This document shows, in pieces, positions 1 through 64,000 of a stretch of DNA of 64,000 nucleotides. Both the position numbers and the translations under genes were made by a program. Source of the stretch: Trileptium ribeirensis (Eukaryota > Nematoda > Enoplea > Enoplida > Thoracostomopsidae); contig JASANE010028269.1 of assembly GCA_030248225.1 (NCBI GenBank), positions 24,360 through 88,359 on the forward strand, in the 5' to 3' direction. Within the stretch, counting starts at the first letter, position 1; the number at the start of each line of letters is the position of its first letter. Under the pieces are notes generated by a model. That model saw only the letters and a program-made list of their open reading frames with translations, was not told the DNA's origin and did no database searches.

Positions 1-2620
1 GGTGGTTCCAAATCCCAGGTCCCGAAATTCCAAATGTTGTGTGACTACGGAAAGTTGTGTGGTTTGGTGACTGCGATTGCGCTTAAAATACATGTTTTCT
101 GTGAGCGTGGTTCGTGTCAGTTGTAGCAAGGTACGGGTATGCAAGGCTACAGAACACAACTTTATTGGGCATTGCGGTGCAGCTGATTGGTAGGGTTGGT
201 TTAACTGTCATTATTGGTGCGGTGGCGGTTTTTTGTTCAATTATTGCGTGGGTGTGGCCTTGGTATAGCTATACGGTTGGTGTAAACATTTACAAGGAAC
301 AATTGGCGCGAATTTGGATTATTATGGTGCAGTATGGCGGGGTTGGTTAACAGTGCGGTGGTTGATGGGTTTCAACGTGGTAGACTATGGACAATGTAAA
401 AAAAGACTATTTCGTTAAAAGAAGACTCTGACTTTAATGAATAATTGCCGGATGATGAATGATTGCTTTGCTTGATTCGCTATTGATTGAATTTGGGGTG
501 AATGGTTTAATTCATTGATTGTTGTATGCAATGGGGATAACAAAGTTAGGAAAATTTGGGGACAAATTTTTGTGTGACGGAGGGGGTAATGTAACGATGT
601 GCTGCCTTGGGAACAAATTCACTCATGTCAAGCTGGGGGACGTATTAGGTCGTGTACCCCAAACACGGCTTGCCGACGCACTTAACTCCACTTCACATTA
701 GCTAAATTTGTTTCCTTATTTATTGTTTGTTGTTTACCATGTGTGCCATGCAGTGATTGTTTATTATATGTTATGTCGTTGGTTGCAGATGTTGTATACA
801 AAGGTTCATGCATGTGTATCTATCTACGAACTATTATATATAAACAATATATTACAAGTGTGACTATGTGTAAATGTGTTTATGACTTTATTATGTGTGC
901 AAAGTCTTGTGTACATGTGTTTGTGCCTGTATGTTCATTTAATGTAATTAGCTTGTGCTGGAATTATTATACAGGGTGTAGGAGCACTTTAAAAGTTAGC
1001 TAATTTTGAGAAAGTTTTACAGGAGAAACGAAAATGCGAGATTTTTATGTGAGTCTAGGCCATAAGTTGGAAATATATCGAATTTGAGTGTAAGGGTTGG
1101 GTGCCTTAAGCATTAGGCCTACATTAGCGGATATGTGTATGTGTATCTGCTGGATTTTCGAATAAAATCTGAAATTTTATTTATACTTAAGAATTCGGGG
1201 AAAATCATAAAAACTCATTCTCTAACGACTAAAATTCACTTAGGTTTAAGAGGGACTTTTAGGGGAGTGGAACCAGAGTAAAACTTGGAAAACTTTACAT
1301 GTAATTTCGAACACTTAGAGAAATCAACTAGGAGAAAATTGGGAGTAAACCTCTAGCTCGGGTATTTAAGCGGTTGCGCCGGTTAGATCAAGGCCTCAGT
1401 CGGCCTCAGAAGCTGCGCAATCTAGGTAGAGTACGGTTCAGCCGTTTATTTGTTTATTTGTGTGTAAAATTTATAACTTTTGGTAGTGTATGAAATAAAG
1501 TATATATCTGTGTTATAAGTGATGATACATTAAGGCTATAGGAATAAGCAAACAAAGTATCATTGGAAATCGCATAGAAGTATTTTGTGTGAAACTTGTT
1601 GTATTTCGTGTGTAATCTACGGTGGTTCTAGACACCCCTAGGACCACGTAGGCTACAGTACTGCTAAAATTTTTGAATTTGTATCTGCGTCATCTGTTGT
1701 AGTTATCCATGTGGAAATTTGATTCTACAATATTTCTAGTAACTTGGCGTTAAGAGAACCTGTGATTTTTGTTTCTCTGTCTATCTATTCTAATATAAGG
1801 GAAAGAATATATTCTGAATATATATTCTGAAAATGAGTTTTTTGACGATCAACGTTATTATTCTTTTTCTATTTTTTCTGCACAAATTGGGATTTTTAAA
1901 CGATCATCTAAACTCAAACTATTATTGTGTGCTGAACCTTTCAAACTATTATCGAGTTTGTGCTGCGATTTTGCTTAAATATTTTGAATATTAAGCATTT
2001 CCGTGTTTCCCAGTAAGAATAATCATTTTTTTGGCTAAATTTAAGATTTGTATTGAAAATTTTTCGGCTGAAAATTTTCTAATATTCAGTAGGGCTCACC
2101 TAAACTGAGTAGGAGGTTAGGTTCAAGGTTGTCCCAAATTTTAATTTTTAGCTTATTTTTATTTCCTAAATCTGTGAAAACCTAGCTAGTGCTGATGTCC
2201 TCGCTACTCTTTGAATTTTTGTTTTTCAACCCCATCGCACCGTTTTAGTTTGCTAATTGTTAGATTTGTTGCTGTTTAGTATGGTAATAATATTTACTGT
2301 TATTACTGTCGTTAATAAAGTAATAAAGTTTTATACCTAATTTGCATATTTTGATGCGTTTCTGAACTTTTCGGCTTTCAGTTTTGAGTTGACCCGTGTG
2401 TCTATTCCGCTTTTATGTGTTAAATTAGTTTATAATGAATTTCTAATGAACCTACGGTTCAGGTCAGATGCGATGGATTATTGTCCAAGTCTTCGTTGAC
2501 ATTGGCTTGAATCTCTGATTGTTCTCGGAATACTATTTCGGTTTTGTTACTGTTGGCGTACTTATTTTTTTACTTGAGCCTAAAGATAGCAGCTAAAAGA
2601 CGAATAGATTTGGAAGACGG
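1..2620. other. upstream region without a recognised gene
   Basis: AT-rich sequence with only short open frames that resemble no protein family. No exon-like run with both splice sites and recognisable protein was found. GT-rich stretches occupy the first 400 bases and 740-960. It may contain STAM 5' regulatory sequence or an untranslated exon, but nothing identifies one. Confidence 0.4.
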
Positions 2621-2633
2621 CCGGTTAAAAAGT

Positions 2634-2714
2634 GGTAGGGGTGGGCTTTGAACTCACGACTTACCGGTTTTGGGTCCGCAAGCAGGTGCTCTACCGCCTG
2701 AGCAATCCCTGCCC
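2634..2714 (-). repeat. tRNA-like segment, probable SINE head or tRNA pseudogene
   Basis: On the minus strand, an acceptor-like 5' end GGCAGGG pairs six of seven with CCCTACC. A D-arm GCTC-loop-GAGC and a T-arm GTGAG-TTCAAAG-CCCAC (four of five pairs) are present. The anticodon stem does not fold normally and the variable region is long. It is therefore tRNA-derived, not a functional tRNA. Related segments lie at 3015-3095 and near 3625-3690. Confidence 0.5.
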
Positions 2715-3014
2715 GACTTCAATGCAGATATAAAGCGTGCATATTTGACATCCCTTTTTCATAAGGTCTACTGGTGACCTTTAATTTTATATTAGATAAT
2801 TTTATATTTATTTTATTTCTAGATTAATAGTCCACATAAGCAGGCGACACACGAGACAGGGACTTGGGGTGGGACGCAAGCTTTTCGAATCGGAGTTCGG
2901 TAAGGCGGCAGCGGAATCCGCCCGTTCGGCATGTCCTCTATCTTAGGTAACATTTTTAATTATGCTGAGCGGTAGGAGATTGAACGCAAAGGAATTTGAA
3001 AATTTCGGCTGAAA

Positions 3015-3095
3015 TGTTGGGTAAGCTTGAGTATCGAGCTCATAGCTTCCCGATCTTAGATCTGCAAGCAGGCGCTCTACCGACTGGGCTTTCCT
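3015..3095 (-). repeat. tRNA-like segment, probable SINE head
   Basis: The minus strand has a D-arm-like GCCC-AGTCGGTA-GAGC, the CTGCTTGC block shared with the 2634-2714 copy, and a T-arm TGAG-CTCGATA-CTCA. The acceptor stem is not convincing. The shared block in the same order suggests one SINE family. Confidence 0.42.
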
Positions 3096-3624
3096 TTTCT
3101 GAGCTCAAAGCATATATAAAACTGCTATATTCGACAGCTACTGACCTCGTGGCATAGTACGAAAGTTACGATATTTTACTTGGTATATTTGATTTCCGTA
3201 CTTTGAGACTATAGTTTGTAGTACTGTGGATCCCACGGGTTAAGTACTTACTGCTAAAATTAGTGCCATCAGTTATTTTGTTATGGCTCATACTTTATCA
3301 ACCTTAACCCTGAGCTTTGATGTACCTGAGTAGTTTAGTGTATTGTGGGAAGATTCTGGGCTGTGCGAAATGGCTACCTAACGATGGAGTGGTTGATTAG
3401 TTCCGGTAGCACTCTCGATATCGAAGTGTCGATTATTGTGGTCTTTGTTCCCACCCCGGCGACGGCTTTTTGCCTTGACAAATTCAGTTGAAATTTCATT
3501 GAGTATATACATACAATTACCAGTGTTTGTTCACATTCGGAAACACGTCCCACATAGAAATTGTTAGGGTTTCTACGTTATTGTTAGGGTTACGATGAAA
3601 GGATGTAGAAAGCAGCGAACCAAA

Positions 3625-3690
3625 AAGTAGGGGCCGTGGTGCGATTCTAATCCACGACTTTACGGTTCGGAACCGCAGATTCATTTGTTT
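3625..3690 (-). repeat. partial tRNA-like segment (3' half)
   Basis: On the minus strand it contains CGTAAAGTCGTGGATTAGA followed by a CACCACGGCCCC end. This parallels the variable and T-arm half of the copy at 2634-2714. No D-arm half is evident. The stretch from here to 5200 shows no other gene or clear repeat. Confidence 0.3.
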
Positions 3691-5199
3691 GTCAGAACCA
3701 GTACATACCTGCCTTTATCAATACCCCACTCCCCTTCGAGGCGCTGGTCTACCCCGTGAGACTCCGCACTCGCCCCCTCCGTCCTTAACATTTTTGCAAA
3801 ACAGGGGGAAATTGGCAAAAATGAGGGTGCGCTTGGGGGCCGTCAACGTATTGTTACCCCATCTCCCATCTGATGGGCTCTACTGTTCCATTAGACGACC
3901 TTTTCCTTGCCGAACACAGTTACCGCCCTGAGACCTCTGAGAATCAGCACGGTTATTTTACTGGAGTTCCTTGGGCGTGCAGTTTCTTCTGTGACGTGCT
4001 GTATGTGCTACAAAGGGTAAATTTGGACAACAAAATTGAGAAATTATGTATGGAATTTTTCAATTAGCTGTAGTTACGTGTAGGGCTACATGGGGCCTTG
4101 CATATTTGGGGCATCCGGATACAAATATTGCAATTATAACCTACGGCGCTACAGTAAAATTTTTCTTAACTTCTTGAAAAGTGTGATTTATAAATTTCGA
4201 ATGTTCTCACCTAGTGTTGTTTCGTTATAAAGTTAATATGAACAATTTCTATATGATCCGAGGAAAAATATTGTTGGAAGTTTCCGAAAATCCTCAAATT
4301 TCGCAGCCACCACAAGTACAACAAGTGTGCTGTTTGCGAAATTCGTCAGCAGATGGTATTATCAATGCGTGTTACATTGTCAATTTTATTTTGCAATTAA
4401 CCGAAAAAGCATTGACAGTTGTTACAATATTTGATAGTGTTTCGGCTGCCCCCTGTCTTCGCATAACAAGTACGCCCATTTTTACATACTCGTGAGAAGA
4501 AGCTATTAATAAGTACTGAAAATTACAGATACTGTTTCTTCTAATGTAATAGTGTATTGGTTTCCTGTGTCTTTAAAGAGGATTTAGGCAGCTAAATTTT
4601 AAACGTCAAATTAGCCATTTAACGCTATGCCTCGTTTCCGTCACTGGGAGAATTATTTTTCGGAAATACCTCTTAGTAATGTGAGAAACCCCAAATTGCT
4701 ATATGGAAATGGAGCGAGCGGCGTTTTTATTGAGAGTGCTAGGTGGAAAAGGTAGTACTTTTTTCTGTTGGTGTCACTCATAACTCATTTTCAGATCATC
4801 GCATTTCAATAAATTTTTTGTTTGATTGCAAAAGTGATAACGATGTGTCTTTTACGTAAAACACAAACAGCTTCGACCCAATCATTGGGGTGAAAGTGGC
4901 TAAAACTGATTTTTAAGGTTTTTTGCCGAATTTGGCTATACAGATATATAACAATTTTTCGCTGCCTATATCTCTCGACACAGGTTTTGCCTCCGCAGAG
5001 AATCAGCTCATCGGGATCTACAATTTTGCTGAACAATATTTTTTGCGGAACCAGTCGCTAGGCCCGAATATGGTTCGCCGACGCATTTCCAAAAATAACT
5101 ATTTTTCAAATTACGGCGTGATTTGTCCTACAACGGGCGTCTATTATGTTGTCAAGCACGTTGAATGTGATGGTTTTGCTGTCTATAATCCAAATTGAT

Positions 5200-5640
5200 T
5201 TATTATACCTTTTCATGATTTTAAGGGTTTTATGGTCGACAGATCCGATTCCAAAAATGTAGTCTGTCTTCATTTGTTTGGTTATGCACTGCGTGCGAGG
5301 CTTCAGTAATGGACTATATATAGCTGTTTCGGTACGCTGAAAACGGAAGTTGATTTGTCCAGATCTCACCACAAATATTTGATGCTTTTTCACGAGTTTT
5401 AAATTGATTTAGGGTCAGTGAACACGATTTTCAAAATATGACGTGTCTGCAGTTGTTGATTAGGTATATATGCAGGGTATCGAAAATGATCTATATAAAG
5501 GGTTTTCGGCACGCTGAATGCAAAAGTTTGGTAATCTGGAGCTCATCTGGTGAATTTAACGCGTTTTTAATGGCTTTCAATAGGTTAGGGTCAATGCACC
5601 GATTTAGAATAGTCTGTCTTCATTTTTGGTTATAAAGTTA
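5200..5640 (+). repeat. degenerate tandem repeat, unit about 175 bp, about 2.5 copies
   Basis: A motif around GATTCCAAAAATGTAGTCTG followed by TCTTCATTTGTTTGGTTAT recurs in degenerate form near 5248, 5422 and 5599. Each copy is followed by a TATATAGGGTTTTCGG(C/T)ACGCTGAA-like block. The copies are strongly diverged, so this is old. Confidence 0.5.
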
Positions 5641-5687
5641 TTTCCATTGCATTTGTAATATTTCAGAACAGCTTATATAGGTTTTAG

Positions 5688-6649
5688 CAGGGAATAACCG
5701 GAACCGTCTATTTAAACCGGATCCGGAACCGGAACCTGGTCTTCGAAATTTATATATAGTAATAAAGATTAAGGAAGAAATGAAGGTATTGTGGATATAA
5801 AATACATTAAAAATAACTTTTCATTAAACTTAATGTATTGCGATGGCACTATTGCCTTTCTGAAAATTTAAAGAGACTTAGGAAGCTAATGTTTATTTAT
5901 CGAGCAATATGCCGGTTTTTGGACACCCAGAGTAAAAAATGCCTTCCACTATACACCATTGCGTATACTGCGTCAAATTGAATGTGCCTACAAAGCTTAG
6001 AGCGTAGGATACACACTTTCGCTCTGTCTCCAGAAGCTCTACACATACATTTGTTACATGTTCTTCTGTAGGAAACTTGAAATTATTGGTTAATAAATAA
6101 TAGATAGAAGGTAATTTTCTGATCAGTGGTCAGAGACACTGTTTAAGCTAGCTTTGGACAAACAGTGCCCGTCAGTTAGATGATAATGATGATAACTTTC
6201 TAATCAGACTGCTATAAATGAGACTAACTGTTATGCTGCTCGCACAGTTTCAATAAATACAGTTTAGTTACCGAGTTGGACCGGTTTAATTCGAACGTAC
6301 CCCGCAGACTTCTGAATGTGTAAAATAGCTGCTACAAGCATCTACCTGGCTTTGATTTGTTAACAAACTCCTGCATGTTATGAAAAATTCCTACTGTAAT
6401 ATTATGTGTCCTACTTACGTTTCACACGGCAAATTGCTTAGTTAATCTTTTCTTCTGCTTGGTTGTATTAGAACTTGATCGTTGTACATATGTTACATGT
6501 TACATATGTTTGGACCACAGATGAAGCAAAAATGTGGAAAATTTCAAACAAAATTTTTTAAACCGGAATTCCGGTATGGTTTTTGCCTTTTGCCGGAACC
6601 ACAACCGGAACACTATTTTCGCCGGAACCGGAATTCCGGTTACTTCCTG
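5688..6649. mobile_element. hAT-like non-autonomous DNA transposon (MITE), 962 bp
   Basis: The left end CAGGGAATAACCGG and the right end CCGGTTACTTCCTG are terminal inverted repeats with two mismatches. The flanking 8-mers GGTTTTAG and GTTTTTGG agree at six of eight positions, consistent with a decayed 8-bp hAT target duplication. Both ends carry runs of CCGGAACCGG and CCGGAATTCCGG palindromes. There is no transposase ORF. A related CCGG-rich fragment lies at 8120-8275 in STAM intron 1. Confidence 0.6.
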
Positions 6650-7414
6650 GTTTTTGGGTATGTTGATATGAGGTATTACTATATAGAATTCAATTTGACT
6701 GTATCGTATTTTCCAGGTGGTTTTGAAGTGGTTTAAGACCGATCGTCACTTGACCAGGTTTACTGAAAGACTGTCGTTTGTCGTCACTTAGCTATTTATG
6801 CGTTATATACATACTGCGCCTCCAAAAAACTATTTGCTACATGCGTAATTGGTAATGTCCCTTGACTTTTGTAATACCACCATTATAAGGCTTAAGGAGT
6901 TTCAAATGATATTATGGCTGTATATACATCAAACACAAGGCCTGTCGCAGGTGATTGCAAACACATAATATATAACTATAGGTTAAACCACGATCACTCT
7001 GTTTCACCCTGGTTTGCGAGTTAAATTCTAGAATTATGGACTCACGAGTATATGAGAATAAACTGATAAAGGGAAATTTGGTATAGTTGTTTGTTGCAAG
7101 ACACTAAGCGAGAACGGTTGATCTGTAACTTAAGTAATGGAATCACTAAATTCTGGACTACAAGGTACTTTAGAATTATAAATGTGTTGTTGTTCGATGG
7201 ACTAGCGTGGTTCATAGTTTGTAGAGCAATTAATTCTCGGCGTACTTGCAAGATGCGAGCACAGTAATCGATATATATCTTCTCAGCGATTCAGTGGTTC
7301 TTTTTGTAGTTTAATGCTCTATATATGTGCACATCTCTCTAAATTACTTATTCAACACTCAGAATGCACCCCCTTGGCGACAAGGTAAGCTACTAGTATA
7401 TGGCTAATAACAGC
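6650..7414. other. region immediately upstream of STAM, no gene seen
   Basis: AT-rich sequence. The last part (about 7320-7405) matches a dispersed repeat that also ends near 19290, with the shared CTTGGCGA(C/T)AAG and TAAGCTACTAGTAT block. No TATA box or CpG-rich promoter stands out. Confidence 0.4.
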
Positions 7415-7426
7415 TATTCTTTTTAG
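7415..7426 (+). promoter_or_regulatory. candidate splice acceptor just upstream of the STAM start
   Basis: The sequence TATTCTTTTTAG lies 33 bases before the STAM ATG. It could be a spliced-leader trans-splice acceptor, as is common in nematodes, or the end of a 5' UTR intron. A GTAAGC donor-like site at 7386 is only 41 bases upstream and lies in a dispersed repeat, so it is not convincing as a partner. Confidence 0.35.
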
Positions 7427-7459
7427 ATTATAAACTAAAGTTGTAACATATCTTAAAAT

Positions 7460-7505
7460 ATGCCCATATTAGGCGGTGCAACATCAAAGTTCGACGAACC
7501 AGTTG
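7460..7505 (+). CDS. STAM: STAM exon 1 (start codon exon)
   Basis: Encodes [15 protein letters not shown] plus one base of the next codon, then the donor GTAGGT. The short MP-hydrophobic-FD opening is typical of STAM amino termini. It joins exon 2 to give ...PVEKVTHE in frame. Confidence 0.82.
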
Positions 7506-10500
7506 GTAGGTATAAACAGCGTTTTTTAATTTCATTCATATCGTGAATATATATTTTTCTAATCATATATATATTTAGAAAGTAGGAAGCCTACCAAATG
7601 ATGGTCAATCAATGAAATTTTCACCGCGAACCAGCGCAGCTGGGAGCGGTACCGATCTTCGTTACCCCGCCTTTCGGTCCGAATGGGGTCTGGAGCGATA
7701 ACCAGAGCGTTGCGGTGTCGCCAAGCCGGTGATTTTCGCAGCAGGCTGCTGCCCATTTATCTGCCAACTAAGGATGAACAGCTGGGTTGGCTGGAGCACA
7801 ATGTACCTTAATCCCTTGCTTAAGGGGATTGCTGCAATCTTATGGCAGAGCGGGACTCGAACACACGGTCAGTGTATTACAAGTCAAATGCTCTAACCAT
7901 TCAAACATCGCGGCAAAGAGGGTCCGGATCCATCCTCTTTGAAATTGCAAAAGGTTATAAGTGGTTCATCCTTGAAAAAATACAACCTGTGTCGTTAAGT
8001 ATTGTTTGGAATGCTACACTGACCGCTAACCTTCACTCTAATACAAGGATTACTGAAATTCAACGTGTGGCACTAAACATTGTGACATATATGCAAATAT
8101 TTCGTAGGAGTGGCCCAAATTTCTGTTTTGGTAAAAATCCTTTCCCGATTGCGGTTTCGGTAAAAGCAAAAAAATATCGGAACCGGCATCCTGGTTTAGG
8201 TGTGATATTTGCCTTATGTCGAAACCGCAAGGAAACGAGATTTTCGCCGGAACCGGTATACTGGTTACTCCTTTATATATATTGTTACATACTGATATCT
8301 GAGAGTAATTTCGGTTCTCGGCGAGTGAGCTGGCTTCCATAAAGTGGGGGTGGGACCTGCCAAGTTTCGGTGCCCACTGGCAAAAAACGGGTGGCTCGGT
8401 TGGGGACCACTGGCAAAATTTTAGCTCCGCCTGACAAAATTGTTGGCTTCCCCGGTAAAGACGCCCCCAGGTCCAATAAAAATAGAAAGAATAGAAAGTT
8501 TTTGCAAAAATCCCTTTCCGAAATTAAAAAATTTACTAATTTCATCAAAAAATTATGTGAAAAGTTTATTAAGTACATTTTTGCATTATTTGTTATATAG
8601 CAGCATTAAGTTATATATTGTTATGTTATATATATTTGTTTTAGCATTTCTTTCAATTTTAAGAATTTTTAAATTTTGACCCCCAGAATATTTAGGGACT
8701 TTCTCTGTTTTAGGGACTAGTAGCAAAACAAAGTTCTTGGAGCGACGTCCGAGCTAAACCGATGTTTCACTGCGTAGGGATGACGAAACTGTGTATAGTT
8801 TTAATCAGACATGGCTTTCTTATCTAAGAAAGATTTTGTGTGCGTGCATATTGCCTTAATTTGGCTCATACCTTATGAGCTGTATTCCTATTGGTTCATG
8901 GTACATATATATCTCTGCTATGTATGTACGTTGTTTGTTCCTAGTTATTTCTTTCATTTCAGAAAAAGTTACTCACGAGACGAATACTTCGGAAAATTGG
9001 GCGTTAATTTTGGACATATGTGACAGTGTTAAAGACGGTGGATTAAGTGGTGCAAAAGATATATTGTTATCGTTGAAGAAGCGGCTCAATCATCGCGATC
9101 CTCATGTTGTTTTGCTCACTCTAAGTGTACGTGATTTCGCGAAATATTTATACATGTGCGCAGCTCCTGTTCCTATAGCCGATGTCTGAATTATCAAATT
9201 AAATCTTAGTATTCTGAATTTGCTTCGCTACAGTTGTTTCGTGTACGTACGGTACTGAGACACTGGGGTCACACTGTGATTCGCCTCAGCCGTCGTTGAA
9301 TTTTAGAAGGGGTCGGCGATTGTAAACTATGCAGTGTGCGCATAAATATATTATATTGTATTGTACGGTATTCGAAGCGTTGATACGTGCAAATATAATA
9401 AGGTTATGTGCACTTTCTCTGACATCACGTCGTTTCTATTTGATATGCGTGCTCAACACTAGCTATTACAAGTTTGGGGGGTGCTATTTTTTGGTGTGCC
9501 CTGACAAAGAACATGTGCCTATGTTTCGTGCCTCGTACACTTATGTAACAATGGACGTGACGCTGCTGCACCACGCATTTGCAAACACGGTGCCCGTACG
9601 ATCCAGCTGTCTGGGGCGGGCCTAGGTACTCATTTCGGACCATTTCCCTCGGCTAGAGCAAGAAAAGAAGGTACGAGCGTAGCAAGCCGCAGCAAACACT
9701 TCACGGGATGTGTTTAGTTACCGCTCTTTGGGTTGCACATGTCGGCTGGTACTACCTTCGGCATCCTCAAGGAGGTTGGCTCCGTCACCTGCTTGCAGGT
9801 CAAAGAGACCACGCGACTAATGCCTATCCTGGTTTCAGTAGGAAGTTTCAGTTGGCTATATCTTTGGGCTTGACCAAATACGTTTTCTGCCAATTTAAAT
9901 TATCGCCACAGTGGCCCCCACTAGGGCCGGGCTTGGAGCATATCGATACATCAATAAAAGCAGGAACACAGTTGGTTTCTCAAGGATCATTTATTGACAA
10001 ACAAATCGGGTAGATCTTCAGTTATAAGGTAGTACAGTGCGGTTATACGTTCGATAACATTAGCGTACATCAGTTATGGAAATGGTATAAACAATACAAC
10101 GCGGGTACATAGCTCACGCAGTTAATTGGGTTAACTCAAACCAGCGTGATTGCCTTCCTAATCGAACGTACACGTAAGGTAACATAACACTATATACATT
10201 TATATACCTTTTACGAACACTCCGGTGACGCTGTTCTTGCCTTAGTAAAAGAAAATGGGTAAAAAAATGGACACGTATGCCCAACGACACAGCTAAAATG
10301 GCATCGGAAGCTAACTGATGGCTCAATAATGCCAATCGGCCGATTCAGATACGCTGAAGGCTGCTAGTAAGTACTAAACAATGTACTAGGTTCAAGTACG
10401 CTGCGTTAGCAAAGGATTGAAGGCTGCTAGTAAGTACTAAACAATGTACTAGATTCAAGTACGCTGCGTTAGCAAAGGAGAAGAGACAATAGTATCGGGG

Positions 10501-13500
10501 TACAATTCTACTGCTTATGCTACCATACGAATAGCTAAATATGATGACAAAGTATACAGGGTACAATTTTATATATCAAGAATATAAAACAATATCATAC
10601 TACAATCAATAGTTCAACAGAATAGTGCGATACGATTCAATATATCAATAAATAGTACGGTACATTCGAATGACATGACATGACAGCAGGAAATAACTTG
10701 TAATATTTATTGCAAACTCATATCCTAATAATTCATTATAAAAGCCTTAATCCTAAGTAGCTAAAATAAGATATTTATGATCCAATTTTGCTCCTAGGCA
10801 AATCTTTTAAAATTAATTTACTTGACAAAGTCCTAACGCTCACTCTCGAGTCAGAATTGGTTACTACCAAGGACGTGGTTATTATACGCAATTCTATACG
10901 TATAGAAATTTTGAGCGTTAAATTTATAGCAGTCTCTTTTACTTGGCTTGGGTCTGACTTATCCGGTGGCTAGTTCATCGGGACTTAGGATACCTAGTTT
11001 GACTGGTAAAAAGTGCCAATACCACAAAAGTTTATTAAAATAAATAGGAAACAATGATAATAGGGAATCGGAAGGAACATGGAAAGTACAGTGCGGATCC
11101 GGCGTCCACTAGTAGTAATTTTAGTAACACCATCCTTGCTCAATATCAGCTACGTACCATAATGAGCAAAGTGAAAGTTTATTAAATATGTTATATATAT
11201 ATACGTATGGTTTAATAGGTACTCAGATTCGAATTAATCGTGACTTATTCTTATTGTGTGTATGCGTTTTGTGATTTGTACTGGTGAACTACTGCGAACC
11301 AAAAACTCGTGCAGCGCGAACATACTGATTCGTCTCGTAGGTCGCGGTAAAATGGATCACAACCGATTTTCTACCACCTACATTTTCTTAGGAATTGTTT
11401 TCCTAAGAAATTTTATGATTACCTTTATACACGATGTCTACCTTCTCAAACGTGGGGAATTAATGTTTATTATCAGAGAGTTTTGTTTTTGAATTTTGCT
11501 GCCGAACTTTTTCACTTTTTCTAATCGGGACAGCTAACCCCGACTGTCGGCTTTTTTTATTCCAGTCTTCGACCAAATGGATGCTGTTGATGGTTTCGGT
11601 CTTTTATTGCATTAATCAATTGGATTTAAAATCGTAACTTCTACCGATCCAATGGCAATTCCTTAGGTTCTTTTGGATTGGAAGTAATTATTACGCTCGT
11701 TCAATTTTACGAGAGTCGTCTACAGGTGCCCAAATTTTACCATCCCGTCCCTCATGAAAACCGTTTCAAAAGTTATCAAAAATATGTGACAAACCCAAAA
11801 CTTGGGACACGCACAGACAGACATACGGCAATTACATTATAATATGGTTTAAGGGGGATCCCCCAATTAGGGGGTACATCCCCCTTGCAAATGTTCGTCG
11901 ATACTTTCGGTACGTCTTAAAGAAATGAAACAAAAAGTTTGCCAAAATCCTTGAAGCGTTGAAAACTTACACCATGAAAACCAATAAAATGACACTATTT
12001 TTTAATTCAAAGGGGGGTGGGTTGTGAAAAAAGTGTAGATGTTGCCCAAAAATATTGTCCCTGCATTCTCATATCCATTTCCTATCCAACAAAAAAAAAC
12101 TGCATAAAAATCCATAAGGGTCCACAAACTAAAAGAAACAAAACAAAAGTATTTTGTCAAAATCCATCAAATCGTCCTCGAAATATTACAAATTTTACGG
12201 TGTTTCAGTTTTCGCGATTGGGGGAATTCCTTCTTAGTGGGTCGATTCTTTCGGCACGTCTTAAAGAAATCCATGAAGCAGTTGAAAAGTTACAGCAGGA
12301 AAACCTATAAAATGACACTATTTTTTAATTCAAAGTGGGGTGGGTTGTGAAAAAAACCGTAAGGAATGTCCAAAAATATTATCCATGCATTCCCATATTC
12401 GATTTCCTACCCAATAAAAAACCGCACAAAAATCCATAAACGGTTTCAAAAGTTATGGTCAAAAATATATGACAAACCCAAAACTTGGGACACACAGACA
12501 GACAGACAGACATGCGGCAATTACATTATAAGATATAATACTGTTAAAATATTAATATTACTAAACCCTTGCTTAGTACATAAATATTAATTGCTACCTA
12601 CATACTGATTTATTTTATATTTAAAGAATTTAGAAATATATTTATGTATTAAAGTTATATTAATTTATTATGTAATACTTACTTAATAGAGATATAAATA
12701 ATGTATTTAAGTAACTAATATAACAATTATTTCTAACTTATTCAAATACTCAAATTATGAAGCGATACTCATCTATTCCATGTACTCATAGCATAGCGAA
12801 GTCCGTGAACTCATAGCGGATTTGTACGGGACCGGTCTCATCGATAAGTCCAGAAGTTGTGTGCCAGAAAAGTCTGACCAGCTCCTACAAATTCCAAAGC
12901 GTTCCGGGCTATGGGCCAGAGCAGCGACGGCCCTCAATTTCGAAGATTCGGATTTGACACTTTAAAAGTTGTTTAGTAAAATTTTCTGATTTTTTTCGGA
13001 ATTTGAAATTTATGTTCCGTACCTAGAAATTTCGTATTTTTGTGAAATTTGGTGCTAGCTGCACGGCGAACAGCCACAACTCAATATGCTTTTGCACTGG
13101 CAGGGGCGGTCGGGACGGGTTTCCTGGCTTACTAATTTTCCTTACGGCTGTTCGAAACTCGCTTTTCTTAGTGACATACCTTCATGTCAGATTTTTACAG
13201 TCGACACAAGTTACAAAGCCAAATGATACAAGTGCAAATCGCAGGTCCAGACTGGCAAGTTACCGCAAGATACTTCTCACCAACCCGTTCCGTGGTATAC
13301 ATAAGGCCTGTTGGTACAGTATTTACATATGAATACAGGTACATATCAAAATGCGCCACAACGAATGAGGGTGGTGGGTCGGGACTGGTAAGGTACCAGG
13401 AGGTATCCTACCAGACCTGGCCGACCAGAAGCATATTAATTATACGCGAATTATTAAAATAGTGAACAGATATATAAGCCATGCAATATTTCACATGACT

Positions 13501-16500
13501 AACACATACGTCAACAACATTCATAGAGTCATTTACGAACAATACAATAAAGGCACAAATCAAATAGTTCGCATACTCTTTGTACACTTATCGTGTAGAT
13601 ACAAATCATGCATGTAAATAGATTGAATATTCGGTTATTGTTCTTACTATTTGTTATAGGTAATACAATGAACGATAAATCTTACAGTTACAACGGTAGG
13701 GCATACAATTGCAACAATAGATCATACACGACGGTAAACCCAAATAATTCCAAATTCTTCAAAGTTAGAAGTGCTCGATCAGATACACACATGTACGCGC
13801 TCTGTGGAGGAAGCTTGGATTATGTTCAAGGCAACTGATCTATAGCGAACATGACCTCAGGTTTAGTAATGTTGCCCATTACACTGTGAGGATTAATTGC
13901 GTAACGATCCAGATTGTATCTGTTACATTTATGTTTCGGATTCCCTGGGTCAATGCCCTCTGACAATTAAGCCACAAGTAAAACCCCAGTAACATAAAAA
14001 ATGAGAAAATTTTTTTACTATAACCCGACTTTTGTATTTACAATTTTGATTAAATTTTTATGAAAAAATTCGCTCAGAAGTTTTTCAATGTTTTTACTGC
14101 TTTTGATAACTTTTCAACGTTTTTGTTAAAAACTCTGAGTTTTGAAAATATTGAGATTTTAAAGGTTGGAGTTTGAACTGGGCAGCGTATGCCCATTTCA
14201 CGCTCAGTGGAAAAGTCCGATTCATTGCCTCTACTCCCCTGGTAAATTTTCAGTGGATAGAGAAGCCATCAAGACACAGCTTTACGAATTATGTGTCAAA
14301 TATTTCCTTGAGATATTCAATTTCAAAAGACGGGTGTAGATGGATTACTGCTAATGTCCGACCACTGGCTCCTCTGGCCACCGACCCCCCTCCCTCGGAA
14401 GTATCAACCCTCAACTTTTTATTGTGACCCGAAAAACTTTCATCTCCGCCCAACATGCAAATTTTGGTATTTATTGCCAAACTCAGTTATAGGATGCCGT
14501 TATAGTTATAAATTATGAAGCTATACTCATCTATTCCATGTACTCATAGCATAGCTAAATCCGTGAACTCATAGCGGATTTGTACGGGACTGGTCTCATC
14601 GATAAGTCTAAAAGTTCTGTGCCAGAAAAGTCTGACCAGCTCCTACAAATTCCAAAGCGTTCCGGGCTATGGGCCAGAGCAGCGACGGCCCTCAATTTCG
14701 AAGATTCGGATTTGACACTTTAAAAGTTGTTTAGTAAAATTTTCTGATTTTTTTCGGAATTTGAAATTTATGTTCCGTACCTAGAAATTTCGTATTTTTG
14801 TGAAATTTGGTGCTCGCTGCACGGCGAACAGCCACAACTCAATATGCTTTTGCACTGGCAGGGGCGGTCGGGACGGGTTTCCCGTTGTACTAATTTTCCT
14901 TACGGCTATTCGAAACTCGCTTTTCTTAGTGACATACCTTCATGTCAGATTTTTACAGTCGACACAAGTTACAAAGCCAAATGATACAAGTGCAAATCGC
15001 AGGTCCAGACTGGCAAGTTACCGCAAGATACTTCTCACCAACCCGTTCCGTGGTATACATAAGGCCTGTTGGTACAGTATTTACATATGAATACAGGTAC
15101 ATATCAAAATGCGCCACAACGAATGAGGGTGGTGGGTCGGGACCGGTAAGGTACCAGGAGGTATCCTACCAGACCTGGCCGACCAGAAGCATATTAATTA
15201 TACATACGCGAATAATTAAAATAGTGAACAGATATATAAGCCATGCAATATTTCACATGACTAACACATACGTCAACAACATTCATAGAGTCATTTACGA
15301 ACAATACAATAAAGGCACAAATCAAATAGTTCGCATACTCTTTGTACACTTATCGTGTAGATACAAATCATGCATGTAAATAGATTGAATATTCGGTTAT
15401 TGTTCTTACTATTTGTTATAGGTAATACAATGAACGATAAATCTTACAGTTACAACGGTAGGGCATACAATTGCAACAATAGATCATACACGACGGTAAA
15501 CCCAAATAATTCCAAATTCTTCAAAGTTAGAAGTGCTCGATCAGATACACACATGTACGCGCTCTGTGGAGGAAGCTTGGATTATGTTCAAGGCAACTGA
15601 TCTATAGCGAACATGACCTCAGGTTTAGTAATGTTGCCCATTACACTGTGAGGATTAATTGCGTAACGATCCAGATTGTATCTGTTACATTTATGTTTCG
15701 GATTCCCTGGGTCAATGCCCTCTGACAATTAAGCCACAAGTAAAACCCCAGTAACATAAAAAATGAGAAAATTTTTTTACTATAACCCGACTTTTGTATT
15801 TACAATTTTGATTAAATTTTTATGAAAAAATTCGCTCAGAAGTTTTTCAATGTTTTTACTGCTTTTGATAACTTTTCAACGTTTTTGTTAAAAACTCTGA
15901 GTTTTGAAAATATTGAGATTTTAAGGTTGGAGTTTGAACTGGGCAGCGTATGCCCATTTCACGCTCAGTGGAAAAGTCCGATTCATTGCCTCTACTCCCC
16001 TGGTAAATTTTCAGTGGATAGAGAAGCCATCAAGACACAGCTTTACGAATTATGTGTCAAATATTTCCTTGAGATATTCAATTTCAAAAGACGGGTGTAG
16101 ATGGATTACTGCTAATGTCCGACCACTGGCTCCTCTGGCCACCGACCCCCCTCCCTCGGAAGTATCAACCCTCAACTTTTTATTGTGACCCGAAAACTTT
16201 CATCTCCGCCAACATGCAAATTTTGGTATTTATTGCCAAACTCAGTTATAGGATGCAGTTATAGTTATAAATTATGAAGCTATACTCATCTATTCCATGT
16301 ACTCATAGCATAGCTAAATCCGTGAACTCATAGCGGATTTGTACGGGACCGGTCTCATCGATAAGTCTAAAAGTTCTGTGCCAGAAAAGTCTGACCAGCT
16401 CCTACAAATTCCAAAGCGTTCCGGGTTATGGGCCAGAGCAGCGACGGCCCTCAATTTCGAAGATTCGGACTTGACACTTTAAAAGTTGTTTAGTAAAATT

Positions 16501-19500
16501 TTCTGATTTTTTCGGAATTTGAAATTTATGTTCCGTACCTAGAAATTTCGTATTTTTGTGAAATTTGGTGCTCGCTGCACGGCGAACAGCCACAACTCAA
16601 TATGCTTTTGCACTGGCAGGGGCGGTCGGTACGGGTTTCCTGGCTTACTAGTTTTCCTTACGGCTGTTCGAAACTCGCTTTTCTTAGTGACATACCTTCA
16701 TGTCAGATTTTTACAGTCGACACAAGTTACAAAGCCAAATGATACAAGTGCAAATCGCAGGTCCAGACTGGTAAGTTACCGCAAGATACCTTTCACCAGC
16801 CCGTTCCGTGGTATACATAAGGCCGGTTGGTACAGTATTTACATACGAATACAGGTACATATCAAAATGCGACACAACGAATTAGGGTGGTGGGTCGGGA
16901 TCGGTAAGGTACTAGGAGGTATCCTACCAGACCTGGCCGACCAGAAGCATATTAATTATACGCGAATTATTAAAATAGTGAACAGATATATAAGCCATGC
17001 AAATTTCACATGACTAACACATACGTCAACAACAATCATAGAGTCATTTACAAACAATACAATAAAGGCACAAATCAAATAGTTCGCATACTCTTTGTAC
17101 ACTTCTCGTGTAGATACAAATCATGCATGTAAATAGATTGAATATTTGGTTATTGTTCATACTATTTGTTATAGATAATACAATGAACGATAAATCTTAC
17201 AGTTACAACGGTAGGGCATACAATTGCAACAATAGATCATACACGACGGTAAACCCAAATAATTCCAAATTCTTCAAAGTTAGAAGTGCTCGAGCAATTC
17301 ATTCTCGATCAGATACACACATGTACGCGCTCAGTGGAGCAACCTTGGATTATGTTCAAGGCAACTGATCTATAGCGAACATGACCTCAGGCTTAGTAAT
17401 GTTGCCCATTACACTTTGTGAGGATTAATTGCGTAACGATCCAGATTGTATCTGTCACATTTATGTTTCGGACTCCCTAGGTTAATGCACTCTGACAATT
17501 AAGCCACAAATAAGAACCTCAGTAGCATAAAAAATGAGAAATTTTTTTACTATAAACCGACTTTTGTATTTACAATTTTGATTAAATTTTTATGAAAAAA
17601 TTCGCTGAGAAGTTTTTCAATGTTTTTACTGCTTTTGATAACTTTTCAACGTTTTTGTTAAAAACTCTGAGTTTTGAAAGTTTTGAGATCTTAAAGGTTG
17701 GAGTTTGAACTAGGCAGCGTATACCCATTTCACGCTTTGTGGAAAAGTCCGATGCATTGCCTCTACTCCCGTGGTAAATTTTCAGTGGATGGAGAAGCCA
17801 TCAAGACACAGCTTTACGAATTATGTCAAATGTTTCCTTGGGATATTCAATTTCAAAAGATTGGGGTGTAGGTGGATTACTGCTAATGTCCGATCACTGG
17901 CTCCTCTGGCTACCGACCCCCCTCCCTCGGAAGTTTCAATCCTCAACTTTTTATTGTGACCCGAAAAACTTTCATCTCCGCCCAACGTAACATGCAAATT
18001 TTGGTATTTATTGCTAAACTAAGTTATAGAATGCAGTAATACAGACGCAGACATTATGTAAATCTCACATAATATACAATATATACATATATACATGCAT
18101 ATAAAACATAAATGTATATATATACATAATATATATATACATATATATCTGGCCTGTCCACAGCCCTGCGACAAGTGGGAGGGGGAACTTCGGGGGGCCC
18201 CATCTTCATTCTCGGTGAGAAATTAAAAGTGGGGGATAAATTTTGTTTAAAAATACTAAGTATTTCCATATTTTCATGCATTTTTACTACCGTGAATGTA
18301 TTTTCAAGCTAAAAACAATATTTTAGCATTATAAATAGCGATAATTAATGCTTAAAAAACAATTTGCAAACAAAAAACATAAATTTTCAGACTTAAAAAA
18401 TTTTTGGAATTAGTTGAAACATGGTGGTTTCGGATAAGTGGGGGGACGGACATGGGGGAAAATCTCACAAACATGGGCGATTTGAAAAGTGGGGGTCCCC
18501 CCATCCCCACTGTGGACAGACCAGTATATAAATCTATTGAATTCTGAGTGAGTGAGCGAAAGCTTGAAATCTCTATTTGTGCCCTTTAGTTAAGCGCGAA
18601 GCCCGATTCCAACATCTCCCCGAAAAAAACAGGTCAAAGGGGATCGGATTGGGCCCAAAAAATTTCTTTACTTACTGTAGCTCGACAACCAGTTATGTAT
18701 CAGAGTCAAATTAGGTTCATTTTGTAAAGCATACAAGTCTTTATAAATCTATATATATTGCTTTGCTACGAGGTTCTCTTACAATGCAGGATTTTGGTCA
18801 AAACGGATTCTAAAATAGTCACAAGAGACCCATAATACACGAACATGGTAATATTTTCGCAACAGCTTTAGGTATGTTTGGTCTCATTCTGTAGAGCAAT
18901 TCATCTTCTAATAGCTGCAAATAGTGCAGCACTGTTGTCATTATTTACACTGCAAGGGTTATTCAATGGTCCCATAGGACCCAAAATACACGAAAATGGT
19001 AATATTTCTTCAGTCGTTCATCCTTTTTGAGGTTATTGGTATCATTTTTTATTCAGTCACTCACGCTTCAGTTTTTCGGCATCATTTTGGAGCAATTCAT
19101 CCTCTATGTACTTGAAAATTGCCAGCACAATAATATGTATGTATATCTTCTCAACCATTCCAGCAACGCAGCTGATATTCGGTGACTCATTTTGCATTTT
19201 AATGCTCAGTATATCTATGCATATCTCTTTAAATTACATATTCAACGCTCAGAATTCACCACCTTGGCGATAAGCTAAGCTACTAGTATAGTAAAATATT
19301 CGAACTCGGGGTTAGACTTCCCGCGGAGGCCCGCGAGAACCTCAGGTGAGGTTTTTCGCAGTGCCGAAATTAGCAAGTTATGTGCTATTGCTGTCAGAAT
19401 TAGGTTTTTCGGTAAAATATCGAGGTAAAAATATAAAGCCTCATGGAGGAAAACCATGGTAAGTTAGTTATTTATTTGAAAATGCAATATTGATAATAAA

Positions 19501-22500
19501 GGTAATAATCTACATTAGCATTAGCCTAACTTTAAATCTTAATTTTAGCGAATTTGGTTTGTTCAGGCAACGTAAGCCCAATTTGAGCACCACGCCCGCT
19601 TCTTTGCAGTAACATGATCAACTCATTTTGGCATTTTTTATGCCCGATTCATAGAGACGACAGGGCACACTATGTTATATAACTGTTTAACGATTCAGTA
19701 TGCAGTAATTGGCATTCTTTATCGCAGTTATTATTTTCTACGCAAATAAAATAATACTAATCAGCGACGGTAGTGTACTGATTATCTTGGAATTGTGTGC
19801 TACTGCCAGTGACCATTTAGTTCAAACAGCCCCGGAAGGGGTTGGAAAGTTTGATTTAAACAATGTCATATACGGTCGAGCCTGTTTTGACATGTCCCGA
19901 TGAGCATAGCTCAGAATAAAACGTTTGGTATTTCAGCTACTGGATTCATTGATCAGCAACTGTGGTGCAACATTTCGCGCAGAAGCGGCAACAAAAGAAT
20001 TTGTAAGCGAACTGAGAAGCAAAGCTACTGGGGTAAGATCTAATAATGCTGAGATTTTTCAGTATGGGAGGTTTGTGTATTTGATCTGTTACTAATGTTA
20101 AAAACGGCATGTTTACTGGTTGTGAGCATGCGTAATGGTATTTATTCATTCCAGATTTCGTTCATAAGGAATGGAACGTTCTTTACATTGGCGGCATGCA
20201 CCTGCCAAAATGAATTCTGGTATATTCCAAAAATGTGAGCCGACCAGTTGCGATTATGAACAAAAATCAGACTGTTGAGTACTAAAGGTGATTTTCACTA
20301 ATTTATCTTATCAGCATCATCAGTACATTTGTGGACTTCAGGGCTTCAGAGAGTACAGCAATCATGCATAGATTTGCTAGTTGCTAGTTCACACAAACGC
20401 GGGAGTATATCGACATAAAAAGTCATTTTAACAAAATTTGCTAAAGAGAATCCCTAATATAATTATCACGGGTTATTGTAGCACCAACTGTCCGTAGAAA
20501 ACAGGCGAATTTTCATGCATGTCGTGAGTTTACAGAGCCATATACTTTCAAACGTTATCTTACACTATATAATATTTTTGCAAGTTGTAAAGCTTAATGT
20601 AGCACACTTCAAAAAGTCTGGCATCGAATGAAATAGTGTGGCACTGTTAAAAATTACATAAACTAAACGTAACAGTGTTCTTACAGAACGTAAAATGGAT
20701 TTGACGTTTAAGGATAAAACTAAATAATTTTCAGGGAAGTCCCACAGAATCCGTACAATTTTGTTGGTTTGATTTGCAAAAGTGAAAATTTCAGATACGT
20801 TTGATGGGAGTAAAATTGTGTTTTACAAAAGGATTATGTATGTCATACTTTAAGCATTTTTATGCACCACATTATTTATCTTTTATATTATGGTAACTGT
20901 GAAAGCAATAGTAACTGCGAAACTCACAATCTCGCTGCAATCAGCAAAAAAAAATTAGAAATATAAGTCGTAATTACATGTATAGAGTGTTCATGTATGC
21001 CATAGACAGGGTGCCCGCGAGCGGGAAAATGCGGGAATTCGGTGCTTATAGCGGAAAAAGCGGGAAATGGGTGCCCAAAATAACCAAAAGCGGGAAATCA
21101 GTGGTGGAAGAACAAAAGTTGTATATCAAGGCCATAACGGGATAGCGTCGTAAGTGACAAAAATTCGAAAATTGAAATTTTGACTCCAACTCGTAGAGAA
21201 AGCCGTGTGTATAAGCAACCCGTAGTATAAATGCAGGAAGTTTAGCAGTAGGTACTGGTTGATGCTCTTAATGGTAGCCGCTACTAAATAATCACCTAAA
21301 ACGCGTCTTAGCCGTCCCCTGCGGTGTCTGTCGTTTCACTGCACTCTCGAATACAGCTTGATTGTAGCACTTAGATATAGCTAGTGTGCACAGTGTTGCT
21401 GCGCCCCCTTCCCAGCCTAACTTAACACAAATTGTACTTCAAGTATTATTTGGTAGTGTTTAGCGGTGCCAGCGGCTAGTATAACTTCCTGTTTCATGTT
21501 TGTTACTGTTTCAATGATTCCGCTAGGAAGTCTAGGTTACAGGAGTTTAAGGAAGATTGCAGATTTATGAAATGAAATTGCAGATTTATGGGCTCCATAA
21601 TATTGAAAAATACCAAATTGCTATGCTTCGTAATTCACTGTATGTTGACAATTCAATAGGCGACTTACGCTAATTCTGATTCATCCGTTTTAGATGTTGA
21701 AATAGAGATTAGAACTTCGCGAGTGTTGTGACCCTGTCAACTGACCTTATCGGAATAAGCGGGAATTCGCACCAAAAAAGCGGGAATTTGCACCAAAAAA
21801 GGCGGGAAATCGGCGATCGAAGATGCGCGGGCACCCTGCATAGATCATAACAACAAATTTCCTGTTTAGTACCCCATATCGTAGAGCATGCCGATGGTAT
21901 CTCGAAAATTGGCACCAGAACGCTGCCAAGCTGAATTATAGGCATTCTGTGAAAGATATATTGTATTCGAACAATGGTGTTTTGCGAACTATGAATCAAG
22001 ACGCATATGACAAAAATATAATGGAGCGATGCTAATTGTGGGCGCTTTAAAGCTTTTAATGGTGAGCCATGGTTTTGTTATAGAGCAATTCAAAGATTGG
22101 TGAACGAACTAGACAATTGTTGTGTAGATGGGCTGAAGAAGAATATGAAAAAGATCCCTCTCTCAGATACTCGTAAGTTGGCAAATTTATCAACTACGTA
22201 AGATTTGCTACAAATTTAGCTCAAATACTGAACTAATATAATCCAAAAGATCGTATGATGGTAATGATGTAGTAAATTTAACATTGAAATGCGTCTCATT
22301 TTAAGGAACCAGCGCATGTAGAAGCCGCGATATCCTTCGTGATGAACTCTTAATGCCATGCAAAAATTAGAGATATTTGGTGAATTCATCGCACAGTGTT
22401 TTGTCTCTCAAATGGTAAAATCCGGCTTCAAGATGTTCACGCTTCGAAGTTTTTTCATAAGTTTGTTTGTTAAAGTGATCTTAATACCACATCACCCGGC

Positions 22501-25500
22501 ACCAGCGCTGACATGGTCATTGGCTCCTTTTAAATTCGAGCAATAATTTATTGAAATTCTTATCTATCATCCTTCACAGCAGTTGTCATGCTCGAGCCTT
22601 GAAAGGTTCGATGAGCATTACACGGAGCGTAAAGCACACATCGTGAGTTAGATGTATATATACTGAGGAAACGTTTATGCCTGTAGGTCGATTACAAGCC
22701 TACGAATTTAACTTATAATTGCAGGGATTAAGTGAGATCTGGTGGCACAGGTATGAGAGAGTGTGCTAAATTTCAACCGTATCCACGACTAAACTCCTCT
22801 CTGGTATTGACCATGTTTCGACAACGTAACGTGTTTATTGTAACCATGTAGCGTGTTTATTGCGCGAAAAATTTGTAATTCATTAGGGTTAAAGTGGAGC
22901 ATGTTTCGTGAGCCATGTTTTCTGGTTCTGCTGAGAGTTTGTGAATCCCCGAAGTACGGAATTGTTTAACTTAATTTATTTGACATGTCTGATGCTGTTT
23001 TTAATGTGGATTCATTGTTATGGTCACATTTTTCTAGTATCCTATATGACGTCGTGTTGTTAGTATATATAATACTTCGAACTTTCATGTGCATACTTGC
23101 AAAATTTGCTTCACTTTCTCGTAGTAGCACGGTTTTATAGGTAGGTTATTATCTGCTAGCCTGAATACATTAACTTAGCCTAAATGATTATGCGCGCAAA
23201 TGGTTGTAGGCAACAGTTGCGCAGAGAATCGAACAGCTCAATCTATATAATAATGTTGCACCCTACAAGCAAAAATGTGTTCTGAGAGAATACTTTGGAA
23301 AGTCCTAATATACCAAATATGCCCGTCCTGGGTGCCGGCTTCTTGATTTTGCTATAATTTCCTGAGATTTGATACTCCTAGAATTTTCTGGAATGTCGTC
23401 TTAGAACAAGAACGTCATTTTCTGGAGTTTTTAGCAAATGTTTCCTGGATAATGACACACCATTTTGAATTTTTTACCGGACATGATTCATCCTTATGTC
23501 AGTTTTGAAACTAAACGTGTAAAAAATCTTATGATGCGAAAAAAGCGAACGTGGTCAAAAACGATCGGAAACGAATATTGGATTACCTGCAACAGGTTAA
23601 GGCCAAATAAAGCTACACAATCTGAGGCATCTAAATTCGCTGGAAAAGTGACGGAACTTAAGCCGAAACTGAATTAAACGTGAGTTGATGAAACATGAAT
23701 TTGATATTTGTGTTGCAATTTCATTTAGTTCGAATTTTCATGGTAAAAATTTCCTGGAAAATCTAAATTGTTTTTCTTTGGAATTTTGAGGCTTATTTAA
23801 ACGGCAGGCACCCGGCCGGTGCAAGGATACGTATAACAACAACAGCTCTCCAGCGGTAATATTGTATTCAGCGCGCTCTAACATCTAAATAAAATGTTTT
23901 TGCGCTTGCACCCAGAAATAACATGCCACAAAAGCGGAAAAGCGTAAAAATTTCCTGGAAAAGCTAAATTGTTTTTTTTTGGAATTTTGAGGCTTATTTA
24001 AACGGCAGGCACCCGGCCGGTGCAAGGATACGATATAACAACAACGGCTCTCCAGCGGTAATATTATTGTATTCAGCGCGCTCTAACATCTAAATAAAAT
24101 GTTTTTGCGCTTGCACTCAGAAATAGCATGCCACAAAAGCGGAAAAGGCCTATTCTGTTTGAATAGGTCGGCAGACCCTGAAACACCCCATTTGCCATGC
24201 CATGGCACGATACCTTACATCAGTCATAGGTCTCGACGGCGATACTGTTGTATGAAGCCGGTGTGATGCTCGTAGCCAGCAATAACATGTGACATAACAG
24301 AAATGGTCTTGAATATGAATCGACATGCCCTATTTGGACACATAGCGACCCATAGAGTCGCCTGACAAAAAGTGTAGTGCAGCAAAGTTATTGAGCTGAT
24401 TTCGGAAGGTGATCTGTATCTCGGCATATAGGTCGCGAAGGAAAGATACCCGGATGACCAATTTTCACAAATGTGACCGTTGATCCAGTGGGACCATTTT
24501 GACCGGTCGGCAGGTTTAGCGGTTAATGAAAGGGCATACACAGACCGAATCTGTGAACAAATAAAAGAGATTGTGAATATAAAATATAGATATATAAAAT
24601 ATAGATTGTGAATAAAATAGAGATAGGATGGACATCCTATCTCTACAGACGGACAACAAATAAATTTTTTACCATTGTTGCCTCTAGCAAAGATAGGATG
24701 AAATTCCACTGGTTTCGCTCACTCCGTTTCAATAGAAACCGTGTACCGGTATCAACATTTGGTCAAGTTAATCTAATTGTCATAAATTTGTTATTAGGTT
24801 GCTTAGTAAATCTAATTCTGACTGTCAAATTGAAGAATGTCTTGAAGTTGCGTTTAATTGGTCAAAAATATTTGTCTGTGACACTAATAAGTCATTTCAT
24901 GGATTGATAGATTTTCGCAGATTTTTTTATTCTACGTGTAATTAAATATAATTGTGCACCTTGTTTGTATGTGCGCTGCTCCAATGATTTTCTGTGCGAA
25001 GTCTCAGAAGACCATCGCGAATTGGAGACTGTTCACTTTAAACTTTTTGTGTCGCCCAGAATTTTAAATCACTCATGATAGAGGTATCAATCATATCGAA
25101 AAATTAATCCTCTAATTGAGAGCTACAACATTGCTGTTTAACAATTGTTTGTCAGAGCATCCGTTTTAGAGCTATGAGCTAAACTTTTAAAAGTATATAC
25201 TAGAGTACGTGAAATTTTAAAAATTTTTAGTAAATTGGTTTCTTGTTTATTGGGGGTGGACGATGGTTTGATATAATTAGCACGTTAATTAAGTTGGCTT
25301 CGTTCTTTTAAAACTATATTGGATATAGTATTAACTCTCCTGTTGATGCAGGGGTTGATGGTGGTAAATTTTGGCACAACAACGCTCATGTTTTGCTATT
25401 TTTTCAAATAATTTGCATGTCGATGTGCTAAAACGGGCATATAGGCTTTAGGATGCGCTGACTGTGATGAAAGCAATTGTGGCACAAAAATGTTCATGTT

Positions 25501-28500
25501 TTGGTATGTTTTTCAAATAAGTTGCATGTCGATGTGCTAAAACTGGCATATAGGTTTTAGGATGCGCTGAGTGTGATGAAAGCAATTGTGCTTTCGTGGT
25601 ATGAATCCAATACAGGAAGTGCTGGGTGTCTAACGTGTGAAAAACACTTAAAATTGTAGTTTCTATTAAAAGGCACAAAAATGGTCATATTTTGGTATTT
25701 TTTCAAATAAGTTGCATGTCGATGTACTAAAACTGGCATATAGGCTTTAGGATGTGCTGAGGGTGATGAAAGCAATTGTGCTTTCGTGGTATGAATCCAA
25801 TACAAGAAGTGCTGGGTGTCTAAAGTGTGAAAAAAGACTTAAAATTGTTATTTCTATTAAAAGTTGTCACCTATAAATTTCGAAATTTTCATTCTTTTTT
25901 ATTACTAAAGGAAGAATTAAAGAGTGGTGTGAGCTGAAAATGATTGTAATATTTTTTTAATGTATTGTTGGCGTCCTATTGTCTTTTGTAACTTTGAAAG
26001 TTGTCATGAAGCACATAGTAGCCACAGCTCCGTTTGCCTCGCTTTGCGAGTTAGTCAACGGAAGGTCACTTTCTGAAACATCGTTATTGAATGCTGGGAG
26101 TAGGGTTGCCGATAGGGGCCACATTCGGACAAAAAGGGGCCGTCCGTCCTGTTCCGGAATTCTGGATATGTTACTATTCTCCCCAGATAATATCGATTCC
26201 CTCACAATTAGACATTAATAGTGCTTCAGTGTGAACTCTCCTTGTTTTGGTATGACCCAGATTGTTAGTGTGTATGTTATGTATGGTGCCGGTTTGTTAA
26301 GCCATGAACAAACAACTTTGCTTTTTATGGAGCTTTATATAGTTTTCATTACTATTTTAGATTGATTGTGTCACTTTATCACGAGTTGAAAAGAGACGGA
26401 TATGAATTTAAGCCGCTGGACCAGGTGTGTTACATTTACATACAACCGTTGTAGTTTATTTTGTATGTATTCTGATATATAATAACCGCTTATCTTATTT
26501 TCATCACATTTCGGGTTATCACTCTACAGATGTACTAGATTTCACCATATTTTTGTTACAGCCGCAACTGTTGGTGTATGCGTGCGATTTGTTTGCCTTG
26601 TTGTTTGTTATGTTGCTTTTGAATTTTTGCAAATTTAAACGAAGATATAAATTTAGTACAATTCGGGTATGTGTAACCGAATTCTGGTACACTTTTTCAT
26701 TGTTATATAATATTGGTAGTTTGTGTTTGATTCATTTATTTCAAAATTTATCTCTGGCTTCTCCTTTCGCTGAAATTTTTTTCCGAGGGCCGCATGAACT
26801 GGTGGGCCCTGGTTCAGAACTGAGGTTAGCTCGATTTTTTGGAGCGCGAACTGGAGCACATGCGTTTGGAACGGTAGCGCTCCCTACCTTCGAAATTTAA
26901 ATTTTTTTCAAAATTCAGTGTTTTAAAGAAAAACGTTAAAATTGTTAATAAATGGTCAATATCTTTAGCTATTAATCAAAACTGTTTTAAGGGTAAAAAG
27001 AAAGTTCTTCAAACGACAGATCCGAACTACGCCGCTTCCCAAGAAGAAGCCGACGATATTGCCAAAGGTATTTCAGTTGTACTTTATTGCTCGTGAAACA
27101 TGGCTTGTTACAGTTAACTAAACACATAACTTGCGGACTTCGCTTGTCATCCGCAGGGTTATTATTTGAAAGAATAAATCATTACCCAATGCAAATGGGC
27201 AAACATAGGTATTCACTGAACACTGTGAATAATTTTTGTTTTTTCAATGAAGAGTGTATTGTTTAATCGGCAGTTTCATGGAAAAATCAAAATATCATTT
27301 ATGATTAAGTAAGCTTAAGATGACTCCATCAAACATCGTATTTTGTAATAACCGATATGAAATCGCAAACTGTTGTTACTATATAATGGGTGACTTTAAT
27401 TCGGTTTATCGCTAACCGAAAATTGGCAAAAATTTCCAAAGACCAGATATTACACTTTGTGTTCGAGCAGAATTTAAGCGTTTTCCATTTGCAGAAATTT
27501 GGATCCGTAATGCCTAATCATTTAGATTTGGATTGTTTAGTGCTCGCGAGCAAATTTAATGCAAAAGTGACTTCAAAAATAAATCGATCGTGTTGTTAAG
27601 CTCTTGGTGCTTGCGAACAAAACCCCTATGTTTCATATTCGACATTATTTTCATTCATTTGGGTAATTTTACTTGAATTTTTGTGAACACAAAATGGCTA
27701 GATTTCAATCGCCAGCAGTGTTTTAGCGATCAGCTTAGCAACTAATTTCAATTGACCAAAAAGTGTTCCCTAACTGTCTTTATGATAAATTACAAAATAT
27801 TATAGTTGATGTGGTCACCCTAAGTTTACCCGCGTATTATTGCACGCAGGTTATATTATTAATCTTCTTAGCCGGATCTGGACTTTTTATAGTGGTTTCT
27901 ATGTAGCTCACATACAACAGTTATTGGAACAAATATTTTTGTAAATTGTTACATTACGCAAGGAGTAAAATACATTCAATTATTCGTAGTGGTTAAGTCC
28001 ATAATATCTGAATGGCTTTTGTATGTTATTGCATCTAAAATGGGTTTCTTTGTTATAAAAACTACTGTACAACGTAGTGCCTGGAGCTATACACCTATAC
28101 TTTTAGAAGAGGAACTTGGGCAGTTTGCATAGAACCGACTCAGCATAAACTTGATGTGTTAGCCCGCTGCAACATTGACTTGTCCACTGTCAATAAATTT
28201 AGTCGTAACCACTTGAAATTGCAGCATCATTAGATAAAGAAGCGTACACAGTACCAATGGAATCTTTTTGTTTATTATCTTTCCGCGGTCGTTAGATTTT
28301 GTCACCTTCAAGGTTGGTTTTGCAGCTATTCAGTTATCACTGAAAGAGTCTGGAGGTAGCACCGACGGCAGCAAAGATCATCATTCGACATCGGTTGCTT
28401 CAAACGATAGCCGCAATGGAATTTACCCGGGTGCCGCGTCAGTGCAGTCTGCCGGAATAAGCACTGCGAAACGAATCGTGAAAGCGCTATACGATTTTGA

Positions 28501-31500
28501 AGCGGCCGAAGACAATGAGCTAACTTTCCGAGCAGGTGAACTGATCACTGTCCTGGATGACAGGTAAATTAAAAATTATTAATAATTGTGGCAGCTACAA
28601 TGTTCTATGCCACTATTTATTTCATACTATTGTGCGTTCTTAGAAATTACAGCGTCACATTAGCATGGCAAAGGGATTATCCTAGCTTCTCTGTCGGGCC
28701 AATATTTACGGTGGACACTAACTGGGGGCCTCCGGTACGGGAACGATGAAAGACCTACTATGGATGATGACTATCTGAACCGGAGACTCAACAAATATGG
28801 GATAGCTCTGCGGTTCATATTCTTTTGCCTTATATTAATTTCTTCAATTTAGGGTGATTTTGTTCGAATTGCGATGGGTTTAAGCACCAATCGTATAAAT
28901 TCAAAACTATATTTGCAACATCTCATTGAACATTTTATCCGAATATAAATTGAGCCACTTTATTTAACTTTCCTCTTTAGTGGTCAATACTTGAACTGGC
29001 GGGGGTCACCGGTTCGTCAACCGGGGAAGATCAAAATAATGGGTATCAACTTGGAGAGACCAAGCATGGGGGCAGCGCCCATAAAGAGCAACCAGTTAGT
29101 ATTAGAATTTGAAAATTGGGTGATATGAATTATGCAGTATGTTTGTGCCAGCCGTTCCAAGGGATGGCGAGATTGCGCAAAAACATGCTTCTGATCATTA
29201 ATACGTATAAATTGGGGAAACCATCATCGTGAAGAAATCGTTGTTTCAGTTCGAGATCGGTGCGTAGTTTAAGTTTTATAAGGACAAGCCAAAAATAGCT
29301 TAAATATTGAGCATACTGCTGTTCTTCAATTTTCGAAAGGAAAGTTTTCGTATTCTAGCTTTTTCATATAAATTTTAATTGAATTTAATTTTTATTGTCG
29401 ATGTTCCGTATCACACCACAGGTCATTGGGCAATGGAGTGCTTGCTTTGCAATTATTATTATGTAAGTGTTAAGTAAAACCTACTTTTTATATAGTTTAG
29501 TTGTTTACACAACTTTCACCGGTAATTGGGGAAATTTATTGTAATATTTTCGTTCGTTGATGTTTCTTTGACTGCGAATTTTTGTTTTGAAAAAATTAAT
29601 CTTAATATAGTTTTGATAACATTTCTACATATTAAGTTATATTCCTGTTTTTCACATATTATTCTCAACCTTTTAGTTTGAACTTTTAGTCTTCATTTGA
29701 GTCCTATTTCGCAAAAACTGACAAATAACAAATATGACAAATCGCAAAAATATATATAATCGATTTACCATTGTAAATGTGTTCTACTTTAGCGACGTCA
29801 ACTGGTGGAGGGGATCGAACCATCGTGGCGACGGTCTTTTTCCAGCCAGCTTTGTGACGTCTGATTTAACTGCGGCTGTCGAACAGGGTAAACGCATCGC
29901 TTTAAAAAGGCTTTGTTTGAATGCAATATTTTGGAAATTTTTTGGCAGTTTTGACATCAATAATACGAGGCATTTCTTTTGTGTTTTTTTGTTATATTAC
30001 ATACCGCTGATATACCTGTAATTTTTTTAAATGCTAGCGGGGTGTAATTGTGCACTAAGAATAGAATTTTTTTGCATCCTGTTCAGTTATTACTGCTCAA
30101 GGCGAGAGTATTGTCTTAGCATTTTTGTATAGAATTCAAATGTATAAAGCTGGTTCTCGATACATACCATAAGCCGCAAAGTATCTTTCACATATTTTTG
30201 TATAGAAATACATAGCTGGTTATCGATATATCTATAAGCAACAAACTGTCATAATTTTTTTGCATGGATATGTATAGTTAGCTATCGACACATAAATTAT
30301 GATAAAACTATAACTATCGTGCTGCGAACATGCGCGTCGGGAACGATATTGACCGCGCATTTAGCCAGTATCGATGGGATTTGTTAAACGTAAAAAGTGG
30401 AAATTAGAGTTGTATTTTTACGAGGAATGTCATCCACCGATTAGCAATATGCCAATTAGTACCGAAAATACTATACGAGTAGCATTTATTGACTACGGCT
30501 ATATTGCAGCGATATAACGCAAAAGCATTTTGGATTAATTGCGGACATTTATTTTTAGCAGTAACGAAATGCATGCAGATAGGATTCCGCTTAGAAATTT
30601 GTCGTTAATATTGGAGTCATCAGCTGCTATTAGTTTTTACTGTTTTAATTTTAGTCAATCTAAACGAATCCAATGCGCAGCAAGGTTCATCTGTAAAACG
30701 CAAATCCGTGCAGTTTCATGAAGAAGTTGAAGTGAAAACGGTGGAGCCAGAAGCCGAACTTGCAACAACCATTAACGTTACGCACATCGAACCGGAAAAA
30801 TTAGATCGGTGCTTGAATATGCTGCAAGACGCTGATCCAACGGGTATTCGTCCGGATCCCGAAGGACTTGTAATGTTAGAAGGTATTATTGAGCTTTATT
30901 GGTTTAAGAGAACTTCGTTAGTAATCGATTTATATATATTTTTAGAATGAATTTTCATCTATTCATATAAAACCAGGTTTTAGGTTTTAGTTATATACCT
31001 TCTGAAATATGACGATCGTTACCATTTTTCTGCATATTTTTAGCACCAGAATTATTTAGCCCGACTTATAGTTTAGTAGTAATTTGAAACATATGTGGAC
31101 CAAGGCTTTGGGTGCTTGTAATACCTTAAGTTTACGAACGATGCTACTCTCTTGGGGGCTATCTTAATTCGTTTCACGTTAATTCATGTTTTCGTATCCT
31201 CTTGATCAGTGACTTTCTAGAAATTTTGCGTCAACCTTTTCAATTGATAAAAAAGATCGCGTTATGTTGTTAAACATTCTTAAAATGCATGAGTCTATGA
31301 GTTTCAGGCATATAACTCTAATCGCGTTATATTCTGCCTATGTGAGTAAGGTTATATAAAAACTACCAACTAACCGTATTCAGTGCTAGCTGTATTTCTT
31401 GCTATAATAGAAAAAATTTGAATAGCTTGTGAATTTCAGTTGGTATATAGTACATCTTCAGTGTACTGTTGGCTTTATTTTGAAGAATTTCGAGGGACTA

Positions 31501-34500
31501 CATTCACTGAAATGTAAAGCTTGTTTTATTTTGAATTGATTTAATCCGTTGTCATCCAAACTGAATTTGCTGCACATTACTTCAAAATGTTTATGGTTAC
31601 GGCTTTCCATTTGTTTCGGTCAGAAGCCACATCATTACAGTCTTCACGACAGTGTTTCCATTGACGACACACATTGGGGGAGGGGCTGTAGATGCGATGG
31701 CCATTTATTTTGGCTTATTTTGAATAATAGGCTAACAGTATTTCATATTGCTCTAACTTTTGGAACGAATGTTACATATGGTTGTAATATGAATCTTGTA
31801 TACCGCAATGCTGATTTTATTATATAAAACAGCGTCATCCTGTTGTGACGTATATAGAATTCTCATCGAGGACATAGTTTCTTCTGGAGTGTGAATCCAT
31901 TCCTGTTAACACTATCTAACAATGTCAGCTTCAGAGCCTTGCAGAAACATGTTTCCAGTAAAATGTTATTGACGGAGGCAAGACGAGCCACCGAAGGTGG
32001 CGAGTCGCAGCCGGAGGCGTACATTTAATTGACGGAGGCAAGACGAGCCACCGAAGGTGGCGAGTCGCAGCCGGAGGCGTACATTTAACTTTATTATATA
32101 TCAATATACTAGACGCAAAATTTCAATTTTCTCTGTGACTTTTTTTTTGTTTGTCACAGACAGGTCTGCAGGTTGAACGCCTGGGCCGATTTTAGAAATT
32201 TTTTTTCTTCGTGTTGCATATTCTCTTGCGGAGTGCCCTTTCATTGAGCACTTTTTTTCTACGAAAATTGCTTTGTTCTCAAAATTAAGCAAATGTTGCT
32301 CAAACTTAGGGATTTTTGCCAATTTTTCAGCTTTTTCACCGCATCTCGACAACCGTTCGTGCTATTTCGGCGATTTTTTTACATAAAATGTATTTTCACG
32401 TTTTCTAAACAGCTGTATATAGCTGATTGACGTATTTCATCTCTTTCCTTAAAAATTAAGCAAATTCTCTTAAAATTGACTTAGGGAAACCTAAGTTCAT
32501 CATATCTCGACAGCCGTTCGTGCTATCTCGGTCATTTTTTGACATAACATGTACCTTCACGTTTTCTAAAAGACTGTATACGAGTGGTCTACTTACCTTT
32601 ATAAATTCTCTTAAAATTAAGCAAAGTCTCTTAAAAATGAGTGAAAAATTATTAAGTGTGTTATAACTTTTGAATGACTCGGCCGATTTGGACTAAATTT
32701 CATTGATGGGTACAACTTGATAGATGTATTGTCATTCTACTGTATAAATAACTAGACGTTTTCATGTCTTCCTCTTATTATTGTTACCAAAAATGTTAGA
32801 AATTCCACAAGCTGTATGCACTATTCACGCCGTTGTTAACCACCATGCCTCCGTCACCCACGTTTACGTGTTACTAGTTTACTAATTTCATTGATTTATT
32901 TTTTATATTACGCGGGATCCAACTACCATAGCTCTTATATTTTATACGGTGCTCCAGTTCCTGGAACTGCCAGTTTTAAGTAATGTGTTCAGTATTAATA
33001 TAGCCATAGGTATTAAGTAGTGCAATTTGGGTCTACATTACAAGTTTCTTATTACTCAAATGTTACGCTAAATTTATATATTATATAAAATTTTTATATA
33101 CGCAAAATTAATCTTACAACAATTTATGTTTATGAAAACAGTAATTATTGCCATAGTTTGCATACCGTTAATTGAGCGAAGCGAAGCGTTTTTATTTTCT
33201 GTCTGGGATTAAAAAGGTCGATGTCCGTCCGTTCGTTACTTCGTTCGTTCGGTCCGACGGATCTCAAGAACCACTGAATCGATTTTAAATAACTTTTTTT
33301 TGTTTGAAAGCCTATCATGTCAGAGTGTGCACCTTTTGAGTGGTTAATTAGTAATTAGCTAATTAGTTAAGCTTATGCAGCTAAAATAGAGAATTTTGCA
33401 ATATTTGTGTTATTTATTGAAATAGAATCATTTCGATCAAACCATTATAGGTTTTTTGGGTCGAAGAATTCAAATATAATATTTTTACCATTGGTAAAGC
33501 CCTATGCCCTATGCAATGTAGTTATATGAAGAACATAAAATTGAGTACCTACATTCGTAATGCCACAGCCGAAGCTTCGCTCGCAAATGTAGTTCCACTA
33601 CCGACTAGTTTTTATATACACAAAATATCTCGGCAAAGCTTCGACCTTAACAGTATATCAGGAATCACAATTTATTGCGAAATTTTTTATAATTAATTTA
33701 AATAAACTGGTCACGGAGTGACAAAAATAATGTTGGCATGCATTTACTTTAGCCGAGTGCCATGCAATGGGAGCGCTAATCGACAAAGAATTGGAGAATA
33801 TAGACGAGTAAGTTGATATTTTGCCAATTTTTATGTATTTTATTTTAAAATATGTTAACGAAAGGTCCAATGTTAGCTGGTATGGAATGCTGTATTAAAG
33901 TAAAAACAATAATTTAGTACACAAACTAAGGTATACTGACTAACGCTAAATTAACTGTGATACTCCAAAATGTAAATTCCGGGATTAAGCTAGAGCTTGT
34001 ATTTAACGCAGAGGGTTATCGCCTATTTACTCTTTCGTTAACATGAAAAAAATTTGAGGCGCAAGGTAGAATTAAATTTTGACAGGATACAATCTTTGAC
34101 CAGCACGAGATTTTAGATTGTTTCGAACATGTGGTTGCGTCTCGTAAAATTTATTGTTGCATACACAGTATCCGCCAGCCATGACCGCTACTTACTGGAA
34201 TGGAGAGTACCGTAATGTATGCTATGTAGAAAAAAGAAACAAGTTGGACATATGTGGATTATTTCTAAAAATTACTTGAAAGCAGCATGTGTGTTCCCTT
34301 CTGATTGTAGTGTGCTTTCGCCGTATTGGCACCCTTTGCCAGTCGCATTCGGTATACTAAGTCCCAATGAACTGTCCATCGGATAAGTTCGAGTTGAGCT
34401 AAATAAGTAAGATCGTGAAAATCATTTGTCATTCAAAATTTACCCATATAGATATGCGTATATGCTTTTGTATAATAAATACATCCTCAGTAGCACCAAA

Positions 34501-37500
34501 TCCTGACCCTGAGACTGGGACTTTGAAAGTTTGACCTGAAAGCATTGCAAATCGGATAATTCAGAATAACTATTTAGGCTTTAGGAGCATTTACCGTAAA
34601 CTAACGAGAAATTTACTGTTGTGTCATGTCATTCGAACGAATCGCATTGTTGACGAATTGTACCTTGCTATTATGTTGTATTAGCATTTCTTGTTGTATG
34701 ATATTATAATTGCTGTTGTTTGTTGTATATTCTAATTTGTACTCTATATATATATTTTGTCACTATAATTAATCCCTCGTAGAGCAGGATACGTATAGTC
34801 GAATCGCACCCCAATTTCCTTGGTTTTTCCTCGTAGCGTACCTAAACCGCGATCCTAATATTTTCCAGAGCCTTCTGCTTACCCGATCCAGCCCATTGCC
34901 ATATTGTTATTGTCATCAAGCGATTAGTTATCCATTAGTGCCCTGTTATCCACTTTCTGAGCGTCCCTAACTTCTTTTTAGTAATGTAAGCGCAGCCGTT
35001 ACCACAGTTTTCGTCAAGGTCAAGCGCACCTGTTGAAGTTGATCTAGCATACGGCTGTGTACGTTCGTTTAGGAAGGCTAGGACACAGTTTAACCTAACC
35101 CCCTTATCTGTCCGAACTATGATATTGAATGTATTCTTATATTGTTAATTGCGTGACCGTATCACATTAACCCATAATCAAACGTGTATTCCATTTACAT
35201 ATCAATAAATAATAATTGAAAATCCATCGAGTCTTTGTGTTTGATCATGTTATATGCAGCGGTATGTACAAAATAGGGTTTGAAATCGACACCTCAATCG
35301 ACGACCTGCGTTCAGACTTGACGTCAAAAAGGTCGCAAGTCTCAGCGAGGTTCGTCGATCATTGAATGTGTAAGTACGACTTGTGCGAAATTAGCTTTCC
35401 AAAAACCCAACACAGCAGTCAAGGATTCTAAGGGACCACTGGCCAATCAAATGCCGAATTCAATAGAGCAGTAACGATCCGACGTTAAGCGACTAGGGAT
35501 TGTCGAACCCTAGTGGAAGCTACACTAGCTATAAATAACTAAATAGGCAAAATTCGCAATTGATCAACTCCAACGTTGTATTGTATTGATCAAAACTACC
35601 CGGTGGGACCAGAATAGGGAGTAGCGGTATGGTCTCTGGCCTGTAAGCAGGTGACGCAGCCATCATCCATGGGAAACTCAATGGTAGTACCACATAGTCA
35701 ACGTACGCAACCTTTCCGGTGAGAGCCGAACACATCCCTTGAAGCGCTCCTGCGGCTTGCTCAGCTCTGTAGCTTCTTGGAACCCGCCGAGTGAAATGAT
35801 TCGGTTATGTCCACCATAAGGTTACGATAGGGTCGTGCGGGAATTGCGTTTTGGAAGTGCACAGCGCAGCAGCCTAGCGGCCCTGTTACACAATCGATAA
35901 TTAGTGCCTGTCCTGAAATTTTATTATTCCAGCAAACATAACAAGCTCGCCGAGATGAATGTAAAATTAATCGATGCGCTCAATCTGTACCATTCCACGA
36001 TGAAGGAAGCCACAATTCAGCTTCAGGTACGGTTTTGTATAATATTGTTTAAGAACTAAAGATAACGTAGCATTGCTTTATTGTTTAATATAGTTGTAGG
36101 GTACATTGGTCTTAAGTGTGAACTGAAAGTCGTGTTCAGCGTAATAGAAACAGCTGGTAAAGGACAAAATTAGCAAATTATATAATGATGATTATTTTGT
36201 TACGGTCCTTCGATAGTAAAGTTGGAAAAACCTATTCAGGCTGGCCGTTGTAGAAGGTCAAAATCTTCCCAAGAGGGTCCCCAGCTGTGTGAATCAAAAA
36301 CGCACAGTTTAATTTTTCGTCGCAGAGGAATTTCAACTCAGAGTTGTAGGGGTTGTGGAAAACTTTAGAATCTTACAGAATAACCAATAGCCATTATACG
36401 CCCAGACTGGCTACACGCCTCAAATCTTATAAAATTTCCTCAAGTAACATATTCCCCTCCATATATATTCAAATTTCATTCAATAAAGAGCAGTGCCAAA
36501 AATATCAAATCCTAAAATTTCCCTAACATTTTGTTCATTTTTTCAAACATTAACTGGGGTCAAATTCTGAAAACATCTGCTTGTGTGCTATGTTTTAGGT
36601 TTTAACTCCGTTTAGAATACGGTATTACATTGTGTATACTTGGTAGTGGCATTCTTAAATTAAGGGAAATCATCTTGTCAAATTTAGCGATAAACCCTCT
36701 CAAGTTTAGCGATATGTTTGACGAGATACTTCCCCTTTGAGGATACCGCTACCAAGGATACACGATGAAGTACCATATTCTAAATCAATAGAGTTATGAG
36801 CATAAAACCAAACACACACGCTGAGATTTTTTCAGAATTTGACCGCAGTTAAAGTTTGATAACATCTCTGCTTGTGTATTTTGCTTTAGGCTCTCAACTT
36901 CATTGATTTAGATTATAGTATTTCGTCGTGTATACTTGGTAGTGGCATCTTCAAATATAGGGCGAGTATCTCATCAAATTTAGCGATAAATCCTCTCGAG
37001 TATCCCCAAATTTGGTTGTTGTACTCGCGGGGCCTCCGCTACTAGCTTACAAACTAGATAATTATTACGTCTTTACAATATGCAATAGAATTTCTTGGCT
37101 TAGCATAGAAGTGTTTAACCAGTGAAACTGAAATTCTTTTCGCGGTATTAATATTAAAATGTACCGAGGGAAAGATCTTACCAGTCTGCTAAAAGTTTAG
37201 CGAACTCGACATACCTCAGGTGATATGTTCTCGAGTTAAGATTTATTGTTCTTCACGGTCGTATTATAAAATTGTATTTTTTTCTCATGCATATAGCATT
37301 TAGCTGTGTAGCGATAAACTGTTATGTAATTAATAACATTTTATGCAACGCATAAATGTTTCTATTTACAGTTCCGTAATAAATTTTTCGCAACAATATG
37401 TAATGCATGCCGAATGTTCTGGCACATATATTTAGGTAAATCAAACATGCTGAGATTGAAATGAGTATATTCGTCGTTCACTAAAACAGCCCCTTGATTG

Positions 37501-40096
37501 ATATCTGCAGGTATATTTATCATATAAACTTCTTTTATGGCTTGCACCAGAAACGGTCGTAAACACAGCATATTGATACAATATAGTTTTCCACATTCAC
37601 TCATCAGTTCCGGAATTATGGATAAAAATTTTGCGAATATATTTTGGTTTTTTAGTACAATCAATTGTCATGATAATTTATGAGTTTTTGAAGTTATTTT
37701 TCACTGTTGATGCAATTTAGCGTCTATCGCTGCTGCAGTGTTGCTCTTTAACATTCGGTTTACAGCAAAAACAAGCGCAAACGCAACAGGTTCCTTATAT
37801 TACATCTCAACAAGCTGCATTACCGCAACATCAGCAACTACCTTATGTTCAAGGATCTGTAGCACCGGTGACCGCAAACTCCGGATACTTTCAGCAGCAG
37901 CAACATATGCTTCACGCACATCAACAACACAGCTCTGCACTGGTCTCAGCAGGGAACCAGCCAGTGGCTGCTGTCCAACAACAGAGTCAAGCTGCTTACG
38001 TCGCAACTGCGGCATCCGTGTAAGATTTTAAAATAGGTTGTTTTCCAATTAAATATATGGATTTAACTGCACCATAAAGGTTTAGTTTTCATCTGTTTGT
38101 ATGCATCATTTTTGGCCAATGACCCAAAATTCGGTGCATTAGCTGTTAAAGGGAAACTACTCTTGATGCTGCAATGGTCGCGTGTGTATTACATTTTGAA
38201 ATAGACGCTTCTTCGAATCGCTAATGTATTGATTTTCTCTACATCATTTTATTGAATTCGAGTGGAATGAGACAGGGAAGCGAGCTCATTCCACTCGCGA
38301 GCGAAGCGAGCAAGTGGAACGAGAATTTTCAATTTTGGCTCTGGAGGGGGGTTGAGGAGGTCCTGTCTGTGTGTGTCTGTCGCACCTGGATCTCGATAAC
38401 TGTTGGACCGATTTTGATGCATGAGCTTATTCGAACCGCAATGGTCGATTTAGGTGTAATGACGGAGCCCGATTTTTGAATTTTTTTCCCGTGGGAAAAG
38501 TTATGGGGCAAAATGACGTCATTTTGGCCCATTTTTCGGGCACCCCTCCAGTTTTTGCGACTTTTCTCAATAAGTAAACGAGTTATCCGCAAACTAATAG
38601 GCCTATTCCATGTAGCTTTACCAGGGCTTTCCATTGATATGTACTAAGTTTTTCAACTACTTCCCAATCTGGAGTCTATAAACTTATAGTTGGCGACAAA
38701 TTTCATATTTGGTGAAAAGTGGCGGGAAATGCACCTCAATATGTGTTTTTTGTTGCTTTTAGTGTTTTTATGGGGTTTTCTGGGCCAACAAGCTCATTGC
38801 GAGTGTCAAAAATATTGTGTGGCAAATAGTTTTCACACTTCTGCTTCATACTTGGTATGAAAAATGAGATTTTTCTAAAGTGTCGGTTTGAATTCTTTAA
38901 CGTTCTTTTCACGGTCAATTTAGGGTTTTATTGAATTATTAAATTATTAGTTCATTGTTTTTGTTCTCGTTGTGTGATGTTTTGTCTACTGCATACGTTG
39001 GCTATTAAAAGGGGCGGGCGTAACTACGACTCATCACTCACGGTTTATATAACGCTGCACCTGCGTAATGTGTGTAGGTTTGTTTGTGTGTGCTTTCTAC
39101 AACAGACTTCGGGGGATTGTTCTCACCATTCGAATTCTGGCTCGCAAGCGAGCTTCACTAGTAACTATCAAAATGCATCAAAAACTATCATCCAACGGTT
39201 TTGTGGCGTTGCTTACTTCACTACTTCGCTAGAATGGTCATGAACGATTACGTCTGTTTTTGCGTACTTAATTTTGCGCTGTGTATAAAATAAATGATAG
39301 CGAAAAGTTATATTTATTGATGGATACTATCAATGGCAGTTCACTGCAAAAATTATAGAACAGTGTGACACGTACTTTGCCTTAACCGATGACGTGGCTT
39401 CGTTCAGATTGCCTCTTAGGGATTACATCGGGTACCGCCCATTAACAGGTTGTCAGTAAGCCTGTTAGCTTAGCGCAGGAATAGGAACCTCTGGTGATTG
39501 CTGCGCCCACTATAATATCATTGGATATAGGCGAACTGTTATTTGGTACCTCGCAAGAAACCTGGGGTGGGGGATAGGATAGTCGATACCCTCCCAAAGA
39601 ACCTTTGGATTACCTCCATGCAATCCTTATGTAGGCCGAAAAACGAACGTATAGGAAAACACATAAGTATTGCTGAGTATAGTTATTTTCTACAAAATTT
39701 TGTTAATGTACAATGATATTACAAAAATTAAGTTGTCAAATCAAAAGTTACGATTATTTGCTGTGAATAATAAATTAGTTCTGTTTTAGACCTGCAGCGC
39801 AAGGATTACCGCCGGTAGCGCCGACGGCGGTTGTGGCTAATAATATAGTGCCCAACAATCAGGCTCAGTCAAGCACGTATGTAGTGCCTGGACAGCAACA
39901 CCCAGACTCGCTGCCGCAGCAGCAAGCGTCTGTTCCACACCCTGCTTCAGCATACCATCCTCAAACTGTGGGACAAGTGGAGAACGTCGGGGCTCCACAA
40001 GCAATGCAAACAGTTTACGGATCTAATCACCCGGTGACAGTTCAGCAGCATATAGCGTCGCAGCCGGTCCAACATATGCAACATGTTCAGCAGTGA
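7460..40096 (+). CDS. STAM: STAM, signal transducing adaptor molecule (13 coding exons)
   Basis: STAM is the partner of Hrs in the endosomal ESCRT-0 complex, which binds ubiquitinated cargo and sorts it to lysosomes. The exons are 7460-7505, 8963-9126, 19937-20032, 22084-22172, 26361-26424, 26992-27067, 28326-28563, 29793-29887, 30655-30882, 33753-33807, 35933-36026, 37766-38019 and 39790-40096. All introns are GT-AG and the joined frame stays open for 601 residues. Residues ~12-150 are a VHS domain. Residues ~172-187 form a UIM ([14 protein letters not shown]). Residues ~229-286 are an SH3 domain with [20 protein letters not shown] and GLFPASFV. Residues ~310-415 are the helical Hrs-binding region ([13 protein letters not shown], then [13 protein letters not shown]). 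The tail is rich in Gln and Pro. VHS, UIM, SH3 and helical region in this order are diagnostic of STAM. Intron positions come from splice consensus and protein continuity, not transcripts. Confidence 0.93.
7842..7915 (-). repeat. tRNA-Thr-like segment in STAM intron 1
   Basis: The minus strand reads a D-arm TGAATGGTTAGAGCA, an anticodon-loop-like CTTGTAA (UGU, threonine) and a T-arm GTGTG-TTCGAGT-CCCGC with four of five pairs, ending TCTGCC. Acceptor and anticodon stems do not pair. It is therefore a tRNA-derived repeat or pseudogene. The rest of intron 1 (7506-8962) holds CCGG-rich repeat and unclassified sequence. Confidence 0.4.
8963..9126 (+). CDS. STAM: STAM exon 2 (VHS domain)
   Basis: Acceptor TTTCATTTCAG and donor GTACGT. 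It encodes the first VHS helices, with [24 protein letters not shown] and [13 protein letters not shown]. The NH-DPHV motif is characteristic of VHS domains of STAM and Hrs. Confidence 0.93.
10355..10482 (+). repeat. 64-bp tandem duplication
   Basis: Two adjacent copies, 10355-10418 and 10419-10482, each begin GAAGGCTGCTAGTAAGTACT and differ at only a few positions. The duplication is recent, intronic and has no evident function. Confidence 0.8.
11760..12530 (+). repeat. degenerate repeat pair with CAGACAGACA ends
   Basis: The block AAAATGACACTATTTTTTAA starts at 11986 and again at 12309. GACAAACCCAAAACTTGGGA with a following CAGACAGACA run occurs near 11788 and 12473. Both copies end in GCGGCAATTACATTATAA-like sequence (ACGGCAA in the first), which marks a shared repeat end. 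Confidence 0.6.
13608..13838 (+). CDS. small secreted-peptide-like ORF, array copy 1 (hypothetical)
   Basis: The 76-residue frame begins [20 protein letters not shown], which looks like a signal peptide (one Arg before a Leu/Phe/Val core). The mature part is rich in Asn, Tyr and Ser with two Cys. The same ORF is kept in all three repeat units. I recognise no family. Without transcript evidence it may be a chance frame in a repeat. Confidence 0.35.
   Translation: MHVNRLNIRLLFLLFVIGNTMNDKSYSYNGRAYNCNNRSYTTVNPNNSKFFKVRSARSDTHMYALCGGSLDYVQGN
15370..15600 (+). CDS. small secreted-peptide-like ORF, array copy 2 (hypothetical)
   Basis: The translated sequence is identical to copy 1: 76 residues with a hydrophobic amino terminus and an Asn/Tyr-rich body. 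Identity is expected because these two array units duplicated recently, so this copy adds no independent evidence for coding. Confidence 0.35.
   Translation: MHVNRLNIRLLFLLFVIGNTMNDKSYSYNGRAYNCNNRSYTTVNPNNSKFFKVRSARSDTHMYALCGGSLDYVQGN
17123..17368 (+). CDS. small secreted-peptide-like ORF, array copy 3, 81 residues (hypothetical)
   Basis: It differs from copies 1 and 2 by a 15-base in-frame insertion (five residues after VRSAR) and by substitutions in the hydrophobic start and the carboxy end; one of the two Cys becomes Ser. The central ~35 residues are unchanged. Frame retention in the most diverged unit is mild support for coding, while neighbouring frames change length between units. Confidence 0.38.
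   Translation: MHVNRLNIWLLFILFVIDNTMNDKSYSYNGRAYNCNNRSYTTVNPNNSKFFKVRSARAIHSRSDTHMYALSGATLDYVQGN
18060..18148. repeat. AT-rich microsatellite
   Basis: A run of alternating TATA and ATACAT sequence just after the tandem array and directly abutting the MITE at 18149. Confidence 0.8.
18149..18524. mobile_element. short MITE with 15-bp terminal inverted repeats, 376 bp
   Basis: The ends CTGGCCTGTCCACAG and CTGTGGACAGACCAG are inverted repeats with one mismatch. It is inserted in a TA-rich tract, so the target duplication cannot be read clearly; a mariner-type TA target is possible. No transposase is encoded. Internal GGGGG/CCCCC blocks lie next to each end. Confidence 0.6.
18540..19290 (+). repeat. 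degenerate dispersed repeat
   Basis: It shares internal blocks with 41640-41930 (GAGTCAAATTAGG(T/C)T, TCTCATT(C/T)TGTAGAGCAA and others) and its end with 7366-7405 and 43270-43298 (CTTGGCGATAAG followed by TTACTAGT-like sequence). No ORF is preserved. Boundaries are approximate. Confidence 0.55.
19291..19936 (+). other. last part of STAM intron 2
   Basis: AT-rich intron sequence with no recognised exon or repeat before the acceptor at 19936. Short open frames on both strands (19275-19457 minus, 19709-19903 plus) match no family I recognise. Confidence 0.45.
19937..20032 (+). CDS. STAM: STAM exon 3 (VHS domain)
   Basis: Acceptor TATTTCAG and donor GTAAGA. It encodes 32 residues including [13 protein letters not shown] and [13 protein letters not shown], the conserved SNCG region of VHS domains. 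It lies 10.8 kb after exon 2. Confidence 0.93.
20033..21000 (+). other. first part of STAM intron 3
   Basis: AT-rich sequence with no exon, RNA gene or repeat that I recognise. The rest of the intron (to 22083) is mostly the MITE at 21007-21838. Confidence 0.45.
21007..21838. mobile_element. hAT-like MITE with 13-bp TIRs and 6-bp target duplication, 832 bp
   Basis: The ends CAGGGTGCCCGCG and CGCGGGCACCCTG are perfect inverted repeats. The element is flanked by identical CATAGA hexamers at 21001-21006 and 21839-21844. Subterminal GCGGGAA(A/T)T motifs repeat at both ends. The CAGGG start suggests the hAT superfamily, although hAT usually makes 8-bp duplications. No transposase ORF is present. 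It lies in STAM intron 3. Confidence 0.82.
22084..22172 (+). CDS. STAM: STAM exon 4 (VHS domain)
   Basis: Acceptor TTGTTATAG and donor GTAAGT. It encodes the helix with [21 protein letters not shown], corresponding to the K(L/T)..L...W..EF..DP.L block of VHS domains. It ends two bases into a codon. Confidence 0.9.
23743..24150 (+). repeat. 201-bp tandem duplication
   Basis: GTAAAAATTTCCTGGAAAA begins both copies, at 23743 and 23944. The rest, including GGCAGGCACCCGGCCGGTGC and the TAACAACAAC tract, matches with a few substitutions and small indels. Confidence 0.85.
25370..25865 (+). repeat. degenerate tandem repeat, three copies
   Basis: TTGCATGTCGATGT(G/A)CTAAAA recurs three times, each followed by GGCATATAGG(C/T)TTTAGGATG. 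The second and third copies carry an extra block with GGTATGAATCCAATACA and GAAGTGCTGGGTGTCTAA. The small minus-strand ORFs here are repeat translation, not genes. Confidence 0.8.
26361..26424 (+). CDS. STAM: STAM exon 5 (end of VHS domain)
   Basis: Acceptor ACTATTTTAG and donor GTGTGT. It encodes the last VHS helix, [21 protein letters not shown], which matches the usual I..L...G..F end of the domain. Confidence 0.9.
26992..27067 (+). CDS. STAM: STAM exon 6 (linker to UIM)
   Basis: Acceptor GTTTTAAG and donor GTATTT. It encodes [25 protein letters not shown]. The acidic end is the first half of the ubiquitin-interacting motif, which finishes in exon 7. The acceptor AAG is less common than CAG or TAG, so the exact start is slightly uncertain. 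Confidence 0.85.
28326..28563 (+). CDS. STAM: STAM exon 7 (UIM and first half of SH3)
   Basis: Acceptor GGTTTTGCAG and donor GTAAAT. The exon opens with AIQLSLKES, the second half of the UIM. A ~40-residue Ser/Gly-rich linker follows, then the SH3 start, with [15 protein letters not shown] and GELITVLDD. Confidence 0.95.
29793..29887 (+). CDS. STAM: STAM exon 8 (second half of SH3)
   Basis: Acceptor TTCTACTTTAG and donor GTAAAC. It encodes [20 protein letters not shown], including the Trp-Trp ligand-binding pair and the GLFP motif of SH3 domains. Splicing to exon 7 restores the codon for Ser. Confidence 0.95.
30655..30882 (+). CDS. STAM: STAM exon 9 (start of Hrs-binding helical region)
   Basis: Acceptor TTAATTTTAG and donor GTATTA. 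It encodes an acidic stretch ([15 protein letters not shown]) and then [21 protein letters not shown], the conserved (D/E)K(L/M)DR.L..LQ..DPT block of STAM proteins. Confidence 0.93.
30883..33752 (+). other. STAM intron 9
   Basis: It holds the 60-bp GC-rich pair at 31968-32087. Further repeat-like sequence follows: an inverted-looking CAGACAGG segment near 32155, and at 33174-33300 a GAGCGAAGCGAAGCG motif followed by CTGTCTGGGATTAAAAAGG and GTCCGTCCGTTCGTTACTTC. No exon was recognised. Confidence 0.45.
31968..32087 (+). repeat. perfect 60-bp GC-rich tandem pair with internal hairpin
   Basis: Copies 31968-32027 and 32028-32087 are identical and GC-rich in AT-rich surroundings. Each contains GCCACCGAAGGTGGC, a 6-bp stem with a 3-base loop, and a GACGGAGGC...GCCGGAGGC internal repetition. 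Confidence 0.92.
33753..33807 (+). CDS. STAM: STAM exon 10 (helical region)
   Basis: Acceptor TTTACTTTAG and donor GTAAGT. A 55-base exon encoding [17 protein letters not shown], the counterpart of the C..MGP.ID..LE.ID helix in animal STAMs. It keeps the frame on both sides. Confidence 0.9.
33808..35932 (+). other. STAM intron 10, with a GC-richer repeat-like interior
   Basis: From about 34600 to 35900 the sequence is richer in GC than the flanks and includes TATCAATAAATAATAATTG (35201) and many CGA-rich blocks, resembling decayed retroelement or LTR sequence. A minus-strand frame at 35529-35735 has no recognisable domain. Boundaries and class cannot be settled here. Confidence 0.35.
35933..36026 (+). 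CDS. STAM: STAM exon 11 (helical region)
   Basis: Acceptor TTATTATTCCAG and donor GTACGG. It encodes [20 protein letters not shown], the counterpart of the KH.EL.ELN.K...AL.LY block, and then [12 protein letters not shown]. Confidence 0.93.
36027..37765 (+). other. STAM intron 11 with direct and inverted repeats
   Basis: TGTATACTTGGTAGTGGCAT occurs at about 36633 and 36935 in direct orientation, each followed by a TCAAATTTAGCGATAAA block. A near-inverse copy (GCTACCAAGGATACACGATG) lies near 36748. No exon was recognised. Confidence 0.5.
37766..38019 (+). CDS. STAM: STAM exon 12 (Gln-rich tail)
   Basis: Acceptor CGGTTTACAG and donor GTAAGA. It encodes an 84-residue low-complexity tail rich in Gln, Ala, His and Pro. 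It ends two bases into a Val codon. Reading straight through would give a stop at once, so the splice is favoured by the in-frame continuation in exon 13. Confidence 0.85.
38020..39789 (+). other. STAM intron 12 with a hairpin-headed repeat
   Basis: At 38262-38325 GAGTGGAATGAG and CTCATTCCACTC pair, and the following GAGCGAAGCGAGC is itself a hairpin. It is followed by CTGTCTGTGTGTGTCTGTCG and GGATCTCGATAACTGTTGG. This resembles the element at 33174-33300 in STAM intron 9. No coding exon was recognised. Confidence 0.5.
39790..40096 (+). CDS. STAM: STAM exon 13 (Gln-rich tail and stop)
   Basis: Acceptor TTCTGTTTTAG. It encodes 101 residues rich in Gln, Pro, Val and His, ending in HVQQ and TGA at 40094-40096. 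Composition matches exon 12. No AATAAA follows closely; the first seen is near 41165, downstream of MITE sequence, so the 3' end of the transcript is unknown. Confidence 0.85.
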
Positions 40097-40281
40097 AACT
40101 GATTTTCGATAAGCTGAGTCATTCCGATACGGGATAGGAAGTATAATTGTACAGTATGTGCCAGAAATGACTGTTTATTTGTCCGATGAGTGCTATATCA
40201 CATAGCGGTTAGACAGCGAATTAATAGCAATGAGCGAGACGTCGTTTCTGGCTGGTACTGTAGACGCCAACGGTGTAAATA

Positions 40282-40525
40282 CAGTCGCGGCCAGAAATAA
40301 GTGCCATCGAAAACGATCGAAATCGCAATCCATCGAAAATTCGTTTTATCACTATCGAAATTTCGTTTAATCAGAAATAGTCGAAATTTTACAATTTTGA
40401 AATTTAATTCGAAAACGATTCAAATCGGTAGTAATTTCGTTGAATCGACATTGATCGAAATTTCGTTTATCGAAATCGATCGCAATTTCGATTGATTATT
40501 TTGCACTTATTTCTGGCCGTGACTG
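40282..40525. mobile_element. Tc1/mariner-like MITE, 244 bp
   Basis: The left end CAGTCGCGGCCAGAAATAAG and the right end, the complement of CAGTCACGGCCAGAAATAAG, are inverted repeats with one mismatch. The left flank is TA and the right flank is not, so the duplication is not intact. The interior is repeated ATCGAAATTTCG sequence. It lies 185 bases after the STAM stop, probably in the 3' UTR or just beyond. Confidence 0.68.
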
Positions 40526-40598
40526 GATGCAGTTATCAGCAAATGCGGTGCTTTCTATTGCAACGTTCATTGCAGCTTAGGTACAGATCGTATGCAGC

Positions 40599-41215
40599 CA
40601 GTCACGCGAATAAGTGCATAATGATGAACGTGAAACCAGTGCCAACTGAAACGGCCGTTGTGGTTCAAACGAACGAATGGTGGCTTCTCCACTGGATTAG
40701 AATTTTGTTTTGGAGCTTGAGCTTGGGGTCCCCAGCTCCAACCTGGTGGCACCGGAAATACTTATGGAATTCACCCAGCCTAGCTTGAGAAATCGATGCT
40801 CAACAGGTCAACTGGGTGTCTCGAAATTATATTTCATCGCGTTTTTCACGAACTTACAACATATATATCGTTGGTTTTTTTGCATATTTATTATGTGCTT
40901 ACGCAAAATGCTAATTTCTGCAGATATGTTTCATTTTAGGATTTTGCAGCGAATACTACAAATATAAGCAGTTATGTGGGGTTTTGTTACAATTGTTTTT
41001 TGTTAGTACGATAATTTTTGATGTCACCTCAAAATACCCTGTGGGCATAAGGGAACCGTGTAAAAGCGAGAGCAGATCAACGAGAGCGTTCCGGAGCCCT
41101 ACTGTGCAGCGCGCAAGAACGTTGTCGTATCTAATTACGAACGAACGCAACACAAACGTTCGTTAATAAATAATTGCTACGTTCTTTTTGTGCGCTTATT
41201 TTTGGTATGTGACCG
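40599..41215. mobile_element. possible second Tc1-like MITE related to the preceding one
   Basis: The left end CAGTCACGCGAATAAGTGCA and the right end, the complement of CGGTCACATACCAAAAATAAG then CGCAC, are similar imperfect inverted repeats. They resemble the ends at 40282-40525. TA follows the right end only. The pair may be one nested or rearranged insertion. Confidence 0.38.
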
Positions 41216-44200
41216 TATGTATAAATTATTTAAGCTAGATTAGTCCCACTTCGAAATACTTTTCCTTCAATTCAGTGCCACAAATAGTCCAAGTGTGTTC
41301 ATTGATTTTGACGCGAATGTGATTATGTTGTCTATGGTCTGTAGTATTAATCTCAGCTCTCGTTGGATTAATTGCTACAAAGTATTTGGTTAAATAGATT
41401 ATTGTAGCGTTTTAATGTTACATTTAAATTCTTATTACAAATATGGCCATTATTTGGCTAGGAGCTCGTGTCAGAATTGTGGCCTGATTTAATAAATTCT
41501 GAGTGTGGTCAGTCAAGCGAAGAATTTTTATTATTTTGTTACCGGTGAAATTTGACAAGAGTGTTCGTTATTGAGTTGTTATGGTGATGCATAGCTCAAC
41601 TTTGGCCCGGCGGCTACATTTTCTGAAAGTTTAAAACCTATTTATGCTCTAGACACGGAGCCCAACTCCAACGACTTCTCCCGAAAAAGCGGACTGAATG
41701 ACTTTATTTATTGCATTTCGACAACCTCTGTAGATATCTGAGTCAAATTAGGCTAATTATGTAGAACGCCACTGTAGAACTGTATATACTTCTTTGCCAC
41801 GCGGCTCATTCAGGATGTAGCCTTAGGCCAAAAAGGATTTTCAGTGGCCATGGGATCCAAAATACACCAAAAAGGTAGTACCGCTCGAGCTATATGAGTC
41901 TCATTTTGTAGAGCAACTTATCCGCTGTGTCTTTGCAAATCGTAAAACCAGCTTTGTAGTAGGCCTGTGGTACCCCATATATACGAATAAGGCAATATCT
42001 CCGAAACCGTTCAGCAGTATGGGTGGGTCATTTCACGCTGCAATGTCCTTTTGGTCGGGGGTGGGTGAAAGTGGATATTTTGGTCAGTAGCACAGAAACG
42101 TGCAGGGAACTGACAAAATGTTATTTACGATAGGAAGCCTCGTTACTTAGCTATTTTAAACTTTGGCCTCTGCCCCGCCATAAGGTGCTGGCCAACCACA
42201 TAGATCCCAAATTGACAAAAACTGTAATGACTAATTTTACGACCTGTTTTTTCCGTGCAGTGCCGTGGCTCGCCGTTAGAAATTATGGTCTTAATTCTTT
42301 TTTGTGCGGGATTAGTCAAGTCTACACTACATTTTTAGCCACAATTTTCAAATCGACTCCAATCATGGAGAGTGGGAGTTGCCGATACGGAAAGAACCTT
42401 ACTTTTAGCCCCCCACGACCACCAAATTCTGTTTTTGGTCATTACTCGTTACTTACTTTTGCACGGTACATAAATGTTACTCATAGATCATACCTATCCC
42501 TAGGTACCTTTTGAAAAAATATAACCCAGGGCTTCTAGTTACTTACCCCGGCATCAGGGTGAAAAGATCGATTTTAGCATATTTGGTTACCCCGCCTCTC
42601 GCCATTGCTAGTTTGGGGTATGGTGGAGTGAGTACAACTCCATTGATTTGTCGGCTATGGTTCTTTCCCATAAGGACGAGAATAGTGAAACTACATGAGC
42701 TCTGTCTCATGACCGACCTGTTGATCTCAGGCTTTTGCCCCAACCACCACCAAAATTTCGAAAAATCGGCCATGTGACGTTATTTCGATGAAAGTTGTCG
42801 CGTGTAGTTCATAATACGTTGTGACAGTGCATTTCGACAACATATTCTCACATAAAACTATTTTTTGAAAAATTCCGAATTCCCTTCCCTTGACCACGAA
42901 ACCAGGCATGTGCACTGTGCCATTTTGTACCTCTCACAGTGAAAATGGTAGTACAAGATGGGTTTTAAATAACTTAAGTTCATGCCATATAGGTTCACAA
43001 AGATAGTGTTTTGGGGGCATGCAGGAGGTCATTTTACGGTATCTTGCTGAGTAGCAGGGGTGGTATTTGGGAAGACATAGCATCGGAACGGTTAAAAAAA
43101 TTACTATAACGACCTCAAATTCGGAATCCTTGATCAAAGTCGTTTTTTGGTCATAGGGTGTAAAAATGAAGATAATCGACGCCAAAAAAAGTCATTAGTC
43201 ATTTTTTCTGGGACAAAACGACGTAACGTGAATGACCCGGGTGTTATTCGTCTAAATTTAATTATTCACCGTCTTGGCGATAAAACAAGTTACTAGTTCA
43301 AACTGCTCAGACGTTATGAGGTATCCGTAACAACCAAATTTAGGATCCACAACAAAAATATCAGGGTTTAACATCATTAAAGAAACTCTGTAGAATCATA
43401 TTTACCTTTCTGATGTTTTTTAAAGATCACCTACTCAGTTAAACGCAAACGCATTTAAATGCACACGCATTCAAATTCGTTTAAACTAAGACGCACACAA
43501 TTTGGTTCAAGCTGACATAGGCTCAATTTGCATGCCATCATGCGTATTCAAGCGCAAATGCTTAAATGCGTGCTTTTTGTACAGTTAATTGTATCCTGGG
43601 CTGTATGTTTTTCTTGTGAATAATACTAATTTTTGTATTACGTATGGTCGGTTGAATTAATGTTATTAGTGGGCGTCTAAAATGGAACTTCTAATGGTTC
43701 AAAAAGTGTCGTTTTGTAGACTCTGCGAGTGTCTATCATTCAAGCTTACATTTTTATTCTTTTGCAAAATATTTTATTCTAATATACTTATAAAAGTTTT
43801 ACATTCTATGAATCATTTTTGTAACTGAACACGTACACCACGGTAGATCTACTGACTGTATTTCCCGTATTTGACTTGAGTTCGATCGAAAAATGAAACC
43901 AAAGCAATTCTGGAGCAAATTTCAAACTGTTTTCGGACAAAGGGTGTAAAATTTTTCCAAGCAAATATATTCGAATTAATATGCTACTGATGGAATATCA
44001 TCTATGTAGGCGTGTTTAAATTTCAATTATGGTAATAAGGGCATCTTGTATATACATGTCTAGCGTGGTTATACCGAAATGCGGCTAGCTGCGATAGTCG
44101 GATCGACGTTTGTATAATTCTAAGTTGTTTATACATTAAGCGAACACATCAGAGAAACTTTAGAGTTCCACGCTTGCATACGTGTTTGCTGTCTAGCAAC

Positions 44201-47200
44201 GCTAATGCAGCTGCTCAAATCATATACTCAGCACGATCGGGATATTGCTTTAGCACCCACGGGCTTTCAGTAGGACCAACACGCACGGTGTACTCCAATA
44301 TTAACTGAGTGTCTCGCGTAATGTCTGTTTCCTCACGTGTCGCTATTCGATCGCTTCATGAAATTACTTAATGAACGGGGCAATAACTTCTAGATCTCTC
44401 AATGGTTTGTGTGCGCCGTTTGTAGCAATCCAATAGGGGTTCAATTCTATAACCGGCTTACGTCTGTCAAACATTGCACGATACACGAATTAATTCAAGC
44501 ATTAATAGTTTAATTAAATATATAATAGGGATTCCGTTCTATAATTAAACATATAATATGTTGTGTGTCTAAATATTTGTCGGCATTTATAGTAATTATA
44601 ATTCATAGCGCTTGCTATCTATAATTAATATTTCTTGTATCTTAAACTCAGTCAATTAATGTGAGACAATTGCAAGAACAATTATTGTGTAATAGACAGC
44701 ATTAGATCATCAAATTTATGCCTTAATCTTATTGGATAAAGATGCATCTTTAGCTAAATAGACTGATGCCTTGAATTATTTTAATGCCTCCAAAAATGAA
44801 ATGATATATACTGATACTTCGTATACTAACCGACCGTGGCACAAAAAGTTATGTATATCATGTAATGCTTCTGTGACTAGAATTTCGCAGGTTCAAATTA
44901 AATTGCTCTGAAAAGTCGTAATTGTGGTTTGTTTGACCTGCTCAAACCCATCCGTGTGTATACAACACGTCTACGCAGTGTAGACTTACGCTCATCGCCT
45001 CGCGTTTGAGGAAATGCAGGCTAAAATACATAGTCGAGTTGGATGATAATTATAAAATTTCAGTGCGAACTAACATTACTATTCCAAACGTGTTTTTCAC
45101 CCTAGGAACTTAGATATGGGTGAAATTTTATTGTCGAGGCCTGAAAATGGTCAAGATATAAACATTTATGCACGATATCCGGGTGTCCCATCAGCCCCGG
45201 TGAAATCCGGATATGTGTGTATCGTGATATTGTTAACTATCACTAATATATCTATAGTTATATATATTAACCACGATACATGTATGTTGTGCATCATACA
45301 GTGATTTCATATATGATGATATACGGTTCAAATATCAGGCGCGAAATTATTTTATGTTATGGGATATGGTAAATTATATAATGCGCTTTGTGAGTTTAAA
45401 TATAGATTTACAAAATTTTTGTTTTGCAATTTGTTGTTGGCTCAGATTTTGAGATTATGTTCTGAGGCACCTGTTAGGAGAAATCATGCATGCAAGCGAC
45501 TATAACATACGTACTTTATAGGATTTTAGTGTCACATTTCCGGAATACATATACTTGCCAGTACTTTAGACCCATTCACAAGTTTCTGGCAATATATATT
45601 GTGATAGGGGTGTTGTCGGAAATATGTGCAAAAATTTTCTACTTCCAAACGTTTTTATAGTTTATGTAAACGAACGTTTTAGCTTTTGACTAGGGCGTAC
45701 ACATCTGCCATACGGCATAAGTCACTGTCAAATATAATTTCGATACAGTTATATGGTGAATAATAGAGGAATATAGTTGGATCAACGTCGGAATGTATAA
45801 AGTTAACTGAATCTTTAGGTTTGCTAATAGCGCAAACCATATTAATCGCGCTAAGAATTGTTTTTATAAGAGCAGATTTTTTACTGTTGTTACACCTGAC
45901 TGAAGAACGAAAACGTGGGTAAATTGGTGCAACGCAGAGACATTGGTAAAGCTGGATTTTAGGTATGAGCTTTGGTTTATTAAAGCTGGTCTCATGGCCC
46001 AGGAAGCAGTGCCATGTGTGCGCACGACTGCCCGTGAAGTCATGGATTTCTTATTCAATTTTGATATAATTAACGGTTTTTATACAATTTTATTTGAAAT
46101 AATTTTTTACAGTAACGTATATATTTGGCCTTTATACATACTTGTGAATATCGCATTGATAAATAAGAATGCATATTATATATGTCAGTACCTGTCTATA
46201 CTTATATAAAGATGTAACATTATTAGTACGAATTTAAACTCACAAGTATTTACTACACCCTAAGATTTATGCAACATGTATATCTAAACGTGTATGTATA
46301 GGTCTTCTTACAAGTTTATTTATGTAATCTTATTAATATGTATATATGTGTTAACTTATATTGTAATTTTAATTAAAAATTGTCCTATATTGCTTGGAGC
46401 GTCGGAGCTTGACTTGTGCTCCGATCAATGCGGATCTACATATATATATCTTCTAAATGTAAGGTTGTATTTATTTTATGAATCATCGATTATTATAGTC
46501 GCGAATTTCGATCTGCTACATCTGATTACGAAGCATTGGGCCAACGTGATTTCCAACAGGCCGGGTAAGGCCGAAAAATTTCGGTTAGTTCCCGTCTAAG
46601 TCAATGACCGTATAATTGTCATACGGTTTGATGATCGTGGGTTCATTTTAAGAATTTCTTGTCGGACTCATTCCATATATATACGTTTTAGCTTTATATC
46701 ACCCGTATCCTTGCCTGCACTCAATTGCAAACGGGCTGGATCGAAATTTTGCAGCTTTGACACGACCGACTTGCATGTCCGGACCGACTTTGATTTCTAA
46801 CGCCCCGGCCGAAAAAAGTCGACCCTTAACACCCTTCTCACCCTTATCGCCGATACACAACGTACCGGCAACTGAAATTTATTGTTAGTGCAGGAAACGT
46901 GCCAATTTTTTTTAAATTTATCTCTATGTTAAAAGATGGGTATACTGCACGACAAGTTCATACCATTACAAAGCTATGTACTGGCTTAACGTTTCATACC
47001 CAACAATGTCCAATTATTGGTATTAGCAAAAATCGCAACTTGTTTTGTTAACTGAGGAAGATATTTGCATGTGCATTATTCGTTATCGAGCAATAGCACT
47101 GTGATTTGCGTACGCTACTTATGCGGCAGTAAACATAAAATACTCTCACCTGTTTTACAAAAGCGATCGGTGACCGCAATCCGTTATGAAACAAACGATT

Positions 47201-47540
47201 TTTCGCGAATAATTTCAATTAAATTTCCATTTCATGTTGCAAAATTGTTGTAGTCGAATTAAATACTCGTCTCTGTTTAAATACGTAGCCGAATGCTTCA
47301 ATAACTCTTCGAAAATATATCTTTGCACTAGTCAGCGTGCTTGAAATACGTCGACCTAGTCAGTTTCATATTACAAAACACTTGCTCGTAAAGATGTTAG
47401 CGGATATGTTCGGGTATTATTACATTATTCTCACAAATTAGTTATCGAACAATTAAATTCGTCATCGCAAATACAATTTTTTTTGCATAAGCAGAATTGG
47501 ATATAAAATGCCTACGTTTAAGACCAGAACTCTCAAATAA
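41216..47540. other. intergenic region with degenerate repeats
   Basis: No gene was recognised. A dispersed repeat related to 18540-19290 occupies about 41600-43300, ending with CTTGGCGATAAAACAAGTTACTAG. Fragments with CCGGCCGAAAAA-like blocks lie near 46555 and 46806. A perfect hairpin TCGGAGC/GCTCCGA is at about 46402-46423. Exon-like frames near 45116 and 45943 match no known protein. Confidence 0.45.
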
Positions 47541-47644
47541 AGTGCGTTGGCGAACATAGGGCAAACTATGTTAATAAAGTATATCAAAAGGAATGTGATA
47601 AGTAATTACATCTTTGGTAACTAAAACTAACGCACATCGCTCTT

Positions 47645-47871
47645 CTGTTCGCGAACAGTTAGTTTAATATTATTCTGATTAAATCAAATGGAATCTCGCA
47701 TAATGCATCCATGTTCGCGAACAACAAAATAGGGTCGTCTGTTCGCGAACAGTGACGTGTTGCATTATTCTAATTAAATATGATTAAATGTCGCACACAC
47801 AACTAATTCACCTTTGCGAAAAACATGCGAAACGCGCTATGCTACCTAGTCTGCACGTTTGTTCGCTAACA
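47645..47871. promoter_or_regulatory. cluster of TGTTCGCGAACA palindromes
   Basis: CTGTTCGCGAACAG occurs at 47645-47658 and 47739-47752, TGTTCGCGAACA at 47712-47723, and a one-base variant TGTTCGCTAACA at 47860-47871. They stand in AT-rich sequence. They could be dimeric protein-binding sites or the core of a short interspersed repeat. Function is not known. Confidence 0.4.
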
Positions 47872-48059
47872 AAATTTGAGGTCGGATGCTATACTGTTCC
47901 CGAATGACAAGCCTCAAATTAAAATTCTGTAAACGTGTGTTCAACAACAACTTAACAATTTCATTAAAATGTTCGGTAACATTATTGATACGCTTTTAAA
48001 CTCGTGACGCAAATCTTTTTAAACCGTTTGAAGATGGATATAGGATCGCCAAAAATATT

Positions 48060-48960
48060 CGCTTACCGATTTTTTTGGGAATGATAAAAGAGGATTATTG
48101 CTGGGCGCATACAAAGCTTAGTCTCGCGTTATATCTGGGTCGATTGACCATTCAATTCAGTTCATCCTTGCGGTTCGAATGATATATATAAAATTGATTT
48201 ATTGAGAAATTTTCGGACAATTTGGGTACTAAGGGGGCGAATATTAGGAGTGTAAGTCATAAAACTGGCTGAAATGGATGTTTTCTGAAGCGCCTCATTG
48301 AGTGGTACTAAAATTATTTCTGTATCACGAAAACTGACTGTTTTCGGGCTGGCGGGGTATAACGAAAAGTCACAAATCGTCGAGCTGTTTATTGCTGTAT
48401 CTACAAAGACCTGGGGAGCTAAAGGGAAAGACCCAAAAAATTTTCGTTTTTTCCAGTTCCCAATGCTTTTCCCTCAATAACCCAAATTTTTATCTCGATA
48501 TATGTATCAAATTTATGTACCATTGGAAGCGTGCTGACGAGCTGAGACGAATGGCGGTAAAATTAGATGAATTGATTCACGGGATAAAAAGTTATTACCA
48601 TTTATGTGAAAGCCTAAGAGTTACCCTATGAATTGATTGCGCTGATTTTATCACCATTCGTCTGAGCTCGTTAAGTGTTTCGAATGGTATATAAAATTAT
48701 ACATTTATCGAGAAAAATTTTTTCGGGAATTTAGGGTAAGTACCATTGGAAACTCTGAAAAGTCGAATTCCTTGCCATGGGACGAAATAGCTATTTCTGA
48801 AGCAGCTCATCGAGCTGAGTCGAAACGTACTGAAATGATGGCTGCACCTTCAAAACTGGCCAAATTCGGCCCGGACGGGCTAAAGGGAAAGACCCACGAA
48901 ATGTTCTACCCAAGGTTTCGATTCTGTGTTTGCACTTTTGGTTCGCAGAGTAATACGCGC
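48060..48960. repeat. degenerate repeat, two copies about 460 bp apart
   Basis: GCTAAAGGGAAAGACCCA occurs at about 48418 and 48889, with degenerate flanks in common (a CTCATYGAG block, then text near TTCTACCC/TTCCAG). No ORF is conserved between copies. Confidence 0.45.
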
Positions 48961-49268
48961 GCTACAGTACAGCATTACGATATGGCGCAATCTGTTTTTG
49001 ATGTCCAGACGATATAAACAGCTACATAGTATGAATGGTCGCTTTACAGTGGTATTCGTATTAAATGAAATTTCGAAGCGAACAGTCCGTAACCATATCA
49101 GATCAGTGACTATATATATATTCTGAAACTGCTTATTCGAATATTTACCTTGATACGAACATATATGATGGCAAACTTTATATAAAATTCAAGATGACGA
49201 AGCTGTAAAACAATTAGAATTGAAATGTATTTTTACGTTGTAACTTAACGAAGTGGCTTATTGAATTA

Positions 49269-49713
49269 TGCGGGTTTCACGTTATAATGTCCCCACCACT
49301 TAGAACTTATGTACCCACACAGTGGCAGGTACACCCTAGACTACAGGGTGTCTTAGACACCCCTGTGTTTTTGAAAAATGTTTCAAATAAATTTCAAACA
49401 AAGCTAGCTAATAGTTTGGCTTATTTCAGACGGTGTCAATGAACCGTCGTTGCTCTTTTGTTTTGCTGAGGGTTTGCGCCACCCCGTGGGGTCATTTTAC
49501 ATAGAGCCTACAGGATACCCTAGAAACACCGCATTGGCAAGCATAAAACACCGAAATACTAAATTGCCAAAATGAGGTATCTAGGAGTGTGCCCGACATC
49601 CTCATATTTTGTTATATGGTGTGGGTGTCACAGTCACTGTCTTTACGGTATAGGCTACACTGCAGGGGGACAAAAGTTCCAACTGTTGGGGACATTATAA
49701 CGTGAATCCCGCA
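49269..49713. mobile_element. PIF/Harbinger-like MITE with 27-bp TIRs, 445 bp
   Basis: The ends are TGCGGG(T/A)TTCACGTTATAA followed by TGTCCCCA, matching at 26 of 27 positions in inverted orientation, with weaker similarity continuing inward. Both sides are flanked by TTA (49266-49268 and 49714-49716), the usual 3-bp Harbinger target. No transposase ORF is present. Confidence 0.8.
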
Positions 49714-49716
49714 TTA

Positions 49717-51589
49717 GTGGGTTGGTGTTCTAACAGTGATATTTATTACAGCTAATATTTACAGTGATGTTAAACTGAAAAAATCCGAGAACAGTCATTG
49801 TTGGACAGGGGCTCAGAGGTGAAAATGAAGAGGTGTCCGAACTATTTGGGTTAACTTGATGCAGTATGAATATGCAATAAAAACGTGATACCGAAATGAA
49901 AAACGTGGGGTCTAACATTTCGATGGAGCCATGATTCTCGGTGGTTATATTATTTCTACTGTTGCAGATTCTCATCAAACTGATAAAGCAGCGTTTTCAA
50001 TTTGTTTATGTCTAAACAAGTTTAGATTAGGTAGGGTGCCAGTCAACTTATCAGTAATGGAGTAGCATGTTGTAGTCTAGAGTTATCGTTCGTTGACGTT
50101 TCTTACTAAAGGTTTGCTAAAAATCCCACAAATACAATTTGTCACAAACATACACAAATATGTGATATTGCAGCGGCTACATGTATAAAACATTTGCACA
50201 TCTATAACATAGGCGTAGGGTTACCCCTAAGTGTCGGGTACTCTTACCCATATTTACAGTTGTCACTCCCAAAATTCTACGGAGCTTTACCGAAAAAAAA
50301 GCGCCTGGCGTCACTACTTGCTTACCTTTGCTACTACCCCGACAATAAACCCAATAACAGCTATAAAAAAGCTATATAGTAAAAGGCTGTAGGAATTGTC
50401 TCTTGCAACTTACTATAACAGACTGTCATCTCTTACAAATGCCAGAACAGACGCAAATCTCAAACAGCGAGCTAAAACAGACTTAAATCCCTTTCACTTA
50501 GCCCTAACAGATTTTTATCTCTTTCGGCTATCTGCAAGAAACTACTGTCTTATATTACCACCTATAAGAGACAAATGTTTTGTCCTAAAACTGGTCTTTT
50601 ACTCCCTGCATTTAAACTAGTGTTGGTATATTCATGGGTAACTGCTATACATGCTTATGGGCGGAGCGAAGCATTATCACCCTGAAGCTCGCACGTACTC
50701 GGCGGGACGCCGACAATCTTCCCTATGCCTAATGCTCAGCCGAAAACCAACCTTCCGCCACATGGCACTGCTACCATCCGGTGAGACCTCGACCTTGAGT
50801 ATGTATGGTTAGAGTTCGTAACAACACTGAATTGTTGTTACAATAGCTGCGAGTGCACGTAACATTATTAGCAATGTTGTTACATACAAGTGCTTGTTCC
50901 TAACAACATATCGAAGTTCTTACACAGAACCAGCTTTGCGAAACAACTCACGAAGGTTGTTACGTACTATCGAATGTAAAGATTCCATACGCACGTGTGT
51001 ATATAACGACGTTGTCGAGTAATTGCATACATTTCTCTATGAAGGATGCAAAACGCACGCCAAAATTTGAATGCCTTATGTTGGCGTCTGTCAAGAATTT
51101 TACTTGTCTAAAATTTGAATCTTTACGCAATGTAGTGCTGTCAAAATTTGAATTTCCCGCATCGGAAACTGTTAAAATATAATTTTTTACTCGTTATAGT
51201 ATAAATCGTAACATTAACCGCATAAATCAGTGCGCCAGGACACTATACTGTGCACTATATAGTCAGCCTAGACTAGACAGATTATCCAGAGAGATACACA
51301 CGGCTGCAAGGAAAACACGTAGGTATAGCTAGTTCGTGGTGTAGCAATGTCCATTGAATCTACCTTGCTAGCCGGACAAAGGTAATATAGGCTGCACTAA
51401 GCTTATCGTAAACGACTCATAAATGTCTTTCTTTGCTAACCTTTGTTTCAATCGTGTTTTTGTAAGTCAATAGTTTCGTTACCGGACAAACTCATAACAG
51501 AACAGTCCTTAGGAAGCTGAATTATCGTTACGCATACTTTAGGCCGCGTATTTCCGAATTGAATACCCGCATACGCCAAACACCCGCAA
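49717..51589. other. intergenic region, no gene seen
   Basis: AT-rich sequence with short frames only. Between 50815 and 50970 GTAACAAC/GTTGTTAC words recur about six times in both orientations, suggesting a small degenerate palindromic repeat. Confidence 0.4.
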
Positions 51590-51808
51590 AAATAACCATA
51601 ACGATTGCGGAAAATAAATTTTTATTGACAGCTAGCTATGCTAAACAAGTAGCTAGCTTCAAAGTATTTTATACATTGCATAACGTAAGCCGATGCCGGC
51701 CCGGATCATAATTAACATAATTACAGAGTCTGGCGCGGCTCTTAAAATGTCGCAACAGCTAGTTCAGGCTAGCCAAGCAGGGCATTATCGCCGTGGTGGG
51801 CTGTGACA
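51590..51808 (-). repeat. candidate LTR fragment (minus orientation)
   Basis: The minus strand starts TGTCACAGCCC at 51808, has a TATA box GTATAAAATAC at 51674-51664 and an AATAAA signal near 51615. This start, TATA and polyadenylation order is that of U3-R in an LTR. The far boundary and a second copy were not found. It could be the 3' LTR of the retroelement further right or an unrelated solo LTR. Confidence 0.25.
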
Positions 51809-54501
51809 AAACCCGGCCCTAGTGCACACATCTTAAGGTAAAATACACATAACATCAATTAACACAAGGACACATTGCGTTTTCGATGATTATTTATTTG
51901 TACTAGGACCAGTTCTGGCCCTAAGGGATCCCAGCTGCACCACGGTTTACTCTGTTGTGGTGCCCGGACAACCCCGGCTTCCACGACTCCCCGGTGATCT
52001 ACGCGATGACCTAAGGGAACCGCTTAGCTTAACAGGCTGCCGGCGGGTTTACCAGGGTGTTCGGCCTGGCCCTTATATTGGCCCACGTGCCTAATGGTAT
52101 GAGGTCCTCCGAGGGAGAGTCAACCCCTAAGCCTGCTCGCAGGTAATAAGGCTGACTCGCCTTTCCCTCATATTCCACTTGATCCCTAAGCGGGGTTCTC
52201 TGACCCTAGTATGACCTGAGCAAAACTCCCCATTTTGTCGTGTCCGAATGTAGAATCCTAAAGACTAGTGTGTATACAGTCACAATTTTAATAGCACCAC
52301 AGTAGGGGTGGCTCCTTACGGCATTCCTGGTTCTAATCCTAGCAGACTATACCTGTTATCTAAAAGAACACTAAGGCACTGGGGCGAGGACCCCAGTCCC
52401 TTGCGATCAAGGGTTGGACCTAAAGCTTAGTAAAAGTTCCAGTATTACTATGCGGGGTGTCCGGCTTTAATGCTCACGCGGGCGGTGTTAGGAAATAAGC
52501 TACACGACGCGATGACGGGTGATGAGGGTTGCGACAGAGGGAAGTTCTTGTCAGTTCAGGGGTGCATCGATGCTATGCGGGATGCATCGAGAAGGGGGTA
52601 GGTGTAGCATTTAAGTGAAGGGTTGCGTGGTGCTCGCGCCAGCAAAGCTAAGCCGATAAAAGGTCAACATTGGTCGCTCTCAATTCTTTACTGCACTGAC
52701 TCCATCACTGAGCTCATCACCTAATTGCCATGGGAACCCAAATTTTCTAAGGAACCTGATTCATTAACAAAGGGTTGCGAGCTGCTTCTGAAAATTACAC
52801 ACGGTTCAGCTGGTTTAATATTCGAACCAAATTTTGCATCAAACACTCCAATGAATATACATACCACCCAATTGGGGTGCACTACAAAATTATGTACAAC
52901 ACTCAGAATATATTATGATGGAAACTTCATCGGGGTACCCTGCAAGATACCCGGAGGCACATACTACATCCCCGTTTTGACTTTGATGCCCCAAAAATTT
53001 CGCTCAAGGCGAGCCTAACAGATTTTGGCATAGAAATGGAAAAAGGCTCGTTTCCTGAAAATTTCCTAGTTGTACCCTTCTGTCAAGGGACAACCGGCTG
53101 CTCATTTTACCGTAATGATTGGTCCATCGAAAAAGGTGAGCTCTGAACAAAATACTAGGACTGACGTTTCAAAATTTTGTACAATTTCGGCAGCGACTGG
53201 AGCGGCCTACAAAAGACTTGACTAATTTCAAACTCGCTCCCAGAGAGCTCCGGGAGGGGGTGGCCACCTGAATTTTCCCCGTAGTTGCACGGTTAGAAAA
53301 TACACGTTCCACCCAGGCTTATTCTAAAATTTTAGTTGCCGCCATCTCCAGTCTCTGTTGTGTTCTCTGCTCAACGAGTGACTCTCTTAAAACTTTGTCA
53401 CGTTCGGACCCGCAGTCGCCTGCATCAGAATTTAACCAGAAACAATAAGCCCACAGCGAAAGAATGAGGACTCGAAGCCGTAGCTCGGTTTTAGACAAAC
53501 GGAAGACAGATCGCGTCCCCCGAGGATGCAAGCGACTGCGTTCCCAAACTTCCTCTCCTCATCACCTCCGAATTTTGACTGAAGCTTAATTGGGAACAAT
53601 ACTTGGTTGTCTTTCCGTACGCTAAAATGTTCACATCCTGAATGGTATGCCTTTTGATTGATCCTAAGTAATGTGAAACCGCATTAAATGGGTAAAAATT
53701 TTGAATACTATTGCTCCGAACAGAAATTTGAATCACCATCGTTGATCTTGGCTTAGAAATTTTACTCTCTATCCCTTATTCCTAGAAGTTTTGATCACTC
53801 CTCGGACCTGTGAACAAAACGGCGTCCGAGGAGCGGGGAACCAGTCGAAACGCGAGCGAGACTAATTTCAAGTAATTTTAATGCATTTTGAGAATTTCGG
53901 CGGGGTCCGATCTTTACGGGCGCGCGGAGCATCCTTCCGACGCTCCAACGTCCGCAAAGAGCGGCCCTTGCGTGGTCGTGAAAATCCTAAACCCAGGGGA
54001 GGCTCCCCACCGTAGAGGTACGGCGAGAAACCACCCTAGGGAATCAAATAGGAAAAACGTAAGCGAAAGACCCTAAACAAAGAAGAAAATGCGATGGCGA
54101 CAACCGCCAAAACAACTTAAGATTTCGACTGGCTCCGATCGGGGAATCGGGCTCAGCTCTTTTATACTTTGGCTCTACCCCCCTTCCCTTTTTCCTTTTT
54201 GTCTGGTCTTCACGACACAAAACCAAAGAGCTACTGTAACTTTTGAAAATTTCCAAACTTTAAGCAAGTAGAATTTAAGCAAAACATACACAAATGGACC
54301 ACAACATAGCTGGTAAAATTTCAAACAACGCCAACTTGTATATAGAAAATTAATGACACCCAACGTGCCAATAACAACAAATTGCCTACGGCTAACAATA
54401 CGACGAATGCCCATAGCTGTGCCTGCTTGCTGTGTGTCGCCAAGGGCTAATGAATAGCAACTAAACCTCGCGCTGGTCGGCGCGAGGCTTACAGCATTAT
54501 A

Positions 54502-54568
54502 GAATATAAAAGCGCTTTAGGCGCTGTATATAGTTTAGAACTTTTGTACTTTTTCTTTTATATTTCAG
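54502..54568 (+). promoter_or_regulatory. TATA-like box, short hairpin and pyrimidine-AG site
   Basis: GAATATAAAAG is followed at once by the hairpin AGCGC-TTTAG-GCGCT, then 30 bases later by TTTTTCTTTTATATTTCAG. The spacing suggests a promoter or leader followed by a splice acceptor, but no coding exon follows that I can recognise. Confidence 0.25.
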
Positions 54569-55299
54569 GAACGGAAAGAAGCAGGCGGCCGGGGGCGGGA
54601 TCACATCCATGCCCTGGCTGGTCGCCTGCTTATGAGAGGCTTAAATTTAGTATAATCTCCCTAGGAGGCCCGTTAGAGGCCGTTTTCCCCGTACAAAATT
54701 GAAAAGTTTTGGGTCCCGACTGAATTAGGGGAATCCTGTGAAGTTCCGTTGGGGCAGGTGGCCCCGGTTTTCAGTGAAATGGTTAGTATAGGGCCCAATT
54801 AAGGTACAGAGCTCTAAAAACCGGAAAGTTTTGGTTTGGGATGTGGTGCTTTAGGGCCCGAAAGTTGGAGAGCTTAAACGCGGGATCGGGGGTCCATAAG
54901 TATCTACCGGTTGGGAGTAAGTTGACCCGAATGAGAAATTTTAAATCCTTATAGGTCCCTAATTACAATTTTATCACCCCCTTTTTGCCTAAACTTAAAA
55001 ATACTCCAAAATTTCCAGTCATAAAATACCCCTTTGTAGGATGAATTTCGCCATCTTGTCGCCTATTCCTGACGTTCCCTAATCCATGTAGTAACTATTC
55101 ATAACACCTCATGAACAATACATGTACACAAAATAACTCTTCGTTTCCCGCGTGTCAGGATAGGTCCCCCAGGTCCCAAAACATCATAAAACGCACTTTT
55201 GTCATGCGGGTATCGCACAGCACCCCGACCCATCCTGACACGTGGCAACCTACGGTACTTTATTAAACAACAAGTACATATGCATTATCGTTTATGGAT

Positions 55300-55750
55300 G
55301 CGCACCGGAACCGACCCTAGAGCACCTACTTTACAAATTCGTTAAGTCCGATTGTGATGAATCGCGAAGTCTCTCCCCCTTGTCCCCGGCCAATTCGACT
55401 ACGCATCCGTCCCACATTTCACTACGAAACAATAACATAACAATACAACAATATTTTTTCCATAATGTACAACAGTCCTGGGATCGATCGGATACCTCCG
55501 CAGTAGAATTTTGGTTCACTTTTAGGTGCGAAATCACCCCGCACACCTCGGGCTGGTGGAGCGTGACCGTACCAACACAATACAATGATAACATGAAGTT
55601 TATTTTATAACAACGAAACAATAACGCACAGGTTATAGTCTGGACCACGCTCCACCGGTATCCGATCGCCCTTTCATCCATTGAATTTTGAGGCCTTTGG
55701 GGCCTGATTTTGAATGTTTAAGATTTCACGAAAAAACTCGGGCTGTTACA
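55300..55750 (-). repeat. candidate LTR 5' portion (minus orientation)
   Basis: Reading the minus strand from 55750 gives TGTAACAGCCCGAG, a common type of Ty3/gypsy LTR start, preceded by a short purine run AAGAGA. A TTATAAAATAAA block lies about 140 bases inside. It stands 1.1 kb downstream of the last retroelement ORF. The end is not identified and the other LTR would lie outside the window. Confidence 0.28.
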
Positions 55751-56828
55751 TCTCTTAAAATTTTTTGGATTTTATAGACTCCTTACTTATGGTAGTAAGT
55801 TAAATTTGTCGAGATATGAGAAAGAAAATGAAAATTTGCGTGATTAATTCCATATGATGTACAGCCCTTGATATCAATGAAGTAAAATTGTATGAAATTT
55901 TAAAATTTAGCCTATTTGAGCTTGGAATTGTCGTAAATTTCGAAAATTTTCCAGAAATTTCCCGAAAATTTGCTAAAATTTCGCTAAAACGAGGGTAGAA
56001 GGACGATTAATTTGTTTGGTTATCACCAAAAACGAGTCCCTTCTCCCCTTATTTTCGGTAATTTTGGAAGTTTTCCCTTATGGCCTATAATATTTTTGTG
56101 AAAGTTTGTGTGATTTTGTATCTTTGAAAATTGTATTTCCAGAAAAGTACCATTTATTATTATTTATGGGGCTGAATATATGGCCCCTTGCCGCATGTAA
56201 CATAACAATATATACACAGCACAATATTATATATATATATAGGTATATTTGCAGTTTATTATACTTCTCAGCACGTACCTCCGCGTTTGGGTTTGGGTTT
56301 TAAAACAGATCCCTTGTTTAATTTTCGGGTAACTCCCAGGAAATGGTCCGGCCGCGCGGGTGCCTATTCCCAGAAGTTCCCATTTGTTAAACTTTAATAC
56401 GCCCGTTGAATGATTCGTAACCAGTTTTGCTTAATTTGCTCTAATGAAGGCAATAAATGTTATCGGACTCAGGTTGTTTTGGATTATCTCTATCACTCAA
56501 AATACTTAGTTGCCCTTTTCTTATCGTTTGCACCTGGATTATAATTTGCTCTAATTTAAGTAATAAACTTTCCTATTATTAGGTCCTTTAAAATGATTCG
56601 TTCCGTTCGTGATGCGCAGCTTGGTAACTTGTGTTTGTGCAATACCCTGTTTGCCCTGCGCGGTCCTACTGATTAATCGCCGTGCTTTATTTATGTTCGA
56701 CGCTGCTCGATATTTCTTGCCCTTCCTATTTCAGTCATCCTTAATTTTCGCCTAGGTTTGTCTAGATACTCGCACGCTTATTTCTACTTCTCTGAGGGTT
56801 CATGCGTTACGTCCCTTATTACACGCGC

Positions 56829-58164
56829 CTACCTCGTCAAACGTCCGAGTTCGGCGTCGCGCACCAGTTGGCTGACCCACTCCCGCAAATTACGCAGGCA
56901 GTACTTGGAAACCATTGGTTCCTCGAACTGCGGGCGCTCTTGCCACTCCATATGCGGCTCATCCCGTTCCCACGCGTCTGCGGCATTAAAGGCGACAGGC
57001 CAGTTCGGGAAATAGGCGTTATGGAATTCGTCGTGCTGTTGCCGATGGTTAGCGACAATCCGTTTAAACTCGACCGTCCAAGACATTGCGTCCTGGTTAG
57101 TCGCGGCCCATCGGGGTATCGGCGGTGCGACGACAATGGGTGCGCGTGTTGGTACCCGCCGCGATAGCATCCTTATATGGCGTTTGATCTTCTTGAAGGC
57201 TGCATTTGGGTTGGTCGCATGGAGCTGCTCCGGTTGCGCCTTCCGGTAAATGTATTGATAGCCTCCAAGTAAGATGACGCATTTGGTTAGTGGCGTTAAG
57301 GACAGCGCTGGCAAGTTGAATCATGCGTATTAGCGTGGTGCCAGGCCATGCGCAGACCAGCCATTTATTGTCATTGGCCATCTCCAACAACGGCAGCGGA
57401 AGCGCGTCGCCCATAATGATGACATGTGGCCAGCAAGCGTAGCCAGAAGTGAGGTATTCACGCACCTCCTCCAAAAGCCGCCCCATGACATTGTGGCAAT
57501 GCCTGGGTGGTTCGCCTTGCCGCAGTTGCTGAAGCGTGCGCCCGACACCCCAGAAGGTATCAGTAGTTACCTCCAGGAGCGGTCGAGTGCCCGTTAGGTG
57601 CAGTATCCGCGCGTAGCTAGGAAAGCCGAATTTGTGGATTAATATTGGCCGCATTATGTGCTCAAGCAGCGGTTTGAGCCGGGCGCTTGTAATGTTATCG
57701 ACCAGTTCGTCCTTGAGCGCCCGTGCTCTTGCTTTGATTTGCTGCGGCGTGCCGACCATATCCATGAGTTCTTTGGCTGCTTCCATCAGGCCAAGCACGA
57801 GCAGCACCCTTACCTGGTAGTGTTGTTCGACGGTCGGGGCCGTCGTGCCGTCATGATGGAAGGGCGTCGCTGCCTCATGCATGTTGGACAGCTCTGGCCA
57901 CTCGGTACCGTGCGACAGGAACGGGACATAGGGCTGCGTTAGGTCGACATGGTAAGTCGGGATGCTGGGCAGGCGGTATGTCGTTGCTTCGGGCGGGGCG
58001 TATGGTCCGGTTATTGATAACCGTTGGGCTGGCCCGCCTTCAGACCGTCTGGCATCGTTGTCATTGCGCCGCCTGACGCAGTTGCCCACTTGACTGTCGC
58101 TGCGTCGCCGAACGCTGCAGTCGTCCTTGTTGCTCTCACCGCGTTGCCGAACGCTGTTGTCCAT
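56829..58164 (-). pseudogene. NADAR-domain protein A of the retroelement, frameshifted
   Basis: The first frame (58164-57097) has an Arg-rich start with three (S/C)VR(Q/R)R-like repeats in residues 1-40. NADAR spans ~75-239: FHHDGTTAPTVEQHYQ, TPQQIKARAR, MRPILIHKF, TDTFWGVG and NVMGRLLEEVREYL. The second domain begins ~245 with WPHVIIMGDALPLPLLEMAN. Comparison with protein B shows the true continuation moves to a second frame (57314-56829) near 57296, giving CVILLGGYQYIY, then VVAPPIPRW and a carboxy tail ending RLTR. A TATTACAG acceptor-like site directly precedes the ATG. It is most similar to protein B in this window. Confidence 0.75.
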
Positions 58165-58398
58165 CTGTAATAATATTGCGTTTATAAATAGTTGCCCTTT
58201 TCCATATGCTAGTCAATTTTCGCCACGCATATGTGTATAATTAAGTGCGGTGGTGCACCCATTTTCCATCTCTACTATCAACTGCTTGCGTGTGTTCTAA
58301 TGTGGAATTTTCCGAGTGCCAGGGGATCGCGTTTTCTATTGCTACAGGGTGTTCGAAAGCCCCGCACTGGTTACCTGTTTTCTTTTGGCTGGAGGTAC

Positions 58399-59667
58399 CT
58401 ACGTGCAAATATGTTCCCCCTTAAGTTCTATTCTTCTTCTTCGTTGCCGGCTCTGCGTTGTTCGCCGAGGCGAAAGAGTCCCGTACAGCAAACGTAATGG
58501 CTCAAACCAATTGATTAGTTCCGCATGATATGCGGGCGCCACCACTGGCTCAGCCCAACGCTGGCAATCCTCACCCCGGTTGAACGGTCCGACCGTGTCC
58601 CAGGCTTCGGGTGCCGATAATGGTACTGACCATGGGGCCATGACGACATTTCGGAGCGCTTGATGGTCTGCGGTAAGGCGCAGTTTCCGCATGCGCAGTT
58701 CCGTCGCCCAGGCCTCGCTCGTGTAGTTGAGCGCGTTCCATTGCGGTGGCGGCGGAGCGATGTAAACGGCTGCGCTTTCCCGGAGCCGCCGCTCAAGCAC
58801 TTCCAGCTTTCGCTTGATGCGTTTGACGAACGCGCTGGGGGAAAAAACTTTTTTGGCCTGACTGCCATAGTTTGCTGTAGCCGCCGACGATGATCACGCA
58901 GTCCGTTTGCGGCGTAACGAACGCGTTGGCCCATTGGATTAGATCGGCCATCTCCATACGTGGCCAAGCGAATACCAGCCAATTATGCTGGTTGGCAGCA
59001 TTGAGCAGTGGCAACGCCTGTTCGTCACCTACGACTATGACCTGGGGCCATCGCACAAGTCCATCCTGATGATATGCCCGGATTTCCTCGAGCAGGCGAC
59101 CTGTCACGTTATGGAACGTGCGGTCACAGCAGCATTGGACGGTGCTTGTGCCAGTTCCCCAAAAGTCGTCGAACGCCGCACTAAGCAAAAGTCGGTCGCC
59201 GGTGGCTCTAGTTCTTCCGCACATTCGCTCATAGCGAACTTGGCCAGTAGAATCGGCCGCATGACGTGCGGATAGTAGGCCTGGAGCATATACCGCCTTT
59301 TAAGTGGCAGCCGACGTAGTAAGGCAATGCTGCGGAGTTGTAGCTCCATTGGGCTGATGTCCGCTTTAGCCAGTTCCTTGCCGGCGTTGTCGAATCCCAG
59401 CAGCTCCAAGATGCTGAGGTAAAAATGTTCGGACGCGCTGGATAGGCGTCGGCCGTTATGCTCGAATGTGTCGAGTGTCGTAGTTTCGTTGGCTAGCAAG
59501 GGCCGGCAGGTGCCTTTGGAGGCAAAGATCTGCACAAGCGGCCCCCGTTGAATGCGGTAGATGGACACCGTCGGGTAGGCGCCGCCGCCACAAACCATCG
59601 GAACGTGCGGCACGCCCTTTGGTATCAGTGGTCCTTGAACGTTGTTGGTGCTGTGACTTCGTCGCAT
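58399..59667 (-). pseudogene. NADAR-domain protein B of the retroelement, frameshifted
   Basis: Three overlapping frames (59667-59104, 59224-58793, 58800-58399) together parallel protein A. The first has a basic start, a beta-rich segment and the NADAR opening (SASEHFYLSILELLGF, then MRPILLAKF). The second has SAAFDDFWGTG and NVTGRLLEEIRAYHQ, the NADAR core ending, then WPQVIVVGDEQALPLLNAAN and CVIIVGGY. The third has a helix, YIAPPPPQW and a carboxy tail. Frame changes lie near 59220 and near 58835, the latter beside A6, T6 and C5 runs. NADAR enzymes cleave N-glycosidic bonds of ADP-ribose derivatives. The domain call rests on motif order, not a search. Confidence 0.72.
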
Positions 59668-59793
59668 CTATAATGTGTATACCGAGATAAGTTTTGGGTA
59701 CAAAAATAGTCTTGTTTACCTGTAAATGTATTCTTGGTCCCCTCTTCTACCCCCCTTTTTGTTGGCCCGTTGTATTTGCTTGTGTTAAGGTAC
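59668..59793 (-). other. possible intron before NADAR ORF B
   Basis: ACATTATAG directly precedes the ATG at 59667. Two donor-like sites lie upstream: CAG/GTAAAC at 59719 (52-base intron) and CAC/GTACCT at 59793 (126-base intron). The second would join the S/T/P-rich ORF to NADAR ORF B in frame at its last residues. A purine run (AAAAAGGGGGGTAGAAGAGG) also lies here on the minus strand, near 59740-59760. Confidence 0.3.
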
Positions 59794-61125
59794 GTGCGAA
59801 TACAGGCTTAGTCCACCCGTAGGTCTGGATCGGTCAGATTCTTCGTAAGGTGGTGGCCGAGGTGTTCGTTGTCGCCAAGCTGCAGGGTGTAGTTCCTGGC
59901 TAGAAGGATATCGCGGGAATGTGGTCGGTGACTGAGTCCCGCCTGGCGGGCGTTCTTCCATTAAAAGTTGTCGCGGGGTTGGCGTTGGTGCACTAGTCAT
60001 TGACGTGGTGACGCTGGTAGATTGTGCGCGTGTGGTCGAAGCTAGTCTAGTTGATGTTCCTGCAGTTTCAGTCCTAGCCATCCCTGGTTCCTGAAAAGTC
60101 ACACGTCTATGTCTGCGTAAAGCGTCTCCTATTTTTTCATCTGACGCTACGCCGTACGGCCGAAAGACCCGATCCCTGGCCTGGCGATGTGGTAAGTGTC
60201 TGGTTGGGATAGTCGCATGAGTAGTACTAAGACGTATTGTCTCAGAGGAAGTACTGCTGGTGGTGGTGGGATGTATCAGCTCAGTGATGGTTATCGCGGA
60301 TGGTCCTGGCTGGTCAGTAGTACCGAGCTGGATGGTTGAGCCTCCTCGCGCTGATACTACCTGTTTTCGTTGAGTGGGCCGTCCAACAAGTGCCTTTCCT
60401 CGTTCTTCCGGCGATGCTTGTGTGCTGGGAGCGGTGCCTAGGGTTACTGCGCGAACAATTCCTCTCCGGGGTGCCGGTGGTTCACTGCTTGATTCTGCAA
60501 GCGTGAATTCACTTAGTGAGTCGGATGTTCCTGGCTGCGTAGTAGGTGTTCTGGAGCTACTGCTGGATGTCTCTTGTCCTGCTTGACCGCGTCGTTCCGC
60601 CGAAGAGGGTTCCTGCGACGTCTGGCTGGTTAACTCGTCGTCGGCTTCAGCTGCTCTCACGTCCTCCGTGGTGCCTTCGCCAGATGTTTCTGATAGGTAG
60701 CTGGACATTGGTGACCCTGGTGGTTGAGTAAAGGCTGCCTCCCGAAAAACATATTGGTGGGGAGACCTAGGTCTGTCGGCAGCTGCTGGTGGAGCGCTGT
60801 AGGGACGTATTGCTGTATAGTCCCCTACGGTTTGCGTTGCAGTCTCCATTGGTATGCGTAGCCGTGATGCCATAATATGTTCAGCTGGTCGTGATTGAAA
60901 TAATGGATGGTCCTGAGCAGCGAGCATGATTGCGTAGCGTAAGTCCCCTGAGGTATATGGTCCAGGTACAACAATTCCTCCTGAAGTTCCGCGTGGCGTA
61001 GTAGATAGCGTGAGGTCCGCTGGGTAAAAATGTTGTCCTTCAAGTATGCCTACACCTACAGTCGGTACGCCGAATGGAACTTCCTCGCTGGTAGCCACTA
61101 TTCTTTCCATTGTGGTTACTGGCAC
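59785..61125 (-). CDS. Ser/Thr/Pro-rich ORF of the retroelement (446 residues), function unknown
   Basis: A long frame between integrase and the NADAR ORFs. It is rich in Ser, Thr, Pro and Gly, with a more ordinary first ~110 residues (ILEGQHFYPADL, GGIVVPGPYTSGDL) and low complexity after. I see no membrane segment, signal peptide, zinc knuckle or known domain, so it is not an obvious envelope gene. The listed start is GTG; the frame is open upstream to about 61190, overlapping the end of pol in the +1 frame. It may be joined to pol by a 58-base GT-AG intron (see findings). Confidence 0.55.
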   Translation of the reverse strand: MPVTTMERIVATSEEVPFGVPTVGVGILEGQHFYPADLTLSTTPRGTSGGIVVPGPYTSGDLRYAIMLAAQDHPLFQSRPAEHIMASRLRIPMETATQTVGDYTAIRPYSAPPAAADRPRSPHQYVFREAAFTQPPGSPMSSYLSETSGEGTTEDVRAAEADDELTSQTSQEPSSAERRGQAGQETSSSSSRTPTTQPGTSDSLSEFTLAESSSEPPAPRRGIVRAVTLGTAPSTQASPEERGKALVGRPTQRKQVVSARGGSTIQLGTTDQPGPSAITITELIHPTTTSSTSSETIRLSTTHATIPTRHLPHRQARDRVFRPYGVASDEKIGDALRRHRRVTFQEPGMARTETAGTSTRLASTTRAQSTSVTTSMTSAPTPTPRQLLMEERPPGGTQSPTTFPRYPSSQELHPAAWRQRTPRPPPYEESDRSRPTGGLSLYSHVP

Positions 61126-61159
61126 GGTGTGACGTCCATATTCTACCTGCGTGTCTCGG

Positions 61160-61975
61160 CTACCAGGTTCTGGTATGTATGAAAAAAACCTCTTGACTGG
61201 TTACCTGTTCCTGTGATATCGGCGGCCAAGATGGTTCTATTTCTCTGTCTGGATCAGTCAGTGGAATCCGATTCCTGACTGTCCTTGGATTCTGCGGCTC
61301 GAAGTCGTCCGTCCGATACTCAATGTGTTCCATCGCTGCTTGTTCGGCCTCAATTTCTGCATATGTCCGGCGATATAGGTTAGGATCATTGGGGTCACCC
61401 AATTCTACACTCTCGGTATCCGAACTATCACTCGCTGCTGTTCTTATAGTGCGCACTGCTACCTCATCTACAGGTTCTATTTCGGTAACGAAATCCCTAT
61501 CAGCGATAATCCGTTGGGTTGGTTCATTCAGACCCCTTTCTAATACAGAAGCGTGTACCTGACCTAGCCAGTCTCCTACGTTTGGTACTGGATCTAATGC
61601 CCTAAAACATGGCTTTGTCCTATTAATGTGTACTACATGCGCCATACCTTCTGGATTCGAATGCATTCTTACACGCATGCATGGCGGAGTGATCCTTAGT
61701 ATTTCGTATGGTCCGCACCAACGAGGCGTAAGTTTCCTAGATGTTCCTGGTGTAGTGTCGTGTCTGTAAACCCAAACTAACTCACCCGTTTGATAGCGAG
61801 GTTCGCGAGTTTGCCTATTGTACCTTAGCCGATTTACTTCCTGGGCGGCTCTCATTGATTGGTATGCGCGTTCCCTAATAGAAGCCATCCAGCGCTGCGC
61901 GTTAGCCCTGTAGGAATGAGCTCCGGTGTATCCTGTAGCTGCACTATGTCTGTCGTATTCTCCGGGGAGCCTAGG
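61160..61975 (-). pseudogene. pol: pol continuation: integrase C-terminal domain after an in-frame stop
   Basis: After the TAA at 61976-61978 the same frame stays open to 61160. It begins PRLPGEYDRH and includes RERAYQSMRAAQEVNRLRYN, the usual helix after the core, then a GPY/F-like chromatin or DNA-binding module (GELVWVYR, LTPRWCGPYEIL, HVVHINRTKP). The first ATG, at 61888, falls inside the domain, so it is the separated end of integrase rather than an independent gene. It continues with an acidic tail of ~130 residues. Confidence 0.8.
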
Positions 61976-64000
61976 TTAGAATCCATGCATGAGCAAGAAT
62001 GGTGGGTATTTTGTTGCTGTGTGTACCGAAGAGTTATAAGCCATGATGCAAAACGGCAATGACATATCCCATGAGTGGTGGTCGTTTTGTGGTACGCTTA
62101 CTCGTAGTAAATATAGTAATGTCCTATTAAATCTTTCAATTTCTCCATTTGCCTGAGGGTGGTAAGCTAAACTCATGTGTCGGAATATCTGCATTTCCTG
62201 GCATAAGTTTTCAAACATGTGTGCGGTGAAAGCACCTCCTCTGTCAGAATATAGCTCTCTGGGAGCTCCGTATTTATTAACTACCTCATATAAAAATATG
62301 TGTGCGGCAGTGTGTGCATCCTGGTGTCTTATTGCCACTGCTATTGCAAATTTTGTGAATTGATCGAGGAATGCAATAACATAGCGGTTACCCGCTTGCG
62401 ATCGAACTTGAATATCGAGTATGTCTACGAATACACGATACATTGGTTGATTTGCCAACGGAACCCTACCCAATCCGGTGGTTATCCGAAAAATTGGGCC
62501 CTTCGTGGACTGGCATAGAGTGCACCGCCTGATCCATTGCTGTGCGTGTTCTGACATACCCTTCCAGTAATAAAACTGTTTAAATTTTGCTAGTAGTCGA
62601 TCGCGGCCAGGATGTCCTCCATATAAGGTGTTATGTTCGTGTTTGAGTACCTGCTGTACTAATGTAATTGGGACGCACAACTTATAATTTATATCACCTG
62701 GCTGTAACGGATGCATGTATAATATTTTCGTATCTTGAGCTAGCTCGAAGTAATGAGCTCTCATTTCTATTCTTAGTGCGCCCAACTCGGCCTTGGACCA
62801 AATAGGACCCAGTTCTGGGTCATTTCTTTGTATGTACGGCAAGAGCCGCACTAGATTAAAATCTGAGAGATCTGAAAAGAACGGCAGGTATATGTTTTCA
62901 TGAGTGTCCTGCGCGTCCTCTATCCTAACTGTTGGTAATATTTCGGTCTCATAGTGCATCATTAATTTCATGAGCCTATCGAATTCCTGTTCTGTTGGTA
63001 GTGTGGTTGCCCTTAGTCCTACAGTTTCTGATTCAGGCCGGTGTGGCCTTTTAGATCCTCGAGCCTGAGGTCCGACTCCAGCACCCGAGGTGGTTGTAGT
63101 GTGCACTGACGTTGCTGGTGTTCCTCCTGGATCCATTCTGATTGGGATCGCGCTTAGCGTAGCTGCTTGCTGCGTTAGCGTTGCTGGGGGTACTGTAGTT
63201 ATCTGCGTGTCAGGAACTAGTTGCGATGGAATTTCCTCGGAGTTTGGCTGTCCTGGGGGAGCTATCGGGCTTCCTATTACTGCTGTTGGTGCCCCCGTTG
63301 CGAGCGGGGTCACTGTGCGTACGGGATACGGCAAGTGCGATTGGTCCCATGCGGCGCAAGTTGTTAGCGGACGAAGTCCGGTGGGTCGCCCTCGACCCAT
63401 CATTAATATTTCATATGTGTCTCCTGTTTGTTCCTCGCTGATGGATGGGTCGTATCTAGGATCCCGTGACAACGCATCGGCATTGCCATTCTCTTTACCT
63501 GGTCTGTAGAGTATTTCAAATCCTCCAAATTCAAGTAGTAACTCACTACGCCACTGGGATAAGCGTGAATTTCTAGGTGGTTTGTCAAACAGAGCCTTAA
63601 GTGGCTTATGGTCAGTTTCTACATGAAATTTGTGCCCTACTAAGTAATGCTTAAAGTGTAGCGCTGCCCATCTAATCGCGAGAGCTTCGGCTTCGATTGC
63701 GGGATACCGGCGTTGATAATCTAGCAGGGCTTTACTTGCGTACGCAATGGGTTTGAGGCCTTGTTTAGTTTTCTGCGAGAGCACTGCACCCATTGCGTAT
63801 CCTGAAGCGTCCGTCTGTAGAATAAACGGCTGTGTAAAATCAGGGTGCACTAGCACGGGTTCATCTAGGAGCGCCTGTTTTAGTTTCTTAAAAGCGTCCT
63901 CACACTTAGGAGTCCATTTAAATACTGCATCCTTGCGTTTTAGTTCGTTCAATGGTTCGCATATATCTGAATAGCTCGGTATAAATTTGTGATAGTAACC
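61976..64000 (-). CDS. pol: retroelement pol fragment: RT end, RNase H, integrase zinc finger and core
   Basis: The frame is open from the window edge to TAA at 61976. Counting from the codon at 64000, it opens with the RT connection (GYYHKFIPSYSDI). RNase H has D64 in QTDAS, E103, D130 in ETDHKPL and D175 in NADALSR. A T/P-rich linker of roughly 160 residues follows. Then comes the zinc-binding domain (H..H...C..C, HEHN to CTLC) at ~454-496, and an integrase core with D526 in FVDIL, D586 in YSDRGG and E622 in GEIER, spaced D,D35E. All catalytic residues of RNase H and integrase are present. The 5' end is outside the window. Confidence 0.93.
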   Translation of the reverse strand, partial: GYYHKFIPSYSDICEPLNELKRKDAVFKWTPKCEDAFKKLKQALLDEPVLVHPDFTQPFILQTDASGYAMGAVLSQKTKQGLKPIAYASKALLDYQRRYPAIEAEALAIRWAALHFKHYLVGHKFHVETDHKPLKALFDKPPRNSRLSQWRSELLLEFGGFEILYRPGKENGNADALSRDPRYDPSISEEQTGDTYEILMMGRGRPTGLRPLTTCAAWDQSHLPYPVRTVTPLATGAPTAVIGSPIAPPGQPNSEEIPSQLVPDTQITTVPPATLTQQAATLSAIPIRMDPGGTPATSVHTTTTSGAGVGPQARGSKRPHRPESETVGLRATTLPTEQEFDRLMKLMMHYETEILPTVRIEDAQDTHENIYLPFFSDLSDFNLVRLLPYIQRNDPELGPIWSKAELGALRIEMRAHYFELAQDTKILYMHPLQPGDINYKLCVPITLVQQVLKHEHNTLYGGHPGRDRLLAKFKQFYYWKGMSEHAQQWIRRCTLCQSTKGPIFRITTGLGRVPLANQPMYRVFVDILDIQVRSQAGNRYVIAFLDQFTKFAIAVAIRHQDAHTAAHIFLYEVVNKYGAPRELYSDRGGAFTAHMFENLCQEMQIFRHMSLAYHPQANGEIERFNRTLLYLLRVSVPQNDHHSWDMSLPFCIMAYNSSVHTATKYPPFLLMHGF

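What the first reader, a model, noticed from the sequence alone, without database searches (positions are those of the whole stretch)
56829..59667. Two NADAR-domain ORFs carried downstream of a Ty3/gypsy-type pol
Both ORFs show the NADAR block order: (T/S)xEH/QHxY, MRPIL..KF, (T/F)D(T/D)FWG(V/T)G and N(V)xGRLLEE(V/I)R. NADAR proteins are known as N-glycosidases of ADP-ribose-type substrates and, in bacteria and phages, as guanine ADP-ribosyl hydrolases that counter DarT. They lie on the same strand as pol, after integrase, where env or accessory genes sit. The inference is that this element family acquired an ADP-ribose-acting enzyme, possibly to undo host ADP-ribosylation of its nucleic acid or proteins. 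I do not know of a described retroelement with this cassette, but could not search.
Basis: partly seen in the sequence, partly recalled or inferred. Interest (0 to 1): 0.88.

Follow-up and report, generated by a model that had tools for sequence, protein, structure and literature searches.

The report
Giant retrotransposon carrying twin NADAR genes
A very large, many-copy retrotransposon in a eukaryotic genome carries two related genes of a family of enzymes that strip ADP-ribose from nucleic acids, and both genes appear to have been kept by selection, which hints that the host fights mobile DNA with ADP-ribose chemistry.

Summary
The window ends inside a Ty3/gypsy-like LTR element on the minus strand: RNase H, integrase, a Ser/Thr/Pro-rich Pol tail, two NADAR genes (A, B) and a 3' LTR ending near 51,899. 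The window's own NADAR genes are frameshifted, but both are intact in the four other copies where I read them. In 33 of 34 contigs carrying both hits (window included), the integrase C-terminus lies 2.95-3.04 kb upstream of NADAR-B, same strand; in two contigs NADAR-B lies between LTR hits 20-22 kb apart. dN/dS between the window and one copy is 0.10-0.13 for both genes. NADAR-B keeps the equivalents of catalytic Glu, Glu, Asp and Trp; NADAR-A lacks the second Glu in all four intact copies. The element is about 23 kb. A glycoprotein-like region lies upstream of Pol, and gag to the Pol tail appears to be one frame of about 4,320 codons. The same genome holds a second such retroelement with a UPF1-like helicase plus NADAR, and Polinton-like elements with NADAR. 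NADAR in retroelements is already published (Ectocarpus Gypsy, oyster Tx1), so this is a new variant. The mechanism, undoing host ADP-ribosylation, is inferred.

The parts
51899..54554 (-). 3' LTR (3' end ...CCTAGTACA at about 51,899; inner edge approximate)
   Evidence: Homology with another copy stops at 51,895; matches a 5' LTR copy, L033, up to window 54,554; same-strand LTR hits around NADAR-B in other contigs
54555..56828 (-). long 3' non-coding stretch between NADAR-B and the LTR
   Evidence: Window 54767-56828 aligns to L030 at 79% with about 15% substitutions; one 128-aa minus-strand frame without annotation lies in it
56829..58212 (-). NADAR-B gene: NADAR core plus a ~200-aa C-terminal domain; frame change near 57,290 (pieces 57097-58212 and 56829-57320)
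   Evidence: Pfam NADAR E 6.4e-13; 110 genomic places scored, the window's own included; 475-aa homologue in L030
58399..59667 (-). NADAR-A gene, paralogue of B, spread over three frames (59104-59667, 58793-59299, 58399-58893)
   Evidence: Homologous to NADAR-B; single ORF in L030, L036, L037 and L038
59785..61200 (-). Ser/Thr/Pro-rich C-terminal tail of the Pol polyprotein (out of frame with integrase here, in frame in L030)
   Evidence: 86% identical to the tail of the continuous L030 frame
61160..61975 (-). integrase C-terminal domain
   Evidence: MLVIN_C E 4.1e-7; 141 further genomic matches scored, 91-96% identical
61976..64000 (-). RNase H region, integrase zinc finger and integrase core of pol (runs off the contig end)
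   Evidence: Pfam hits; Ty3 as best PDB relative; contig ends at the window's last base

Best explanation
The window holds the 3' half of a decayed copy of a large (about 23 kb) Ty3/gypsy-like LTR retroelement with a glycoprotein-like region. The family carries, downstream of what appears to be one giant Gag-Env-like-Pol frame, a conserved module of two paralogous NADAR genes. Shown: the anatomy, the linkage, the copy number and a low dN/dS. Inferred: NADAR-B works as an N-glycosidase that removes ADP-ribose (or a related N-linked ribosyl adduct) placed by host ADP-ribosyltransferases on the element's RNA, cDNA or proteins, so protecting replication. NADAR-A, which lacks one catalytic glutamate in each intact copy read, acts as a binding or regulatory partner.
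For: Both genes intact in 4 of 4 other copies whose NADAR stretch was read, L030 and L036-L038. Integrase C-terminus 2,951-3,037 bp upstream of NADAR-B, same strand, in 33 of 34 shared contigs, window included. LTR hit 4.1-5.1 kb downstream, same strand, in 12 of 14 shared contigs, window included; LTR hits on both sides in C13118 and C19158. dN/dS 0.11 for B and 0.10-0.13 for A, against 0.04-0.05 for integrase. Catalytic positions mapped on 8bau (residues named in PMC11543638, passages): B keeps the equivalents of E43, E125, D130 and W133 in 5 of 5 copies. NADARs hydrolyse guanine-ADP-ribose in published assays (PMC11125620 and PMC11543638, passages). NADAR genes of other clades are carried by helicase-type retroelements and Polinton-like elements in the same genome.
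Against: No activity was tested. The lysine equivalent to K50, which contacts ADP-ribose, is Val in NADAR-B and Leu in the L030 NADAR-A. NADAR-A has Asn, Cys or Ser at the E125 position. Alone, NADAR-B matched YbiA in the PDB only at E 0.018 and NADAR-A matched nothing; the strong PDB matches come from a profile that also holds Polinton and helicase-type NADARs. The dN/dS rests on one pair of copies and fits any essential function, catalytic or not. The tree has no sequences from outside this genome, so independent capture is not shown.
Confidence: 0.45

Rival explanations
1. The NADAR proteins no longer act as enzymes. They bind genomic RNA or nucleoprotein and serve packaging, reverse transcription or nuclear export, as the unrelated CERV protein in the same 3' position of C. 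elegans Cer1 does.
For: The K50-equivalent lysine is not kept (B, and A of L030) and E125 is lost in A. Both carry a conserved ~200-aa C-terminal domain beyond the YbiA-like core. [quoted passage not shown]
Against: B keeps four catalytic or pocket residues in 5 of 5 copies. Other element types in the genome also carry the domain, which favours its chemistry.
Confidence: 0.27
2. NADAR-B degrades small ADP-ribose signals or damaged nucleotides rather than adducts on macromolecules, blunting an NAD-based host alarm.
For: Such a role is proposed for NADARs of DNA viruses, phages above all (PMC9503650, passages); YbiA acts on riboflavin intermediates (PMC11543638, passages).
Against: Nothing in the element speaks for a soluble substrate; characterised NADARs, including one of an oomycete, act on guanine-ADP-ribose (PMC11543638, PMC11125620, passages).
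Confidence: 0.15
3. The genes mimic or hijack a host RNA-processing factor such as the NADAR protein SNA-3 of nematode trans-splicing.
For: [quoted passage not shown]
Against: Whether the host is a nematode is unknown; the spliced-leader pattern search did not complete. No comparison with SNA-3 was made.
Confidence: 0.07
4. Chance neighbourhood: host NADAR genes or an assembly chimera beside a pol fragment.
For: The window alone shows one truncated copy at a contig end.
Against: Constant spacing in 33 of 34 shared contigs and LTR hits around NADAR-B.
Confidence: 0.01

Closest known systems
NADAR-bearing Gypsy lineage of Ectocarpus (e.g. Gypsy-12_Ec32; PMC12477816, passages seen)
   Same: Ty3/gypsy-type LTR element with a conserved NADAR domain; function unknown
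   [quoted passage not shown] Here there are two separate genes between the Pol tail and the 3' LTR, a glycoprotein-like region upstream of Pol, and a C-terminal domain after each NADAR
Tx1 LINEs of Crassostrea gigas with NADAR ORF1 (PMC12477816, passages seen)
   Same: Retroelement with a NADAR domain
   Different: Non-LTR element; NADAR in ORF1
Bdelloid rotifer LTR elements with enzymatic ORF3 (PMC5408684, passages seen)
   Same: Captured enzyme genes (GDSL esterase, DEDDy exonuclease) as ORF3 beside gag and pol
   Different: The word NADAR does not occur in that paper (0 occurrences); env-like genes there are described as ORF3, not upstream of Pol, in the passages seen
Cer1 with CERV (PMC10309623, passages seen)
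   [quoted passage not shown] no stop between gag and pol
   Different: CERV is not described as a NADAR protein; no Env-like region upstream of Pol in the passages seen
SF1 helicases in insect retrotransposons (PMC6338049, first of four parts seen)
   Same: Helicase captured by retroelements, as in the second family here
   Different: Those helicases are described as viral; the helicase here matches UPF1/IGHMBP2 best in the PDB and is followed by NADAR

Membership tests
NADAR superfamily (PF08719) | Profile match over the curated cut-off | tested here: met
   NADAR-B 49.7 bits (window) and 52.3 bits (L030) against a cut-off of 35.1. NADAR-A does not meet it and is placed only by homology to B
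NADAR superfamily (PF08719) | Residues equivalent to E43, D130 and W133 | tested here: met
   Present in B in 5 of 5 copies; Asp and Trp present in A in 4 of 4. The script's E43 pattern missed two A copies (L036, L038); the Glu is visible by eye in their sequences. Numbering: all five residues fit chain 8bau with an offset of 2, taken by me to be the structure discussed in PMC11543638
NADAR superfamily (PF08719) | ADP-ribose-contacting lysine equivalent to K50 | tested here: not met
   Val in B (window, L030, L036-L038), Leu in A of L030 (by eye); this residue is not said to define the family
YbiA subfamily | Glutamate at the E125 position | tested here: inconclusive
   Met in B (5 of 5); not met in A, which has Asn, Cys, Asn, Ser (4 of 4)
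NADAR superfamily (PF08719) | Hydrolysis of ADP-ribosyl-guanine or other N-glycosides | not testable with these tools
   Needs protein; structure prediction also did not complete, machine busy
Ty3/gypsy LTR retroelement | RNase H followed by integrase | tested here: met
   In the window, Ty3 as best PDB relative
Ty3/gypsy LTR retroelement | Protease and RT upstream of RNase H | not tested
   That stretch of the window's family was not fetched; protease-RT-RNase H-integrase is seen in the related family, L029
Ty3/gypsy LTR retroelement | Paired direct LTRs | tested here: met
   C13118: 92.65% over 2,396 bp; C12004: 96.2% in two blocks of 637 and 315 bp; C19158 by coordinates only
Ty3/gypsy LTR retroelement | Gag with zinc knuckle | tested here: met
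   L033 minus-strand ORF with CFRCGYLGHFAREC; motif recognised from memory, no Pfam search run on it
Ty3/gypsy LTR retroelement | Target-site duplication | tested here: inconclusive
   No clear duplication at C13118; the 5' edge of the C12004 copy is at the contig end
Class I viral fusion glycoprotein (Env) | Signal or anchor, furin site, fusion peptide, recognisable family | tested here: inconclusive
   RKKR followed by a hydrophobic stretch in L032 (motif recalled) and homology to the corresponding place in L029, E 7e-23; no Pfam family
[quoted passage not shown]
   NADAR genes lie downstream of the Pol tail as separate ORFs

The most novel reading that the evidence does not exclude
At least two retroelement families with glycoprotein-like regions and the Polinton-like DNA elements of one genome each kept NADAR genes because this host restricts mobile elements by ADP-ribosylating their nucleic acids. 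The window's family evolved a two-protein eraser (active B plus catalytically altered A) in a ~23 kb element whose Gag, Env-like and Pol parts are translated as one ~4,320-codon polyprotein with the Env-like part placed before Pol.
Probability: 0.3. Interest if true: 0.9.

Novelty: new variant of a known kind. Interest (0 to 1): 0.72.

Why it matters
ADP-ribosylation of nucleic acids as a weapon in conflicts with parasites is established in bacteria and phages, while the roles of eukaryotic NADARs are described as unclear (PMC11125620, passages). A many-copy element family that keeps two NADAR genes, beside other element types that also keep one, gives a concrete place to test such a conflict in a eukaryote. 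The element also shows an unusual order, with a glycoprotein-like region before Pol in what appears to be one long frame.

Tried and rejected
Degenerate SGNH (GDSL-esterase-like) C-terminal domain: suggested by the recalled pattern GD(A/E)...WPG...GG...D-x-x-H. Profile searches of the PDB with four and eight sequences found no such family (the one hit was a glycoside hydrolase at E 0.43) and Pfam found none. Not claimed.

Env taken from a known viral family: no Pfam hit. Only a motif and cross-family homology stand behind it.

Relatives outside this genome: none in the protein collection for NADAR-B or for the 13-sequence NADAR alignment, none in viral contigs for NADAR-B. One search also failed to find bacterial YbiA proteins, so that search was weak and its silence means little.

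Host identity: not solved. Rfam found nothing in the window; the spliced-leader pattern search did not complete.

Structure prediction: machine busy.

Count limits: the genome searches score only the best candidates (NADAR family 150 of 2,317; NADAR-B 110 of 2,625; LTR 40 of 2,857; integrase C-terminus 142 of 2,087; helicase 41 of 313), so copy numbers are lower bounds and the shared-contig counts rest on those subsets. They include the window's or query's own place. One contig of 34 (C12620) had its integrase hit 9.7 kb away instead of 3 kb. Two of 14 contigs (C10027, C7572) had only an upstream LTR hit. C1323 has a further LTR hit 32.6 kb downstream. 28 of the 41 scored helicase contigs have no NADAR in the capped list; whether they carry one was not tested.

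Full report
WHAT IS THERE. The window is the last 64,000 bases of an 88,359-base contig in a 687 Mb, 20,229-contig assembly. On the minus strand, from the contig end inward, lie RNase H and integrase of a Ty3/gypsy-type pol (61,976-64,000), the integrase C-terminal domain (61,160-61,975), a 471-aa Ser/Thr/Pro-rich frame (59,785-61,200), NADAR-A in three frames (58,399-59,667), NADAR-B in two frames (56,829-58,212), about 2.3 kb of non-coding DNA, and an LTR whose 3' end is near 51,899. Pfam recognises NADAR-B well above its cut-off and NADAR-A only weakly. A and B are homologous to each other.

OTHER COPIES. NADAR-B has 110 scored places in the genome, the window's own included (2,625 candidates). 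By my count of the listing, 80 of the 110 have no stop in their first matched stretch, and many open frames are 450-500 aa. The integrase C-terminus has 142 scored matches of 2,087 candidates; the 141 besides the window's own are 91-96% identical. In 33 of 34 contigs holding both, the window included, it lies 2,951-3,037 bp upstream of NADAR-B on the same strand; the exception is C12620, 9.7 kb. The window LTR has 40 scored places of 2,857 candidates. Of 14 contigs shared with NADAR-B, the window included, 12 have an LTR hit 4.1-5.1 kb downstream and 4 have one 9-18 kb upstream; C13118 and C19158 have both, and the hits are on the same strand as NADAR-B in each case. LTR identity is 92.65% over 2,396 bp in C13118 (K2P 0.054) and 96.2% in two blocks in C12004. 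No clear target-site duplication was seen.

INTACT MODULE. In the C12004 copy (L030) the stretch colinear with the window (83% over 8,105 bp) has one frame from integrase through the tail, a 410-aa NADAR-A and a 475-aa NADAR-B without stops. Three further copies were chosen because their integrase had an open frame of 4,324-4,346 aa and no NADAR-B was listed on their contig. All three (L036, L037, L038) carry both genes as single ORFs, at 48-55% (A) and 65-66% (B) identity to L030, while the Pol tail is 82-84% identical. The module is thus present in each of the five copies whose NADAR stretch I read, the window included, and the NADAR genes change faster than the Pol tail.

SELECTION. Between window and L030, dN/dS is 0.11 for both pieces of B and 0.13, 0.11 and 0.10 for the three pieces of A, against 0.04 for integrase, 0.05 for its C-terminal domain and 0.13 for the tail. 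This is one pair of copies.

CATALYTIC RESIDUES. Alone, NADAR-B matches YbiA (2b3w) only at E 0.018 and the L030 NADAR-A matches no solved structure. A profile of 13 NADAR sequences from this genome, Polinton and helicase types included, matches 8bau (4e-28) and 2b3w (2e-25). Mapping the residues named in PMC11543638 (passages) on 8bau, where all five fit with an offset of 2: NADAR-B keeps the equivalents of E43, E125, D130 and W133 in 5 of 5 copies; NADAR-A keeps Asp and Trp in 4 of 4 but has Asn, Cys, Asn and Ser in place of E125. The K50 equivalent is Val in B and Leu in the L030 A. Both genes have a ~200-aa C-terminal domain beyond the YbiA-like core, with 33 invariant columns over eight sequences and no recognised family.

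A TREE of 27 NADAR domains from this genome separates A (4 rows), B (5 rows), helicase-type (4) and Polinton-type (14). A plus B are one side of a branch with support 100/99, as is A alone (99/99); B has 85/81. One duplication before the sampled subfamilies split explains this. The program warns that long branches meet, and no sequence from outside the genome is in it.

THE WHOLE ELEMENT. In C12004 the 5' part shows a gag frame with a zinc knuckle (L033) and a 1,666-aa stretch, open at both ends, with a furin-like site and hydrophobic segment (L032), upstream of Pol. The search tool reports a 4,324-aa open frame around this copy's integrase, and 15 of 142 integrase matches have frames of 4,314-4,346 aa (my count). 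So gag, the glycoprotein-like region and Pol with its tail appear to be one reading frame; the RT stretch itself was not read. The C13118 copy spans about 22.7 kb between outer LTR limits.

OTHER NADAR CARRIERS. The best NADAR matches of the genome (150 scored of 2,317 candidates) do not include the window's own. Of the 28 places that I looked at (L001-L028, the last 20 picked by me for variety), four are of a second retroelement kind (L013, L015, L017, L020) and the other 24 look Polinton-like by eye; Pfam confirmed a packaging-ATPase match in L003 and L004, a TBP-like gene in L004 and L018, and a chromodomain integrase in L018. The name Polinton is my reading; capsid and polymerase genes were not tested. 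In the second retroelement kind, L029 shows a glycoprotein-like region, protease, RT, RNase H and integrase in one 1,438-aa frame, continued in the adjoining L017 by an integrase end, a 1,128-aa UPF1/IGHMBP2-like helicase and a NADAR gene. The glycoprotein-like regions of the two retroelement families are homologous (E 7e-23). Integrase ends also precede the helicase in L015 and L020, but none was found in L013. By my reading, all 13 contigs listed in both have NADAR 0.2-0.35 kb downstream of the helicase on the same strand; the other 28 helicase contigs are not in the capped NADAR list. LTRs of this second kind were not found in the stretches held.

HOW IT LIKELY WORKS. Shown: an LTR-flanked, many-copy family with a conserved two-gene NADAR module and a low dN/dS. 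Inferred: NADAR-B removes ADP-ribose, or a similar adduct, that the host places on the element's nucleic acids or proteins, and NADAR-A assists without full catalysis. The lost lysine and the altered A site weaken this, and an RNA-handling role like that of CERV in Cer1 is the main rival.

NOVELTY. NADAR domains in Gypsy elements of Ectocarpus (within Pol) and in oyster Tx1 LINEs are in print (PMC12477816, passages). Searches of the held library showed, in the listings and passages that I saw, no retroelement with a separate, duplicated NADAR module after Pol, none with helicase plus NADAR, and no Polinton with NADAR. The library lacks most subscription journals. I rate it a new variant of a known kind.

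Noticed in passing
L029 (G000:C14184:153000-158499) and L017 (158500-168499): Second retroelement family: glycoprotein-like region, protease, RT, RNase H and integrase in one frame, followed by a UPF1/IGHMBP2-like helicase and a NADAR gene; 41 helicase places were scored of 313 candidates, the query's own included.
   Followed up: partly
L004-L008, L010-L012, L014, L016, L018, L023, L025, L027, L028: Polinton-like elements, grouped by eye, carry a NADAR gene; a TATA-binding-protein-like gene (Pfam in L004, L018), a packaging ATPase (Pfam in L004) and a chromodomain integrase (Pfam in L018) lie beside it.
   Followed up: partly
L001-L003, L009, L019, L021, L022, L024, L026: A second Polinton-like group, by eye, has NADARs with an altered site: at the second catalytic Glu L001 and L026 have Tyr and L003 has Asn, and all three have Phe for the Trp.
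   Followed up: no
window 54767-56828 against L030:1-2042: The 3' non-coding stretch differs by about 15% while synonymous sites of the neighbouring genes differ by 29-62%, so it may be constrained, or the element may be a mosaic.
   Followed up: no
window 58793-59667 against L030: dS of the first two NADAR-A pieces (about 1.2-1.3) is more than twice that of NADAR-B (0.4-0.6) in the same pair of copies, suggesting recombination between subfamilies.
   Followed up: no
window 62674-63538: A spacer of about 290 aa with no Pfam match lies between the RNase H and integrase zinc-finger matches.
   Followed up: no
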